64,000 bases of DNA from Parelaphostrongylus tenuis (lineage: Eukaryota; Nematoda; Chromadorea; Rhabditida; Metastrongylidae), in contig JAHQIW010000951.1 of assembly GCA_019055375.1 (NCBI GenBank), positions 28,501-92,500 of the forward strand. The letters run 5' to 3'. Below the pieces are notes generated by a model. The model made no database searches. It worked only from the letters and a program-made list of their open reading frames with translations, and was not told the origin of the DNA. Shown piece after piece: positions 1 through 64,000 of this stretch. How positions within the stretch are numbered: position 1 is the stretch's first letter; every line of letters starts with the position of its first letter. Made by a program: the position numbers and the translations under genes.

Positions 1-1139
1 AAACTTTCATTGTAGGGAGCAATGGTGTGAATAATGGTATTCGCTGAAGTAATCACTCGTAGTCAAAGGAATCCTTCAAATAAATTCATATTCACGATAT
101 AAAATCCTGCTTACGGTCAAAAGCTAATATCTACAGACTATGTATTAGAATTTGACTTCGATGAATTGATCCTCATACAAATAATTTGTTTATCTTTCAT
201 ATATCTAACTTGAAGAAATCTCAAGTTTGTTCGCTGCTTAATTTTTCACTTTTTTTGAATGAAGTGGCTGAGCATCTATTTTGACAGCAGGGTACTCTGA
301 GACCCAATGATATAACCTCTGGTCGAGGCTACCTTAAGTTCCGAGTTCTGTTTCTATCTTAGCATTCCCATGAAAGCTTCAGGAAGATATATGGAGTTTT
401 CGCTGACTGTTCAACACAGCATTCAGATTGGTAACAAATATCTTTAGACATTTATCATATGGAAACCGTACGTTTCTACCGTTGCCACTTGATGAAATCG
501 CAGAACTCACACAACTGATTTTTTCGAGTTGCGGTTTGTGGGCATTTTCGCAGCGTTTCAAGAGTATAACACAAAGTATATTTATTTGTTCAGCAGAATA
601 AATTAGTCGGCCTTCGAAGCGACTGCATATATTCATCCTCCCTCCATTGATATTCTCTGAATCGACGTCATATGATTATATATTCAACAATTTTTAGGCT
701 CTTAAGCTTATTACGCACATATCATCTCCGTTTTTATACGAGGCTGCATTTTTGAGCAGTAGTAAGTTCACTTGCATCATTTTTAGCCCAATAATTTGTC
801 GAGTGAGTCGAGCGGACAGTTGTGGAATTTGAATTCGTCCTTGTCCTTGTCAGCGTAATTTCGGCATTTTCTAGAGAGTCTCTTTAAATCAAAAATAAAA
901 AAAAACATTCAGGCACCATGCGATTACTGTGAGGACACCTACTTTTATTGTTTTTTCCTTCCCGCGAGAATAACCATGAGCAACGTGGTTGCCTTTTCTT
1001 TGGCATATGTGTGCACTTAGAAACTTCATATCAAAAATAGCAAGATTCCTCTCATATCAGTAACCCTGTCGAGAAGTGCACTTGCTCCTTCACATTCTTC
1101 AATTGTTCATTGGAGTTTACTTACCGAAATGTGTCGCAC
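1..1139. other. No gene seen
   Basis: AT-rich sequence. A short - strand frame at 379-636 has no recognisable family and no flanking splice pattern that I trust. Confidence 0.6.
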
Positions 1140-1400
1140 TTTGCTTTCAGCTTGAGTGACCTCGTTGAGAAGTGGGGCTCTCTTCTCTCTTTCACCTGCT
1201 CTACATCTTTTTGAATACTATATATAACAACGTCTTCGGTTAAGATTCGTCATTCAAGGTGCTTCACGAAAAGGCGCTCTTAACAAATAAAAAGTAAAAA
1301 GTTGAACCTTTACGAATCGAATTGCCGCATTTTCTTTCAGCTTGAGTGACTTCGTTGAGAAGTATAACTCTCTTCTCTCTTTCAACTGCTCTACATCGCA
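1140..1400. repeat. Direct repeat, 190-base spacing
   Basis: Bases 1143-1207 and 1333-1397 share about 65 bases, beginning CTTTCAGCTTGAGTGAC and ending CTGCTCTACATC. They differ at a few sites. The repeat starts with an acceptor-like CTTTCAG, but no coding frame follows. Confidence 0.7.
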
Positions 1401-2134
1401 GTTCAATATTCAGTGACACTTCGTGCCAGAAATGAAACAATTAGGGGAGATCCCACCCCGTTTCTCACGCATGTGTTGGGCAATTATCACGTGGTAGTGG
1501 CCTCTTGATTGTAGTTTGGGCCTAGTGTTCCATACAAGAATCATCTTCATAGGTAACGGAATGCTTCCAAGGCATGTTCCAAACAGATTTTAAAAAAATT
1601 ATAGCAAATGAATTTTTGGAATAAGTTTTTTTTGATTCCTCGAAAAAGTAGAAAGTCAGAAACTGGGTTCTTCTTGCATAATCTAAAGATTTGTTTAAAG
1701 GCATACTTTACTTGCAGTTTTTTCCCGAATGTTTAGCACAGCTTTTGTTATTTATATTCACTTTTTTGGGCTAATAAAAGATTAAATAATAAAGTTATGA
1801 ATAGACCCTTCATAAATGAAGAGCGTACACATTTTGGTTGGTGTGAAGGCATTTAGTCTGTTTCACATCCAAGGTCCTTTATGTAAATATATAAAAAAAA
1901 GTATACTTGCTAGCGTAAGACCAACTTTCTATCAACTTCGGCGCTGATCCAATAATTCGTCGTTTTGTTGATGAGCAGACGCGAAGTTGTTAATAACAAG
2001 GTTTATACGATACAAAATTAGCCGACGTTACGGCGGTTTCGCCTTCTTCAGCGTTTGGGAAGGTCGTAAAGACATAATAATTTCAGCCAAATACTTTCGT
2101 AACATCATGTAAAAGGCTTTTTTTTCGCTTGTAG

Positions 2135-2410
2135 AGCAGTCAGAGGGGCGCATGAGCGCAATGATTGGAGATGCCCTGCGTCGATGGTTCGATCTCGCGC
2201 TTATAGCTCACCAAGGTGGGAGAATTGGTGCCAGACTTGTCTAGGAGAATGTCAGCACTGATTTGGCATTTCGATGAATTACCACTAGTCATTTCAAGAA
2301 CCAGATATGCATTCAATCACCTCAAATGGAAATAAAAATTGATGGCGAATGCATGGCGCATCCTTCAGGGATCGTTCACCGCCGAGAACTTTATCCTTCA
2401 TTCTTTATAA
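2135..2410 (+). repeat. tRNA-derived SINE, type 1
   Basis: A tRNA-like head with a B box (GGTTCGATCTC at 2189) is followed by a conserved body: GTGCCAGACTTGTCTAGGA, CAGCACTGAT, CCAGATATGCATTCAATCAC, CTCAAA and a tail near AACTTTATCCTTC. The body recurs in seven other places in this window, so it is a dispersed Pol III-type family. Confidence 0.72.
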
Positions 2411-5069
2411 TAGTCAGCTTCTTCCAAAACTGATTTGTTCTTTTATGATTCTTCCAGTGGTGATCGAAAACCACCTGCACAGGGACACTGCACATGCATG
2501 GGTTAAGAAAGTGCTTAGCATCAATCAGAACAAAGCAGCTTGAGGTGTGGCACGAGTTACAAAACGCTCCTTCTTCCTGTTGGTTTGGATCTTTCGAAAA
2601 TTATCTAGAGTAGCTCCAGAGTTTCTCGTATGAGTGTTTCAAATTCCCGTGTGATTACATTGACTTCTACCTCGAAGTTTTCTCTGTTATGTGCTCTGTG
2701 CGTGTTTAGTGGAGTGCTTTATTTGACTGTGAATTTTCTAATCAGGTACTCATTTTAGCGAATGCCGGCTAATCCTCTTGTCTCGCTAATAAAATAGTCC
2801 TCACAAACTTTAGGAGAGATTAGTTACACCTAGCCAAATTTATCCTATCCTCTTCTCTACCATTAAACAAATTGTGCGCATTTGCGTTCCGCATAGTCGG
2901 TCATACGATCGGTTACGAACCAGTTGGCTTCTGTACTCGCTGGTTTTTCAATCACTGCTGCCGTCTTTGAAACCGGTCCCTTTCAAGCAACGTTGTGGTT
3001 GTGCCTATTTGATTAAATATGCAGTAGACGACAAGTTTTGCATTTTTTTTGAACGAATATTTCACATTCTTCAAACACTATCTCGGGAAAGACTTTAGCT
3101 CCGCTTCTCAAGAGCGCAAAATGTGGCATGCGGCTGGCTGGAGGGCTAATAAAATCAAAGCTATATCCGAATGGGTGACACGAGTGCAACGGTTTAGAAA
3201 CGCGCGCTCCCGGATAGAGTGAGATGTGAGTTCGAGTCTCAGCTGACATGAAAGTTTTGCACATCACTCTGCATCACTGGGTATATTTGTAATCATAACA
3301 CCAGAAAAAAAACGGTTAATCAAAGATTTCTATTTGATCATTCGGGACAAAAGCTCTTAGGCTATCAGTCGAACAGTTGGTGATGAGAACGGAAAATTTA
3401 CAGTAACGTATTTTTAGATAGATGCTGAGATAACATAGAAGCGTTTTTGGAGATACTTCTCTTTATTGTCCATCAATCAATGCTCAAAAGTCAATGCAGA
3501 AAAACTGAACGAGGGAGCGGGTTAGTGTGGCCAACGCATTTGGGTTTAAATCATCAAATACATCTTAATTTCAAAACTGGAATAACCAACATGTTCTATT
3601 CTTATACTCACTAAAAATTGATCAGTTACTGTCCAATGTTGGTCTTGCGTCTACTGATCCACTATCAATCAAGGATAAGACTAGCTGTGAATTAGCTGTG
3701 AAGACGGAACAATGGATACAATAGCACGGTTTTTGATCCAGGAAGTTACCCAGATGTTGAAACACATCTCACCTCATTTTAAGAACAACCTAATGTGCTT
3801 AAATTGTCTACGTTACAAGCTTCCTAACAGCGCATAACTTTTGACGTTAACGTCTTTCATGCAAATGCGCCGAGTGGCTCCGCAATGCAAGCCATCCGCG
3901 TGCTCCTCAGCGAACACAAAAAACAATGCATATATGGCTTCCAGATAGCTCGACATGTACTTTGCATAAATCAGAGAATTAGCAATAGAACAGGGTTCGG
4001 CCTCACATTGTCATTGCGTCTAAGGTGGAAGATCCATCGATTTTCATCATTACCCTATTGCAGATGTATCGATGATTAATTTGTCATCTACTCCACCTAA
4101 GAGTAGATGGACAATTATTTCCTGATGTTCACCAAATACTCAGATTACATAAAATTTAACCGAGAAAAACCGAAAGGAAATTAGCTTCCATTTTTGACCG
4201 CTCAAGTTGACCTAATCGGAAACATCTCCAATACACAGTGGTACAGAAAACTGTGTAAGACAAGCTTACTAGTTCACTACCTTCTCTCCCACTCGTCACC
4301 CACAAGACGTGCATTGTTCTATAGTTTACAGTTTTTTTTTAATGTGTCAAAACACGAGGTATGTTGAAATTTATTTGAACGGCTAACGCAGACCTTTAGA
4401 AAATCAGGTTGTCTACATTCCAGACTGTCATACACCACCATTATTTGAATCGAAAAATCACCAAATCTAGATCCAAATCGCATTAGGAGCGAAAAAAACG
4501 AACTAAGCACGGTAATAAAACGCTGTTCAAATAGAACCTAACTCATAGAAAACGATGATGAAATACTACTGAATACTCTGAGGCGTTAGATAGTCGCAAC
4601 CACTTTCATGAATGTCTGCGCACAACGAAAAACTTCATGATATTCCGTGACGGTAAAGGCGATGATTACATGAGTATGGGACCAGTTCACTTAGTCTTTT
4701 GAAGCATGTGGCGCCAAATACTCCGGTATGGGTAAGCCACTCGTGTCCATATGAAGGAACACCTAATGGGCGTAATAAAGAGTAAATCGAGCACCCAATT
4801 AAGCACGCATAGGACACAGACACATAATGGGGAAGATTTTGAAGTGGAAGTAGGACCTTACCTCATAGAGCTCTTCAAGCATTGTGGATTATCCGCAAAT
4901 CCAAACACGAACAGCAAGGAGGAATGCCTCGTTATCACGCGTGATCTAACACAGTAATACGGGGTGAGTAAATAAAAAGTTCTGATAATTTTTTCAGATA
5001 CTTTAATTATAAAAACAGACATTCGAATTTAGTCAATTGAAGGAATAACAACGTTCACTAGACCAACAG
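2411..5069. other. No gene seen, apart from SINE at 3170
   Basis: AT-rich with scattered short frames. None shows codon structure or a motif I recognise. Confidence 0.55.
3170..3290 (+). repeat. tRNA-derived SINE, type 3, diverged
   Basis: GTGAGTTCGAGTCTCAGC (B box) at about 3227 followed by AAAGTTTTGCACATCACTCT, matching the type 3 tail. The A box is weak. Confidence 0.5.
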
Positions 5070-5700
5070 TTATAACAATAAGCAAGAAAGTTTGTAACAA
5101 TTTCTCAAAATTGATTCCCTTGGCTTCTGTACATTTATAAAGCAGCTTGCGAAAATTTTCGACGATGCTCGCTTGCGTTTCCACCGTACTTTCTTCCGAG
5201 CGTGTGTTAAAGCCCTTTCAGACTCGTCCACGGTAGAGTAGCGATTAGCGCGACATTTTACTCCGATATGGACCACGCGAAGCAATCCACTGGGTAGAGA
5301 TTCAGCGAGTCTAACGGCCAAAAGTCCTTGCCCCATAAACTTGGAAAAAGCCCATGATGAATGACAATCGTTGAGTGAACTGGATACGGAAGATCCCAGT
5401 CTTACTGGAACGTCATTATGTCAACGCCATAGTGTCGAGTACTCCAGGGCTCAAGTACGCCTCGTCTTGCTGCTGATAGCTGGCAGCATTGACTTTGCCG
5501 TTTCTGTTGACCAAGACCAACGATGTCTTTCCTGTAGCGCAAATGTCGGCTCAGACCATTATAGAGGTCGGAAAACGACTGCGGCCCATGGTTTTTGCTA
5601 CTGCGGACTTCTGATGACCCTTTGTGAAAAGTCGACATCGATGTTGGCGATTGTGGGGTGGTTCGATCTCAAATATCTTCTCATTTGTAAAAAGCACCCT
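5070..5700 (-). pseudogene. Tc1/mariner-type transposase relic
   Basis: Read backwards with frame changes, the - strand gives QKPWAAVVF, then FWPLDSLNLYPVDCFAWS with a following SISE, resembling the WPxxSPDLNPLDYFAWS segment around the last catalytic residue of Tc1/mariner transposases. The tail KFSQAALYKCTEAKGINFE resembles the family's C-terminal end. In-frame stops interrupt it. The family is likely, the exact clade uncertain. Confidence 0.6.
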
Positions 5701-6000
5701 TGACACACAAGCAACATTTCATCATATCAATCTCGTGTTCTGACTTATCAAGAAAAAACTGTGAGCTGCAAAGTACAACATTTGAAGCCAAAAGTTAATA
5801 ATTTCACACAAAAATCTGGAAACATCGCGAAGAAAAGCTCTCGAGAACGTATAGTGGCGGTTCAAGTCCTTGACACAGAAACACCGCGTTCCAAGTTTCA
5901 CTCTTGTCTCAGCACTTTTGTGGTTATATTGATGTCGTACCATCCCGTTAAAATTGAAATTAGGTTTAAATGGTAATTTGAAAGAGGCTATTTATTGTAT

Positions 6001-6300
6001 GGAATAAAAAGGATGAATCTCTCGACGTTGATCAAATTCTGATGGAGCGCCATACATTCGTGTTCATCAAGCATCATATGAGGTGACTGAATGCATATGT
6101 GGCTTTTAGAACGAGTCAGAATAGCCTATCAATGTATCGCCAGTGCTGCTATCCTGCCAGAGAAGCCTAATACCAATTAACCGACCTCGGAGGGATGGAA
6201 GGATTGATGAGCCTTGAGCGCGGGATCGAACCATTGACCGTTGACTGATCGACCAAGTGTGCATTGCAGAACACCTCTCACTACTACGCCACACGCACCC
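6001..6300 (-). repeat. tRNA-derived SINE, type 1
   Basis: On the - strand the head reads GGGTGCGTGTGGCGTAGTAG (A box) and, about 60 bases on, GGTTCGATCCCGCGC (B box). The body and GCATTCAGTCACCTCA end follow. The B box is one of the best preserved in the window. Confidence 0.75.
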
Positions 6301-7894
6301 TATTCACTACGCTAGCAGGGAGTTCATGTTTTTTAATATTATCCTTTTTATTTTTATTTTTATATATTTATCCAAATGTTATATTCTGAATATATGAAAA
6401 TACTTGACTGAGTGAATTGCTTGTCACATAAACCTTTCCAGGTTCTCAAGAAGATGAAACCGACGGTACGTCAACCAATACTGTATCAAATATATCTTTT
6501 GTTAACAACCCTTTCTCTACTCACCAAAGAAATACTGAGTTTTTTGATCTATGCCGAAGTTAACAGAATGTCGGTCTTGGGAATAACGAGCTAATTTTTC
6601 ACATACTTACATTGATAACTCTGTATGAAAAGCAGATCAAATACCTCCGCATACCTGTAATGTGTTAGCTCTTCACTTATAACTTTATAATAGGTCATTA
6701 CTTAATTTTATTATCAATCCATTAGCTTTATAAATGTAAATATCAATGGAAATAACTGTAGTAAACATTTTAGAAAAGTACTGAAAACAAGGTTTACCCC
6801 AAGCCAAGTTATTCAACCTATGCAAAAAGGAACCGTAAACTTTTATTTGTTTTTGCGGAAGCAGAAAAAGAAATATTGGAAGTAAGTTGAGGAATGTCAA
6901 AATTCTTTGCCTTTCGATGAAATTTTCTAGCTACCATAATCTCAGGTAAGTTTTCCTTGGAGCATTTATCTAAATGATACACAGTCATTTTCGTGAGCTT
7001 TTTGGATAGTTTGTGCACTTTGTTCTCTATGGCGCAAATCTGCTTTCAAAGACGAATAGTAGTTTTCTTTGAAAGTTTTTCATGCAACTCGAACATTACT
7101 GGCACTATGCGAACGGCAGCATCTTACTGGCTTTGGCCGGCATTCACTAACAAATCCCTCTCATGTGTCAATGTCATCCTCGCCGTCGTCGTCATCATCG
7201 TTGTTCACTTCGGAATCCATCTTCCATAGGATCATTAGCGTTCGTAATCCTTCATGTACTTCCCGATCGGAGCCCGATGTGGTCAAATCCGTGTGTGTTC
7301 CCGTCCCTTGAAACGCGGCGAACACATGAATGATCGGAGGGGTCGTCATATGTGTTCCCGGAATCAGATTGCGATCTATTATTGTCGACCTTCCCTTCCC
7401 TTCACTGCAACATCACTCGTTTCACTATTGTCATCCGTTCTGTCTGTGAATCTCCACAAATCGGGCGATGATCGTTTCGCATCATCTTCACACCTGTACT
7501 ACCACCGCCATCACCACTCATATCTCTTTCCAGATCTCCATACGGGAACATAATTTATCATGTCATATTCATCTGATCAACGAATTGTACGCAGAGGACA
7601 GTACAATCTGTACTTAATCGGGTATCGAAACCAGAAACTTTCAATTATTCAATTCAAATTGCAACCAGAACAAATAAATGTAAAAGAAAAAAAAAATGCC
7701 GGAAATTATATGTACAGTTTACGCTAAAGAGAAACACGAGCGAAAAAAAAGCATCGTTTACTCTGAAGTTATGGAGGTTGGATAAAAGGCTAGGGAACTC
7801 TTCCTTATTTTGGTACAATCCATTCATCTTCCACAAAGGTCTCCAAACACTTCACATGTTGCATCAACTGCTGCTTGTGGATTTCGCCTTTTTA
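6301..7894. other. No supported gene; slightly GC-richer block at 7030-7550
   Basis: The 7030-7550 block carries overlapping frames on both strands, including an Asp-rich one on - (DDDDDGEDDIDT, from a CATCGTCGTC-like repeat). The mirrored frames argue for simple repeat content rather than coding. Confidence 0.5.
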
Positions 7895-8080
7895 TCATTG
7901 TCGTAGATGCTGTGCGAGACAATTCTCCCTGCAGTCCAGTCCTAAAAGTAGCCGAGCTAAGGCGTTCCTAGGCGTCCAGTTAAATGATTGCAAGAGTGTT
8001 GGGGTAGGGGCTCGAACTAGCGTCTTGCTAATCACTCTGCTTCCTAATGCACTGCATCACTAACCACTGCATTACGCGCC
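7895..8080 (-). repeat. tRNA-derived SINE, type 2, diverged
   Basis: GGCGCGTAATGCAGTGGTTA (A box) and CTAGTTCGAGCCCC (B box) on the - strand, then a body with GGCGTTCCTAGGCG-like sequence (+ strand) in the order of the 29020 copy. Confidence 0.55.
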
Positions 8081-11000
8081 TTGGGCTATAAAGTAGTAGA
8101 TTCAGCGCACAATGTGTAACGTAAAGCTGGATTTTGAAAACTACTCTGTTGCTTTTTATTGAAAAATTCTTTGAACGAGATTCTTTGTGACAAAGTCAGA
8201 TCTATTTTCCTTTGTTTCCTTGTTCTTCGTAAAAATGACGCTAAGCAGAGAGAATTAATTGTAGAAGTAACGAATGAATTTATCTGTTAGACCATTCTCT
8301 TAGTCATCATCCAGCTTAACTTATTTTACCACCAGCCCACCTTGATCATTGCGTGTTTGTCCTCTTCTCTGTCTTGAGGCATTTCCTGTGCCTGCCACGA
8401 ACAGCCTCTCAATGGATTGCGAGGCGAATGTAAGTGGTGCTTCTCATCGGACGACGGCGATAGCAACGTCAGTTCACACCGACTTTACTAGTCATTATCG
8501 ATCGTAAAGGCTTCCTTATTTTCTGTATTTTGCCTTTATTTTTCCTTAATTCGTCTACTAGCAGACGTTGCCTTGTTCGTCTCTATATCTTTCCGATTAC
8601 TTCCCTTCACTGACGTGAGGATTCGCCCGAGTATTTACGGATATCTGACAAAGAAAATTGCTCTTTTATCAGTGATTTAAGACTACATTGACTGTGAAAT
8701 GACGTACCGTTTTTTCTTCTATTACGCTAAAAAGTAGATATTTAGATTAAAAAAAATCTAATTTTCATTACTCGTCCAATTTTTCCTCTATACCAAATTT
8801 AGCAATAATAGAACAACATATTCATTCAAGAGCTATGTAAGTTTTCAGTTCGAAAATGTTTCAGTGAACGATCGCAATGTTGCATCGTTTTTTTTGCCAC
8901 ATTTAATCCGAAATAAAACAAAAGAAGGAAGAAAGTGGGAAGAGAAAATGACCGGTAGTCAAACTCATGCTTGCTTTTTTTCTATTGTGCGCGATGGACG
9001 AGTTTAACGAGATTTTATTGAACGTCTAACAAGTTGTATCGCATGTTCTTAACATCATTAGTTGAAAGTGCTCCATAATCCAAGTTACAAGCAACATTAT
9101 CGATTCCATTTTATGTTATTGTGCATAATTTCTCTGCTCAGAAAGGAGTTCAGTCATTCATTTATCATATCTCGGGAAAATGAATTAACAATTAAGAAGA
9201 ACAAGGGCAAAAGTTGATTGAGAACGAAAGTTACGGCAAATTTTACACTACAATGTTCAAGTTCAATGACACTTAGATAGACGTTCGCAAAGTTGTATCG
9301 AATGTTTGAGTGGTCATTTTTACTTATTGGTTTTTTTTTATTTCACACGGACCATCATCACACTTTTGAATTCCAGCATTTCTTGCAACCGATCCGTTAC
9401 GTTGCATTCATCCTACACAATGGTCTTCAAACATTTTGCATGACATTTCGGATGCTGATTGAGGATTTTGTCGTTTTATGGATGCCGTAGAATGCTGGTA
9501 GAGACAATATTCTTTGTAATATTGGCTGTAGGCGCTGAGCTCAGGCGATCCCATGCCATTAGCCAGTTTATTGCCACTAGTTGAAAATAGTGCTGAAGTT
9601 TGAGATTAGGCAATTATCATCGCTTGCATTTTATTTATGTGTGTATGATTCAGTGATTTTCGTACGTTGGAAAAGAAAAGAATGAATGACATAAGTGCAG
9701 TAAATGATTAAGAATGAGGGTTATAATGCACTTTGCCTCGTTAAGCGTGATGTTTCAGTTCAACGACTTTCAGTATACGTTAAAAAATTGCATCGTACGT
9801 TCCTCTCATCGTTCCAACGGCTGACAAAGCTTCAAGTTTGACTGTCGTTATCGTTTCTATTGTTTTTCAATGTGCACCTCAATCGTGGGAAACAGATCTC
9901 ATGCAATGTAGTCTAACTGGAATTTTTAAGTCCTTCAGAGGTCTGATATGGCATTTCGAGTGGTATACGTGCGTTTCGGCGTACCTCTCGCGCACCCCAT
10001 CAGGCACCACTTGCCCTAAGGTTCTGCTCCTAGAACAAATAGTAGCGGAGCTGAAGATGTATCAGTCCAGACGAAGTGTAAAGATCACTTGATGCTGCGG
10101 TCTAGACTCATTTTCAGTCTATGTCTTACGGCTGGTAACAACGCATATAGCGATACTTTTAGATGTACTGTGTTTGTGAGGTGATTCAATATGGTCTTAT
10201 AGTAAAATCAGATTAGACAACCATAACATTAAGTGGCCTTTTCTTTTCGTCTAGATTTATACATCTTTGGCGCCGCTACTAATGGCTGTGGAAATGAGTC
10301 GTGAAGCATGTAGTACTGAAGAGGCGTGCAAGTAACGCCGAACCTACGTATACCGCTCAAAAGCTATACTGGATCTCTGAAAGACTTTAAACAAATCTTC
10401 AGGTCTCATAGTTGATTGGAAGGTATCACTAGACGTCGTGGAAAAGAAGGAAAATAAAACGAGAAAGGGCTAGAAATGGCTAGAAATGATGGTAGTGGTT
10501 TGTTCTGTAGAGATGATGTTTACTGATAATCGATCAACAATAGTATCGCCAGTAGATGGTATGGTGTGCGATGATGTTAGCTTTTGGCTTAGAATGACAC
10601 AGCATCGGCGCTACAATCGCCTTCTATGGGCAAGTGATTTTTATGTGAGTTTGGCGCCTAGACGCCGTCGCACTTCTTTTTGGCAGATGTCGTCCGTTTT
10701 CTATTCAGACATCTATCAGAGAAACATCTGTTCCTTCATTCATTCCTATTTCGATTTCGATTCCGATTACGCATTCACTTTCTCATCGTTCGGATAGAAA
10801 GCTCACAAAAACACAATAGCAGCGTATCGATTCAACTAATGACAAAAGTGGTTATTCATTCTTTGTTCGATCTTCTAAGGAGTTTGAAATAGTAAAGAAA
10901 AAGAACTCTATCAAGCATCAAGTCCATCGTCTTTTTTTTGCTGCTTCTTCATTAGTTTCATCAATTCAATGATCTTCACAGTTTTTCATTTTTATTTCAT

Positions 11001-14000
11001 TCATAGTTTTTAAAACATCTTTTTCGAATCGTACCAGTACTGAATTTCCAGAATGCGTTATTGGCTGAGATTTGAGTGAATTGGTTAAGATCTAAATATC
11101 ACAACGATTAGAAGAGTCTCATGGACATCGTGGACATCGTAACGGAATAGGAGCGTATCCATTCTAGTCCAATAACTCGAATGAAAATCCATTATGTAAT
11201 GGAACAGAATGACGTCATTACTTTGGAACATTTTGGTTCATGTAGAACATTTCAGTGATGATAAGGAGGAAGAAGAAGAACTTTATCCTCCCATTATTTC
11301 CACCATATTCTTGATTTTTTTCCATTTATTTTTTTATTTGTTTGTTTTTCCCGCTCACCCCATCTCATTGTAATCGTTTCATGTAGTTTTTTTTTGCCTT
11401 GTCACTAGACAGCTTCCTACCAGTTATTTCCATTTCAAAAGCTTACCCTTTGTGCTTCATTGCACTTGCAATATTTACACTTCTCTGCTATACCAAATGT
11501 CTACGTGATTCTCATTCATTCGTTTCTTTCTCATCTTCCTAATTCATTTCGCACAAATTTTTCGCTCATGTCGTAGTTATCATTTTTCAAGGTAATATCT
11601 ATTCGAAATGTAAGGTTAATGTGCTTGTCTGAAGAACTGGAGAAAAAACGAATTTCTTTGAAATACGAATTTATAACTTTCTTTTCTGCCCAATTTATTT
11701 TTAATGGAAGGCTACCGTCTGACATATGCTTTGCTCTATCCTCTAGTTCAGATTTGATTAGGCAGAAGATAAAATTAGGATTGTTGGATTTCGTTGGCAG
11801 GTCATTGCTGATAGCCATCGAATGGGTTAAAACACGGCAACGAGAAAGAGGCTGAACGACAGTTTCGATGACGGAGGATAAATTCAATGAGCCTCAGGAA
11901 AGGGTAATCACGGGTTCAAAGCAACCTCGGGTTCCTAGTTTTACTTGATTTCAAAAATCTTGTGGTTATATATTTGACATCTTTGAAGTAACTGAAGCGC
12001 CTTTGAAAAGGTGAATTGGAATTCAAGCAAATCTTGACAAATGGCCTTTATTTTTGAGCAGTTTGAGTTCCGAATAGTAAGTCTTTTTATTTCGAACCTA
12101 CTGGTGGTTCGAAGTGAATTGATATCTATCTTAAGTAGGTGATTTAAGAGGACCGTTCGCTGGGACCACTGTGGTCGAGTTCTAATGAAAAGGTTCTCCT
12201 TTTTTAGAAAGCAAATGGTTCATTTGTGTGATTTCTACCGCGAATCTTTTAATATTCAAGTGTTTGAGCTCAAGTGATTTTTTTTTCAAGTGATCTCGTC
12301 ATTTTCAGTCGTTTTGCTCTTCGCGGAATACATTGCAAAGCTTTCGATCTGCTCGTGGTTGTGAGATTATTCGTAGTCCATCGTTATTCCAGTTGATGGA
12401 TTACGCAGACGACCATGAAATATGATTATGTGCACTTTCTTTTTCCACATTCGTTGACTTTACACGTTGAATTTGCACAACTAGCTGGATTTCTCCACGA
12501 GTTTTATATTGATGAATTCGCCGGAAAACTCGTCCACTTTCGTGTTGTTGGTCGTGAATAGCACAACAAATTGTGCCAGATGTCCGTATTTTGAGTAGCT
12601 GCGTGTGTGGATCGATTAATGGAACACATATGTAAGCTTCTTTTTCATCATATCCTCTCAGTAACAATGACCAACCACTTGACCAATATCAAGTGTCTTT
12701 TTCAAGCGACAAATGCTAGGGTTATGGTGGTGGACATCATACGGGTTGTGTTTGATTATGTAGTGAATCCTGAAAGAAACTCGTCTATTCATCGGAAGAA
12801 AACGAATTTATACTTCGCCAAGATGTGATCGTTCAAGAGCATTTTTTTCCCAGATTTTAGTTCTATTGAATTGGATCCTGTTTGGTTACAATAACGTTTC
12901 TTACGAGATGTTCAACTGAAAGTCTTCTTTTTATAGTTTTATCAATTTCGCCAACACCTTCTTTATTGCATCAGATAGTTCAGAAAATCGTACCAAGCAT
13001 TTGCTTTTTATATTAAATAAATAATAATTACTATAATCTTGCCGATAATCTTCGAAAGAGTTTGGCTCTCACTAGCGGTGTCTCGAACTGAAATCCTCTC
13101 TCTTAGAAAACTTGACTAACATTTCAGCTTTAATTATCAGAATGTCCCTTCATAACTTCATAGCAGAACTATGAAACGAAAACACATTTAGTTCCTATAG
13201 AACGATAGAAGAAAGTCTCTTTCACATATCCATTTATTTATAATACAAAAAGCCTAAAAATTCTTCCAGAACGAAGAAAAAATTTCTAATTAAATAACGA
13301 AAAATGCGCTCGCTTGAGTCACGCTTCCCAAGGCGATTTCAACTGCCGTCTCTAAAGGGCGCAATTTTCGTTTTTGTTTCAGTTTATTCCTCTATTTCGG
13401 TAAAAATTTCCAAGAATTCTATCGATATTCTGGTACATTAGGTTTTTCCCTATATGATCACATTCTTCTGGTCTATATATTTTTGAACAAGAAACGTAAT
13501 ACTTTCTCGCTTCAAAGAACTGTTTTCAAAAATCAAGCTCATTTTCATAGTCACCGTTTTGAAGCATGAATATGTACCCTAGTGAAAAGTTATCTACAAT
13601 CGCTAGCCGGACAAAAAATGCGCGCCGAAGGTGACGTAATCTTATCCTCATTGCTACAGCGCAATACCTTTGGTTTTACAAAAACCGATTGTAGTATCGC
13701 AATCGCCAAGACTTAAGATATCAAACGATTACCAAAGGCCTAGAGAAAAAAAAAAACGAAAAGGACTTCGTCTCAAACAGGTTAACCTATATGGTGATTG
13801 TAAGTATTTACCCACCACGGAACTGATCGATGGTGGACAAATAGGCATTGAACCTCTGTTAAGCCAATTCCATCGTTAATATCACAAATCTAACTTTCCG
13901 TCAGCTGCTTAATTTACCTTTCAAAAAGAAGGGTACGTTGTGAATATTGTTAAAAATGGTGAGATAAAAGCACAACTTGGAGCGTGACATTCTGAGTTAT

Positions 14001-14567
14001 GGACTCAGGCCGCGCCTATGCCTTTATGGGCACCGTGCTGTGGCATGGCACCATCAAGGTCCGCATTCTTCGCTTCTCTTAGCCACACTCGCTTTGCTCC
14101 AAGTGTTTTTCACATCGTACCTTGCCGTTGAATACAAATTAGGTTCTACATGAAAAACTGAAAATGTGACTTCAAGTTTTTTCCTGAGAGAAGCTTAGTT
14201 CCTACTACTCTTGACCCAAAAGTGTATAGCTGAAATCTGACATGGGAAAGGTCCCCCACAACTCTTTTGCACTTGAATCAGTCCTGACGAAATATGGGCT
14301 GTTTGTTCCACTGCAACGATCCCGATTTGCACGAGGTGCAGAAAGTCATTATTTCAGTTTAATCTGCGACTACATGTTCGCTGTCAGCCCTTATTCCCAT
14401 CTTCTACTCTTATCTGCCATCTGGGCACACCATGTCGTCTTGTAACACCTAACCGTCTCAAGATCTCTCACATAACTGAGATCCTTTCGCTATATTCACT
14501 TGTAATGCGTGGGAACACGACTTGTATCCTCTTCTTTCTTGCTGAATTCTGTCAAACTATTTTGATA
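8081..14567. other. 6.5 kb without a supported gene
   Basis: Short frames on both strands only, none with family motifs or matching exon junctions. A type 2 SINE scrap (GATGCCGTAGAATGCTGG) lies at 9480-9560. The region could be intergenic or part of a long intron. Confidence 0.55.
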
Positions 14568-14805
14568 CATATATATATATACATTACATAAATGTACACA
14601 TATATACACATATCAAATATATATGTATATAATATTTTCAAGTGGAATGCGCTTATATCTATATAAAAGCATATATCTACTTAGAAAATATAAATTTATT
14701 CTGTATATCACTTATATATGTCCAGTTAATACATATATATATATACATATATATATATATACATGTAAGCCTATATATATATGTGTATATAGCGACTTTT
14801 GTGTT
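14568..14805. repeat. TA-rich microsatellite tract
   Basis: Runs of TATATA and TACATA with interruptions; produces a spurious tyrosine/isoleucine frame. Confidence 0.85.
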
Positions 14806-15487
14806 CTATTTACCCATATAATTATTTCTTTGACAAATCGTCTTCTCTTTTCTTAATTTTGTAGGCACTTGCCTGGTTTATCCTATGCAAAAACCAAATG
14901 TAAGAACTTTCTGAATGTTTTTCGTGAAAATATTCAATGGTATGTGCTATCATTAATTTGCAAAGTTTAAACTTTATAACGCAAAAATTAACTGTTAACA
15001 TTACCATCTACAGCCCTTCAATCGACTTTTGTTTGCTGCCGTTTGAGACAATGCTTAATTTCCTCCTACACCTACGTAATTCTCGACGACTAAAGTATTG
15101 AGGATTGAGACTTTGAAAGCGTTATAAAGTATGTTTATTACGTAGCTATGAAAAGCCTTTGTTCTTTTCATAGATTATGGAAATTCCAAGACTCTCAGAG
15201 GCTGAACGAATGTGGCTACCGTTTTTTTTTTATTCAGATTTGCTAAGATACGCGCGACATTGTCAAACGTGTATTCATGAACATCATCGCATTCCGCTAG
15301 AACAAATCGCGATTGTTCAAGCACATCGTTGTCCAGGCGAGAATCTCGGGAAAAAACTTTCAGAGAGCTCTCAGAAAAAAATTTTTTAGACCTGAATTTG
15401 CTTTCTTTCAATTAAGATAACTTGTTTTTTGAGGGTAAGGAATAAAGCTATGATGCTCAGTCCGTGAGAGTGCGTCATGCACTTCAT

Positions 15488-15722
15488 TAAATCAAACATC
15501 GACAATGGTGACTGATTGCATATCTGCCCTTCACAATGTCTTTCAGTAACCTACCGTTGTATCAAGTTAGAGATGTTACTCTCCTAGACATGGCTGATAC
15601 ATATTCGCCGACTCCGTAAGGGATGGAGAGCTTGGTGATCCCAAAACGCCGCAGATCGAACCCACAACCATGTGTGTATCAAAAGGCACCTTTAATCACT
15701 GAGCTGTATGCTATTTCCCACT
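15488..15722 (-). repeat. tRNA-derived SINE, type 1, diverged
   Basis: A B box reads GGGTTCGATCTGCG on the - strand near 15655. The body retains the AGATATGCAATCAGTCACC end at about 15510. It is more diverged than the copies at 6001 and 46775. Confidence 0.6.
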
Positions 15723-15830
15723 TGTTTGCTATTGAAGAATAAAACTTAATGCGCTGATGCTCTTTGTTCCAATTAATATAATTCGCTAGGAGTTGAAAAA
15801 TGTGTGTCTGAACATTGAAAGACACAAATA

Positions 15831-16574
15831 TTAGGCCTTCTCATAAGTTGTGACATTAGAGTAATAAACATAAAATTTTATAACATACATGGATTACTGA
15901 TAGTCATTCGATAGCCCGAATCTCGACAACTTTGGTACTAGGACTGACTTTTTGAGCGGTCTAAATAGAGCAAGAAGACAATCATGTTTCGCACCTAAGG
16001 TAGTTAACTCGTCGCTCAAACTTTATAGCAGATTTGTCTGGCAATGTAAAACAAAAAAAATTGTACCTTCAGAACGATGCAACAAAGTCTCCTTTATCTA
16101 CACGTCTTGTACAAAAAGCCAAAAAGTTTTTGAGGAAAGGAAAAAATTGTGAAAAAGTGAAAAAAAAAACGCGCGGCTCTAGAATGACGCACTTTTTTGA
16201 GGCAGTAGTTGAAATCGCTGCACACAGCGTCGCTTATTTAAAATTTTTTTAACCTTTCCAGAAAAATTTCTAGATTTTTTGTGTGGAAATTTCAAAGAAG
16301 ACTTTGTTCTAATTTTCCTTAAGAACAAAAATTTTTTGTTATAACATTGCCGAATAAGTCCGCTATAAAGTTCAAGCGACGAACTAATTACTTCAAGTGC
16401 GAAACATGATTTTCCTTTTGCTCTATCAGCGCTCTATATAGACCGTTTCGAAAACCAGTCTTAGCATCAAATTTTCAGGATTCGGGCTATCGAATGACTA
16501 CCCACCAGTAATCTAAGTATATTATTGAATTCGGTGTTTATTGCTCAAGTACAAAAACTTATGAGAAGACCCAA
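15831..16574. mobile_element. 744-bp MITE with mariner-like termini
   Basis: The ends are TTAGGCCTTCTCATAAGTT and, reversed, TTGGGTCTTCTCATAAGTTT, flanked by TA at 15829-15830 and 16575-16576. Such CATAAGTTTTTGTAC ends are typical of mariners. Extended inverted repeats run inward (GATAGTCATTCGATAGCCCG at 15900 against CGGGCTATCGAATGACTA at 16484; GCGAAACATGATT near 16400 against AATCATGTTTCGC near 15980). No transposase frame is seen, so it is non-autonomous. Confidence 0.78.
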
Positions 16575-16576
16575 TA

Positions 16577-18004
16577 TAGTCCGGCTGGCTATGATTAGAA
16601 GTCAATTTTTCTCTAGTACTTTGTTCATCACGGATGAACTACTACTAATTTCCTGGTCCTAATGAGCACTAAAAATGAATGAAGAGGATTAATTTTTCTG
16701 CTACAACAAAAAGGAAATGTCAAAAATGATATTTGTAACAGAAATCTGAGAAAAACATCTGAAAATCGAGCATATCGCATTTACGCATCTTCCGCATGAT
16801 TTCTTCTTCACTCGGAAATGAAAGTAATGGCGCAGCTATTTGGTCGTTGCCACTCTCTTTCGCATTTCGCATGAGAAACGTAAGTTTCTCAACCAGTTTT
16901 GTTTCTACCAAAGAAAATGCCTTAATACTTCCACGATAAGTTTGACGACTTTGTGACGACGTGGTCACACATACTGTCCGCCGGCGATATCTTAATGTGT
17001 TCTGCATTTAGCAGTCAGCCGGCCGAACCTCAAACTTTTCCTTGGGATGTTAGATCTGTCATACTCAGAGAAATACACAAACATCTGCATTCCTTTTAGT
17101 TGACATCTTTCCAATCATTTACGACGAAGCCGTTATTTTGGACGCACATTGAACTGTTTGCGAATGGCCGTTCATGAAAGCGAAATCTGGATTCTTTCTG
17201 ACAGGAATGACGAAAATAATGAAGTGGATTAGTGTAGGTTTAGCGTAACAGCAGCCCTTTCAATGATCTCGTATCGTGTTTGATCAGACGTAGAATTCTA
17301 AAGCTCTTCGTAATCACCTAGTGCTGAAGATTTGCATATGTATCAATTTTTTGAACAGCACTCAAATCGTACTTTGAGGGTATGTCGGAATAGTTTGAGA
17401 GAGAATCTTTTGAAACGACAAAATAATTATTCGTGATGGCTTTAAATCACTCGATTTTTGCTTCTATATATTTTTTTGTTTTTTTTTTCTTACATGTAAA
17501 CGGGTGTTTATTTTGCCTCTTCATTCCTTCAGAATTCGTTTAACTCAGCATATGTTCTATCAATTCTGAAATCAAAACAAAGTAATAAAATATTGAAGAA
17601 GAAATAAAAGTTCCTAGTATGAAATAAAGTTCACCAATTTGAAATTGAGATGTTTTGTGCTAATGCGCTTAAACGTGATGTTTAATGCCTTTATTATCAA
17701 TACTATTACTATGGTACTTTATTATCAATATCTAATATTATTATTTCTGATTGTTATGATCATTATTATCCAATTTTATTATTATCAAATTTTCATCTGG
17801 GCGGGGGACGATGCTCGAGTGGCTAATGATGCTAACTTATCAAATTGCGATTCCCTCTGCCAACACTTTTTCAAAACCACATGAAAGCGCCTTAGCTCAG
17901 CTATACCTTAGACTCTTAGAAAATACGACTCGACCACTATTTTACGATATTCATTAAGGCGAAATCCCTAAGCAGCACTTGAGACACGCGTGTTCAGAAA
18001 CCTT
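16577..18004. other. No gene seen
   Basis: AT-rich; a 95-residue - frame at 16720-17007 has no recognised motif. ATTATT-rich sequence at 17690-17790. Confidence 0.55.
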
Positions 18005-18126
18005 TAAGACAATGAACGGTACCTTTCCTTCGAGTGCTTTATTAAGACCACGCTCAAATTTCAATAGATCCTTTCATTATTATTTGAGGCCAACATGTCA
18101 TATGGTCTGGTAAAGGCTCTTGTACA

Positions 18127-18169
18127 GCCCGAGACACGTGTTTCGTCCTTACAGACTCATCAGCCGGGC
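18127..18169 (-). ncRNA. Type I hammerhead ribozyme, second family, complete
   Basis: On the - strand: stem I GCCCGG/TCGGGC (six pairs, one G-U); core CTGATGA; stem II G-TC/GA-C around TGTAAG; GAAA; palindromic stem III ACACGTGT; then C, giving a GUC cleavage triplet. All core bases are present. CTGATGAGTC with GACGAAAC is the textbook hammerhead signature. Confidence 0.9.
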
Positions 18170-18467
18170 AGAACCCGTCGTCTGTCGATCTTTTCATAGT
18201 CAGTTCTCTCGGGAGTGTCACACTCCTTATATATAGTTATCGACGACCTACGCTTTACACTCTATGTCAGGTGAAACATTCCAGGTTATACCAGGTATAA
18301 TATGATAAAATACCAGCCAGCTAGCAATCGAGTGCGAAAACACTCAGTGTTAGGTGAATGTTTCACCTGACAAAGAGTGTAAAGCGTAGGTCGTCGATAA
18401 CTATATATAAGGAGTGTGACGCTCCCGAGAGAACTGACTATGAGAAGATCGACAGACGACGGGTTCT

Positions 18468-18509
18468 GCCCGGCTGATGAGCTGTAAGGACGAAACACGT
18501 GTCTCGGGC
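18468..18509 (+). ncRNA. Hammerhead in right arm of the inverted repeat
   Basis: The + strand copy of the 18127 ribozyme, with stem I, CTGATGA, GAAA and stem III identical. One T is missing from stem II, which weakens that short stem. It may retain reduced activity. Confidence 0.82.
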
Positions 18510-18639
18510 TGTACAAGAGCCTTTACCAGACCACATGACATGTTGGCTCAAATAATAATGAAACAATGAACGGTAGTAAACTATTTCGATGCTAGATAGT
18601 GTTGGATCCCGCACAATAAAATTTGATGAAGAGTCGTGT

Positions 18640-18970
18640 AAAAAAATAAATATATTCATTTAGTCTGTCATGGGCACCTGTGTAATGCAGTGCACGTGTT
18701 TCGGCCTTACAGCCTCATTAGCTGCATAGTATCTTTCGTTTGAGCCAATCCCTCTTCGGGGAGAACCCCCTTAGATAGAGTAGTCATAGACGAACGTTTT
18801 ACACGTGCAATAAGTGATAAAATTTTCGAACGGGCAGTGTTGTACACTCGATTGCTCCTGCCTGGTACCGTCAAATATATCATACCTTTCGTTTCAAGTG
18901 TTTCTTCAAACCACGCTCAAATTTTAATATGCCTGACAGTTGTTTTTGAGCCATGCATGTGGTCAGTTGC
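18640..18970 (-). repeat. Second-family hammerhead repeat, diverged unit
   Basis: Contains GTCTGTCATGGGC, a decayed hammerhead, ACCCCCTTAGATAGAG, ACACTCGATTGCTCCTGCCTGG and the tail CCACGCTCAAATTTTAATAT, then the start of a further unit (GAGCCATGCATGTGGTC). The layout matches the units at 53376 and 62650. Confidence 0.72.
18685..18727 (-). ncRNA. Decayed hammerhead with compensated stem I
   Basis: Stem I is ATGCAG/CTGCAT, fully paired but different in sequence from the 18127 copy. Stem II GGC/GCC and GAAA remain. The core is CTAATGA (G5 to A) and the T closing stem III is C. Probably inactive. Confidence 0.75.
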
Positions 18971-19308
18971 AGACATTTCTGTGTGTTTACATGTAGTTGA
19001 GTGTTTCCGTGCACTTTACTATGTTATCGTTTCCGATTCTATGAATATACTCTCTTTCCTGGCCCAAACTGAACTCACAACAATGAGTGGGTGCATGGAT
19101 TTAACGGATGATCCACAAGTAATTATGACGAAAGGAAAAAGTAGCAGTTGAACAACGCCCAAAACAGCTATACACCTACCATGTCTATTGCTCTAATAGA
19201 ATTACATTTCCCAAACAAGCATTCATCCACACATAGACATTCGCATACACTCAAAGCATGCGTATAGACACACGTATGCATGCTCCTACATATCACAATC
19301 GCCTGTGA

Positions 19309-19314
19309 ACAACA

Positions 19315-19360
<46 letters not shown>
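19309..19360. repeat. (CA)n microsatellite
   Basis: Almost uninterrupted CA for about 50 bases, followed to 19640 by degenerate ACACAT/ATACAC sequence. All long frames here are repeat artefacts. Confidence 0.9.
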
Positions 19361-19362
<2 letters not shown>

Positions 19363-19688
19363 GCATACACATATGCACATACACACCGAGAGAAGCATAC
19401 ACATATGGATATACACACGAGTGCGAATGTACATACATATACACAAATATGTTTTAACGTACACGCGCGCATACACACACGCAAATATACATACGCACAT
19501 CGCCATATACAAATACAGAAAACCATACACACATGCGCATACAAACGGACACACACATTACATACAGCTCTATACACATAATACACAAACACCACACACA
19601 CACACATGCCTATTCAGGCTCACACGTACACATACAAGCACACATCGCGTCACAAACACATGGACACATTCCGGCGTTGCATATTATG

Positions 19689-19689
<1 letters not shown>

Positions 19690-19742
<53 letters not shown>

Positions 19743-19830
19743 TGTAATACAGTGTGTGCGCTGCATATATGCATATGTAATATATATATGTATATATATA
19801 TGTATATATATACATATATATATCCACATG
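19690..19830. repeat. (TA)n microsatellite
   Basis: A pure TA run of about 45 bases, then TATATG and TATACA variants. Confidence 0.9.
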
Positions 19831-19919
19831 CTCGTATAGATGCGTATGCATGTACGTGGCACTCATACTTATAGTATGTATTTTATGCATATGAATGTAG
19901 ACGTGCACATATATAGACT

Positions 19920-21009
19920 TACTAGCATATAATCGTCACTCAATGACTTGCCGATTTGCGGTGCTGGTTGGTACTAGGTTCATCTGGATTGTGGACGATA
20001 GTAAGGAAATTCTTGTCTTCAACCTCGTCAGTTATTAATCTTAGTTCGACTACATAAAGGGCCTCATTTCAAACTGATTTTATTAATAATTCTCTTCTTA
20101 AAAGTTTTTTTGAAGTGAATGCTTTTGTCAAAACAGAATCAAGTAAAACTTTACTTGCCAACGTTCTTTTGTTTCTTTGTGTTTCAATAATTTTCCACGT
20201 AATCATTCTACAAAAAAAAAAAAGAAAACGGCAGTCGAGGTGTTTGTTAGTAGAAAAATCAGATTAGATGAGGAATACTAGTAGGAATGCGTCAGTGCTG
20301 ATTTGAAATACTGTTGTGCTGAGCTTAAGCTCGACGGTGCCTAGGAATCCATAGATCGCCAGCAACATTAATTTTTTTCTGGTTACTTATTGATATCAGC
20401 ACTTCCCCATGTAAGATATTTTGTAAGGTTTGTAATATGAACATCTTTAAATTGATATCTATTTTGCTAGCTGACTTGGTAGATCACTATGTTTGTTATA
20501 TAACCATGACCCTTAATTCACTACACTGCGAATAGAGATATTTCTGAGCACGAGGATCCCCTTTATGGATTCGAATTTTGTCGTAATTATCATCAGAAGA
20601 GTATCGAGTCAAAATCTTTTTGAAAAGCAGAGACAATTTGTAGAAAAGTTTAGAGGCGAGATATAACTCAGCAGTGAATGAACAATGATGGCAAGAATTT
20701 TTTTTAATCAAAGGAAACAAAGAGTACAAAGACAACAAAGAAAGCCAAGCAATATAAAAAGGTCGTTGCTTGTCGAAGCAATTTGGATTTTTTGTATAAT
20801 TATACGCTTATGTGTGGGGAAACATATTAGTAGCCGTCGATGTTTCTATATGAACAAAAACATCAAATATGTATTCAAACTAGTCAAAGATTGCCGATCG
20901 GAAGATTTATCTTATATCTGCCTCTATCGCTTATTCCTGCAGCCTCTTCTTAACTATTTCCTCGATTCCTTTAATCACACTATTTTTATATATACGAAAA
21001 TGTCTTTTT
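19920..21009. other. No gene seen
   Basis: AT-rich intergenic-looking sequence between the microsatellites and the hammerhead repeat at 21010. Confidence 0.55.
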
Positions 21010-21400
21010 GAGCTTTTCATGAGGTCTTTTGTAGGCACTTATACAGTGTAATACACGTGTTTCGGCCTCGCAGCCTAGTCGTTTGCACTGTGCCATTCGT
21101 CTGAGCCAGTCCCTTTCGTAGACGAACCCCTTACATAGAGAAATCGTCGACGAACATGTTACACTGACGCGTGAAAGTGAAAGTACGCTTCATACGCGGC
21201 AGGGATAGCATATCGTGTCCTGTGATATGATCACTGAACATTGCGATGATTGACAGTCGATTGCTCAGGGCTGATATTTTTGACTTCATGAAAGGCTCAA
21301 AAATACATTGCCACATTATATTGTTTTGGACGAGGTCTGAAAAAAGTTGAATATGGGGGGTTTTCTGAATCATTGGAGAAAAAAAAGAAATAGCCATAAT
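21010..21400 (-). repeat. Second-family hammerhead repeat, decayed
   Basis: Carries the ACACGTGTTTCGGCCTCG stretch at 21052-21069 and the ACCCCTTACATAGAGAAATC, CGACGAAC and CGATTGCTCAGGGCTG landmarks of the family. The ribozyme at about 21044-21090 keeps GAAA, stem II and a CAGTG/CACTG stem I, but CTGATGA is lost. Confidence 0.65.
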
Positions 21401-22235
21401 TGTGTTATGTTGCTGGCCGATGAACTAGACATGTTTACTAAGACTGAATCAACTTCAAGCCTATCACATGCCGAGAAATTTCAGAGTTTTTGGTGGATTT
21501 TATCAATGATATTCCTCTTCAGATAACGCCTAACAGAATTAGGCTCCGTAGAATGATAGGATCATAAAGTGTGTTTCTGTGGAACCTGTGCATGAATGGA
21601 GACTGATGTGCCAGAGTACCGGTTTATGAATACGTCTCTTATTGACAGAGACTAACTACATCACCATGGTATTTGCTTTGATCTGAAGCTGAGCTTATGA
21701 CAAAGCTAACTGTGGCACTGCTTTTATTTGAATACGTTTTATTCTAAAGTTTCACACGTTGATTCTGGAATGAGTTAATAAGATTTCCTCCTACTTTTCT
21801 TCCAACATAACCTTTTTTGAAGAGTAGATACAATTTTGATTTCTATTGCTTCTGTATACGTTCCAATGACCTTTCGAAGTGCCACTCAAACCTGACAGCT
21901 TTTCCAGTCCAGACCAGCTTCGCAGTGTAAAACGTTTCCATTTCAAGTTGTATTTGATGCTAATGTCAAATTTTTATGTGCTGAAATGCTTGTATTTGAA
22001 ATTTTATGATTGTTGGATTTATTTGCGTGTAGTAATTAGTAAGCAATCATGTTTCTTTTATGATGCTCGACCAATTTTCTGCGCTTTTTGAATATCAGAA
22101 GACTGTGCATGTACGTTTGCGTGTCATTTCTTATTCCACTAATTCGTCGGTCCCTTCTTATATCTTGCCCGTCGTCGTTTTATTTCTTTTTTCCTACTTT
22201 TTCTGTTCCATTCTCCTTTCATATTTCTAAGCGAT

Positions 22236-22470
22236 GTATGTGGCGCAGAGGTGCCGTTCGACACACAAGTTGGTTCGACACGTGTGCCTAAGGCTCATCA
22301 AGCTAACTAGTATCAGGCTTGTCTAAGAGGATTGCAGCAATGAATTTTCATATCGATGGGCCACGACGAATCATTGTAAGGGAGAAATATGCAGTCATTC
22401 GCCTCAAACGGTGCTTGATGTAGTCGAATGCATGATTGAGTCTTTAAAGATGGATCAACGCCGATAGTTT
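22236..22470 (+). repeat. tRNA-derived SINE, type 1, diverged
   Basis: TGTGGCGCAGAGGTGCC (A-box-like) and GGTTCGACACGTG (B-box-like) are followed by ATCAGGCTTGTCTAAGAGG, ATATGCAGTCATTCGCCTCA and the AAGATGGATCAACGCCGA tail. Confidence 0.6.
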
Positions 22471-22745
22471 TGTTTTTTCTATCTTCCCATTACAACTTCA
22501 CCTTCTGTTTTCGTTTTTTCTCTTCCTTTTTCTTTTTTCTTCTCTTTTTCGTCTTCATCTTTCTTTTCTCCTTCCTTCTTTTCCTTTTTATCCTTTTTTT
22601 AATTGAAATCTCTTCCATCTCTTCTTCCTTCTCCTTTTTCTCTGCCTTTTTTCCCCATCTTCTCTTCCTTTTCCTTTCTCACAGCGTTTTTGCATTCTCT
22701 CTTCTACATCTTGTTGTTTTTTCTTTCATTTTCTTCGGATCTTCA
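22470..22745 (+). repeat. Polypyrimidine tract
   Basis: About 275 bases of almost pure C/T, giving a Phe/Ser/Leu-only frame. A second tract lies at 27225-27430. Neither codes convincingly. Confidence 0.75.
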
Positions 22746-23884
22746 CCATAATTTCGAGAAACGATAACAAATCCAACAAGATATTTCCGCATGTGTTTAG
22801 TTGTCACTGCGTTGAACTTGAAATATCGTGCGGATACGGGAATATCGTAATCCGATCAGGTTATATAAGCCTCCAGTCGATTACCGATCTCGCCACTGTC
22901 AGCATTCACTCCGTCCCAACTGACACCGTAATTTCGATGATGAAACCTCCCAATAGGCACTCCAAACGTACTTTCTATTTTTCTAAACCGCAGGTTTTTA
23001 TATTTTTTTCAAAAATTTGTTTTGGTTGTTTTGTTTCGAATAGTTTCCGCGCTTTTCAATAGCATTATCTTCAAGTAGATTAGTCTAAGAGAAGAGACCA
23101 TTTCTCTTTCTCAAAAACGAAAGAACGCATGCCAAAGATTACACTTGGACGTCAGCTGTGTTTTTCTATCTTTTTTTGTAAAAATGAATTTTTAATGAAA
23201 ATATATCTGTAGCAACATGAACTGCTATCGCTTCAGTGATTAATTTTTGGTAATTATGTTGGGTATTTTTGTGACGCAGCTAGACAACTTATATTTCATT
23301 GCCCCACAATTTTTTTCCAAATCTCAGATGACTTTACAAAAGCTCTATTTTGGTGTAATTACGGCTATTTGATATCTTTAGGCCTAAGGTGTTGCCAATT
23401 TGTTGTGGCACCGTGAATTTTATTTGCGTCTCTTTTTTTTCCTCCCAGAAAATTTACTATTCTAGCATTAGTTTCTATATGATCGTATTGAATTCTACAC
23501 TTCGGCATTGGTCGAAAGTTCTGATGGCCTTTGTCGGTTTCGGTTTCTATCCTATCCAAACAAACATTTTCGAGTATTCGCCGTCGAGGTCAACGCCGTT
23601 TTTTCTCTCAGAACAATTAACTTCTGCGGCCGGAACGGGTACTACTCTTACTAATGGCACAATTGCCTTTTTTCTCTTTTGTATTACTAATGTTTTTATT
23701 ATTACTACTATTATCAATATAAATGTGTATTACAATGTGACGCCCCATGTTAATCTTTTATTCGGTATACAATTTAATTATAATGTAAAGTACACCTGGA
23801 ACATCTCTCTTCCAGTCTCTCTTCCAATAGTCTCTCTTCCATCCCTACTTCCATCTTTTGCCATTAATCTTCTTTTTTAAATTT

Positions 23885-23903
23885 CTTAATAATAATAATA
23901 ATA

Positions 23904-23972
<69 letters not shown>

Positions 23973-24000
23973 TAATAATAATAGTAATAGTAATAATAAT
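23885..24000. repeat. (AAT)n microsatellite
   Basis: About 37 AAT triplets with few interruptions; reads as polyasparagine on + and polyleucine on -. Confidence 0.92.
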
Positions 24001-24289
24001 GGATGCAACGAAAGTTAGCAACAGCGAGCAGATGAGAGTAATATCATTACGAACATAATGTTGGCGAAAAGATGCGATAGACCGAATCAGCAAGAAACAT
24101 CTTCAAACTTGTGAGTCTCGAAGGCTAATGTACTTCTTGGCCTTCCTGTTCAACACCATGAACTATATGACAATGATCGATAGGTGAGTGACGAGAATAA
24201 AATGGTTTTGGGTTGAGGTAGGTGTGGTGGGAATGGGGGGAGAGTGAGATTGAAACCAGGTAATCCCTAAAACTACTAAACCATACCTC

Positions 24290-24327
24290 TCTCTTTTCTT
24301 CTTTCTTTCTCTCTCTCTCTCTCTCCC
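24290..24327. repeat. (TC)n tract
   Basis: TTTCTTTC then CT repeats; a similar CT-rich tract lies at 55340-55402. Confidence 0.8.
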
Positions 24328-24360
24328 AATTCTTCCGTGCCCTTTTCTATTCAAAATCAT

Positions 24361-27300
24361 TTTTTCATGACGAACATAATAATATCTTATTGTTTATTAA
24401 GTTCTTTGACCTAACATTTTTCTTGTAACTTTTTCATCTTGTTCTTCTTCGTGATTTTCTTACTCCTATTGTTCTTTTCGCTTTTCTTGTCCGTTTCATG
24501 GTATTTTTAATTTTTTTTTTGAAATCTCTTGTTGTCAATGTTCATCCTTATTGTGCCACTTACATCCTAAATCTCACTTCTTGTCGTTCACTTCTTTCTG
24601 TGCTCGTCTCAGACATTCTCTTATACTGAGTTTCTACTTTATTTTTGAGTCAGTTCTTCAGTTGTTCAGGATATTTTCAGGCACACTTATATACTCCTTC
24701 AAGGGTATCGTTCTTGATACTTAACTATAATAGTAATTCTTGGAGTCTGTTGTTTGTTTCTCGTAATCGGAGACAAGCTACGTAGGAAATCTGAGCAGTC
24801 GTAGTTGATTGCCGGATTACATGATTTTGTAAGTAATATGAGAGGCTGTGAAGAAAATTGTTCTTATTATCATTTTGCATCTCCCAATATTACTTTTATC
24901 AAGTTTTATTTCAATAACATTGGGCGAATTTTTCGTTCCTGCTTTTTTGTCTGCACAGTCAAAAATTATTTCCTGCAGATCGACGACAATGTAGTGCATA
25001 AACGAATAGTGATGGCCATTTGTTGACGATCAAACCGGGCGCTACCATCATTATGATGGGATCATTATAAGAGGACTCGAAGCAGTTATTAATGTTCTCA
25101 AATTTAATTACCATCTTTTTTGTGCCTTCAGAAGAACCGTAACACGATGCGAAGTCGGGCCGCTTGCGTGAAGTAATGATCGTTGGTTTGATTCCATATC
25201 ATGGCCCAAAACTAGCTTATTCGTTCATATTTGTTTGTTTGGTTTCGTACTTATCTTTGCAATATGATTAACCCTTAATCTTTTTCGTCAAATCCTGAAA
25301 GAAATTGCGAAAGCCAATTTTCTCTAGAGAAGCCTTGGTAGATTTCTTAGGCCAAAACGAAGATAAAGATGCGTTCTCAATTCATTCGATGAACGCTATG
25401 AAATTTAGTATGGCGCCATGATTTGTGAAAATAGTCACGCTTTTTTTTGGTGAGTCTTGAGGAATTTCTTACGCCATGTTTGGAGTTCAGTGCGGCGAAA
25501 CGCTTACAACCCTTGTGGTCACAAAAACCTCAGAGACTTTTCGTCGGTTGATCTAGAGTGTATCAGTTTACCTTTACGAATTTCAGCGAATTACGAGTTA
25601 TAGTTTCTGTTCAGTGTTTCTGCTTCCGATTAGAGTGTCGGAAAGCTACCTCTATTTTTGTGACTTTACTAACATGTATTGTTATTTAATAGAGAGGCAA
25701 AAGAGGTAGAATTTCTGTGAACAGCAGAAAGCGAAACAATTGTTGAATCACTGAAAAAATATTTGTATAATGAGCCGATGATGAGGGAAACCGTAGGGAG
25801 CTTGTTGTTCACTGACGGTTACAAGAAGTGCTTTCGTGACTTTTTCTGGAATTTACTATGAGAGCCGATTTGTTAGGCATCTAAAGCGATTACTTTTCGG
25901 TGTGGAATTATCTCAAAGTCATGAATATAAGATGCGAATGTGGTTTCATTTGATCGTTGTCATTGTGCATTCGACTGGAAGGCATACGAACAAAATTACA
26001 CCGTTAGCAAGAATGCCAAGATTTATTGAGAACCGTTAAGAGCGAAGGTACGATGCAAAATAATGGGATAGACAGAAAGCGGAGATTGTTTAAACATTAA
26101 ACGCGATGATTATGGTCCTGCAAAACTATTCTTTTAACCCTTTTGGGGCCTTCTAAACCCCTTTTCTCATTTTGTGGACCGAACAATAGGAATTTTTCGT
26201 TTTTTCACTGATTATTGTGTGATAAATAAGGACTGTAACCAAAGCGGGCTGTGGTTTGTTGGTTAGGAGTTAATATCGAAAATCTAATGCTGTAAATCAA
26301 ATATCATCAATGATCATGTCGTTCATTCATGTTGATGAACAAGATGCTGAAGAACTGCACTACGCTTTTGGAAACGGGTTGATTACAGATATTTATTATA
26401 GCTGGTTAGATCTGTCATACTCTTGACTTAAAAACGAACAATTCTCTCACATTATCGCTGTCGTTAATCTTCTTCGTCAACAAACACAACTATCCGAGTG
26501 ATCTCGATGTTTTCCTGGAGGATTCCGCGAGAGATCCGCCGCAGTATTTCCTTTTATCTCTGGAACACTGTCAATTTTGTGTACCACTATTGATTACATG
26601 AGTTCTAGTTCAATCGCCTGCTTTGGTTCTCTTAAACTTCCTCTTCAGTTCTCTTTTTCATCTGTTATCGATTCCAATGTGTTCGACATTTATTGGTGAC
26701 CTTTCAAGTTTTTCAAGTTTTCAAACTTTTTTCTCTCTTTCATCTAGTTCAATCATTGATTTGTCCATTCATCCATTCATTTAATTCCTTTGTATTTAAT
26801 TTTCCATCAACTCATTTATAGTAAAATAATATCTCAGCGCGTGGGTTACTTTCACGCTCATCCTACTCTTTTCTTTGAGTTAATTAACACTTTTCGACTC
26901 ACTCCTTCTATGGAAGTCTCCATTTTCTCGTCCCTTCTCTTTCCTCCTATTCATTCTTCTTTCTACGAAATGGTCAAGCTTTACATACTAAGAAGATCTT
27001 GTCAGATATCTTTTCGCTATTCTAGTGCTTTTCTTTCGTGAAGTTCAAGTCATTCATGTTTTCCTGCGCCATAAAATCTATTCCATTGCGATGTTCGGCA
27101 ACATCTTTGCGTGAACATCTTCATCGTTATTTAGGGTTTTACTTTCACCAGTGGTATTCATCGATAGCTAACATACCAAGCTAAGATAGTCTCACCATCT
27201 AATCATCTATATTCCGCTGCGTGTTCTTATTTCATCTTCATCTTTTCCCCATTTTCCATCTCTTTCTCCTCCTGTTACTTTTTCTCTTCCCCTTTCTTTT

Positions 27301-27734
27301 TACCTTTCTTCTTCTATTTCCACTAATTCTCCTCGATTTTCCCCTTCCTCTTTATCTTTAGTGTTATCTTTATACTTATCTTTACCATCATCTTTTTATC
27401 TTTGTCCTCATCTTTATCTTCTCCTTCCCTTAGAAGATAAAACAATCACATGTGGCTTTGAAAATGAAGATTAAAACATTAGGCACAGGTGGCACACGAA
27501 TTTCGCACTTACACCACGTTGACAAAATTTTTTTTTCAAATTTATTCAGTGTGGATTAATAAATGCTATCTTCAAATCCTATCGAACGATATCACTACAA
27601 AATGATTTTACATTATCGACCTATATTGCGTCATTTTTACTTGATCCGTACATTTTCCTTTCATAGAAAGATCCACTTTATATTCACAAAAAAATGCAAT
27701 AATGGTTTGGACGCAAGAAATTTATTACATATGC
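24361..27734. other. No supported gene
   Basis: AT-rich, with a piggyBac-like end at 26134 and CT-rich sequence at 27225-27430. No exon pattern recognised. Confidence 0.5.
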
Positions 27735-27804
27735 ATATATGTAAATACATATATATATATTATATATATATATGTACATTATGCACATATGGATATATAC
27801 ATGC

Positions 27805-27842
<38 letters not shown>
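27735..27842. repeat. (TA)n microsatellite
   Basis: Two TA runs; a similar TACATA tract lies at 38998-39098 and a shorter one at 51530-51560. Confidence 0.85.
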
Positions 27843-27904
27843 TTTTGAACTTAACAATCCGTCTACACAATGTTTTTCTTTCATAGTGCCGATCCCAGTA
27901 CTTC

Positions 27905-28050
27905 TAGCATTCAACGGTTTTTTTTTTTTTTTTTGAACCTGTGGCGTTCTACAGGGAGTTCGTTGTTGACTGCCGGAAAGTGTTGGAAGATGGGGTTTCG
28001 ACCCGATGTGCGCTACGACGACCATCACAACCACTCGACCACGGCACCAC
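27905..28050 (-). repeat. tRNA-derived SINE, type 2
   Basis: GTGCCGTGGTCGAGTGGTTG (A box) and GGGTCGAAACCCC (B box) are both recognisable. A run of 17 T near 27918 marks the tail. Confidence 0.66.
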
Positions 28051-28269
28051 ATTTATATAAGTGCATACACTACATGTATACATATATATGTATACATACA
28101 TATTTATGTATATGCAACCCATCTTCACAAATTACTGCGATTAACTGAGCACTTCTAGCACCCGATTCTTTCGCTCGCACGCATCCCCCATAAGGGTTTT
28201 CGGACATGTCGCGCCTTTTAATTGTTGCTTAAGGATTTCGTCCTCTTGATTAATGACGCAGAATGCCGA

Positions 28270-28440
28270 TCGGGCAAATCTCTCAACATTCGCAAAGGAT
28301 TGCCCTAGCTAGGGCGTTTTGCAAATCGTGCGTGGATTGATTGTAAGAAAGTGTTGGAGGAGGAGATCGAACCAGCATCTTGCTTCATGGTAATCTGAAT
28401 CGTTAGCCACTTAGTCAGTGGCCCCCTGTACGTGTTATGA
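28270..28440 (-). repeat. tRNA-derived SINE, type 2, diverged
   Basis: GGGGCCACTGACTAAGTGGC and CTGGTTCGATCTCC on the - strand form the tRNA-like head; the body is weakly similar. Confidence 0.52.
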
Positions 28441-28604
28441 TTCTTTGCTTTTATTTTACGCAACCCGTTATCACTGTTCACTGTTTGGATCCCAGGTTTG
28501 CAATCGATTCGTTTTCTTGCGCTCATCCTCCACAAAGGTCTTCTTATGTGCGAATATTCAATATGTTATAAAATGTGAATGATATGATTACTTATATTAT
28601 ATAT

Positions 28605-28885
28605 GACGTAGTAAGAGCGCGTGTGGCACATGTGGTCGATGCTTCGACCTCGCGCTCGTGGCTCATCAAACGTTCCGTCTTTCCGGGATCGCTAAATTGG
28701 TACCAGATTTGTCCGGTAGATAGCAACACTGACTTAATACATTGGTAAGCCACCGCGAGTCTTTGAAAGGCCAGATATGCATTTAGTTGCCTCAAACGAT
28801 TCTGAAAATTGAAGACGAATATGCACAACACATCTCTGAAAGGATTGATAAACGCTGAAAGCTATATCCTTCTAGCTTTTCGCGG
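28605..28885 (+). repeat. tRNA-derived SINE, type 1
   Basis: AGAGCGCGTGTGGCACATGT begins the head. The B box is degenerate (GCTTCGACCTCGCGC). The body TACCAGATTTGTCCGG, CCAGATATGCATTTAGTTGC and the TATATCCTTC end match the other copies. Confidence 0.68.
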
Positions 28886-29019
28886 CATAATATCGTACAA
28901 CATTCTATTCTATGTAGTGTACTTAACTTTTAACACTTTATTTGATTTGTCATCACGTTATTTTTTCTTTTTTTTTCACTGAGTGCGGATTCCGCTACTT
29001 CTTACATTTAATTCGGTTT

Positions 29020-29197
29020 TCGTCTTCTTCTTGAACGGCGTAGAATACTGGTTGAGCGAGTCTCCTTGCAATCTCGAGGATAGCACTGCTGGGCGTTCCA
29101 TGGGACGTTGTTGTTGACTGCCTGAGAGAAGTGGGTTGGAGCTCAGCTCCACGCGCGCCGTGACCAACATCATAACCACTCGGCCACGGCACCCCAT
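29020..29197 (-). repeat. tRNA-derived SINE, type 2
   Basis: On the - strand GTGCCGTGGCCGAGTGGTTA is a clear tRNA-Leu/Ser-like A-box region; the B box is degenerate (GAGCTCCAACCC). The body has CAGTCAACAACAACGTCCC and the end CCAGTATTCTACGCCGTTC. Related copies: 7895-8080, 27905-28050, 28270-28440, 57660-57800 and 60665-60838, all on the - strand. Confidence 0.7.
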
Positions 29198-29384
29198 TCA
29201 ATAAGTATGTAATATGTAATATATATGTAGTATAATATGTAATATAATATGTAGTATAATATGAAACATATCGTGATATGCAATGTAATATTCATAGAAA
29301 ATATTCTAAATCCAAGTTTTTTCATGTTTTTATTGCTTTTTCGCAGTGCTATGATGCTTTACGTGTATCTAAGAGAACTGAATG

Positions 29385-29475
29385 TTAGGCAAAGACTTGA
29401 CCTCAAACGAGAGTTGAACCCGCGTTTACACCCAAACCGGAAGGCCTGCTACCACTACACCACAGAGGCCATTGT
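29385..29475 (-). repeat. tRNA-derived SINE, type 3
   Basis: GGCCTCTGTGGTGTAGTGGT and CGCGGGTTCAACTCTCG on the - strand are a tRNA-Glu/Gly-like head. The ends cannot pair as an acceptor stem, so it is not a working tRNA gene. Similar heads: 3170-3290 (+), 29540-29610 (+), 51420-51530 (-), 53130-53230 (-) and 53895-53985 (+). Confidence 0.6.
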
Positions 29476-29610
29476 TTACCCACCACTCCATTCTTCAAGA
29501 TCTCTCTGTCATCGCTAACAGCCATGAACCTTCAACTATGAGATTGCCTCGGTGACGTTGTATATGGGTGAAATGCGGGTTCAACTCTGCCTGAGGTCGA
29601 TTTTCGCCTA

Positions 29611-31005
29611 CCACTCAATTCACTTAAGAATAACATTATACTTTATACCATAAATATATAATATGCACCACGAATTATGTAAATAATACCACCTCGCCCT
29701 ATCTAAAAAAGGGCAGTGCTTGAGATCTACGTACATTAGTTGTCAATGCCGAGGTTTATAAACTGTCGATCCTTGAATTACGACATAGCCATTCATCTCA
29801 GATTCTCTAAATCGTTTTACGTTCGTCCAGTCGTTTCTTGCCTTTATTTCTCCATAAATATTGAAGAGTCTTGCCACTATAATGGTCTTTATGATGATAA
29901 GTTCCGATTGAGAAGAAGAGAAACTGACTTCTCCCCATGAGAGTTCGATTTTTCACCTATTTATGCATCCAGAATCATTTCACATTCATCCCTTCATCTT
30001 TTGCTCTTTTCTCGTTGTAGATTTCTAGCAGTTTTGACTTCAACAGTGACGATGGCGACGACGGTAATCGTAACAATGGCGTAGTTTTAATTTTTTTCTA
30101 TCTTATAGAGATAAAGAAAAAAAGTACCTTACCACCATAATGATTTCATTTCTTTACGGTTATGTTAATCGTTTCATGTTCTTCCTTTGTTTTTTTTATC
30201 TCTTTTCATATCATCGACCGTTTTGGATATTATTATGATGGTGAAGATTGGTTGGTTTTGATTTGGTTGGATCTAATGGGGGATGAAGGGAACTGGAATT
30301 GTGTTCGTTGTTCACTAATGAGTCTGGTCATCCCCACCACCACCTCTTAACCTCTTATTGTGGTCGGTTGTTCGGAACGGGAAGACTAGTTACCCCGTTC
30401 TAACCAACTCACACACTTCTATGCATATCCCCTAAATCTTTATAAGGAATTAGAGTAAATGGGGAGACGATCTCATCACTATCATCTCTTTTTTTTTTAC
30501 CTCCTTTGTCTCTTTCAGTTCTTCCTTCTCCATTTCTCTAATTCATTATCGTTGACGTCTCTCTTTTGGTCAAATTCTGAATCTCAATAATTTCCGAATG
30601 TTTACTCTAGCAAGGATCGTTGAATTACTATTCTCTTATTGTGCGTATCATATGATGACAGCTTGTCTTCCAAGGAATCATCAAAGAAATTTCTTTCTAA
30701 TGAAGCAGCATTTTTATCTACTAATCCCCAGCGTGCTAAAGTTGGCCATTGTCACACGCAGCACGCTGGAGACCAGAGATGGGAGGAGGTGAAGCAGACC
30801 GTCTACAATTGCCACTTAGAAATGCAGAGACCGTGGAACACGGTCGCGGAAGAGTTAATCTTCATATGAGAGTACACGATATCCTCAAATATGTATCGTC
30901 AAGATTCTAGAATACTGAAAACCAATGGTCGTTTGGTAGAAAAAATTGCTATGAATTATAGCACTCTCCAATTCCAAGGTTGTTTTTCTCACAAGCCAAG
31001 CCTAA
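29611..31005. other. No supported gene
   Basis: Short frames only. The frame at 30639-30869 is polar and codon-like, but has no family match and no supporting neighbours. Confidence 0.5.
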
Positions 31006-31284
31006 CCCTTTTGAGGCAATGGACCCACCTCCTTTGCATCTCAATCCCCTAGCGTGAGAACGCATTGGATGTATTATTATTGCAGTGTTTGTTACATATT
31101 CCTGTATTGTTTCAATTGTCTTACTGTTGTTATTTTTCTACTTCTAACAACATAGTATGATTACATATGGCAAAATGTAGGAAAATAACAACAATAATAC
31201 ACTTGAAATGACACAGTAATACATCCATTGTGCTCCCACGCTAAGGTTAGAGATGCCGATCGAGTGGGTTCGCGTCCGAAAGGG
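31006..31284. mobile_element. 279-bp MITE, piggyBac-like ends
   Basis: Starts CCCTTTTGAGGC and ends CCGAAAGGG, followed by TTAA at 31285-31288; CTAA stands at the left. Internal sequence is also palindromic (TTGGATGTATTATT against AATAATACA and TACATCCATTG). TTAA targets with CCCTTT ends suggest a piggyBac-related non-autonomous element. A single similar end, TTAACCCTTTTGGGGCC, occurs at 26134. Confidence 0.62.
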
Positions 31285-31288
31285 TTAA

Positions 31289-34200
31289 ATGGCTCCCTTT
31301 ACGAAAAATCCTGCCAGGTTTAGCGAAACTCTGAAATAGGAACTTACCGTTTTTCTTATTGAGCCGCCGCGAGATTTTCACTATATTTTTTTATCCATAC
31401 AGGTTAGCGCTTCAGAGGTTTCGTCTTCCTTAACGCGAAGAATAGTCGTATTGAGTGCATTTGAATTAGCGAAATATCTCCATAACCTAATCAGAAAAAC
31501 AAGGTCTAGATTTCATTGTTCTCAGACAGAACAGTTTCTGTTTTGAACTAATTCAACGCTTCACATAAGTCTCCCAATAATTATTACACATACAGCTCGA
31601 CCGCACAGAGATCATCCGCAGTACCAATGCACTTCTGATTTAGTAATTTAGTAATTTGGCGACCGTGAAAATTTCTTACTAAGGTATCTCGAGAAAGCCG
31701 GGACTATGGCCATTCTGGACCTTTTATGAATCAGAGTTCTGTCACCTTACAAGTAGGCCGTTACCAGGTACACAGTAATTTCCAACATAGGATTACTCCT
31801 AATTAAACTTCTGTGTGACAATGTCGAGCTCCCTCATAGCCTGTTATATCCTACTGGGCGTTGATCCCCTGCTGCACATCTATTGTAAACAACTCCCTCC
31901 GGTTGTGAGTAGTCCCTAAACTATTGGACTGCCGACTGGTTATTCAATAAAATAATTAGTAGGAATAAATATGATTCGCTATCATTATCATTATTATCAA
32001 TATTCTTATCGAATTTTTCCACTCTTGAAACTATGATATATGATGTCACTACTGATTTGAGATTTTACATAAATTTCTAAATTTATACATTATTCGAGCA
32101 TTCTATAATTCTCAATTTCCCTTCTTCATATGATCTTTTTTTCCTCTTTTCTGTAACCACCTCCTTTTTTGTTCCTCTCCCATATTTTTTTATGCGCAAT
32201 CGTTCAAAAATAGTGCCGTGTTCAGTATTTTGAATAAAAAAGACAATTATTTTCTTTTTATCATATACCATTCTCTCATTTTTGGAGAAAGTTGAGGGCT
32301 ATTTTGAAGATTTGTTTTCCTTTTCAGTGAAATAGGTGTTTGAAAATTTGCTTCTATTTTATTCTAGTATTTTTTGACATTTTCTTTTGACGTATCTCAC
32401 TAGACTTGTTTCTTATCATTAAACGTGAATTTTTAGAACTCATTGGAAATAATTAATCGTTCTTTTTCACATTTACTAGGTTTATTTTTCACTATTTTGA
32501 TCAACTCAACAGGTGATTCCTTTTATTCCATCAGAAAGAATTTTTCCTACCGATTCAAGCTCACTTCTACCAATTTCCCATGGCTTTTCTTGAGCTTGTT
32601 TTGCCTTGCTCACTCTTACCGACGCTTCTCGTAGATCAAATCAGTTCAGCTGCAGGATCCTCATAATTCTTACTGGCTTTCCGTCATCCGCAATTTGTTT
32701 CATATCAATATCTTTATAAATTCGTTGAAGGATCTATTCGTCCTTGTTATTGCCGTTGTAATGACCTGATTTCTCTCTTACTGTCATCATGTCAGGCAAT
32801 CACCATTCGTACAATATCATAATATGTTGTGTCCGTTCGTTCCGAGTTCGACCTGATCGTACCATAGACGTGATGAATTTCGTGATATATACGTGATAAG
32901 TGATAGTGACGATAAGGCATTATGCCCTCATCTAGAGATCTTGCGATCATCGTCATCGACGTCTGACGATAAAATAGCACTGCATAGTGGTGGAACTCGT
33001 CCGATCAGACAAGAAGACAGTGCAAGTTGATGGTGATCAGTGAACGACAGATGAGGATGAACTACGACGACTAGGAGTGCGGAAGACACGGACGACAACC
33101 GAGAGATCGACCGTACATACCGACTAACCGACGAACCGACCGTTCGACCGACCGACAACCGACTCGAACGACAGACCGATCAGCCTTGTCGACTTGACTG
33201 CCCGTATACAAGATCTCGCCCTCTTGGATCCCACTGCCGAACGCCGTCCGTCCGTCCATCCGTCAGTTTGTAGCGCTCGTAGTTCGTAGGTGAGGAAATT
33301 ATCGTAGTTCGTTTCAGCTGATTACTTCAGAAAGAGAGATTATGTGTTTTGTCAGAAAATTATGTAGTATATGTGTGTTCTCGAGGAAAATGTTTATATA
33401 CCGCAGAATTCTTAGACGCTTTCATTTGATGTTTTAGTAGAAGAAGGGTGATTAAATTGATAGAAATATGTAATGAGTAGATTATTGAGAGAGAATATTT
33501 TTTTGGCATCTAGAAAGGGTGCTTTTCCTTATCCGCACCTTGTTTCGATCCTTCACAAATGTTTATTTTATAGTCGTTTTCAATGTTTAAGTAATCAATC
33601 ATTAGCTCAAATTAAAGGAGATGACGAGAAGTACCTTGCAAAGCGCTAAGTCTTTACTTTTATTGCTTTTCTTTAATTAGGAGATCAAAGATTTTGTGAA
33701 AAGCCTTCAAAGCTATTGTTTAGATGTCCTTGTGATGTTTTTTTAAAAAATATTTTGATGGCATATTTATGCTTGCTTTTTTTCCTTCATTGATGAGATT
33801 TTTGCCGCAAAAATCGTTGAAACACATGTGTAGATGTTGTATTTATTGAGTGTAACGTGTAGAAATTTAGTAAAGCTGAAATTAACCAAATAAGGTAAAC
33901 TAAAAGATAGAAGTTTTGGAATCGCGCAATGTAAAAAAAAGTTCAGATTGTGAATGGAAGAATTTTCTATCTTCATAAAAAGTGTCAAGCATCAGAAATG
34001 GTTTGCATTTGTCTTCTGTCTTACTGATGAAGAATTTCTTCGCATGCGTTCTTGGGATGGCTGTGCGTTTTCACTGATCGCCACCGGCAACTCGGCGGAA
34101 TTGTTGATAGATCGGAAACTTTTCGGCTTGTGGCGACAGTTTATTATACGTGAGCGATGCTCAGCTTAGACTTACTGTCAGTTGGCCGTCGGACACAAAT

Positions 34201-34376
34201 CTCAAAGTCTATCTTGTTTCCAATGAACACTGGTGGCGGAAGGATAAATCTCCTTTGCTGCAAGTGATAGTTGAATACCATGGAATCCTCCTCGGTCGCA
34301 ATACAGAGCTGATAAGCCGCTGAGAGCAATACTGGGGGTATCCTTGCTGCAGGTTCATTTCCCAATTGAGTATTTA
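31289..34376. other. No supported gene upstream of neurabin
   Basis: Contains the GACC-rich tract at 33090. Frames at 33954-34169 (+) and 34144-34365 (-) are moderately codon-like, but neither could be joined to the neurabin frame. Confidence 0.5.
33090..33260. repeat. CGAC/GACC-rich low-complexity tract
   Basis: Imperfect GACCGAC and CGAACGAC repeats with higher GC than the surroundings, ending in CCGTCCGTCCGTCC. Overlapping Arg/Ser-rich frames here are artefacts. Confidence 0.6.
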
Positions 34377-34962
34377 TTAGGTCGTTCCATAAATTTTGGC
34401 ACTAGAACAATAAGCTCCGAGTTCATCAACTCGAAGTAATTGAAATTGCGTGATTTTGATTCCGTTCAATTGCGCAGTTTTTGCGAAAATCCGGTATACA
34501 ACATGCCTATACTTGCTTTAGGAGCTGTCGTGGGAGCGAATTCGCTTACTACTCATGCATGAATGGCACATAGAGGAAAGTGTTAGTGAAGCGGCACGCA
34601 AGATTAGTGGACCTTCCTGTGGACAACTCGAGCGCGACTGATCCTCTAGGCTGTATCTTCAGCTTTGAACTTTGCAAACCACTTCCTAGCTGTCCTTCCT
34701 GCAACCGTATTATCGACCTGGGCTCCATTAATCTTGCACGCCGCATCACCGCACTTTCCTCTGAGCGCCATTCGTGCATGGACAGCAAGCGATTTTTTTC
34801 TCAGGACAACTTCATATCAGAGTAAGTATCGGAAAGTTGTATCCTAAAATGTTGTCAAGAAAATGCTCTATTGAGCAGTAGCAAAATCGTGCAATTTTAA
34901 TTACATGTGGCTGATAAATTTTCTGTTTATTGTTCTAGTGCCGAAACTTATGGTATGACCTA
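34377..34962. mobile_element. Mariner-like deletion derivative with N-terminal transposase remnant
   Basis: Termini match over about 37 bases: TTAGGTCGTTCCATAAATTT at the left, and at the right its reverse complement with changes, both running on into GGCACTAGAACAATAA. A TA precedes the left end. Inside, the - strand carries TARKWFAKFKAED near 34670, the helix-turn-helix region before the mariner catalytic domain, with stops and frame breaks. The catalytic part is missing. It ends 443 bases before the neurabin trans-splice site. Confidence 0.78.
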
Positions 34963-35400
34963 GAAGATGGTAGTGTCGATATCCGCAACTTGAATTAAGC
35001 TTGCTTTTGGAAGGATAAAGTTTTCGCCGTACACATTGCATTCAGCAGTCGAAAACGTTTTTGAGAAACGTTGAAGCCTTACTGAACAGTTGAGGCGACA
35101 AAGATGACTTTGATGATCCCTGTTTATAGACTAAACTTTAGTTAGACTGCAGAACTTTTGAAAAAGGACGCTGCCTGGAGGCGAACCTTTGTGGTGCATA
35201 TCATTCTTCAGAATCCAAGAACATTCTTTCAGGCACATTTTGAATCACTGAGAGTGAGAGAAATACTGCGGAAAAACTTCCAAATAGTCAGCAATGTTTA
35301 GACTGTCGCCAATTTATGTTTTTGTTTTTCATCTGCTACATTTAGATTTTATCTTAGATGAACTAGCCTTTTTGATTCAGTGTTTGATGCTTGAACGACT

Positions 35401-35504
35401 TTCAGGAGGGGATGACGACGGCGTCCGAGCTCTTCTCCGAAGATGCTCGAGCCCGATTCTCTCATACAAAAGCACTTTTCGAGCAGTTGGAACGACAACA
35501 TGAG
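35401..35504 (+). other. nab-1: First coding exon of neurabin with likely trans-splice acceptor
   Basis: A consensus acceptor, CTTTCAG, ends at 35405. The ATG at 35412 follows only six bases later (GAGGGG) and opens the neurabin frame, beginning [16 protein letters not shown]. An in-frame TGA lies upstream at 35385-35387. Nematode spliced leaders usually join a few bases before the start codon, so this site is read as a trans-splice acceptor. Alternatively an upstream cis-spliced exon exists; no neurabin-like coding sequence was recognised upstream. The donor is GAG|GTATCA after 35504. Confidence 0.65.
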
Positions 35505-38500
35505 GTATCACTACCCTAACTATCTTCATTAGCTTTTATTGATTTATCGAAATATTTTAACTCCAATATAATCAGACCACAACTTCAGATATGGATGGAG
35601 TGTTGGTAGCCTAATTCATCCACTATATTTTGTTGTTTCAATCGAAAATCTAGTTATGATCATTCATTTACAATTATTACTCCTTAAGTTTACACTCTAA
35701 TTATCGTTGCTTTCAAAATCTATGAATATTCCATCTGTGTTCCCGGTTCCATCCATTTCATTCGATCTATCTCAATCTATCAGTTTTTGAGAAGAATGAG
35801 AACTAATCTGCATAACAATCTTTCGGGGTATTTTAGTAAGAATCTAACATTGAGAAATCCATGTCTATTAAGCTTTAACGTAGTAAAGAATATGGGGTTG
35901 AAAAAACTAACCGGTATTTACAACTTTTTTCAGAAACGATCGAATTCTTAAACGAAAAATTTATTTTTAGTCAAAAAAAATTTTTGCATAAAGTTATTAA
36001 TCAGTCGTAATTATTCTATGCTATGGAGATATGCAGAAAAAAGAAAAGTTTTAGTTTTGATATCTGAAAAGAAGAACATATCACAGAATTTTTGAAAAGA
36101 GCGCATGGGGCGCTTTAATTACATTGTATTTGTTGCACATACATGCCATATGAGCTTTTTATTTGTTATCATATTTTTTTCAGGTTCCATCATTCTATTC
36201 ACCTCGACCGTCTCGGCAGCAACATCAATCACAGTCACAACCAGCACCAGCTCTTCCACCAAAGCCATCTGCCACGTGTCCTGGAAGTCCAATATCTCAG
36301 GCAAGATCCAGAATATTTCTTTATGTTTCCCCTCTTCGTTTTCATGTTGATCACTCACGATACTCTTTTATATCACATAGCCTAGGTTTTTCTCTATGAC
36401 CAAAATTTTAAGTCATTGTCGATCAAAAATTAGGCTTGTGCATATTGAGTTGCTTGATTTTTGAGCGACGAGAATGAGGCAGGAGATGTGGATCCCACCA
36501 AACAGCTTCCATGCTCTGTTCGACTATTATGTAAAATATAGGCAAAAATAAATGATAAATGCTTCACTTATACGAGCTGAAGATGATAAGGTGATTGTAA
36601 GGGTGTGGATGAGTGTGTCGATAATATCAGACATCCTCATGATAAATGTAAGTGGGGATCCAAGAGATAGCTTGCTAGATTGGTAAGGGCAAGAGTGAGG
36701 ATGAGGGTGAGCCCCTGGGTTAAATGTGAGTTGAAGCGTAGCTAGCTTTGGATGTTATTTCATATTCTACTTTGCAATCAAGTTAGGGAATAGCTGGCAA
36801 GTAAATAGAGGTCGTGAATGAGAAAGGCAGAGAATAAGGGGTTCGCTATAGATGGAGGTGAGGTTGGAAGTGACGATGTGTTTGGTGTCGGATGGTGTTC
36901 ATATTCTTAGTTTGATCAATGAGGACTGAGGTAGATGTTGAAAGCGTGATTATGAATCGGGGTAAGAGTTTATGTATGGTCAAAAGAAGACTCTATATGT
37001 CCAGATTTTTTCTCGTTTTTTTTTTCTAATGCTGGTTAACTGAAAATTTCCAGCCGCGTTTTCGCCTCTTTTAATTAGTGAGTGTCCTGCAAACATTTTT
37101 GAGACAGCTCTGAAACATTAGCACCGGTTTCTTTCATTCTTTTTTATTCTGGAAAAACACGTTTCAATACCGTAGTCGCACAGTTCTCTTCTCACTTGTC
37201 TGTCAATACAATTAAGAAACATTTTGAAAAGCCTTGCAGCAGATTACTCTAAGTGACTAAGATCATCACTTTCTTTCTAACAAAGTGCGATGAATTTTCT
37301 ACATCTTAGAGTTTTTATTTTGCAGTCGACAAACTTCATCATTTGAATTAGTAAATGCTGTCAAAAATGCTATGTTTTTCATTATCTGACTTAAAATCGA
37401 GAAAAAATGATGACCAAAATTTTTTTCACGAATTAGTTCTTTCTTTTCTGTGGAAAAAAATATACAAATTTTTTCTTATTCATTACACTTCGAGCGGTTA
37501 CAGTTTATTTTTAATAGTTAACAGACTGATATGAACAACAAACTAGTAGAGTAATTCAGCAATGTAACATATAATTTGGTCTCTGAACAAATTCCAATTC
37601 GGAAAAATATTTCATGATAACTTTATTAACTTTGAGATATTGGGACAAAGTCGCATCTTTCATAAAGGTTTAGAGTTCCTAGCTTCTTAACTACTATGGT
37701 AATGTCAAGTTCTATCCAGTCATCGAGTCCGCTTAGCCTCGAACATCTGAATAACTTTACTGTGCTATAACTGATTGATTTGGGTAAGGAAAACGTCGAT
37801 GTTTTTCTTGCCGTCTTCATTTTTTTTCGCGGTTTTTGATTCCGTCTGTGATTGCAGGTTCCGTTATAAGGTTGCTTTTCATGCTAAGCTCAAAGATAAT
37901 CACGAAAAAGACCAATGAGGACGCGAATTAAAATTATCACGCTGTCTGTTCTCCTCCATGTCCTTCTAGACGTTTGTGAAGTCACTGTTATCATCACCCC
38001 CAACGTTGAAAGGATGACGACAGTGTCGATTTAGTCCTGTTCCACTCTACCAATCCTCATCCCACCCCCAACACCACCCCCTCCGGGCATCGCAGCGATT
38101 TTGTGTGTTATGAATTCGGATAGCTTCAAATTTGGAATCGGCCTTGTCCTCATCTTTGCTCAAATATTATTCGAACATTTCGCAATACAATCTGTTGACA
38201 TAAACTTTATCTGACCTTTTTCGTTGAAAATAAGGTCTTGATAATATTTTGAAAAGGAAGTTTTTGAAACTTTCGTGAGAAGTTTCTCTTTTCAATCTTT
38301 GTTAGTGAAAAATACTTATCGTTTTTTTCAAAGTGTAGGTAAAGAATAGCATTTTTCGGAGGTTTTCTTACATAATCGTTTTCAATGTGATTCTTTTGAG
38401 GTCGTATTTATTGTCTTCTTCAAATTCAACATTGCAAAAACGGTTAATGAAAAAGTTAGTAGCCGGCTGCAAAACGAATATTTTCACAATGCAACAAATT

Positions 38501-41500
38501 TTTTTCGTTATAGACAGCGATAATTTTCATGAAGAATATCTTTGCTTTCGATACTTCTAAGTCTGAAAATCGTTTCTATTCAGATCTGTAAACATCATCT
38601 CCGATCAATAGCGATTTTAGTGAATGGTTTCACCTTTGCTTCTTTTCGCTTCTTCTGAGTATTATTTCACTTCTAATCTTTTCTTTCAGGTGGCCCGAAA
38701 TTTTTCTGAATTAGCATCCGATTTGGAGCTGCTCAATCGTGGATCGTCACGAGCTCAAGAATCGCTGAAGTGGGTTTCTTTTGAAAAATCTATTCGAGTC
38801 TTCGATATCGAAAAATGCGTTTAATTTGTAAATTTTATCTAAATCTTCGTTTTTTTACGACTCATGCACTTCTGCAGTCATTTTTCAACTCCTTTCGATG
38901 CCAGAGGAAAATTTGGATTTTGTGGAAAGTTGCTGAAGTTTCTCTTTTTCTTACTTTGTGATCTTTCTCTCTTGAGATAAAGGTTCCTAATTTCGATGCA
39001 TATACATATACATGCGTTTATATACTTGTACGTATACATATTATATATATATATATATGTACATAATATACATATGTACGTACATACATATACATATGTC
39101 ATTCTCCTAGAAGTCACTTTTTTCTCTTCTTCTGTGCTTTTTTGGAGCTTTTTGATCACTTTTGCCCTCAAATCTCAGTAGTTTCTTGAAGAAAAAACTC
39201 AAAAACGTATTAGTAAAGACGCTCAAGCATGTAATATGCTGAAATATTTTTGTTGCTAACTCTAACTGTATGCTTTGCTGCTGTTCCTAAATTCGTTAAG
39301 TGGCCGTCAAATTGAATAAAGAAGTCTTCGGCAAGGATATCAGGCATCATTATGCATGTGCTGAACGAAGCTGCCGGCTAGATAGCCTACTGGGCTACTT
39401 GGCACTGCTCCGATCGCTTCGATGCCATTAACCATTGTAGTATAGTTGGCTTGTGGCTTTTCTCTCGCTGTCAAAATCCGTGTCAAAATCTGAAAATCTC
39501 CAGATCGGCACTGTAACCGCCAAAATTCAAATCTTATATGCATGAAGCTTCCCTACTTATTCATCCATTTACTATTACATTGTACTTATGCTCGTCGAAA
39601 AATGTCGAGTAGTTGGATAGTCAAATAATCGAATATTCGAGTATATTCGATCGATAAAAATTAGGAACATACAATATGAACTGAGAAATTCTATTTTGAC
39701 CATACGAAAAAAATCTTTTTTTGGTGTTTACGTTTTTTTTCTGTAACTCATTAGCACAGTATAACTCAAAACATGTAACAAAGACTGAAAAAACTAGTTT
39801 TCAAGCGTAGTCAGGCTGATTGTTGCATTCTGTAGTTTCTTGAAGGTAACGTACTTTCTCGTTATAATCTCTCTTGCTTACTTTTGTACGATTCTTTTGT
39901 CATGTTGTTAATTCTGAAGAATTATTGTCGATCGAATCAGAAGCCTCTAACGATTTTTATTTTTGCTGTTTAGAAAAAAGAAAAAAAGATGACTAAATCT
40001 ATAAGAAGTTTGCTATAATTATGTAAAGTTGCAAATATTCTAGGGGCCCTTTAGCTGAGAAATAATTCGAAAGCGTTTTTTCCGAGAAAAATGGAACCTC
40101 AAAAGTCCCTATTTTTGTACATTTATCTTTACAATTTACAAAAAATTCCCAACTCTCATTGACTTCTATCGCTTTGTTTTATTCAAAGATTGTTTCCATT
40201 TTGATGCCATAATATGAAGCTGATAAGGACATGACATGTTTTGAGTTGTGAGATCTGGTGCTTTATACGTACCTATTAAGACTCAGCAGTAGCACCCTCC
40301 CTTGGTTATGCCGAAACTCTAAGGTTAAATAATCTTCTATTAAGTAATCGACGCCGATTAGTAAATAACCCCAAGTGAGGTGATGGAGTTACTTGACATT
40401 GTGGTGACCGGCAGTCGATAATATAAAGTGTCAATAAAATCTCTAAGATCTCTTTTATATTTGTTGTGATGAGTTCAACTGAGGACTGTAAAACATTTTC
40501 GTTCTCGAAAATTCGAATATACTGCCCGAATATTTGGCATTCGAGCATAAGTACATATAAAGAATAACACTAAAAATCTTTTTTTTTTCCTCGCATGTGG
40601 TGAAGACGATTTTAGATTCACAAGGACAATGCCGGTTACCCGCAGTGGTGCTTATTATGATCGCTTTCGGTCGTCCAACTACGACAATACGATGACGGCG
40701 AAGACGTCGCCAACGACGGTAGCGTTTCGTCAACCGTCGGTCGTCAACTACGAACCCTATTGGCGTGATCCATCGTACTACAGAAGACGGTCGGTACTAT
40801 CGTTGTAATGATGCTCCACAAAAGCATGTCTTGTCACATCATTCATAATCTAAGCTCTGAACTATCATGGATCATCATAAAAGGCTACTCGTTGGATAAA
40901 TGTCCCTCGCAAAAGCAATCTCGCCCTCCCACTCGCTTATCGCTCACACCCACTAGGCGAACCTCCCTTTCAAACGTAAGCCATGAAACGGCAGCATGTT
41001 GAAAAATTGCTCTCCCAAGACTTGTTTATCCAGAGATTGCTCAGTTAGAATCGGAATTCTTCTATTCACCCGTATGGGGAAGGGGCGCTGTCTGTGTTCT
41101 AATCATATTCGAATATTATCATATTAAAACTCTGTAGTCTAGGCGAGAACACATTATGTTACTTCGTCGTAAAGGTGGCCGGTTTCCTATGAATGTAGTT
41201 TTCCTGGATTAATTTTCAAATGTAAGGATACCGTAGCGGAAAACAATAGCGAATTTCGTGAAGTCGTCGTCCGCTGACGATATATTTGTTGATCAGTTCA
41301 GAATGGAACCATATCGGTCAAAGTAGTCGAATATGTGAGGAATAAGGAATTAAAAAGTCTGATTCAACCAGGAGTGTTGGCACTTGGTCAGATTTTCCTT
41401 CCCGCCATATTGTCCTCACTTCACACGCCATCGAACGGCGGGAAGCCAACGTAATCTTATTATAAGCCAGTCCAGCGGAAGCAAAATCCGATTACGTCGA

Positions 41501-44500
41501 AGATACAATACTAAAGATTATCCAAAAAATTTCAACTTTGAAAATTTGGTGGTCGACATAACAGCGGATGAAAACGCAGGAAAAGTTTCTACCGCAAAAA
41601 CACGGAATTATCTCGATCCGCACGAAATTTTTGAGAAAATCATTCGATGTGATTTTTTCATCTCATGATGTAGATTCCTTCACTGTGAAGACAATGTTTG
41701 ACCAAGACAATTTCGGCTTTGAACATCATCCGTGAGCGGTCGGTTGATTTTCTTTCCTACTTCTGTTTTGATTTCGGCCTAACATCATCTCGCAATCAAC
41801 AAGTGAAAAGCCCGACCAAAGATCCATATTCGAAATCCATTCCTAGGAAATGACATCGTGAGACCTGAAAATGCCCTTGCAAGGTTATCAGGAAATCAAG
41901 AAATATTATATGCACGAGCCGGCAATATACCATTTGGAATACGTGCTGGGGTCCTCACAACTAGTAAAGACGGACCATCTAAGTAAGTAAATAAGTAAGT
42001 AAGAAGACAATGTTCACAAAAAGTCAAGGGAGAAAAATGGAAAATATTCAACCCCGACGACTTAACGGTGTTCATGAGTTGTCGACGTTGCGAGTCCTGA
42101 ACAGAGGAGAATCAGGAGCGACTTTTGTCATTGTTAGCCTAATGATGATTTATGACAACGAGAGTTATTTTTTTCTAATAATTTTAGCTTTACTTGCTTG
42201 TTTTTTCGTGGCTTCGTGCTCGCATTTGCAAAAAATTATGCTTTACATTATGCTTGTCGCTCAAGCTTAGAAGATTTCTTGTGTTTGCTCTCTAACCAAC
42301 ACATTTAACAAAAAGAAACGTTGGTAAATGAGGTATGGGCCAATCATGAATCGATTTTCTGATCAGTAAAATCTAATCAATGCAATTAATAGATCCATTG
42401 ATTAATACTGCTAAGCGTCTTCTTGGTTGTTTCTTCCAAAAAATTTGCGGCGTTGTAAAGGTACTTGTAAACGTAAATATTATGTCGGCATAGACGCTCG
42501 TCGTTAGTTTATCAAGCTGGAGAAAAAGTAACACTTGCTCTTGTTGTTTTATAAAAAAGTCTGAGAATATAATTTATGCGGTTAGCAACATTTCATTAGA
42601 AATTGAGGAATGAAACAAAAATTGGTTGTCGGAAAGATTTCAAAAATGTCAGAATGGAAAGTATCAGTTGCCCAAAATAATCTATATTCACTCCTGAATT
42701 GATCGTTATGGATCGTCGCTGTCTGTTCTTTTCATGTCGTCCTTTCACCTTCAAATCGTAGATTTTTTTGACAAAAAAGTTTGTCAAGAAAATTTGAGTT
42801 GTCCTATTCAAAGTACTTCAAGTACTAAGCAATCAAACAGTTGATGTATTCGACCACTTAATGATTTCCGTTTCCCATAAGAAAATATTGGAATGTCCTG
42901 CAATTTCTTTAGCACCATGTTCTCTATGGAGTTTTTCTTCTATTTCAAACTGGGTTATTGCCCAAAGGCCCTGGTATGTTGAGAATGTTCTAGTAGCTTT
43001 TAGCCAGGGGGCATAATCACCACTCACCATTTGAGCGAAATGAGCTCCACAAAGTGATGTCTCGATGGACACAGCATTGACCGACCAGCTCACATTGCAA
43101 AGTCGACTCGCCACTTGTAGAGAGTAGTCTGGACCATGGTACCACATCCACCGAATAGCCCTGATGGTGCTTCATCGGAACCAATCACCTCCTCCTCGCT
43201 CTGAACCAATATTTGTGAAGTAAAATTGGAACATTACAACCAGCTCGAAAATGAGCTCACCGACTTCTTTGCTTGCCAGCCTCATTTTTCTAAAGGAAAT
43301 ATATCCCGTTTTTGATCAGTGAATGGTTGCATTTCATTGATTATAATGGTGGTTGTATTGTAGATTGAGTAATTTCTTTAGATGAAAAAACAATTAAATC
43401 AACAAAAGTGTTGGATTGCAAATGAAATTATTGAATAACCCCAACTTGGGAAATAAAATAAAAATGGAGCTGAAGTTAGAGTGAAGTTTTATTTGAGATA
43501 CTAGATCAGGAAATTACTACCAAAATACGGCACAGTGTCGTACTTTTGTCACCATTCACTTAACGGCTATTACTCATGACATTTTTGAGCTTATATGAAT
43601 CGTTCTAGATTGGCAGAAGATCGTGACGAAAACTCTTCATCATTGGATTCCGACGCGCATGCTATGCGACATACCACTTATGCATTGGTGAAGACTCGTA
43701 AAGACAGCGATGGCTATCACGATCGTATACGAAGCAGTTCTCCGGAAGACGAACGCCTTAACAGTAACGAAAACGACAACGACAACGACGAATGTGACGA
43801 GGATGACGTCGACGTCGACGGTGACGGTGACAGTGGAGGCGGAAGCGGAGTACTTGAGACGCGGCGTGGTCTTAGCCCGGAGCGCGATTGTTCCGACTAC
43901 ATGAGCCGCGACCGGAAGGTCTCCTTTAGCACCGCACCGATACCAGTTAGTCTAATATCAATATTTTTTACCAGATTATCTAATGCATATTCAAAAGATG
44001 AATGTGATGCTCAGTAAGGATCGCTTTTACTTGTATTAATAGTCGATAGGCTGGAGTTAAGTCGTTAGGTGATGGGTGTACAGTGTCAATGTCTATTCAT
44101 GAAGCTCAAACCCGACTCCCAACTCGGCATGAGTAAAGAAATGCGAAGTTCCTTACGCGAAGTCGCTGAACGTTAGCAATTAGACTTCGAAAAAGTAGAA
44201 ATACCAACCTCATGCAAGTTTTAATTGAAGAAAAGCGTAAGAACATTTGCTTTTCTATCTGAAGTTCAATGAAATAATGAACCTTGTAAGTGAATATGTC
44301 GTCTTCTCGCACATGAGAACTACCACTTCATCAAAATTCACGATCCTGTCTTCAATCATCGTGTTTCCCTTCGTCTAGCTTCTCGTCTAACGATCAATTC
44401 CGTTGAGCGTTCCAATTCATCCGTGAGTTTTCGAAAAGCCTTGTATGGTAGATAGATAGTGATTGACTGAGAAATCACTGACTTCATCTTTTAAGTCATC

Positions 44501-47500
44501 AATTTCCCGACCAACTTGCAGTCAAAGAATGAAAAGCTTTGTGTAGATCTAAAGAGTGTTTCTAAAAAGGAAACAGTGTTACGGATCTAGAAAATATACA
44601 AAAAGACTACGCTTTATGATTATACCTTCTTGCATGTTTTCTTTTGTTCGTTCACAGGACCACCTTGTAATTTAAACTCGTTAGGCCACGTTTTAGTCCC
44701 TATAGTAGAACCCCATGAGTAGCCTTGTTGTAGGCAGCAAATGACGCCTCGCATCCTACAGTACCCTGCAATAGTTGCTAATTAATTCCAGGTGTACTGT
44801 ACACATTCGGTCGACGAATACGATCGAAAAAACGAAGACATTGATCCAGTTGCAAGTTGTGCTGAATACGAATTAGAAAGGCGACTTGAACGCATGGAAT
44901 TGTTCGATGTTGTACTTGAAAAAGGACCAGAAGGGCTTGGAGTATCGATTATCGGTTAGTTCCTTTTTCTGGCTGGAGCAAAATGAAGTTTATCAAATTT
45001 GGAGGCTAATAGTGTTTGAAATGTCAAGATTGAAATTCTTTCCACCAAATGTGAAGAGCAGTAAATGGGAACGGATAGCGAACGAAGTTCTGAGTCGTTA
45101 AGGTATGGGAGTTGGTGCTGACTCCGGACTCGAGAAATTGGGTATCTTCGTTAAAAATATCACTCCCGGTGGAGCTGTGCACAGGTAGTACTATATCCGT
45201 TTTAATGTTATAAAATGAAGATATCTGATTCTTAGAAATACATCTGAATTTTTTGTACACTACTTTTCATGTTCGGTATTGTAGAAATTGTGATAATTTT
45301 TCTTTAGTGTAAGGATGTGGAGATGTTCTGTGATGGAATTTAAAATTTTTCTTGTTACACACAAAGAAAAACTAGTCATTTTTTCGTAGTTTTCTTATTT
45401 AGAAATTATGAGGTTGTTAAGTTGAGTAGTCGCTTTTTGAATGCTACAATATACCTAAGAAAAACACCATGTTTTGTTCTCCGATGGTGTTTTTCAGTGC
45501 CAATGAACGTGCTATGTTACAAGAACTTTTTCAGTGCTTCGTGGCAATTTTATCTCATTGTGAAATTTTGCAAGTACAAACAGCTTTAATATGTATTATC
45601 TATTCTGTTGCGCAATACCTTTAGGGCTATTTACGATCATATCGCTCCTTGATTCGACCACTAAAATCAACCATATCCTTACTCGACAGAGATTAATTTT
45701 TTGATAGCTAAATCAGCTATATTATTTACCTAACTGACTAATAAACTTCTAAGATTTCAGAGATGGTCGAGTGCGAGTATGCGATCAAATCGTATCAGTT
45801 GACGGCAAAAGCTTAGTCGGTGTCAGCCAACTTTATGCCGCTGAAACACTTCGGGCCACATCGAATCGAGTTCTGTTTACTATCGGTAAGTTTATGTCCT
45901 CAGATATTCCTCTACTTCATATAAGCTTCACATCAGCCCGAGCCATTTTCATTTCCTCACTGTCGTTCATTACTCTTACAACTCAAAGCTATTTTTCTGA
46001 ACATTCTGAATTGAGAATGAAAATAAGTTTTGCAATTGGGTCTTCGTTCCTAACCAGATCTCTAACTTCACAAAAACGGTGAACTACGTCCTTCAGCAGG
46101 GCTGACCTTGTTAGAGATCGAAACTTTGTCATATGCCGCAATTCGTTGTTGCTAACATACATTCCTTTGACAGTAGGAGGCGATCAACCATTGAGGGATT
46201 TTAGTCATGATATTGGAATAGTAAAAGTAAAAGTAATAGTAATAACAGCAGAAATAATAATTTTGCTACTGCTATCATTGTGTTGTTCTGGATTCAGGTC
46301 GGGAGCCGAACTTGGAGGAATCCGAGGTGGCTCAACTAATCCGCCAGTCACTGGAAGCGGATCGCTCACGACTCGTTGCCGAAGAAGGCGAAGAGAGTCA
46401 ACCGGAGGAAGGCGAACACCCGTTGAGCACCCGGAGTATGGATGAGTCTGAGATTAGGGTAAGCACAAAAAATTGAATGCTTTCTAATCCTGCTAATTGT
46501 ACCTCCTATTCAATATTCTAGACCTTTGCCTGAAATCATTTTCATTTTCTCACCTTATCATCATTAGGTTTTTTGTGGGTAAAAAATACTAACGAACATT
46601 TTTTACTCTTTGAATTTACTTTTGAAGTGAGAAATCACCGACCTTTTTTTTCTTCGTTAAGAACATGACATTGATATCAATTATTTAGTATTAATTACGA
46701 AAACACGTACATTATGTAGTACATGTATAGATTCAAAGTAACATCTTGAGCCATATGTGGCCACCCAGTGATTGAATCTCAAAGATAAAAGGATAAAGCT
46801 CTCGTCGTTGATCAATTTCTGGCTGATGCGCCATGCATTCGTCTTCATCTTGCATCGTTTGAGGTGAATGAATGCATGTCTGGCCTTTACAATGACTCGC
46901 AGTGGTCTACCAACGTATAAAATCGGTGCTGCTATCCCCTCAGGCAATCTGGTTCTAACTCATCATCACCAGAAGGATGGAAGGCTCGGTGAGGATCGAG
47001 CGCGGGATCGAGCTAACGACCATCGGCTGATCACCACAGTACCACATGTGTGTCGCGGAGAACCTTCAACCACTTGTGCCATACGCGCTCCATCTCATAA
47101 ATTTCGCATAATGAAGAGATTTCTTTGCACTGTTATAAATGTTTATTATCACCACTGAACGTGAAGATTTTTCTCAAAGAAAATATAATGCAAAAGGGAA
47201 ACACTTACAAAGCTTTCGTCTAGTATGATTTCAGTTGAGTTTCTCTGAACCCTTTAACGTTTCAGTCTGACAATAATGTTCTCTGTCGATTCGTTTGCAA
47301 TAACTCTGTTGACTCGAACATTATAGGCAAGAATTACGGCACTTGAACTTGAATTGGAAATGTCACAAAAGAAAGCCGATCAAATGCATCAAGTATTGGA
47401 CAGCACCAAGTCGCATTATGATCAACTTGAAAAGAAATATGATCAAGCCAATCAACTGCTACGAAATTATCAAGAAAGGTAAGATCTTGCCTCGAGTAAG

Positions 47501-50500
47501 CCCATTAAGGTTAGCCGTTATGCTGAAAAAAAAACACTTTTGTGCGAGAAACTATTGAGCAGAGAAGTTTCGTTTTCTTTTACTACATGACCCGATATCT
47601 TGAGCTTTTTTTTGCGCGCTTCCCAGCTCCATTTCCTCATTTCTACTATCAATGAAGATCTTCGAACGTGTTTGCGTGCAATATCGGCTATTGACATTGG
47701 TGGTTTCTCGTCTCCGTCAAGAATGCTTTGAATGCTTGTAGAATTAATGCTCCTTGGAATCGTGATATATGCGTGTTCGAGCATTCCCACGTGAATTGGA
47801 AGAATTGCTCTTATCCCAGACTAGTCTGGTAGCAATTTCCCGACACAGGAAGGATGAGAGGCCTGATTGGCTATCGAGGAGCGCCTGAGCGGCTTGGATC
47901 TTTCAGTAATTAAAGGGATTGCTACCACTGTATTCCCTGCTCCCTAGAAAAGTTCCATAGAGATATAAAAGCATTGAGTGAGAGTAGAAAACGAAAATGT
48001 CATCAAGAAGCAGACTAGGATTGGTGAGAAGGAAAAAAAAATTATTCAGAATATTATATCAAAAGATCGACTGTTTTTGAAACCCCCCAAAAAACATTCA
48101 ATATAATTCCAAAAAAAAGAATGATTTAAGCTCAAAAAAGGGGTTGGTAAGCCCAGGGTCATACACCGGTGTTTCGGAGGTTCGTCCTCCTCATCAGTGA
48201 CCCCCGCCCCACATTCAGCCCTGCATTGAAGCAAGGAGGGTGGCGTATGTGGTGATGGCACAGTGTACTATGACACTGTACCATCACCACCTCTCAGTCG
48301 ATAGATTTTTGCTGTTAGATCAAAACTATATCAAAAGATCGACTGTTTTTGAAACCCCCCAAAAACATTCAATATAATTCCAAAAAAAAGAATGATTTGA
48401 GCTCAAAAAAGGGGTTGGTAAGCCCAGGGTCATACACCGGTGTTTCGGAGGTTCGTCCTCCTCATCAGTGACCCCGCCCCACATTCAGCCCTGCATTGAA
48501 GCAAGGAGGGTGGCGTATGTGGTGATGGCACAGTGTACTATGACACTGTACCATCACCACCTCTCAGTCGATAGATTTTTGCTGTTAGATCAAAGCTATA
48601 TCAAAAGATCGACTGTTTTTGAAACCCCCCAAAAAACATTTAATATAATTCCAAAAAAAAGAATGATTTAAGCTCAAAAAAGGGGTTGGTAAGCCCAGGG
48701 TCATACACCGGTGTTTCGGAGGTTCGTCCTCCTCATCAGTGACCCCCGCCCCACATTCAGCCCTGCATTGAAGCATTCAGAATATGTTTGGACACTTACC
48801 AACCAAAAGGAAAAGTGAGTCATTACTGCCTATGAGCTAGAGCGCTCGGGAGCATTTGATTTGTATTTGTCTCTTGTGCCTCTGTATATCCTAAAGTGAA
48901 GGAGAAATAAGATGATGAAGGGGACTGATGTCGATTGCAAACACTTATTTCTTGTTTTCTTTTCGCGACATGACATTGTGGCAGTTAGTCATTAGTCATT
49001 CGCTTCGCTCTAGCTTGGAAAGTGAACTAAAGGTGTTTTAAGAATGGGAGTGGTGGCAATGACCAATAGGCGTCGCCAATGGCATTGATCTTCAACAGGA
49101 ATTCTGAAGAAACTTTTGGAAATACGTTTTCATAAACGGCAATCGGTCAATATCTCACACAAATATAAGATTTACTTTTGAAATGACTTGTCAGCTTTAT
49201 TCAATACATTATGGCATAGCGAAATTTGAGATGTGATGCGATACTCATAGGTTCGAATACGATTTTGTTCGAACTCATTAAGCTTTACATGGGTCTCAGA
49301 TAGGGCTTCTGTAAGGAACCTGTGTCTGAGGTTAGAAATTGTGCCTTGATCATCGGAATGTTCGCGCAAATCAATCTGAGGGAAAAATTCACTCAATCAT
49401 TTCTAGAGAAATCGAATGCTCAACTCTTTCCTCTCAAGTGATCCTTAATCACAATCTATAGCTGATCTTTTTATTCTTATAATAATGCTCACAAGTGTTT
49501 GATATAGATAAATCCCTGAGAAATTCGCTATGTATTCGGCTTCGTTCGTAATAATGTTGAAGAGACTAGATGCATATATAGCCCTTTCAAAGACTTACGG
49601 TGGACTGCGGTGTCAAGACACTGTTTTTTATACTCCCAGACAACTCGGATACAGCTTTATCGTCACGGATAGATGGAAGATTCGATAAGCCCAAGACGAG
49701 AGACCGAACCGCCAACCATTTTAGGGTGTATTGCAGGGCACCTCCGACAATTTGACATGAACGCTCCTCACCCCTATTATTGTTGTCGATTTTACATCGC
49801 GATCATCAATATATTCATAAGATCATTGCTAGTTAGACAATTATTTATAATTGTCAATCATCTTCGTTCACATTGACAAGAGTCTGACTTTTTAGGGAGA
49901 AAGAACTTCTTTCACGTGAGGAGAATCACGTTGAACAACTTCGCGACAAAGATGCCCATTATACACATCTCGTTGCTCAACTCAAGGTAGTTTATTTATC
50001 CAGAATTAAGATCCGTGAATAGTGGAAACAGAAACGAGTTTGAAGTCTAACACTTATCATTTCGGTTTTCTATACCATCATTATTCAATTTCTAACACAT
50101 ATGTTATATAAAGGACTGACGTCTTTCATACAGGAACGTATTGATGAACTTGAGGCAAAACTTGAAGAAATGGATCAGCGGCGGCTTTCAATCACCAACA
50201 ACGAATTGTCAGAATTGAAGGAAAAGCTAAAGGTAATGCTGAGTTTAATCTCATCCACAGAGCTTATGCTTATACTGAGCTTTAACTAGTCCTTAGATCT
50301 TCTGAATTATTACGTCTCCAACTAAGTTTCCGAACTTGATCCAAAAAATAAAAATTTTTCACAAAGACAAGTTTTTCTTTCACCTACTTTGTGCAGAATT
50401 TTCGTCTTTCATCGCCAGCTCTTCGTTTTTGAACAGAATCGTCACCACTGATGAGAAATGGATCTTCTTCTTGAGCCAGCGTCGTCCAAATCAGTAGTTG

Positions 50501-53500
50501 TCACCAGGTCAACCGCTTAAGGCCAGTCGCGGATCATTTTCTGGGAGCGAAGTGGGCCGATTCATTGGGACTTGTTGCAAGCTGGTCAGGCCCTGCAACG
50601 CTGAGCGATATTGTCAGCAACTGGACCGTTTCGATCAAGCAATTCCACGTCACCACGGTCGCCAAATCATTTTGCTTCAAGGCAATGCAAAGCCACATGT
50701 TGCCAAGGAAACAGGGAAGAAGTTGACCGATTTGGGCTGGAAGCACTGGATCATCCACCGTATTTCGCCAGATCTGTCCCTCCGTTCTCCGATTTCCATC
50801 TCAAGTCATTTGCGTCGATAATTGACTGGCTGGTTTGCACCAAAGAATAATGAGTTTTATAAACGCGGATTTGATTTGTTGCCCCAGCGTTAACAGAATC
50901 CATTCAAGCAGACGGAACATACTTCAATTAATGTGAACTGATGCTTTCTATTACTTAGTAAAATCAATTTTTGAATTTTTCAAGTCACGTTCGAAACTTA
51001 GTTGGAGGCCAAATAGTTTAAAATTGATTACGACTTACGTATAACCTCGTATAATCTGAACACAGACAGTTCAGATTCAGTACCGCAACTAATTTCCATT
51101 GAACCTTTTCTACAATGAAAATTAATTTGATATCAGATGAGAATTGTAACTTTAGGACAAAATGGAGAAGCGCGATGAGGGTTTGGCATATAAACCCGGC
51201 GGTGAGCTTCCACACGAAGATAAAGCTGTGATGGCAAATATGGACGCCAAAGAACTGAAAGCAACCACCATCAACAACAACCATATTACGGTGAGAGATT
51301 CTGACGAGATCACTGATATTTCAATTCTCATCTGTAGTCAGAACTAGTTGATGGAATTGGTAATTCGTTATTTTCACTGATTTTCCAACAGAATTATGGT
51401 GTGTATAAGTGTAAATTTATGAGTACTGAGTGGTGTACAAAACATCCGACATCAGGCAGGCGTTGAACTGCGTTTCACCCATATGGGGTTGGGCGGTGCA
51501 ACCATTGCACCACAACCACGACACTCTCATATTATATATTATATATATATATACAGATAAAATATATAGTAGCCTCTTTGTGCAGTATTCTTAACAAGGA
51601 GATCCGCAGAGCTTCGACTACTCTCTTGCACTCTTTTCGGGCTTGCTTCTTATAAATTCTGAATGGGCACATACCTTCCTGATCAGCTATGTCTTTTTTA
51701 TACGCTTTAAATGAAATCCATGAGACTTTATATGCTCAAAAGTACACATTGCCATTATTGCTATGAAAGTTCTACACAGGGGAGAAAAGGAGGAGAGGTG
51801 TAAAAAAGATATCCTTTGGTTTCGCCTCCAAAAATCGAAAACATGTTTAGGTTTATCGAAGAAAAAATGACAGCGAACGCCTTCCCTCAGGGTTGCGAGA
51901 CTCGTCAGAAAACATTATATCATGAAATTGCCTTTATATGCTTTTTTGCCTATTACTATGCTTTGAAGTATACTACAGAGTCGTAAAGACGCTGAAGTCT
52001 CAACATGGGATGACGACAAATACTCATCCTCTTGCGGCAGTCCTGTTCCGAGGATATCTGAACCGGCTAGTCCAGCACTTCCGCACAAATTCGTCCATCG
52101 ACGTCTGTTGTTTCCACTCAAAAAGAAATATGCGACGAGTAAGCGATTTTACTGAACTTTTCCACTCGTAACTTTTTATGGTCCTTAATGTCATTTTTCC
52201 CTCAAAATTCTATATCCAACCTTTCTTTTTGGAGCACCTAGCGCAGCGCACTGCGCGTCCTTGCTCGTCCATACGTTATTAATTCCATCTTGATCAAAGC
52301 AAAAATTGATTATTTATTTCTCCCTTGTCCATAGAGTAGTATGAACTTCGTTTACGTGCAAAAGAACCCAACTCATCGAGCTAACTTCATCTATCATTCA
52401 GTCAAGCCAGTGAGTGATGAGTAACTCTTTCTAATATTCAGATGAAAACGAATTCTGGCGTGCATCTTGTGAGCAAATCCAAGGATTGCAAGTGTTACAC
52501 TGGACGATAGACGACGTTTGCCAGTTGTTAGTGTCAATGGGACTCGACAAATATGTGCCCGAATTCACCATTAACAAAATTAGCGGCGCCAAATTTCTGG
52601 ACTTGGACGGCACTAAGCTGAAGGTAAGATGAAGTTATGTGAGAAGACGGGGTAAGGGTATTATATTCTCGAGAAGGCAAGCGTTTGTGAACTTTTTTGG
52701 ATTATCAAAGAAGTGCTTACCACTTTGCTTGAAACTTTCCATTCTTCAGGTGTTTTTTGAATTGGCCCGATAAGAGAAATTTTTTGAATGCACGAATTTT
52801 AACCCTACAGTTCACTTTCAAATTTGCCAATTTTTTATGCTTGAACACTAACAATTCTTTACTTGAGTGCTATATTCCTAGAGTCGAACCAAATAACTAC
52901 TGATATTTTTTCGTCCACCGACATTGTGTTTGTCGACTTACCAAATAAATAAATGAGTTTTTCCATTTGAAAAAAGATTTTGTACTAAACGTTTTTGTAC
53001 CTTGTCAATTCTGTCTTTGAAAAAGTATTCAGAACTTCAATTCCCTGTCTTTCGAAGTAATAATCAATAGAGATGACTAGTAGCTGAGTTTTATCACCAC
53101 TTAGCTGTAGTTACTGATATCCAGTATACTGAGTGACATGCAAAGCTTTGAGCATCTGGCGTGAGTTGAACCCGCCCTTTACCCATACTGAAGTCGCTTC
53201 CTACAACTACACCCCGAAATTGTTGATCTGCTATCACTCGTTCTGCGCTATGAGACATCGAAGCTGTCATGAACGATCTTGTCAAGAGGTTTGGTCTGGT
53301 AAGCACACATAGGCAAAACCTATTAACTTGGCAGATATTGAATATGTTTAGTATATAGCAATTCTTCATCTCATAAGGTCTGCTATGGGCTCTTGTACAG
53401 CTCGATTCACGTCTTGCGGCCTTGCAGCATCGTCAACCGGGCAGGCCCTTCGTCTTTAGCCAATTCTCTTAGGGCTTCTACATCTTCCTATAGAGAGTAA

Positions 53501-54991
53501 GCGACGACGAACGATTTACACAACGCCGTCAAGTGAGAAATCACTAGATTGCAATTTTCGACATTCGATTGCTCTTGGCTGGTATTTTTGAGTTATTATG
53601 CCGTTTATTTCGAGTGTTTTCTTAAGTTCACGCTTGAAATTAAACATATCCGTGATTATTATCTGAGCCAACATGTCATGTGGATTTTTTATGGACTCTT
53701 GTGCAGCCCGATACACGTTTTCCAGCCTTGCAGCCTCATGAGTCGGGCACGACATATTTAATTTTGCGCGTGGTCTTAAGAAAACACTCAACTTATCAAT
53801 TCTTTATCTCACTACATTTAGCCATGTTATGATATCTAAATTATACAGCTAATTCTAGTAGATTATACGCATCCAATCGCTGCCAGCTCAATTGGGTCCC
53901 TTGTGGTGTAATAGTAGCATGCGCCTTTAGTATGAGTGAGACGCGGGTTCGACTCCTGCCTGATGTTCATAGCTTTGCATATCATTCAGAATTTTATATA
54001 GTGATATCATAACACTGTTATAAATATGATAAAATAATAAATCCCAAGGTTCTTTTCCGTTATACGCCGACAAATGATTATTCGACCCTATTTGCTGGAC
54101 AGGAGCTTCTCGTAAGAATGATAGTTCATTCCAAAGCTCAAATCTGTAGCTGGCGCGGTACTTGGGCGGTTTTCTGAAGTACCCTTCCATAGAAACAATT
54201 ATGCATTACATCGGCTGAGCAGTTCAACTGTTACCTTGCTGGGAGCACGAAAAGCACATGAATGTGTGGAAAAAATCTTTCAGTATCAGAGCCAGGCGTT
54301 TAATATAGAGTTTCTTCAAGTGCGAAGAAAAAATTTCTAATCGAATGACAAAAATCGCACTTTTCATAAGACGTGAATACGTATACCGATCGATCGGTGG
54401 CGGGATGCCGCATCGAATCTATAGCGATCACACACCCTGGCCGTAGATTAACCGATAAAGAGACACTCCAAAGTTGTGAAATTTGACATTCAGTTCTCTG
54501 CTGCACTACAGAAAAACGGTCTTTCCCGAAAATAAGCACACCATTGGATTCACTAAATCTTACTCTTACTGATAGTCTAAAGAGAAGGCTCTGTGTTGCG
54601 AGGAAACGCGTGTGTGAAACACAATTTTTTCCTTTCGATGAAGTGTTATGATAGAGACTTTTTTGAAAGACGGCCACATAGCGCTCAGACAGAGATATAA
54701 GCTTTCGAATAATTAGCAACACTTCTGAAAAGTTCTTGTCTAACGAACGGGATCGTTTTTTTCATTTGTCGCCGTTTAACGGAAAAGTTCCCTTCTAATG
54801 AATATTGACATAGTTTGTGATCAGATATGTTTCCGTTTCAGACTATGGGGATTCAAAATCACTCTGATCGTTCATTGATCAAGAAAAAAGTGAAAATGAT
54901 CAAGAATCGAATAGAACGAGAACGTAAAGTGCTGGAAAAACAGAGTCGATCACGTGTAATCGCAGCACAAGGAATGCATATGCAAATGTAG
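35412..54991 (+). CDS. nab-1: Neurabin (NAB-1 type) scaffold, 16 exons, 766 aa
   Basis: Neurabin/spinophilin proteins bind F-actin and protein phosphatase 1 (PP1) and organise synapses and cell polarity. Exons read: 35412-35504, 36184-36300, 38690-38769, 40616-40789, 43609-43945, 44792-44954, 45103-45184, 45761-45885, 46298-46458, 47327-47478, 49896-49986, 50134-50232, 51156-51290, 51979-52138, 52442-52623, 54842-54991. They sum to 2301 nt, phases match at all 15 junctions, and TAG ends the frame. In order: N-terminal region (1-155), acidic linker (about 205-235), PP1 docking KVSF (258-261), PDZ (about 305-391), coiled coil (about 444-560), linker, SAM (about 674-740). A SAM domain marks neurabin rather than spinophilin. 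The order and the stretch after the docking motif fit neurabins closely. Family call is very sure; exon 2's end and the first exon are the least certain parts. Confidence 0.95.
36184..36300 (+). other. nab-1: Neurabin exon 2, proline/glutamine-rich, apparent GC donor
   Basis: Acceptor TTTTTTTCAG ends at 36183. The exon encodes 39 residues rich in P, Q and S, with a polyproline-like LPPKP. In frame, the best donor is CAG|GCAAGA at 36300/36301, a GC-AG intron. A GT donor 24 bases further on (TAT|GTTTCC at 36324) also keeps phase 0 but matches the consensus poorly. The next exon (38690) starts in phase 0, so phase does not decide between them. Confidence 0.6.
38690..40789 (+). other. nab-1: Neurabin exons 3 and 4 (N-terminal region)
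   Basis: Exon 3 (38690-38769) encodes [16 protein letters not shown] and following residues and ends in phase 2 before GTGGGT. Exon 4 (40616-40789) starts after ATTTTAG. The split codon AA+A gives Lys97, and the exon continues through a Tyr/Arg-rich stretch ([18 protein letters not shown]) to a phase-2 donor, ACG|GTCGGT. By position these residues (71-155) lie in the part of neurabins that includes the F-actin-binding region; no motif defines that region here, so its role is inferred. Confidence 0.75.
40790..43608 (+). other. Largest neurabin intron (2.8 kb)
   Basis: Includes an AAGT microsatellite at 41975-42003 and an open frame at 41384-41668 whose second half looks codon-like. That frame cannot be spliced into neurabin with matching phases using the donors and acceptors present, so it is not included as an exon. 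Confidence 0.6.
43609..43945 (+). other. nab-1: Neurabin exon 5: acidic linker and PP1-docking motif
   Basis: This 337-nt exon is the largest. It carries a run of Asp/Glu/Asn with interspersed Gly (about residues 205-235), including [12 protein letters not shown]. It then gives [13 protein letters not shown] at its 3' end (residues 255-267). KVSF is an RVxF-type site by which neurabins bind the PP1 catalytic subunit, and the STAPI that follows is a neurabin signature. The donor CCA|GTTAGT lies just after. The exon starts after TTCTAG at 43608 with a split Arg155 codon. Confidence 0.92.
44792..45885 (+). other. nab-1: Neurabin PDZ domain, exons 6-8
   Basis: Three exons (44792-44954, 45103-45184, 45761-45885) encode residues 268-391. 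The first begins [19 protein letters not shown], the conserved neurabin lead-in to the PDZ. The PDZ starts near Phe305. Its carboxylate-binding loop is GLGVSI (315-320), followed by [18 protein letters not shown], then [15 protein letters not shown] and RVLFTIG. The two internal introns split a Gly codon and an Arg codon. In neurabins this PDZ binds C-terminal tails of partners such as p70 S6 kinase; the ligand in this worm is unknown. Confidence 0.95.
46775..47095 (-). repeat. tRNA-derived SINE, type 1, in a neurabin intron
   Basis: Head on the - strand GGAGCGCGTATGGCACAAGT, B box TAGCTCGATCCCGCGC, then the shared body ending GCATTCATTCACCTCAAACG. It is inverted relative to neurabin, between exons 9 and 10. 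Confidence 0.72.
48156..48203 (-). ncRNA. Type I hammerhead ribozyme, array copy 1
   Basis: On the - strand: stem I GGGTCA pairs with TGACCC; core CTGATGA; stem II GGAGG/CCTCC with loop ACGAA; core GAAA; a palindromic stem III region ACACCGGTGT; then A, the predicted cleavage position, before the second strand of stem I. Every base of the conserved hammerhead core is present, so self-cleavage is expected. Confidence 0.9.
48427..48474 (-). ncRNA. Type I hammerhead ribozyme, array copy 2
   Basis: All 48 bases match copy 1, at 271 bases distance. The flanking C run is one base shorter (CCCC rather than CCCCC), outside the minimal ribozyme. Confidence 0.9.
48698..48745 (-). ncRNA. Type I hammerhead ribozyme, array copy 3
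   Basis: Matches copies 1 and 2 over the 48-base minimal motif. The array stops 29 bases beyond it on the + strand, which is the 5' side of the - strand RNA, so a transcript of the inserted multimer would begin shortly before this ribozyme. Confidence 0.9.
49565..49745 (-). repeat. tRNA-derived SINE, type 1, remnant
   Basis: GGCGGTTCGGTCTCTCG on the - strand near 49700 is a B-box remnant. The body is short and diverged. Family assignment rests on the head and the GGATAGATGGAAGATTCG block. Confidence 0.45.
50395..50950 (+). pseudogene. Mariner transposase relic in a neurabin intron
   Basis: The C-terminal half of a mariner (DD34D) transposase is readable. TTDEKWIFF (first catalytic Asp) is at about 50438, followed by GQPLKASRG and [33 protein letters not shown] follows, where the usual DNARPH has Gly for the second Asp. 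Then LGWKHWI and, in a shifted frame, [11 protein letters not shown] and [15 protein letters not shown] stop after the first motif, frameshifts and the lost Asp make it inactive. No inverted termini were identified. Confidence 0.88.
51420..51530 (-). repeat. tRNA-derived SINE, type 3
   Basis: On the - strand GTCGTGGTTGTGGTGCAATG and GCAGTTCAACGCCTGCC. It lies between neurabin exons 13 and 14. Confidence 0.52.
53130..53230 (-). repeat. tRNA-derived SINE, type 3
   Basis: On the - strand CGGGGTGTAGTTGTAGGA and GGCGGGTTCAACTCACGCC, then the shared AAAGCTTTGCATGTCACTCA. Confidence 0.58.
53376..53765 (-). repeat. Second-family repeat, 306-bp direct dimer with two hammerhead remnants
   Basis: Corresponding points (GTACAGCTCGAT at 53395 and GTGCAGCCCGAT at 53701) are 306 bases apart, giving the unit length. 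The first remnant (53400-53442) has a TTGACGA core. The second (53706-53748) keeps stem I GCCCGA/TCGGGC perfectly but has a CTCATGA core. It lies in the last intron of neurabin, antisense. Confidence 0.75.
53895..53985 (+). repeat. tRNA-derived SINE, type 3
   Basis: TTGTGGTGTAATAGTAGCAT and GACGCGGGTTCGACTCCTGC give intact A and B boxes. No acceptor-stem complement follows, and the downstream GCTTTGCATATCATTC is shared with the inverted copy at 53130. Confidence 0.6.
54300..54745. repeat. Interspersed repeat, unknown family (also 58590-59180)
   Basis: The blocks CACTACAGAAAAACGGTCT, AAAATAAGCACACCATTGG and GATAGTCTAAAGAGAAGG recur in changed form at 59000-59090. The second site also holds ATTCGATAGC twice, a motif shared with the arms of the 15831 MITE, so these may be related non-autonomous elements. 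The starting piece CGAAGAAAAAATTTCTAAT recurs at 13272. Confidence 0.5.
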
Positions 54992-55929
54992 CGCCGTCAC
55001 TCGACTTTCCACGATGAACATCTCCAGCATCGTTACCAAATCGTCTCTTCGTGTTCACACCAATCTGTACTTATTGATTATGTTTATTCCTTCTACTGTA
55101 TTGTTTTGTGCGTACGTACATCGCAGATTGACGACCGGGTTCGCCACAGAAGTTGTTGCCCATCATATACATATAGAGCAGTTCTTTTCATTTCTTCTTT
55201 GATGATATACAGCACCGTGAGAGTTCTCACTCTACTCCAGAGATCACATATTATTTCACTTGCCGTTATCAGTTAATCGTCTGCTGTTGCAAAAGAAAAG
55301 CGTTATATTCCATTCTTCCCCAAGCATCACTCTTTTCAACCTTTCTTTCTTTTTCTCTCTCTCTCTCTCTCACTTTCTTTCTTTTTTTCTCTCTCTCTTT
55401 GTACCTTCCGTTCCTCACTTTCATATCATGCATATGTTGCGACCAAGACAGCTTCATTTATATTGAGCATAGTGTGCACGCACGGTGTTCCAACAAACAT
55501 CATATAGCTATATTGATGGACTAAAGTATTGTATTTGAGTATGTTATATACGCAACATATTTACACAATTTCAATCAATAGCGTCGTATATTGGAAATCT
55601 AAAGAAACTCTGGAAACGAAAACTTTTGAAATTTGCTAAAGTGACTTATTTCTGTCTAGAGGAAAATCAACATCGGTAAAGAATGAAAAGGGAAGCAGAG
55701 TGAAGTAGCGACAGTATTCAGATGTTCCGAGCCACTCCTACGAGGTGATACGAAAGCGTCCGGTAGCTTGCTTCAGTCAGTTGCGTTCGTATTTTTGTAA
55801 AAGACTTTTGCGACAAAAAACCACTTTTAGGCAGACAACACCTTTATAGGTGGCAATCACAAAAGTTGTGTAAAATATCTGAAGAAAAGTGCTAGCACAG
55901 GCTACAAAAGAACAGCTATGTACTTATGT

Positions 55930-56205
55930 AAAAGGATGAGAGATAAAGCATGCGAAGTTAGTCAATGTATGAGTTATGTGGTGTGCATTCGACCTCATCA
56001 CAAGCATCGCTAGATGTGATTGAATGCATGTCCGGCTAGACTTGGTATACGGTAACTTGATCCTTAGCCAAGTCTGTGCTTTTTTTGCTTCCCGACAAAT
56101 CGGATCTTCAACTGCGCTGGGATGGTGAACCCACGGAGGAGCGTCAAACCATTGACCACGTTCTGATTGCAGCTCACTTGTAACCACCGCGCTACACGCT
56201 TCCAA
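55930..56205 (-). repeat. tRNA-derived SINE, type 1, between the two genes
   Basis: Head GCGTGTAGCGCGGTGGTTAC on the - strand and a B-box remnant AATGGTTTGACGCTCC, followed by the body with CGGACATGCATTCAATCACA. It lies between the convergent 3' ends of neurabin and the PDE gene. Confidence 0.62.
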
Positions 56206-56338
56206 AGTGTGCACCTAATACACGTGAGTATGGTGAAATGTAAAAGTGGTGTTGACCATGTGACATCGCTTCGGAGCACTTGTAGTGCTTATATGTGTCT
56301 GCATCAAACACCACAACCCACCCAGCTCTCTGTTGGCA

Positions 56339-56344
56339 TTTATT
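56339..56344 (-). terminator. Poly(A) signal for the PDE gene
   Basis: TTTATT on the + strand reads AATAAA on the - strand, 72 bases past the PDE stop codon. Distance and sequence fit a nematode 3' end. Confidence 0.55.
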
Positions 56345-56415
56345 CAAATAATATCTTGACAGCCTGGAAGCTACTGTAACATATAATTTTGAGAATAACA
56401 ATAAAACCCTTTGTG

Positions 56416-59400
56416 TTATTGTGTTTCGTCGTCGGATTTCGCTTCTTCGACAGTTTCTTGTTTATTCAGTTCTGCTTGTTCGGCTGCTAATTCTTCCCAC
56501 TTCTTAGTGTTATACCTGAATAATATTATGATATTAATTAATAGTGACCTGAATAATATTATAATAATATAATGCATACAATTTATTATTTTACTGAGGT
56601 TTATTAAAAATAAGAGGGATATTTTGAACCAGGGGTAAGTGTCATCGGCACAAAAAACTTCTTGCCCAAGTCCTTCCGAATTCCTCTCTTCTTGCGACCA
56701 TCTTACGCACAAGAGCCATAGACGAGATGAAATAACATAACCATTATATTTGAACTCAATTTTGATTCAACTGGTGCTATTCCAAAGAGGCTTCATTGGG
56801 CAGCAATTTCTTGAATAGTTTTCTACTCCAATGTGACAAGGGTGTCTTTATAGGTAGAGAACTACAATGTACAGAATGAGTAAAAGGGGAATAAAATGGC
56901 TTAGCTAAAGCGAGAGAAATTTTAACATTTGATTTATAAGAAGACTAGCGAAGAACTAGCGATTGCCAAGAAACACTGTCGTATGAAAATAACTACAAAT
57001 TAAAAATTAACTTGAATTGCTGTTTCTGAAGCTATCGGATTATACGAAAGTCAGTAGAGCGAAAAATTCTAAGAAATTACGCGTGCCTTCACATGAATGC
57101 ACGCTGTTCCCAATGGATTATAATCACGACATGAACAGAAATAATTTCAAAAAAGGAATGTTTGGAGCCTAAGCTATAGTGGTACGCCAGGGCCATGCAC
57201 CGGTGTTTCGGAGGTCTCGTCCTCCTCGTTAGTGACCCACGCCCCACATTAAGCTCTGCATTGTAGCAAGGAGGGAAGCGTAGTGTGGTGACGGCAGAGT
57301 GCACAATAACAGTGGTCCATCACCATTCTCAGTCAATGGATCTCGGCTGTAAAGCAAAACTGTTCATGGTATCGACTGTTTTCAAAACCTCGCATACTCA
57401 TCCAAAATATTTTGAAAAAAGAATGTTCCAATCTCGCTTAGGCTTCAAGCATTCTTTTTTTCTAAATTATTTTGAATGATTATTGCGAGGTTTTGGAAAC
57501 AGTCGATGACATGAATAAAAATAGTTCGAGTGTTTTCATAATCGACTTTTGCTTCTTTTTTTCTACACCGTTGCTTGTCTTTTTCTGCGCTTAGACACTT
57601 TTTTGATCCGTCTTCACAGTTTTTTTTTACTCGCCGATCTCGACCCTCTACATTTAGTTCGCTGCTTGGTCTTCTTCTTAAACGTCGTAGATTAGTGGTT
57701 GAGCGAATCTCAAAGATAGCCTCGTTGAGGCGTTCCAAAAGGCGTTTTTGTTGACCGCCAGAGAGAGTTGAGGGATGGAGCCCGGCTCTACACGCGCTTC
57801 TTTTTGTACAGTTTAGTAAATTATAGCTCTAACAGTTCTTGAATACGGAAGAAATAAATTACTTCACTCGCACTGATCTCTTAGAAACGAAGCATCTGGA
57901 AGCACTTTTGCAATAAGTTCATAACATGGCAGACAAATTCCACGCATGAATCCCACCTAAAGCTGCCTATTAGAATTACTAATATAACTGTTATCATTCG
58001 ATTAGTCAGTGAAAATGTTCAAAGCCCCTTTGAAGATGGTGCGTCAGTCGCTTGCGTACGTCTTGTCGGTATCGCCTGCTTCATCAGACCTACACGGCCC
58101 ACAGTGAAGCTCATTTTATGATAAAAATGGAGAGACAATAAGTACCAGCCGTAATTTGTCGACTGAAGAAATGATAATACACGGTATCATGTGCTGTCAC
58201 TCCAACGCCCCTCGACCTTGCTATAATGTATGGTCCAACGTGGGCGTGTGGCTCTGGCGAAGCGGGCGATACCGCTGAAACGTACGTAAGCCACTGACGT
58301 ACCTACCTGGATAACGCTTTAGATATTCGCACTGACTATATTAAATGTTTATAGCGAGATTTAAAAACAATCGATAAGATGGATGTCTACTAATATTGTT
58401 ATTGTCGGTTCTTCTCTATTTCGAAAGAACAAATGAAAAACCGACCTCATTACCTGTAAAAGTTTTCATAGCAGTCTTAGATTTCTGGCTAAACCCCACA
58501 TAGCCGGTTTCTCAAAAACACCCTTTATAACGCTGCGATATCTAAATTAAAATTATGTTTGACAATATCACGTGTTTTTTTTATTATCTCGCTTATATTT
58601 CGCTGGACAAAACTCCTCCCTGAAGGTGCTGGTACTCATTCGATAGCACAAGTTTCAAAGAACTCAAAAAAGCGTTTACTTTTCGGAAAAGCTCTTTTGA
58701 TAGTGCTCTAGGAGAAGGAAAAGATTTGCGCTTCACAACTCGCCGGACAGAGCTCTTTTTTTAGACTACTAGTGATCATTCGATAGCGTAATGTTCGCTT
58801 GTTCCATTGCTGTGATTATTTACTGGAAAAACCGCTTCTGTGCAGTGCAACAGGGAAATGTGACACCAGCCAAAGCGCGAATCAATCGATGGTCGTATGA
58901 AAACGGCGACATCCGCCCTCGCCCGCCCCCACCACCCCACAAAATGGCCAAAAAGACAATTCTGCGTATGTGAATCAATTTTATTATTCCTGTTGCACTG
59001 CAGCGAAACGGTCTATGCAGAAAATAAGCACGGCATTGGTGTCAGAAACGATCACGCTACTGAATGATCACTCATAGTCTAAAGAAAGAGCTCAAAATAT
59101 GCGCGTCTGCAACGCGAGAAATCTCCTCCTGCAGTCAGCGTCAAGAAAAGGCTTTTTCGAAAACCGGCGACGGAGGGCTGTAGCCTGAAGTCTCAGCTTT
59201 AGTATGGTTACTAATCACTCTTATACAAAGCTCCTCTCCAGCAAATGAGATCGGCTTTCATTTGTTTCCTTATTATCAGAAAGAACCTTCGCTATTTTAT
59301 TTTCCTCACTAGTCGTTTGTTGCTGCCCACTCCCATAGTACTTGAACTGTGGAAGAATTTCACTTCTCTTATTTGCGAAAACCGCATGAACTCCTTTCAC

Positions 59401-62400
59401 CTAGTAGCCAGAACAACACCTAGGTTTTGGCGATTTTTCTTACTGTAGTAAAAGAAAAGCTTTTAAGAGTATTTTTACGTGTGCGTTCTATAACAGAGTC
59501 TTAACGTAACCTAACAAACTCGTTAATATTCCATTAAAACACGTACTACCTTCTAAATTTTTGTAGGCAAGGCAGAATTATCACTGATTTGATTAATCCC
59601 CTAGTCATGTTAAATAGAGCTGTATCACAGTTTTTCAAAAAGTTAAGCTAAAAGATTATAAATACAACCAACCTGCATTTGTGGCAATTCATGCGCCTTG
59701 TTACGATCCATCATCGGAATTGGATCGCGTCCGTTCAAGCGCTCAGCGTCGCCCTGAATCGAATAGTGCTTACGCTCTGAGTTTAAACGGCTTTTATGGC
59801 TCGAGTTACGCCCTGTTCTCTTTCTGATCATTTTACTATTCATATCTTACCATACTGTATCCATATCTTGAGCTAAACAGCGTGAGGCTTTGAACCATAT
59901 GGTATTTTGACGGCCTCAGTAATCTCGCACGCTGTGCCCTGCGGTACTCATTCTCTCATTCTTTGGGCCTTACGGTATCCACAGCTGAAGATCTACAGTA
60001 CTCCCAGGCTGAGCTTATACTATCAAATCATTCGGTTCTATTATAATTACCGAGTCAATAAGCAACTGTCGATCGTGAAGAATAATGGACTGTTTCCTTT
60101 TAGAGCAACGCTCTTTAGGGATAAAGCATGTCCGAAATCTAATGAAGAGAGGAGCAGTTGTATGAATATGCTAATGTCTTACTTGTTCATAAAACTCTTC
60201 AAATATGACTTTAACGGTTTCCGTTTGGATATACCACGGTTTTGCTGATGCTATCAAATCGCATCCAGTCATCATAATCGCCTGCGTCAATTTCCTCAAC
60301 AAATGATATGAGATAGTGATGACCAAGAAAAACACGACAGTAATAAGAAGCGTTTTGAGAATCGAATGCCTGTTTCAAAATCAGTTGCTTTACTCATGGA
60401 CATTTCACTGATTATCGAGCATCAAATCAAAATTTTGTTCTAATCTTTTTTCTAGCAAAAAGCAGTGGCCGAACTTTCTCCGGAAAACATCAATTCAACA
60501 AAAATAACTGGGAAAACTCTTACTATGCTACATTTCGTCAAAAAATTTCTGCATTAATAAAGTTTAGTTCATCAAATGTTTTCCATTTTTATTTATTAAC
60601 AAGGCCCGTCATCCACAAGTTTTGCTTCGTGAAACCCAGCACTTATACCATTTGATTCGTTTTTGTCTTCCTTTGAACGACGTAAAATACTGGTTGGGCA
60701 TGGCTTCTCGCGATCTTGAGGATAGTCCGGCTGTGGCGCTCCGTAAAGCGTTCTTGTTGACCGCCGGACAGTGCTTGGGGTGGAGCTTGGCTCCACGCGC
60801 GTTACGACGAGCATCACAACCACTCGGTCAGGGCTCCCCAGTTCACCAATTCACACATAGGATAATCAAAGAACTAATTTGCGTTTCGATTCTGAGATGA
60901 CGAAAAAATGCTGCTACAAATATTCTACAATTGTCTATCGGATACAACAAAAAAGCGTTCATATAGGATTTCCATCTATGTCTATATCTTTCATCTACAA
61001 AAGGCTAAAAATTTTAGAAAATCATTATAACAGTTTACTACGATATTCTGAATACCGATTGAATCGAACGAATGTGTTCTCACCGATGATGACTAATATT
61101 GATGTCGTAATCACCGGAGTCGATAATTTTGTTCAATTCGGCCTTGTTGGTGAAGAATAACGCCAAATCAGTGGCAAGAATACAATGTTTGATCAATGAT
61201 AGAGCTTGCTTGTATTCAGATGACGTCATCGACTTGAGAATGTTGTGACCATCCTTCAATAGAAACGCATTTAACTACCGTAGCAAGATTACGGTACTTC
61301 ATTGATTATAATTGCGTCGCCTATTCGCTCAAATGCCTCCTTAATCGTTGAATAACGTTCTAAATGAGCGCTCCCAATCACACGCATCGAGTGGTAACAA
61401 ATTCACCATATTAGCAAAAGATACGGTATCTGGGCTGCGTTTCGACCATTTTTTATCGCACTAAAAGTACAATCGTAGTTTCACAGAGATTTTGAGTGTA
61501 TCCATCCATCCGTAACTAGAAATATAAGACGACATCGACGCTGAGATGGACAACAAGGAAAAGGAAGGGTAGAGAAGTTACTGTGTCACAGATGCGTTTT
61601 TACACAGGGGTTTATCTACTATTGAAGAAGAACTATTCCAGAGTTTCCGATGACTAAATAAATACAAAATCAGAATCAAATGCTCGAACTTCTCACATTC
61701 AGTATAAACTTAATCTGTTAGTCAAATATGGATGCTGAAATAGCAAAAGAATCCGAAGCTGTGAAACATGATGCAGAAATTCAGCTACAATATCAAACCT
61801 GTTGCAAAATGGTGACGGTCTGATTGAAATGGTGATGTTCCATTACTGATGTTGTGTAGATACTGGCCAATGGTGTCATCATTGTCTTCATATAGGCATT
61901 ATTCTTTCCACGATGATCGAGGTCATGACACAGACACGACACGTACAGTGCAAGCGCCTAAAGTGGAACATTTGGCTGTCCAACCTCAATTCAGTAACCC
62001 CTTTCTGTATCTGCCATGTCGCAGTTGGTCAATCAACTTTTTGGGGAATATAATCTGATAATATACTTCAAGCCTTTCATGATATTCAATATGGCACCTA
62101 TAGTGCTAGAAGTACGCCTCGATGTATCGTCGCGCTTCTCATCAGATGCACGTGCGTTTCGACTCAACCCAGCCCCTACATATAAGGGGATCAGTGCCGA
62201 ACATGCTACACTGCACGTCAAGTGGTAAGATCACTTGACATTGCAATGACAGTCGTTTACTTGATGGCTTTTGAGGAATGATTTGATTGAAGTCTACTAT
62301 AAGAAAGTTTATTATTGCGCGTAATCCATGACAAACTCAACAGCTGGAGGGTAAAGTAAATATAAAAAAAAGGTGATATGGTACCTCATGAGTGGTGAAG

Positions 62401-62541
62401 ATGTTCTTCGATGCTTGCATGAGGACAACGAACATTGCATGAGCCACTGACCAACCGTGTGCCCAGTTATGGTAGGCAACTCGACGATAGTTCTTTCGTA
62501 CGGTCAACACGAAACGAATCAGTTCATCACGATCGTAGCGA
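56416..62541 (-). CDS. pde-5: Cyclic-nucleotide phosphodiesterase, C-terminal catalytic domain (5' end not found)
   Basis: Seven exons read on the - strand: 62541-62385, 61957-61799, 61253-61084, 60294-60183, 59753-59673, 57956-57868, 56515-56416 (TAA). Phases agree at all junctions and give 288 residues. Class I PDE landmarks appear in order: [26 protein letters not shown] (catalytic His), [11 protein letters not shown] (metal-binding His and Asp), [38 protein letters not shown] (metal Asp), [18 protein letters not shown] and [13 protein letters not shown]. The Gln before VGF is the purine-clamping glutamine. IPMMDR with PQxQxGF recalls PDE10, and other parts recall PDE5/11, so this is the GAF-type clade with C. 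elegans PDE-5 as the likely counterpart. GAF domains are expected upstream but were not seen. It ends in an acidic tail, [10 protein letters not shown]. Family very sure, orthologue likely. Confidence 0.93.
57115..57435 (-). repeat. Diverged single copy of the 271-bp hammerhead repeat
   Basis: Aligns by eye with the 48-kb repeat through the hammerhead, the GCCCCACATT stretch, AGCAAGGAGGG, the GGTGATGG-like hairpin, CAGTCAATGGAT, the TCGACTGTTTT segment and the AAAAAAGAATG end, but with many changes. It covers about 1.2 units in a PDE intron. Its end (about 57375-57395) reappears inverted at 57484-57505 (GCGAGGTTTTGGAAACAGTC), forming a local palindrome. The two sites show this is a dispersed family. 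Confidence 0.75.
57190..57238 (-). ncRNA. Decayed hammerhead in the diverged 271-bp copy
   Basis: Stem I GGGTCA/TGGCCC still pairs, with one G-U wobble. Stem II GGAGG/CCTCC and GAAA are intact. The core is CTAACGA instead of CTGATGA, and the stem III closing T is C. Cleavage is therefore unlikely. Confidence 0.7.
57660..57800 (-). repeat. tRNA-derived SINE, type 2, truncated
   Basis: The body is present (GCGTGTAGAGCCGGGCTCCA, GGCGGTCAACAAAAACGCC, CTACGACGTTT) but the A-box end is missing beyond 57800. It sits 68 bases from the penultimate PDE exon. Confidence 0.62.
57868..57956 (-). other. pde-5: PDE penultimate exon
   Basis: This 89-nt exon follows acceptor CTTTAG and begins [20 protein letters not shown], directly after the exon that ends in the invariant glutamine. 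Donor GA|GTGAAG leaves two bases that join the G of the last exon to make Glu ([16 protein letters not shown]). It is too short to stand out as an open frame; it was found by searching for the expected PDE segment. Confidence 0.9.
58013..58320. repeat. Inverted repeat with third-type hammerheads
   Basis: The arms (about 58030-58105 and 58235-58315) are imperfect reverse complements. The right arm, + strand 58248-58294, has stem I GTGGCT/AGCCAC (six pairs), core CTGGCGA, stem II AGCGG/CCGCT with loop GCGATA, GAAA and palindromic ACGTACGT. The left arm, - strand 58047-58093, has the intact core CTGATGA but AAGA for GAAA and a broken stem I. Each arm keeps what the other lost. It lies in the PDE intron between the GDAERL and VGFMRG exons. 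Confidence 0.72.
58248..58294 (+). ncRNA. Hammerhead-like fold, third type, variant core
   Basis: All three stems and GAAA are present, but the first core strand is CTGGCGA where the consensus needs CTGANGA; A6 is changed to G. Folding is expected, cleavage is doubtful. Confidence 0.65.
60665..60838 (-). repeat. tRNA-derived SINE, type 2, in a PDE intron
   Basis: Close to the 29020 copy: GAGCCCTGACCGAGTGGTTG, GCGTGGAGCCAAGCTCCACC, GGCGGTCAACAAGAACGC and CCAGTATTTTACGTCG. It lies on the same strand as the PDE gene, 110 bases before the HHR-KLTQ exon's next intron stretch ends at 61084. Confidence 0.65.
61799..61957 (-). other. pde-5: PDE exon with HD metal-binding motif
   Basis: The acceptor ACTTTAG precedes GCGCTTGCA at 61957. 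The exon is exactly 53 codons: [17 protein letters not shown], then [20 protein letters not shown] and [15 protein letters not shown], before donor CAG|GTTTGA. HDLDHRG holds the His and Asp that bind the active-site zinc and magnesium. Both ends are phase 0, which fits the neighbouring exons (…TTHE before, [16 protein letters not shown] after). Confidence 0.94.
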
Positions 62542-62639
62542 CTGTAAATGTTAACGTCACAGTGAAGTACACGGTAACTAATGGAGTTGTTGACTAAGTG
62601 ATTGATACAGGGTGACCAAGATGTGTACAAAATAGAGTT

Positions 62640-63090
62640 AAGCACATATATTCTAAAAACATATTTGAGCCTTTCACGACGTCTGTTATGACACTTCAAA
62701 GTGCAAGACACGTGTTTTGGCATTCACCTCGTCACTTGCACGGTGTCTTTCGGTTCAATCAGTTCCGCGAGAAGATATCCTCATGATAGGGGGGCCGACG
62801 TCCGAAATATTTAAACTTGCCTCTAGGTGGTACAATTACCCAACGGGTAGTGTTGTACAGTCGATTGCTCATGGCTGGTAAAACGTATATTTCATACCTT
62901 TCTTTTCGACTGTTTTCAGACTTCACTCAAAACAGTGTAATCTGATAACTTATTTTGATCCTTAATGAAGTCTGCTGTGGCAGTGAACACAGAAACTGAC
63001 TGAATTAGTGACTAAATAAAAGGCACCGCGCATCCAACAAGTTGTAATGCCGAAACACGTGCTTTAGACAGTATAGCACACTTGTTGCAC
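62640..63090 (-). repeat. Second-family repeat near the 5' edge of the PDE exons
   Basis: Contains a hammerhead remnant at 62701-62741 with stem I GTGCAA/TTGCAC, TGACGA in the core and AAAA for GAAA. Also present: GTACAGTCGATTGCTCATGGCTGG and the start of a second unit near 62950. At 63048-63060 CCGAAACACGTGC appears in the opposite orientation, so a further inverted fragment adjoins. The remnant lies on the same strand as the PDE gene. Confidence 0.65.
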
Positions 63091-64000
63091 TGGTATCTTG
63101 AAAACAAGGCAAAAACTGCAAATAAGAGTTTGGGTCAGGCAAAAAGGCCGAAATGTGCAATTTTCTTTGTAGAACTCAGAATGATCAATCGAGAAAAAAC
63201 CAGGTATGCCCAAGAAAATAAAGGTTATTTATCATTAGTAATTTTTAGCATTGCTCAAATGTTTTCCTACGAAACGATGCGCAAAGCAATGATTCCCTCA
63301 GTTGAAAAATTTAACTATCTGTCGCCTTTTTTGAATTTCAAATGGCCCTAAGACGTACAACCATGTAAGGAAAAATGACAAGATCTAAGGCAAAAAAGGT
63401 TAAGAAAAGTTTTGCCTTATTTATATTATCGTTCAAAAAATGTCTCCAATATGCATTGCTTCTTTTCATATAACTTTTAATTATGTAGTAAAAAATGAAC
63501 CTCTTTACGTGCTTGATCGATTCATAGCTTACAAACTGATATCGTAAGTTATCGCTTGTCCATAATCTGTCATTTTTGTGAAAATATTATTTAGCCAATC
63601 AGCAGCAGAAACTGATATCCTGCCTTCCTGGCCCTTTCATCTTTGATTACATACAGATCTTTGGATTTGAACCATGCTCTTTATGTATTACGTGGAAAAT
63701 TCACAAAATCCTATTGGATAATAACCCCCCCCCCTACAATTTATATCCTGGCATTAATTGCTTGAACATAGCCGATCGCATAAAGAGGCGTTTCCAAGTT
63801 CCGACATACGGAGATAATTGGAATTCCACCCTAACACTTGGTAAATTTGCAAGTATTTTACAAAAACTATATCAAATACTTGACCATATTGAAAAAATTT
63901 CGTAACAGAGACCCAGAAGGCAAGAAAAACCGTGAAAATCTCTTTTTTTTTCTGCTTTAACCGTTTGAAAAAGCGAGTTGTTACAACAAATAGCTTTCCT
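62742..64000 (-). other. Upstream PDE region; next exon not identified
   Basis: The first PDE exon seen starts with a split codon after TTTACAG at 62542, so at least one more exon must exist upstream. No PDE or GAF segment was recognised between 62742 and 64000 on the - strand; part of the stretch is hammerhead repeat. Confidence 0.55.

Follow-up and report, generated by a model that had tools for sequence, protein, structure and literature searches.

A Hammerhead-Bearing Tandem Repeat with Penelope-like Insertion Ends in a Nematode Genome

The hammerhead array and its flanks

The window (the whole 64,000-nucleotide stretch of DNA analyzed here) contains one tandem array, placed by Tandem Repeats Finder at 48055-48775 with a period of 271, 2.7 copies and 98% matches (Table 1). 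A preliminary description had read this region as three near-identical 271-bp units, each with a type I hammerhead ribozyme on the minus strand, and this is borne out by repeat finding, pattern search and folding: the hammerhead cores start at 48172, 48443 and 48714, i.e., at the exact 271-base spacing that had been claimed, and the stems are likewise as described, with a 6-bp stem I (GGGTCA/TGACCC), a 5-bp stem II (GGAGG/CCTCC) and a palindromic stem III. The stem III segment, ACACCGGTGT, leaves hardly any space for a loop. The pattern CTGANGAG-N4-25-CGAAA has five matches in the window against 0.26 expected, a number reached in 0 of 100 shuffles; three fall in the 271-bp array and two in a second hammerhead element. 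The covariance search that the preliminary description had proposed did not lend its support, as RF00163 is without a match to the array copies either at the gathering score or at E<=5; its matches in the window are to the second hammerhead element alone, at 34.9 bits against a cut-off of 34.

Table 1. Positions of the features discussed, counted from the first base of the window
Feature	Position	Strand	Remark
Probable retrozyme array, 2.7 units of 270-271 bp	48055..48774	sense = -	one-armed insertion
Array ends	3' end 48055; 5' end 48774	-	3' end = site B, ~+105 after ribozyme cut
Hammerhead copy	48156..48203	-	predicted cut between 48162 and 48161
Hammerhead copy	48427..48474	-	predicted cut between 48433 and 48432
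Hammerhead copy	48698..48745	-	predicted cut between 48704 and 48703
Site A motif AATTATATT	48371..48379 (middle unit); further copies 48100-48108, 48642-48650	-	insertion end at other loci
Site B motif CTTTTGATATA	48055..48065; internal copies 48327-48337, 48597-48607	-	48055..48065 is the 3' end of the window insertion
Left TSD copy ATTCAGAATAT, 11 bp	48044..48054		abuts array exactly
Right TSD copy ATTCAGAATAT, 11 bp	48775..48785		abuts array exactly
Second hammerhead element, ~320-nt unit	18022..18562		two-armed head-to-head; cores 18141-18163 (-), 18474-18495 (+)
13-bp TSDs of second element, ACAATGAACGGTA	18009-18021 and 18563-18575		
Decayed PLE, arm with RT and GIY-YIG similarity	3837..4954	+	tblastn of L074 protein
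Decayed PLE, opposite arm, C-terminal similarity	2608..2995	-	tblastn of L074 protein; head-to-head with the 3837-4954 arm

Folding of the whole 271-nt unit beats shuffled sequences (z -5.4), and two copies of the motif, cofolded, are predicted to form a double hammerhead at -48.3 kcal/mol (one copy: -16.4), in which they share a stem III of 10 bp; a tandem transcript would provide the partner copy that such a double hammerhead takes. Every unit additionally carries a near-perfect 18-bp hairpin (+143-186, where +1 is the first base after the ribozyme cut; e.g., window 48249-48290), lying outside both the hammerhead and the domain of the end sites A and B considered below. Weak matches of the array to microRNA families in Rfam, all far below gathering scores, were set aside as chance products of this hairpin.

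The array is made of tandem units without a flanking LTR, the unit has a G+C of 0.45, and any stop-to-stop frames overlapping the array are shorter than 110 aa. Both edges of the window copy fall within a unit, away from the ribozyme cut, and are abutted by target-site duplications (TSDs).

The second hammerhead element has at least 51 genome matches (best 40 of 1668 candidates scored). Among the matches listed, reading by eye found opposite-strand neighbors on 11 contigs, all in minus-plus order, and direct tandems ~320 bp apart on two contigs. Both ends could be read in two composites, where they lie at +59 and +111 (window) and at +62 and +110 (L069). Window 18683-18735 on the minus strand holds a degenerate hammerhead-like copy, with CTAATGA for CTGATGA, which by eye is probably an older relative of this element; 53367-53455 and 53655-53749, also on the minus strand, are older fragments 79-81% identical to it.

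Dispersal and two-armed insertions

A one-unit DNA search of the 481.5-Mb assembly places at least 269 matches to the 271-nt repeat on at least 40 contigs (best 40 of 1191 candidates scored), with those listed being 97-100% identical. Loci were examined on 27 of the 39 other contigs listed, 12 contigs being left out; these 27 loci and the window give 28 independent classified arrays after removal of one duplicate (L054, which is the same insertion as L042). Three arrays, L062 (left edge at the contig start), L065 and L066 (arms cut at the stretch edge), enter the polarity count and are left out of the end counts, a second L048 array (7681-8000), cut by the stretch end, is left out of the classification, and the fragments L048:255-398, L048:6171-6354 and L055:946-1002 serve the comparison of hammerheads in old copies alone. 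By core and stems the hammerhead is intact in 130 of 135 full units, with two of the five failures being units edge-trimmed by the search, and older copies, about 78% identical, retain most of the hammerhead core. The fragment L048:255-398 (minus strand, ~79% identical) has a paired change in stem I, from GTCA/TGAC to GCCA/TGGC, but has lost C3 of the core.

TSDs of 7-16 bp were found in 23 of the 25 arrays testable at both edges (median 12 bp over 22 TSDs), L048 and L051 being the two with none; for L046, L053, L055 and L056 a script located the TSDs that had initially been recognized by eye, and the 7-bp TSD of L044 is wholly accounted for by microhomology. Empty sites could be recovered for two of three loci tried. 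That of L045 is C4404, where the joined flanks match at 98% with a single TSD copy, while the joined flanks of the two-armed L061 match nine related insertion-free places unbroken, at 80-94%; for the window insertion no empty allele was found in the genome.

The dominant architecture is two-armed: 20 of the 28 classified arrays have a minus arm followed by a plus arm, i.e., they are head-to-head with 5' ends facing and 3' ends outward, and there is no convergent array among the 28. One of them, L062 (G000:C1459:1-8322), is a two-armed array of at least 8.3 kb at a contig start, with approximately 13 and 16 full units in its arms. In 17 of the two-armed insertions the ends and the TSD could be determined, and there the outer 3' ends gather at two places in the unit, A (+48-66) and B (+99-116). 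Twelve of these insertions pair A with B and none pairs A with A or B with B; the remaining five join A or B to some other position (L043 104/37, L044 61/37, L046 11/99, L049 84/62 and L057 66/35). When ends are permuted among the 17 insertions, 6.83 same-site pairs are expected versus the 0 observed (p=0.00017). The TSD-less L048 has a possible 16-nt second arm that would make a B+B pair, and with it added there is one same-site pair versus 7.26 expected (p=0.001). One-armed arrays end at the same sites, with B in the window, L045 and L067, and A in L041a, L047 and L059.

The 34 inner ends are scattered over the unit and are not equal between the two arms, and 23 lie in its AT-rich first 101 nt (non-uniform, p=0.001, in a set with two values assigned by eye). 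The ribozyme cut is read through in every multi-unit arm, and the inner ends of L041b and L058 read through it as well. Neither poly-A nor a single fixed 3' end is seen at the insertions. Judged by the positions of the ends, the paired A/B outer ends are the "tail" signature of Penelope-like elements (PLEs).

Penelope-like elements and the shared A/B domain

PLEs are abundant in this genome, which has at least 150 GIY-YIG matches (1723 candidates), with open frames up to 902 aa among the matches listed and at least 10 of those having a frame of 700 aa or more. GIY-YIG by itself does not prove a PLE. Among the matches listed, neighboring GIY-YIG pairs within 6 kb comprise 20 minus-plus, 0 plus-minus, 1 minus-minus and 1 plus-plus. 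One locus, L074, is a full PLE: it has a 902-aa frame, of which an 884-aa query matches RVT_1 (6e-11) and GIY-YIG (1.4e-7), and it is bounded by 300-bp identical terminal repeats, with a 14-bp flanking repeat seen by eye. L074 has the open reading frame with RT and GIY-YIG that marks an autonomous PLE, and the 271-bp array has none. The 68 relatives of the PLE protein of this genome are, where named, mostly from Necator, Ancylostoma, Haemonchus, Nippostrongylus and Angiostrongylus, with one from Gnathostoma at 35%. The window itself holds a decayed PLE with two opposed arms (Table 1).

Five PLE pairs were read at both ends, and in these one arm ends at +55, 56, 58, 62 or 66 and the other at +104, 105, 107, 108 or 120. 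They were picked since one B end of each was already in the pLTR search, which is unfit to show the distribution of A/B ends because only the best 40 of its 2949 candidates were scored. The pair C4780 has no clear TSD, and C360 has one of 8 bp. The numbering of these ends assumes a cut position in a hammerhead-like stretch of the L074 family, CTGAAGAAGGC...GCCGAAACGTC, recognized by eye and without an Rfam match at E<=1; from its sequence this hammerhead appears degenerate and its activity doubtful.

The retrozyme unit and the PLE are alike in the region that holds the end sites. Retrozyme +51-140 and PLE +56-143 are identical in 61 of 92 columns, with a score of 67.5 versus a maximum of 55.5 in 5000 shuffles for this stretch, which was selected after the match had been seen; in the whole-region test the score was reached in 16 of 2000 shuffles, and with other gap costs in 0 of 1000. 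Both carry the 12-nt AATTATATTGAA at site A (retrozyme +53-64, PLE +58-69). Around B lies a stem that reads CAGTCGAT/ATCGACTG in the retrozyme and CAGTCGG/CCGATTG in the PLE, where an A-U to G-C change appears on both sides. Hairpins at A and B are only partly supported by folding models: the retrozyme unit gives hairpin B a probability of 0.82-0.97 and hairpin A 0.33; the PLE gives hairpin A 0.88-1.00 and hairpin B 0.25-0.36; and the second hammerhead family, folded as the native L069 stretch, gives 0.92-1.00 for A and 0.50-0.55 for B, a mutated copy having given 0. The A/B region of this second family has no convincing likeness to the PLE L074 (45 of 1000 shuffles) or to the 271-nt unit (67 of 1000), and its partner may accordingly be another PLE family.

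The distances from the cut to the two sites are similar throughout: +48-66 and +99-116 in the 271-nt family, +59-62 and +110-111 in the second family, and +55-66 and +104-120 in the L074 PLE family. In the Anolis PLE the reported cut is at +26, and the main start lies at +111-118 of the ORF (PMC11167929); subtraction puts this start 85-92 after the cut. With the PLE cut site in the present genome taken as assumed, this agreement across families suggests a fixed layout.

Mechanism, alternatives and known systems

These observations give substance to what the preliminary description had proposed. Its "retrozyme-like" reading is supported: the tandem units are short and non-coding, carry a type I hammerhead, are dispersed and flanked by TSDs, and have empty sites for two of three loci tried; the compact satellite that it had set against this reading is not what was found. 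It did not extend to the TSDs of the array, nor to the PLE-type two-armed insertions that are the chief result here. Its reading of the host as a nematode likewise holds, given tandem genes with the SL1 leader GGTTTAATTACCCAAGTTTGAG (by eye, L039) and a PLE protein closest to strongylid proteins, and the host is taken to be a strongylid. L039 (G000:C3131) is a run of tandem 568-bp repeats, each with an SL1 gene, which RF00198 scores at 47 bits, below its cut-off of 75.

The array is very probably a non-autonomous non-LTR retrozyme that is mobilized by PLE machinery via priming at A and B. The structure of the insertions points to this machinery by two independent routes, namely the end sites and the sequence homology. 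Transcription, self-cleavage and circularization of the retrozyme, the identity of the enzyme, and the origin of both ends from one RNA molecule are inferred. Hammerheads would cleave a transcript of 271-nt units and the product would close into a circle, with each unit retaining a PLE-derived domain of ~90 nt that would hold two internal RT start sites, A and B. The PLE enzyme would cut AT-rich DNA with a stagger, giving rise to duplications of ~12 bp, after which one DNA 3' end may prime at A and the other at B. Each primed end would be extended round the RNA, often for several laps, and the joining of the two copies would yield head-to-head arms with their 3' ends outward; priming by a single end would instead leave a one-armed array, as in the window.

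Rare variants in the units bear on the template. All 4 full units of L061 (one in the minus arm, three in the plus arm) carry A206G, against 1 of 131 units elsewhere, and C180T is carried by 12 of 13 units in the minus arm of L062 and 10 of 16 in its plus arm, versus 1 of 106 others; such variants common to both arms fit one RNA for both. However, the units of L062 are mixed for two variants inside both arms and L043 has A206G in the plus arm alone, neither of which is predicted by a single pure circle. On balance, the circle is held to be the likely template, with the shared variants speaking for it and the mixed units and one-arm variant against.

The same PLE mechanism might also operate, with no circle at all, on linear RNA, i.e., on a multimeric transcript of a genomic array that stays uncut, and this we consider rather unlikely. 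The mixed units of L062 would suit it, and the units of most arrays are so alike that a homogeneous multimer would have the appearance of a circle. The Anolis PLE, moreover, takes unprocessed RNA as its dominant substrate in vitro, its hammerhead mutants still insert and no reads start or end at the cut (PMC11167929), so that insertion need not depend on either ribozyme or circle. Yet the two arms of L062 would require transcripts with many uncut hammerheads, and a variant as rare as A206G occupies all full units of both L061 arms. Returning to the circle, it can tentatively be suggested that a PLE dimer docks both target ends at the hairpin loops A and B of one hammerhead-made circle, from which bidirectional rolling-circle reverse transcription would proceed. 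Were this true, the recurrence of one layout of cut, A (~+48-69) and B (~+99-120) in a PLE and two retrozyme families would imply that the hammerhead sets the distance of the sites on the processed RNA, and this placing of the sites would give the PLE hammerhead a role.

Mobilization by a LINE, through ordinary target-primed reverse transcription with occasional twin priming (5' inversion), is improbable. Twin priming does fit head-to-head arms, outward 3' ends and TSDs of ~12 bp. LINEs were also named, together with PLEs, as candidates by Cervera and de la Pena (PMC7229834). Against a LINE stand the choice between two internal 3' ends that lie ~45 nt from each other, with one to each arm, which is the PLE tail signature (PMC3846280, PMC11167929), the A/B domain that retrozyme and PLE, the elements compared, have in common, and the lack of poly-A or a single fixed 3' end. 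About as improbable is a fold-back origin of the inverted arms, through self-priming on an antisense template, which had been put forward for rotifer Penelopes on account of palindromes at their inverted junctions (PMC3846280): it predicts equal outer ends and mirror-image inner ends, whereas the outer ends differ and the inner ends are spread and unequal between the arms, and it was rejected as the main route. Ordinary satellite DNA with a chance hammerhead-like motif, which would account for tandem near-identical units and for the motif being missed by Rfam, was already disfavored by the empty sites at two loci and is exceedingly improbable in view of the spread over at least 40 contigs, the TSDs, the two-armed structure, and the old copies that keep most of the core or, as at L048:255-398, a paired stem I change though C3 is lost, the long arrays at few places without TSDs that characterize satellites not being seen for this repeat.

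Earlier work had established that animal retrozymes are expressed as ribozyme circles; for the enzyme returning them to the genome, PLEs had been named just as a strong candidate (PMC7229834). The reading preferred here, a retrozyme copied by PLE machinery, suggests how animal ribozyme repeats get copied back into DNA. The puzzling head-to-head arms and one-sided tail of Penelope would find a simple explanation too, namely that two DNA ends are each primed at a different site on one RNA. None of retrozymes, PLE tails and internal initiation is new in itself; in the open-licence literature surveyed neither a nematode retrozyme nor the PLE end signature on a retrozyme was found, and an earlier description may exist elsewhere.

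The metazoan non-LTR retrozymes are 170-400-nt non-coding tandem units with a type I hammerhead, a TSD of >4 bp and a G+C of <50% (PMC7229834). The present element resembles them in unit size, hammerhead, TSD, G+C and the occurrence of PLEs in the same genome. It differs in its host, nematodes being absent from the main text of that study, and in its two-armed head-to-head insertions, paired A/B ends and PLE-shared domain, which are not among the features described there (PMC7229834). A parallel might equally be struck with the GIY-YIG PLEs themselves. In rotifer Penelopes an inverted pLTR lies next to direct pLTRs, the TSDs measure 8-10 bp, and one of the inverted pLTRs may carry a 31-bp tail (PMC3846280). 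The Anolis PLE protein, once purified, cleaves both DNA strands and initiates reverse transcription at a pair of neighboring internal sites, with the genomic tail being the stretch between these (PMC11167929). The retrozyme shares with them the head-to-head arms, one-arm tail, TSD near 10 bp and AT-rich targets, as well as a hammerhead upstream of two internal start sites (PMC3846280, PMC11167929); unlike them, it has no ORF, its whole unit is 271 nt and an insertion comprises many laps. With the dimer-requiring hammerheads of newt and axolotl (PMC7229834, PMC7761336) it has in common a near-loopless stem III and, as predicted by folding, a favored dimer cofold. Its sequence and host are different from theirs.

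Finally, this arrangement recalls the sharing of tails between SINEs and LINEs, where the 3' recognition domain of an autonomous element is retained by its non-autonomous partner. The retrozyme departs from it in that the domain is internal, follows the ribozyme cut and would hold two start sites.
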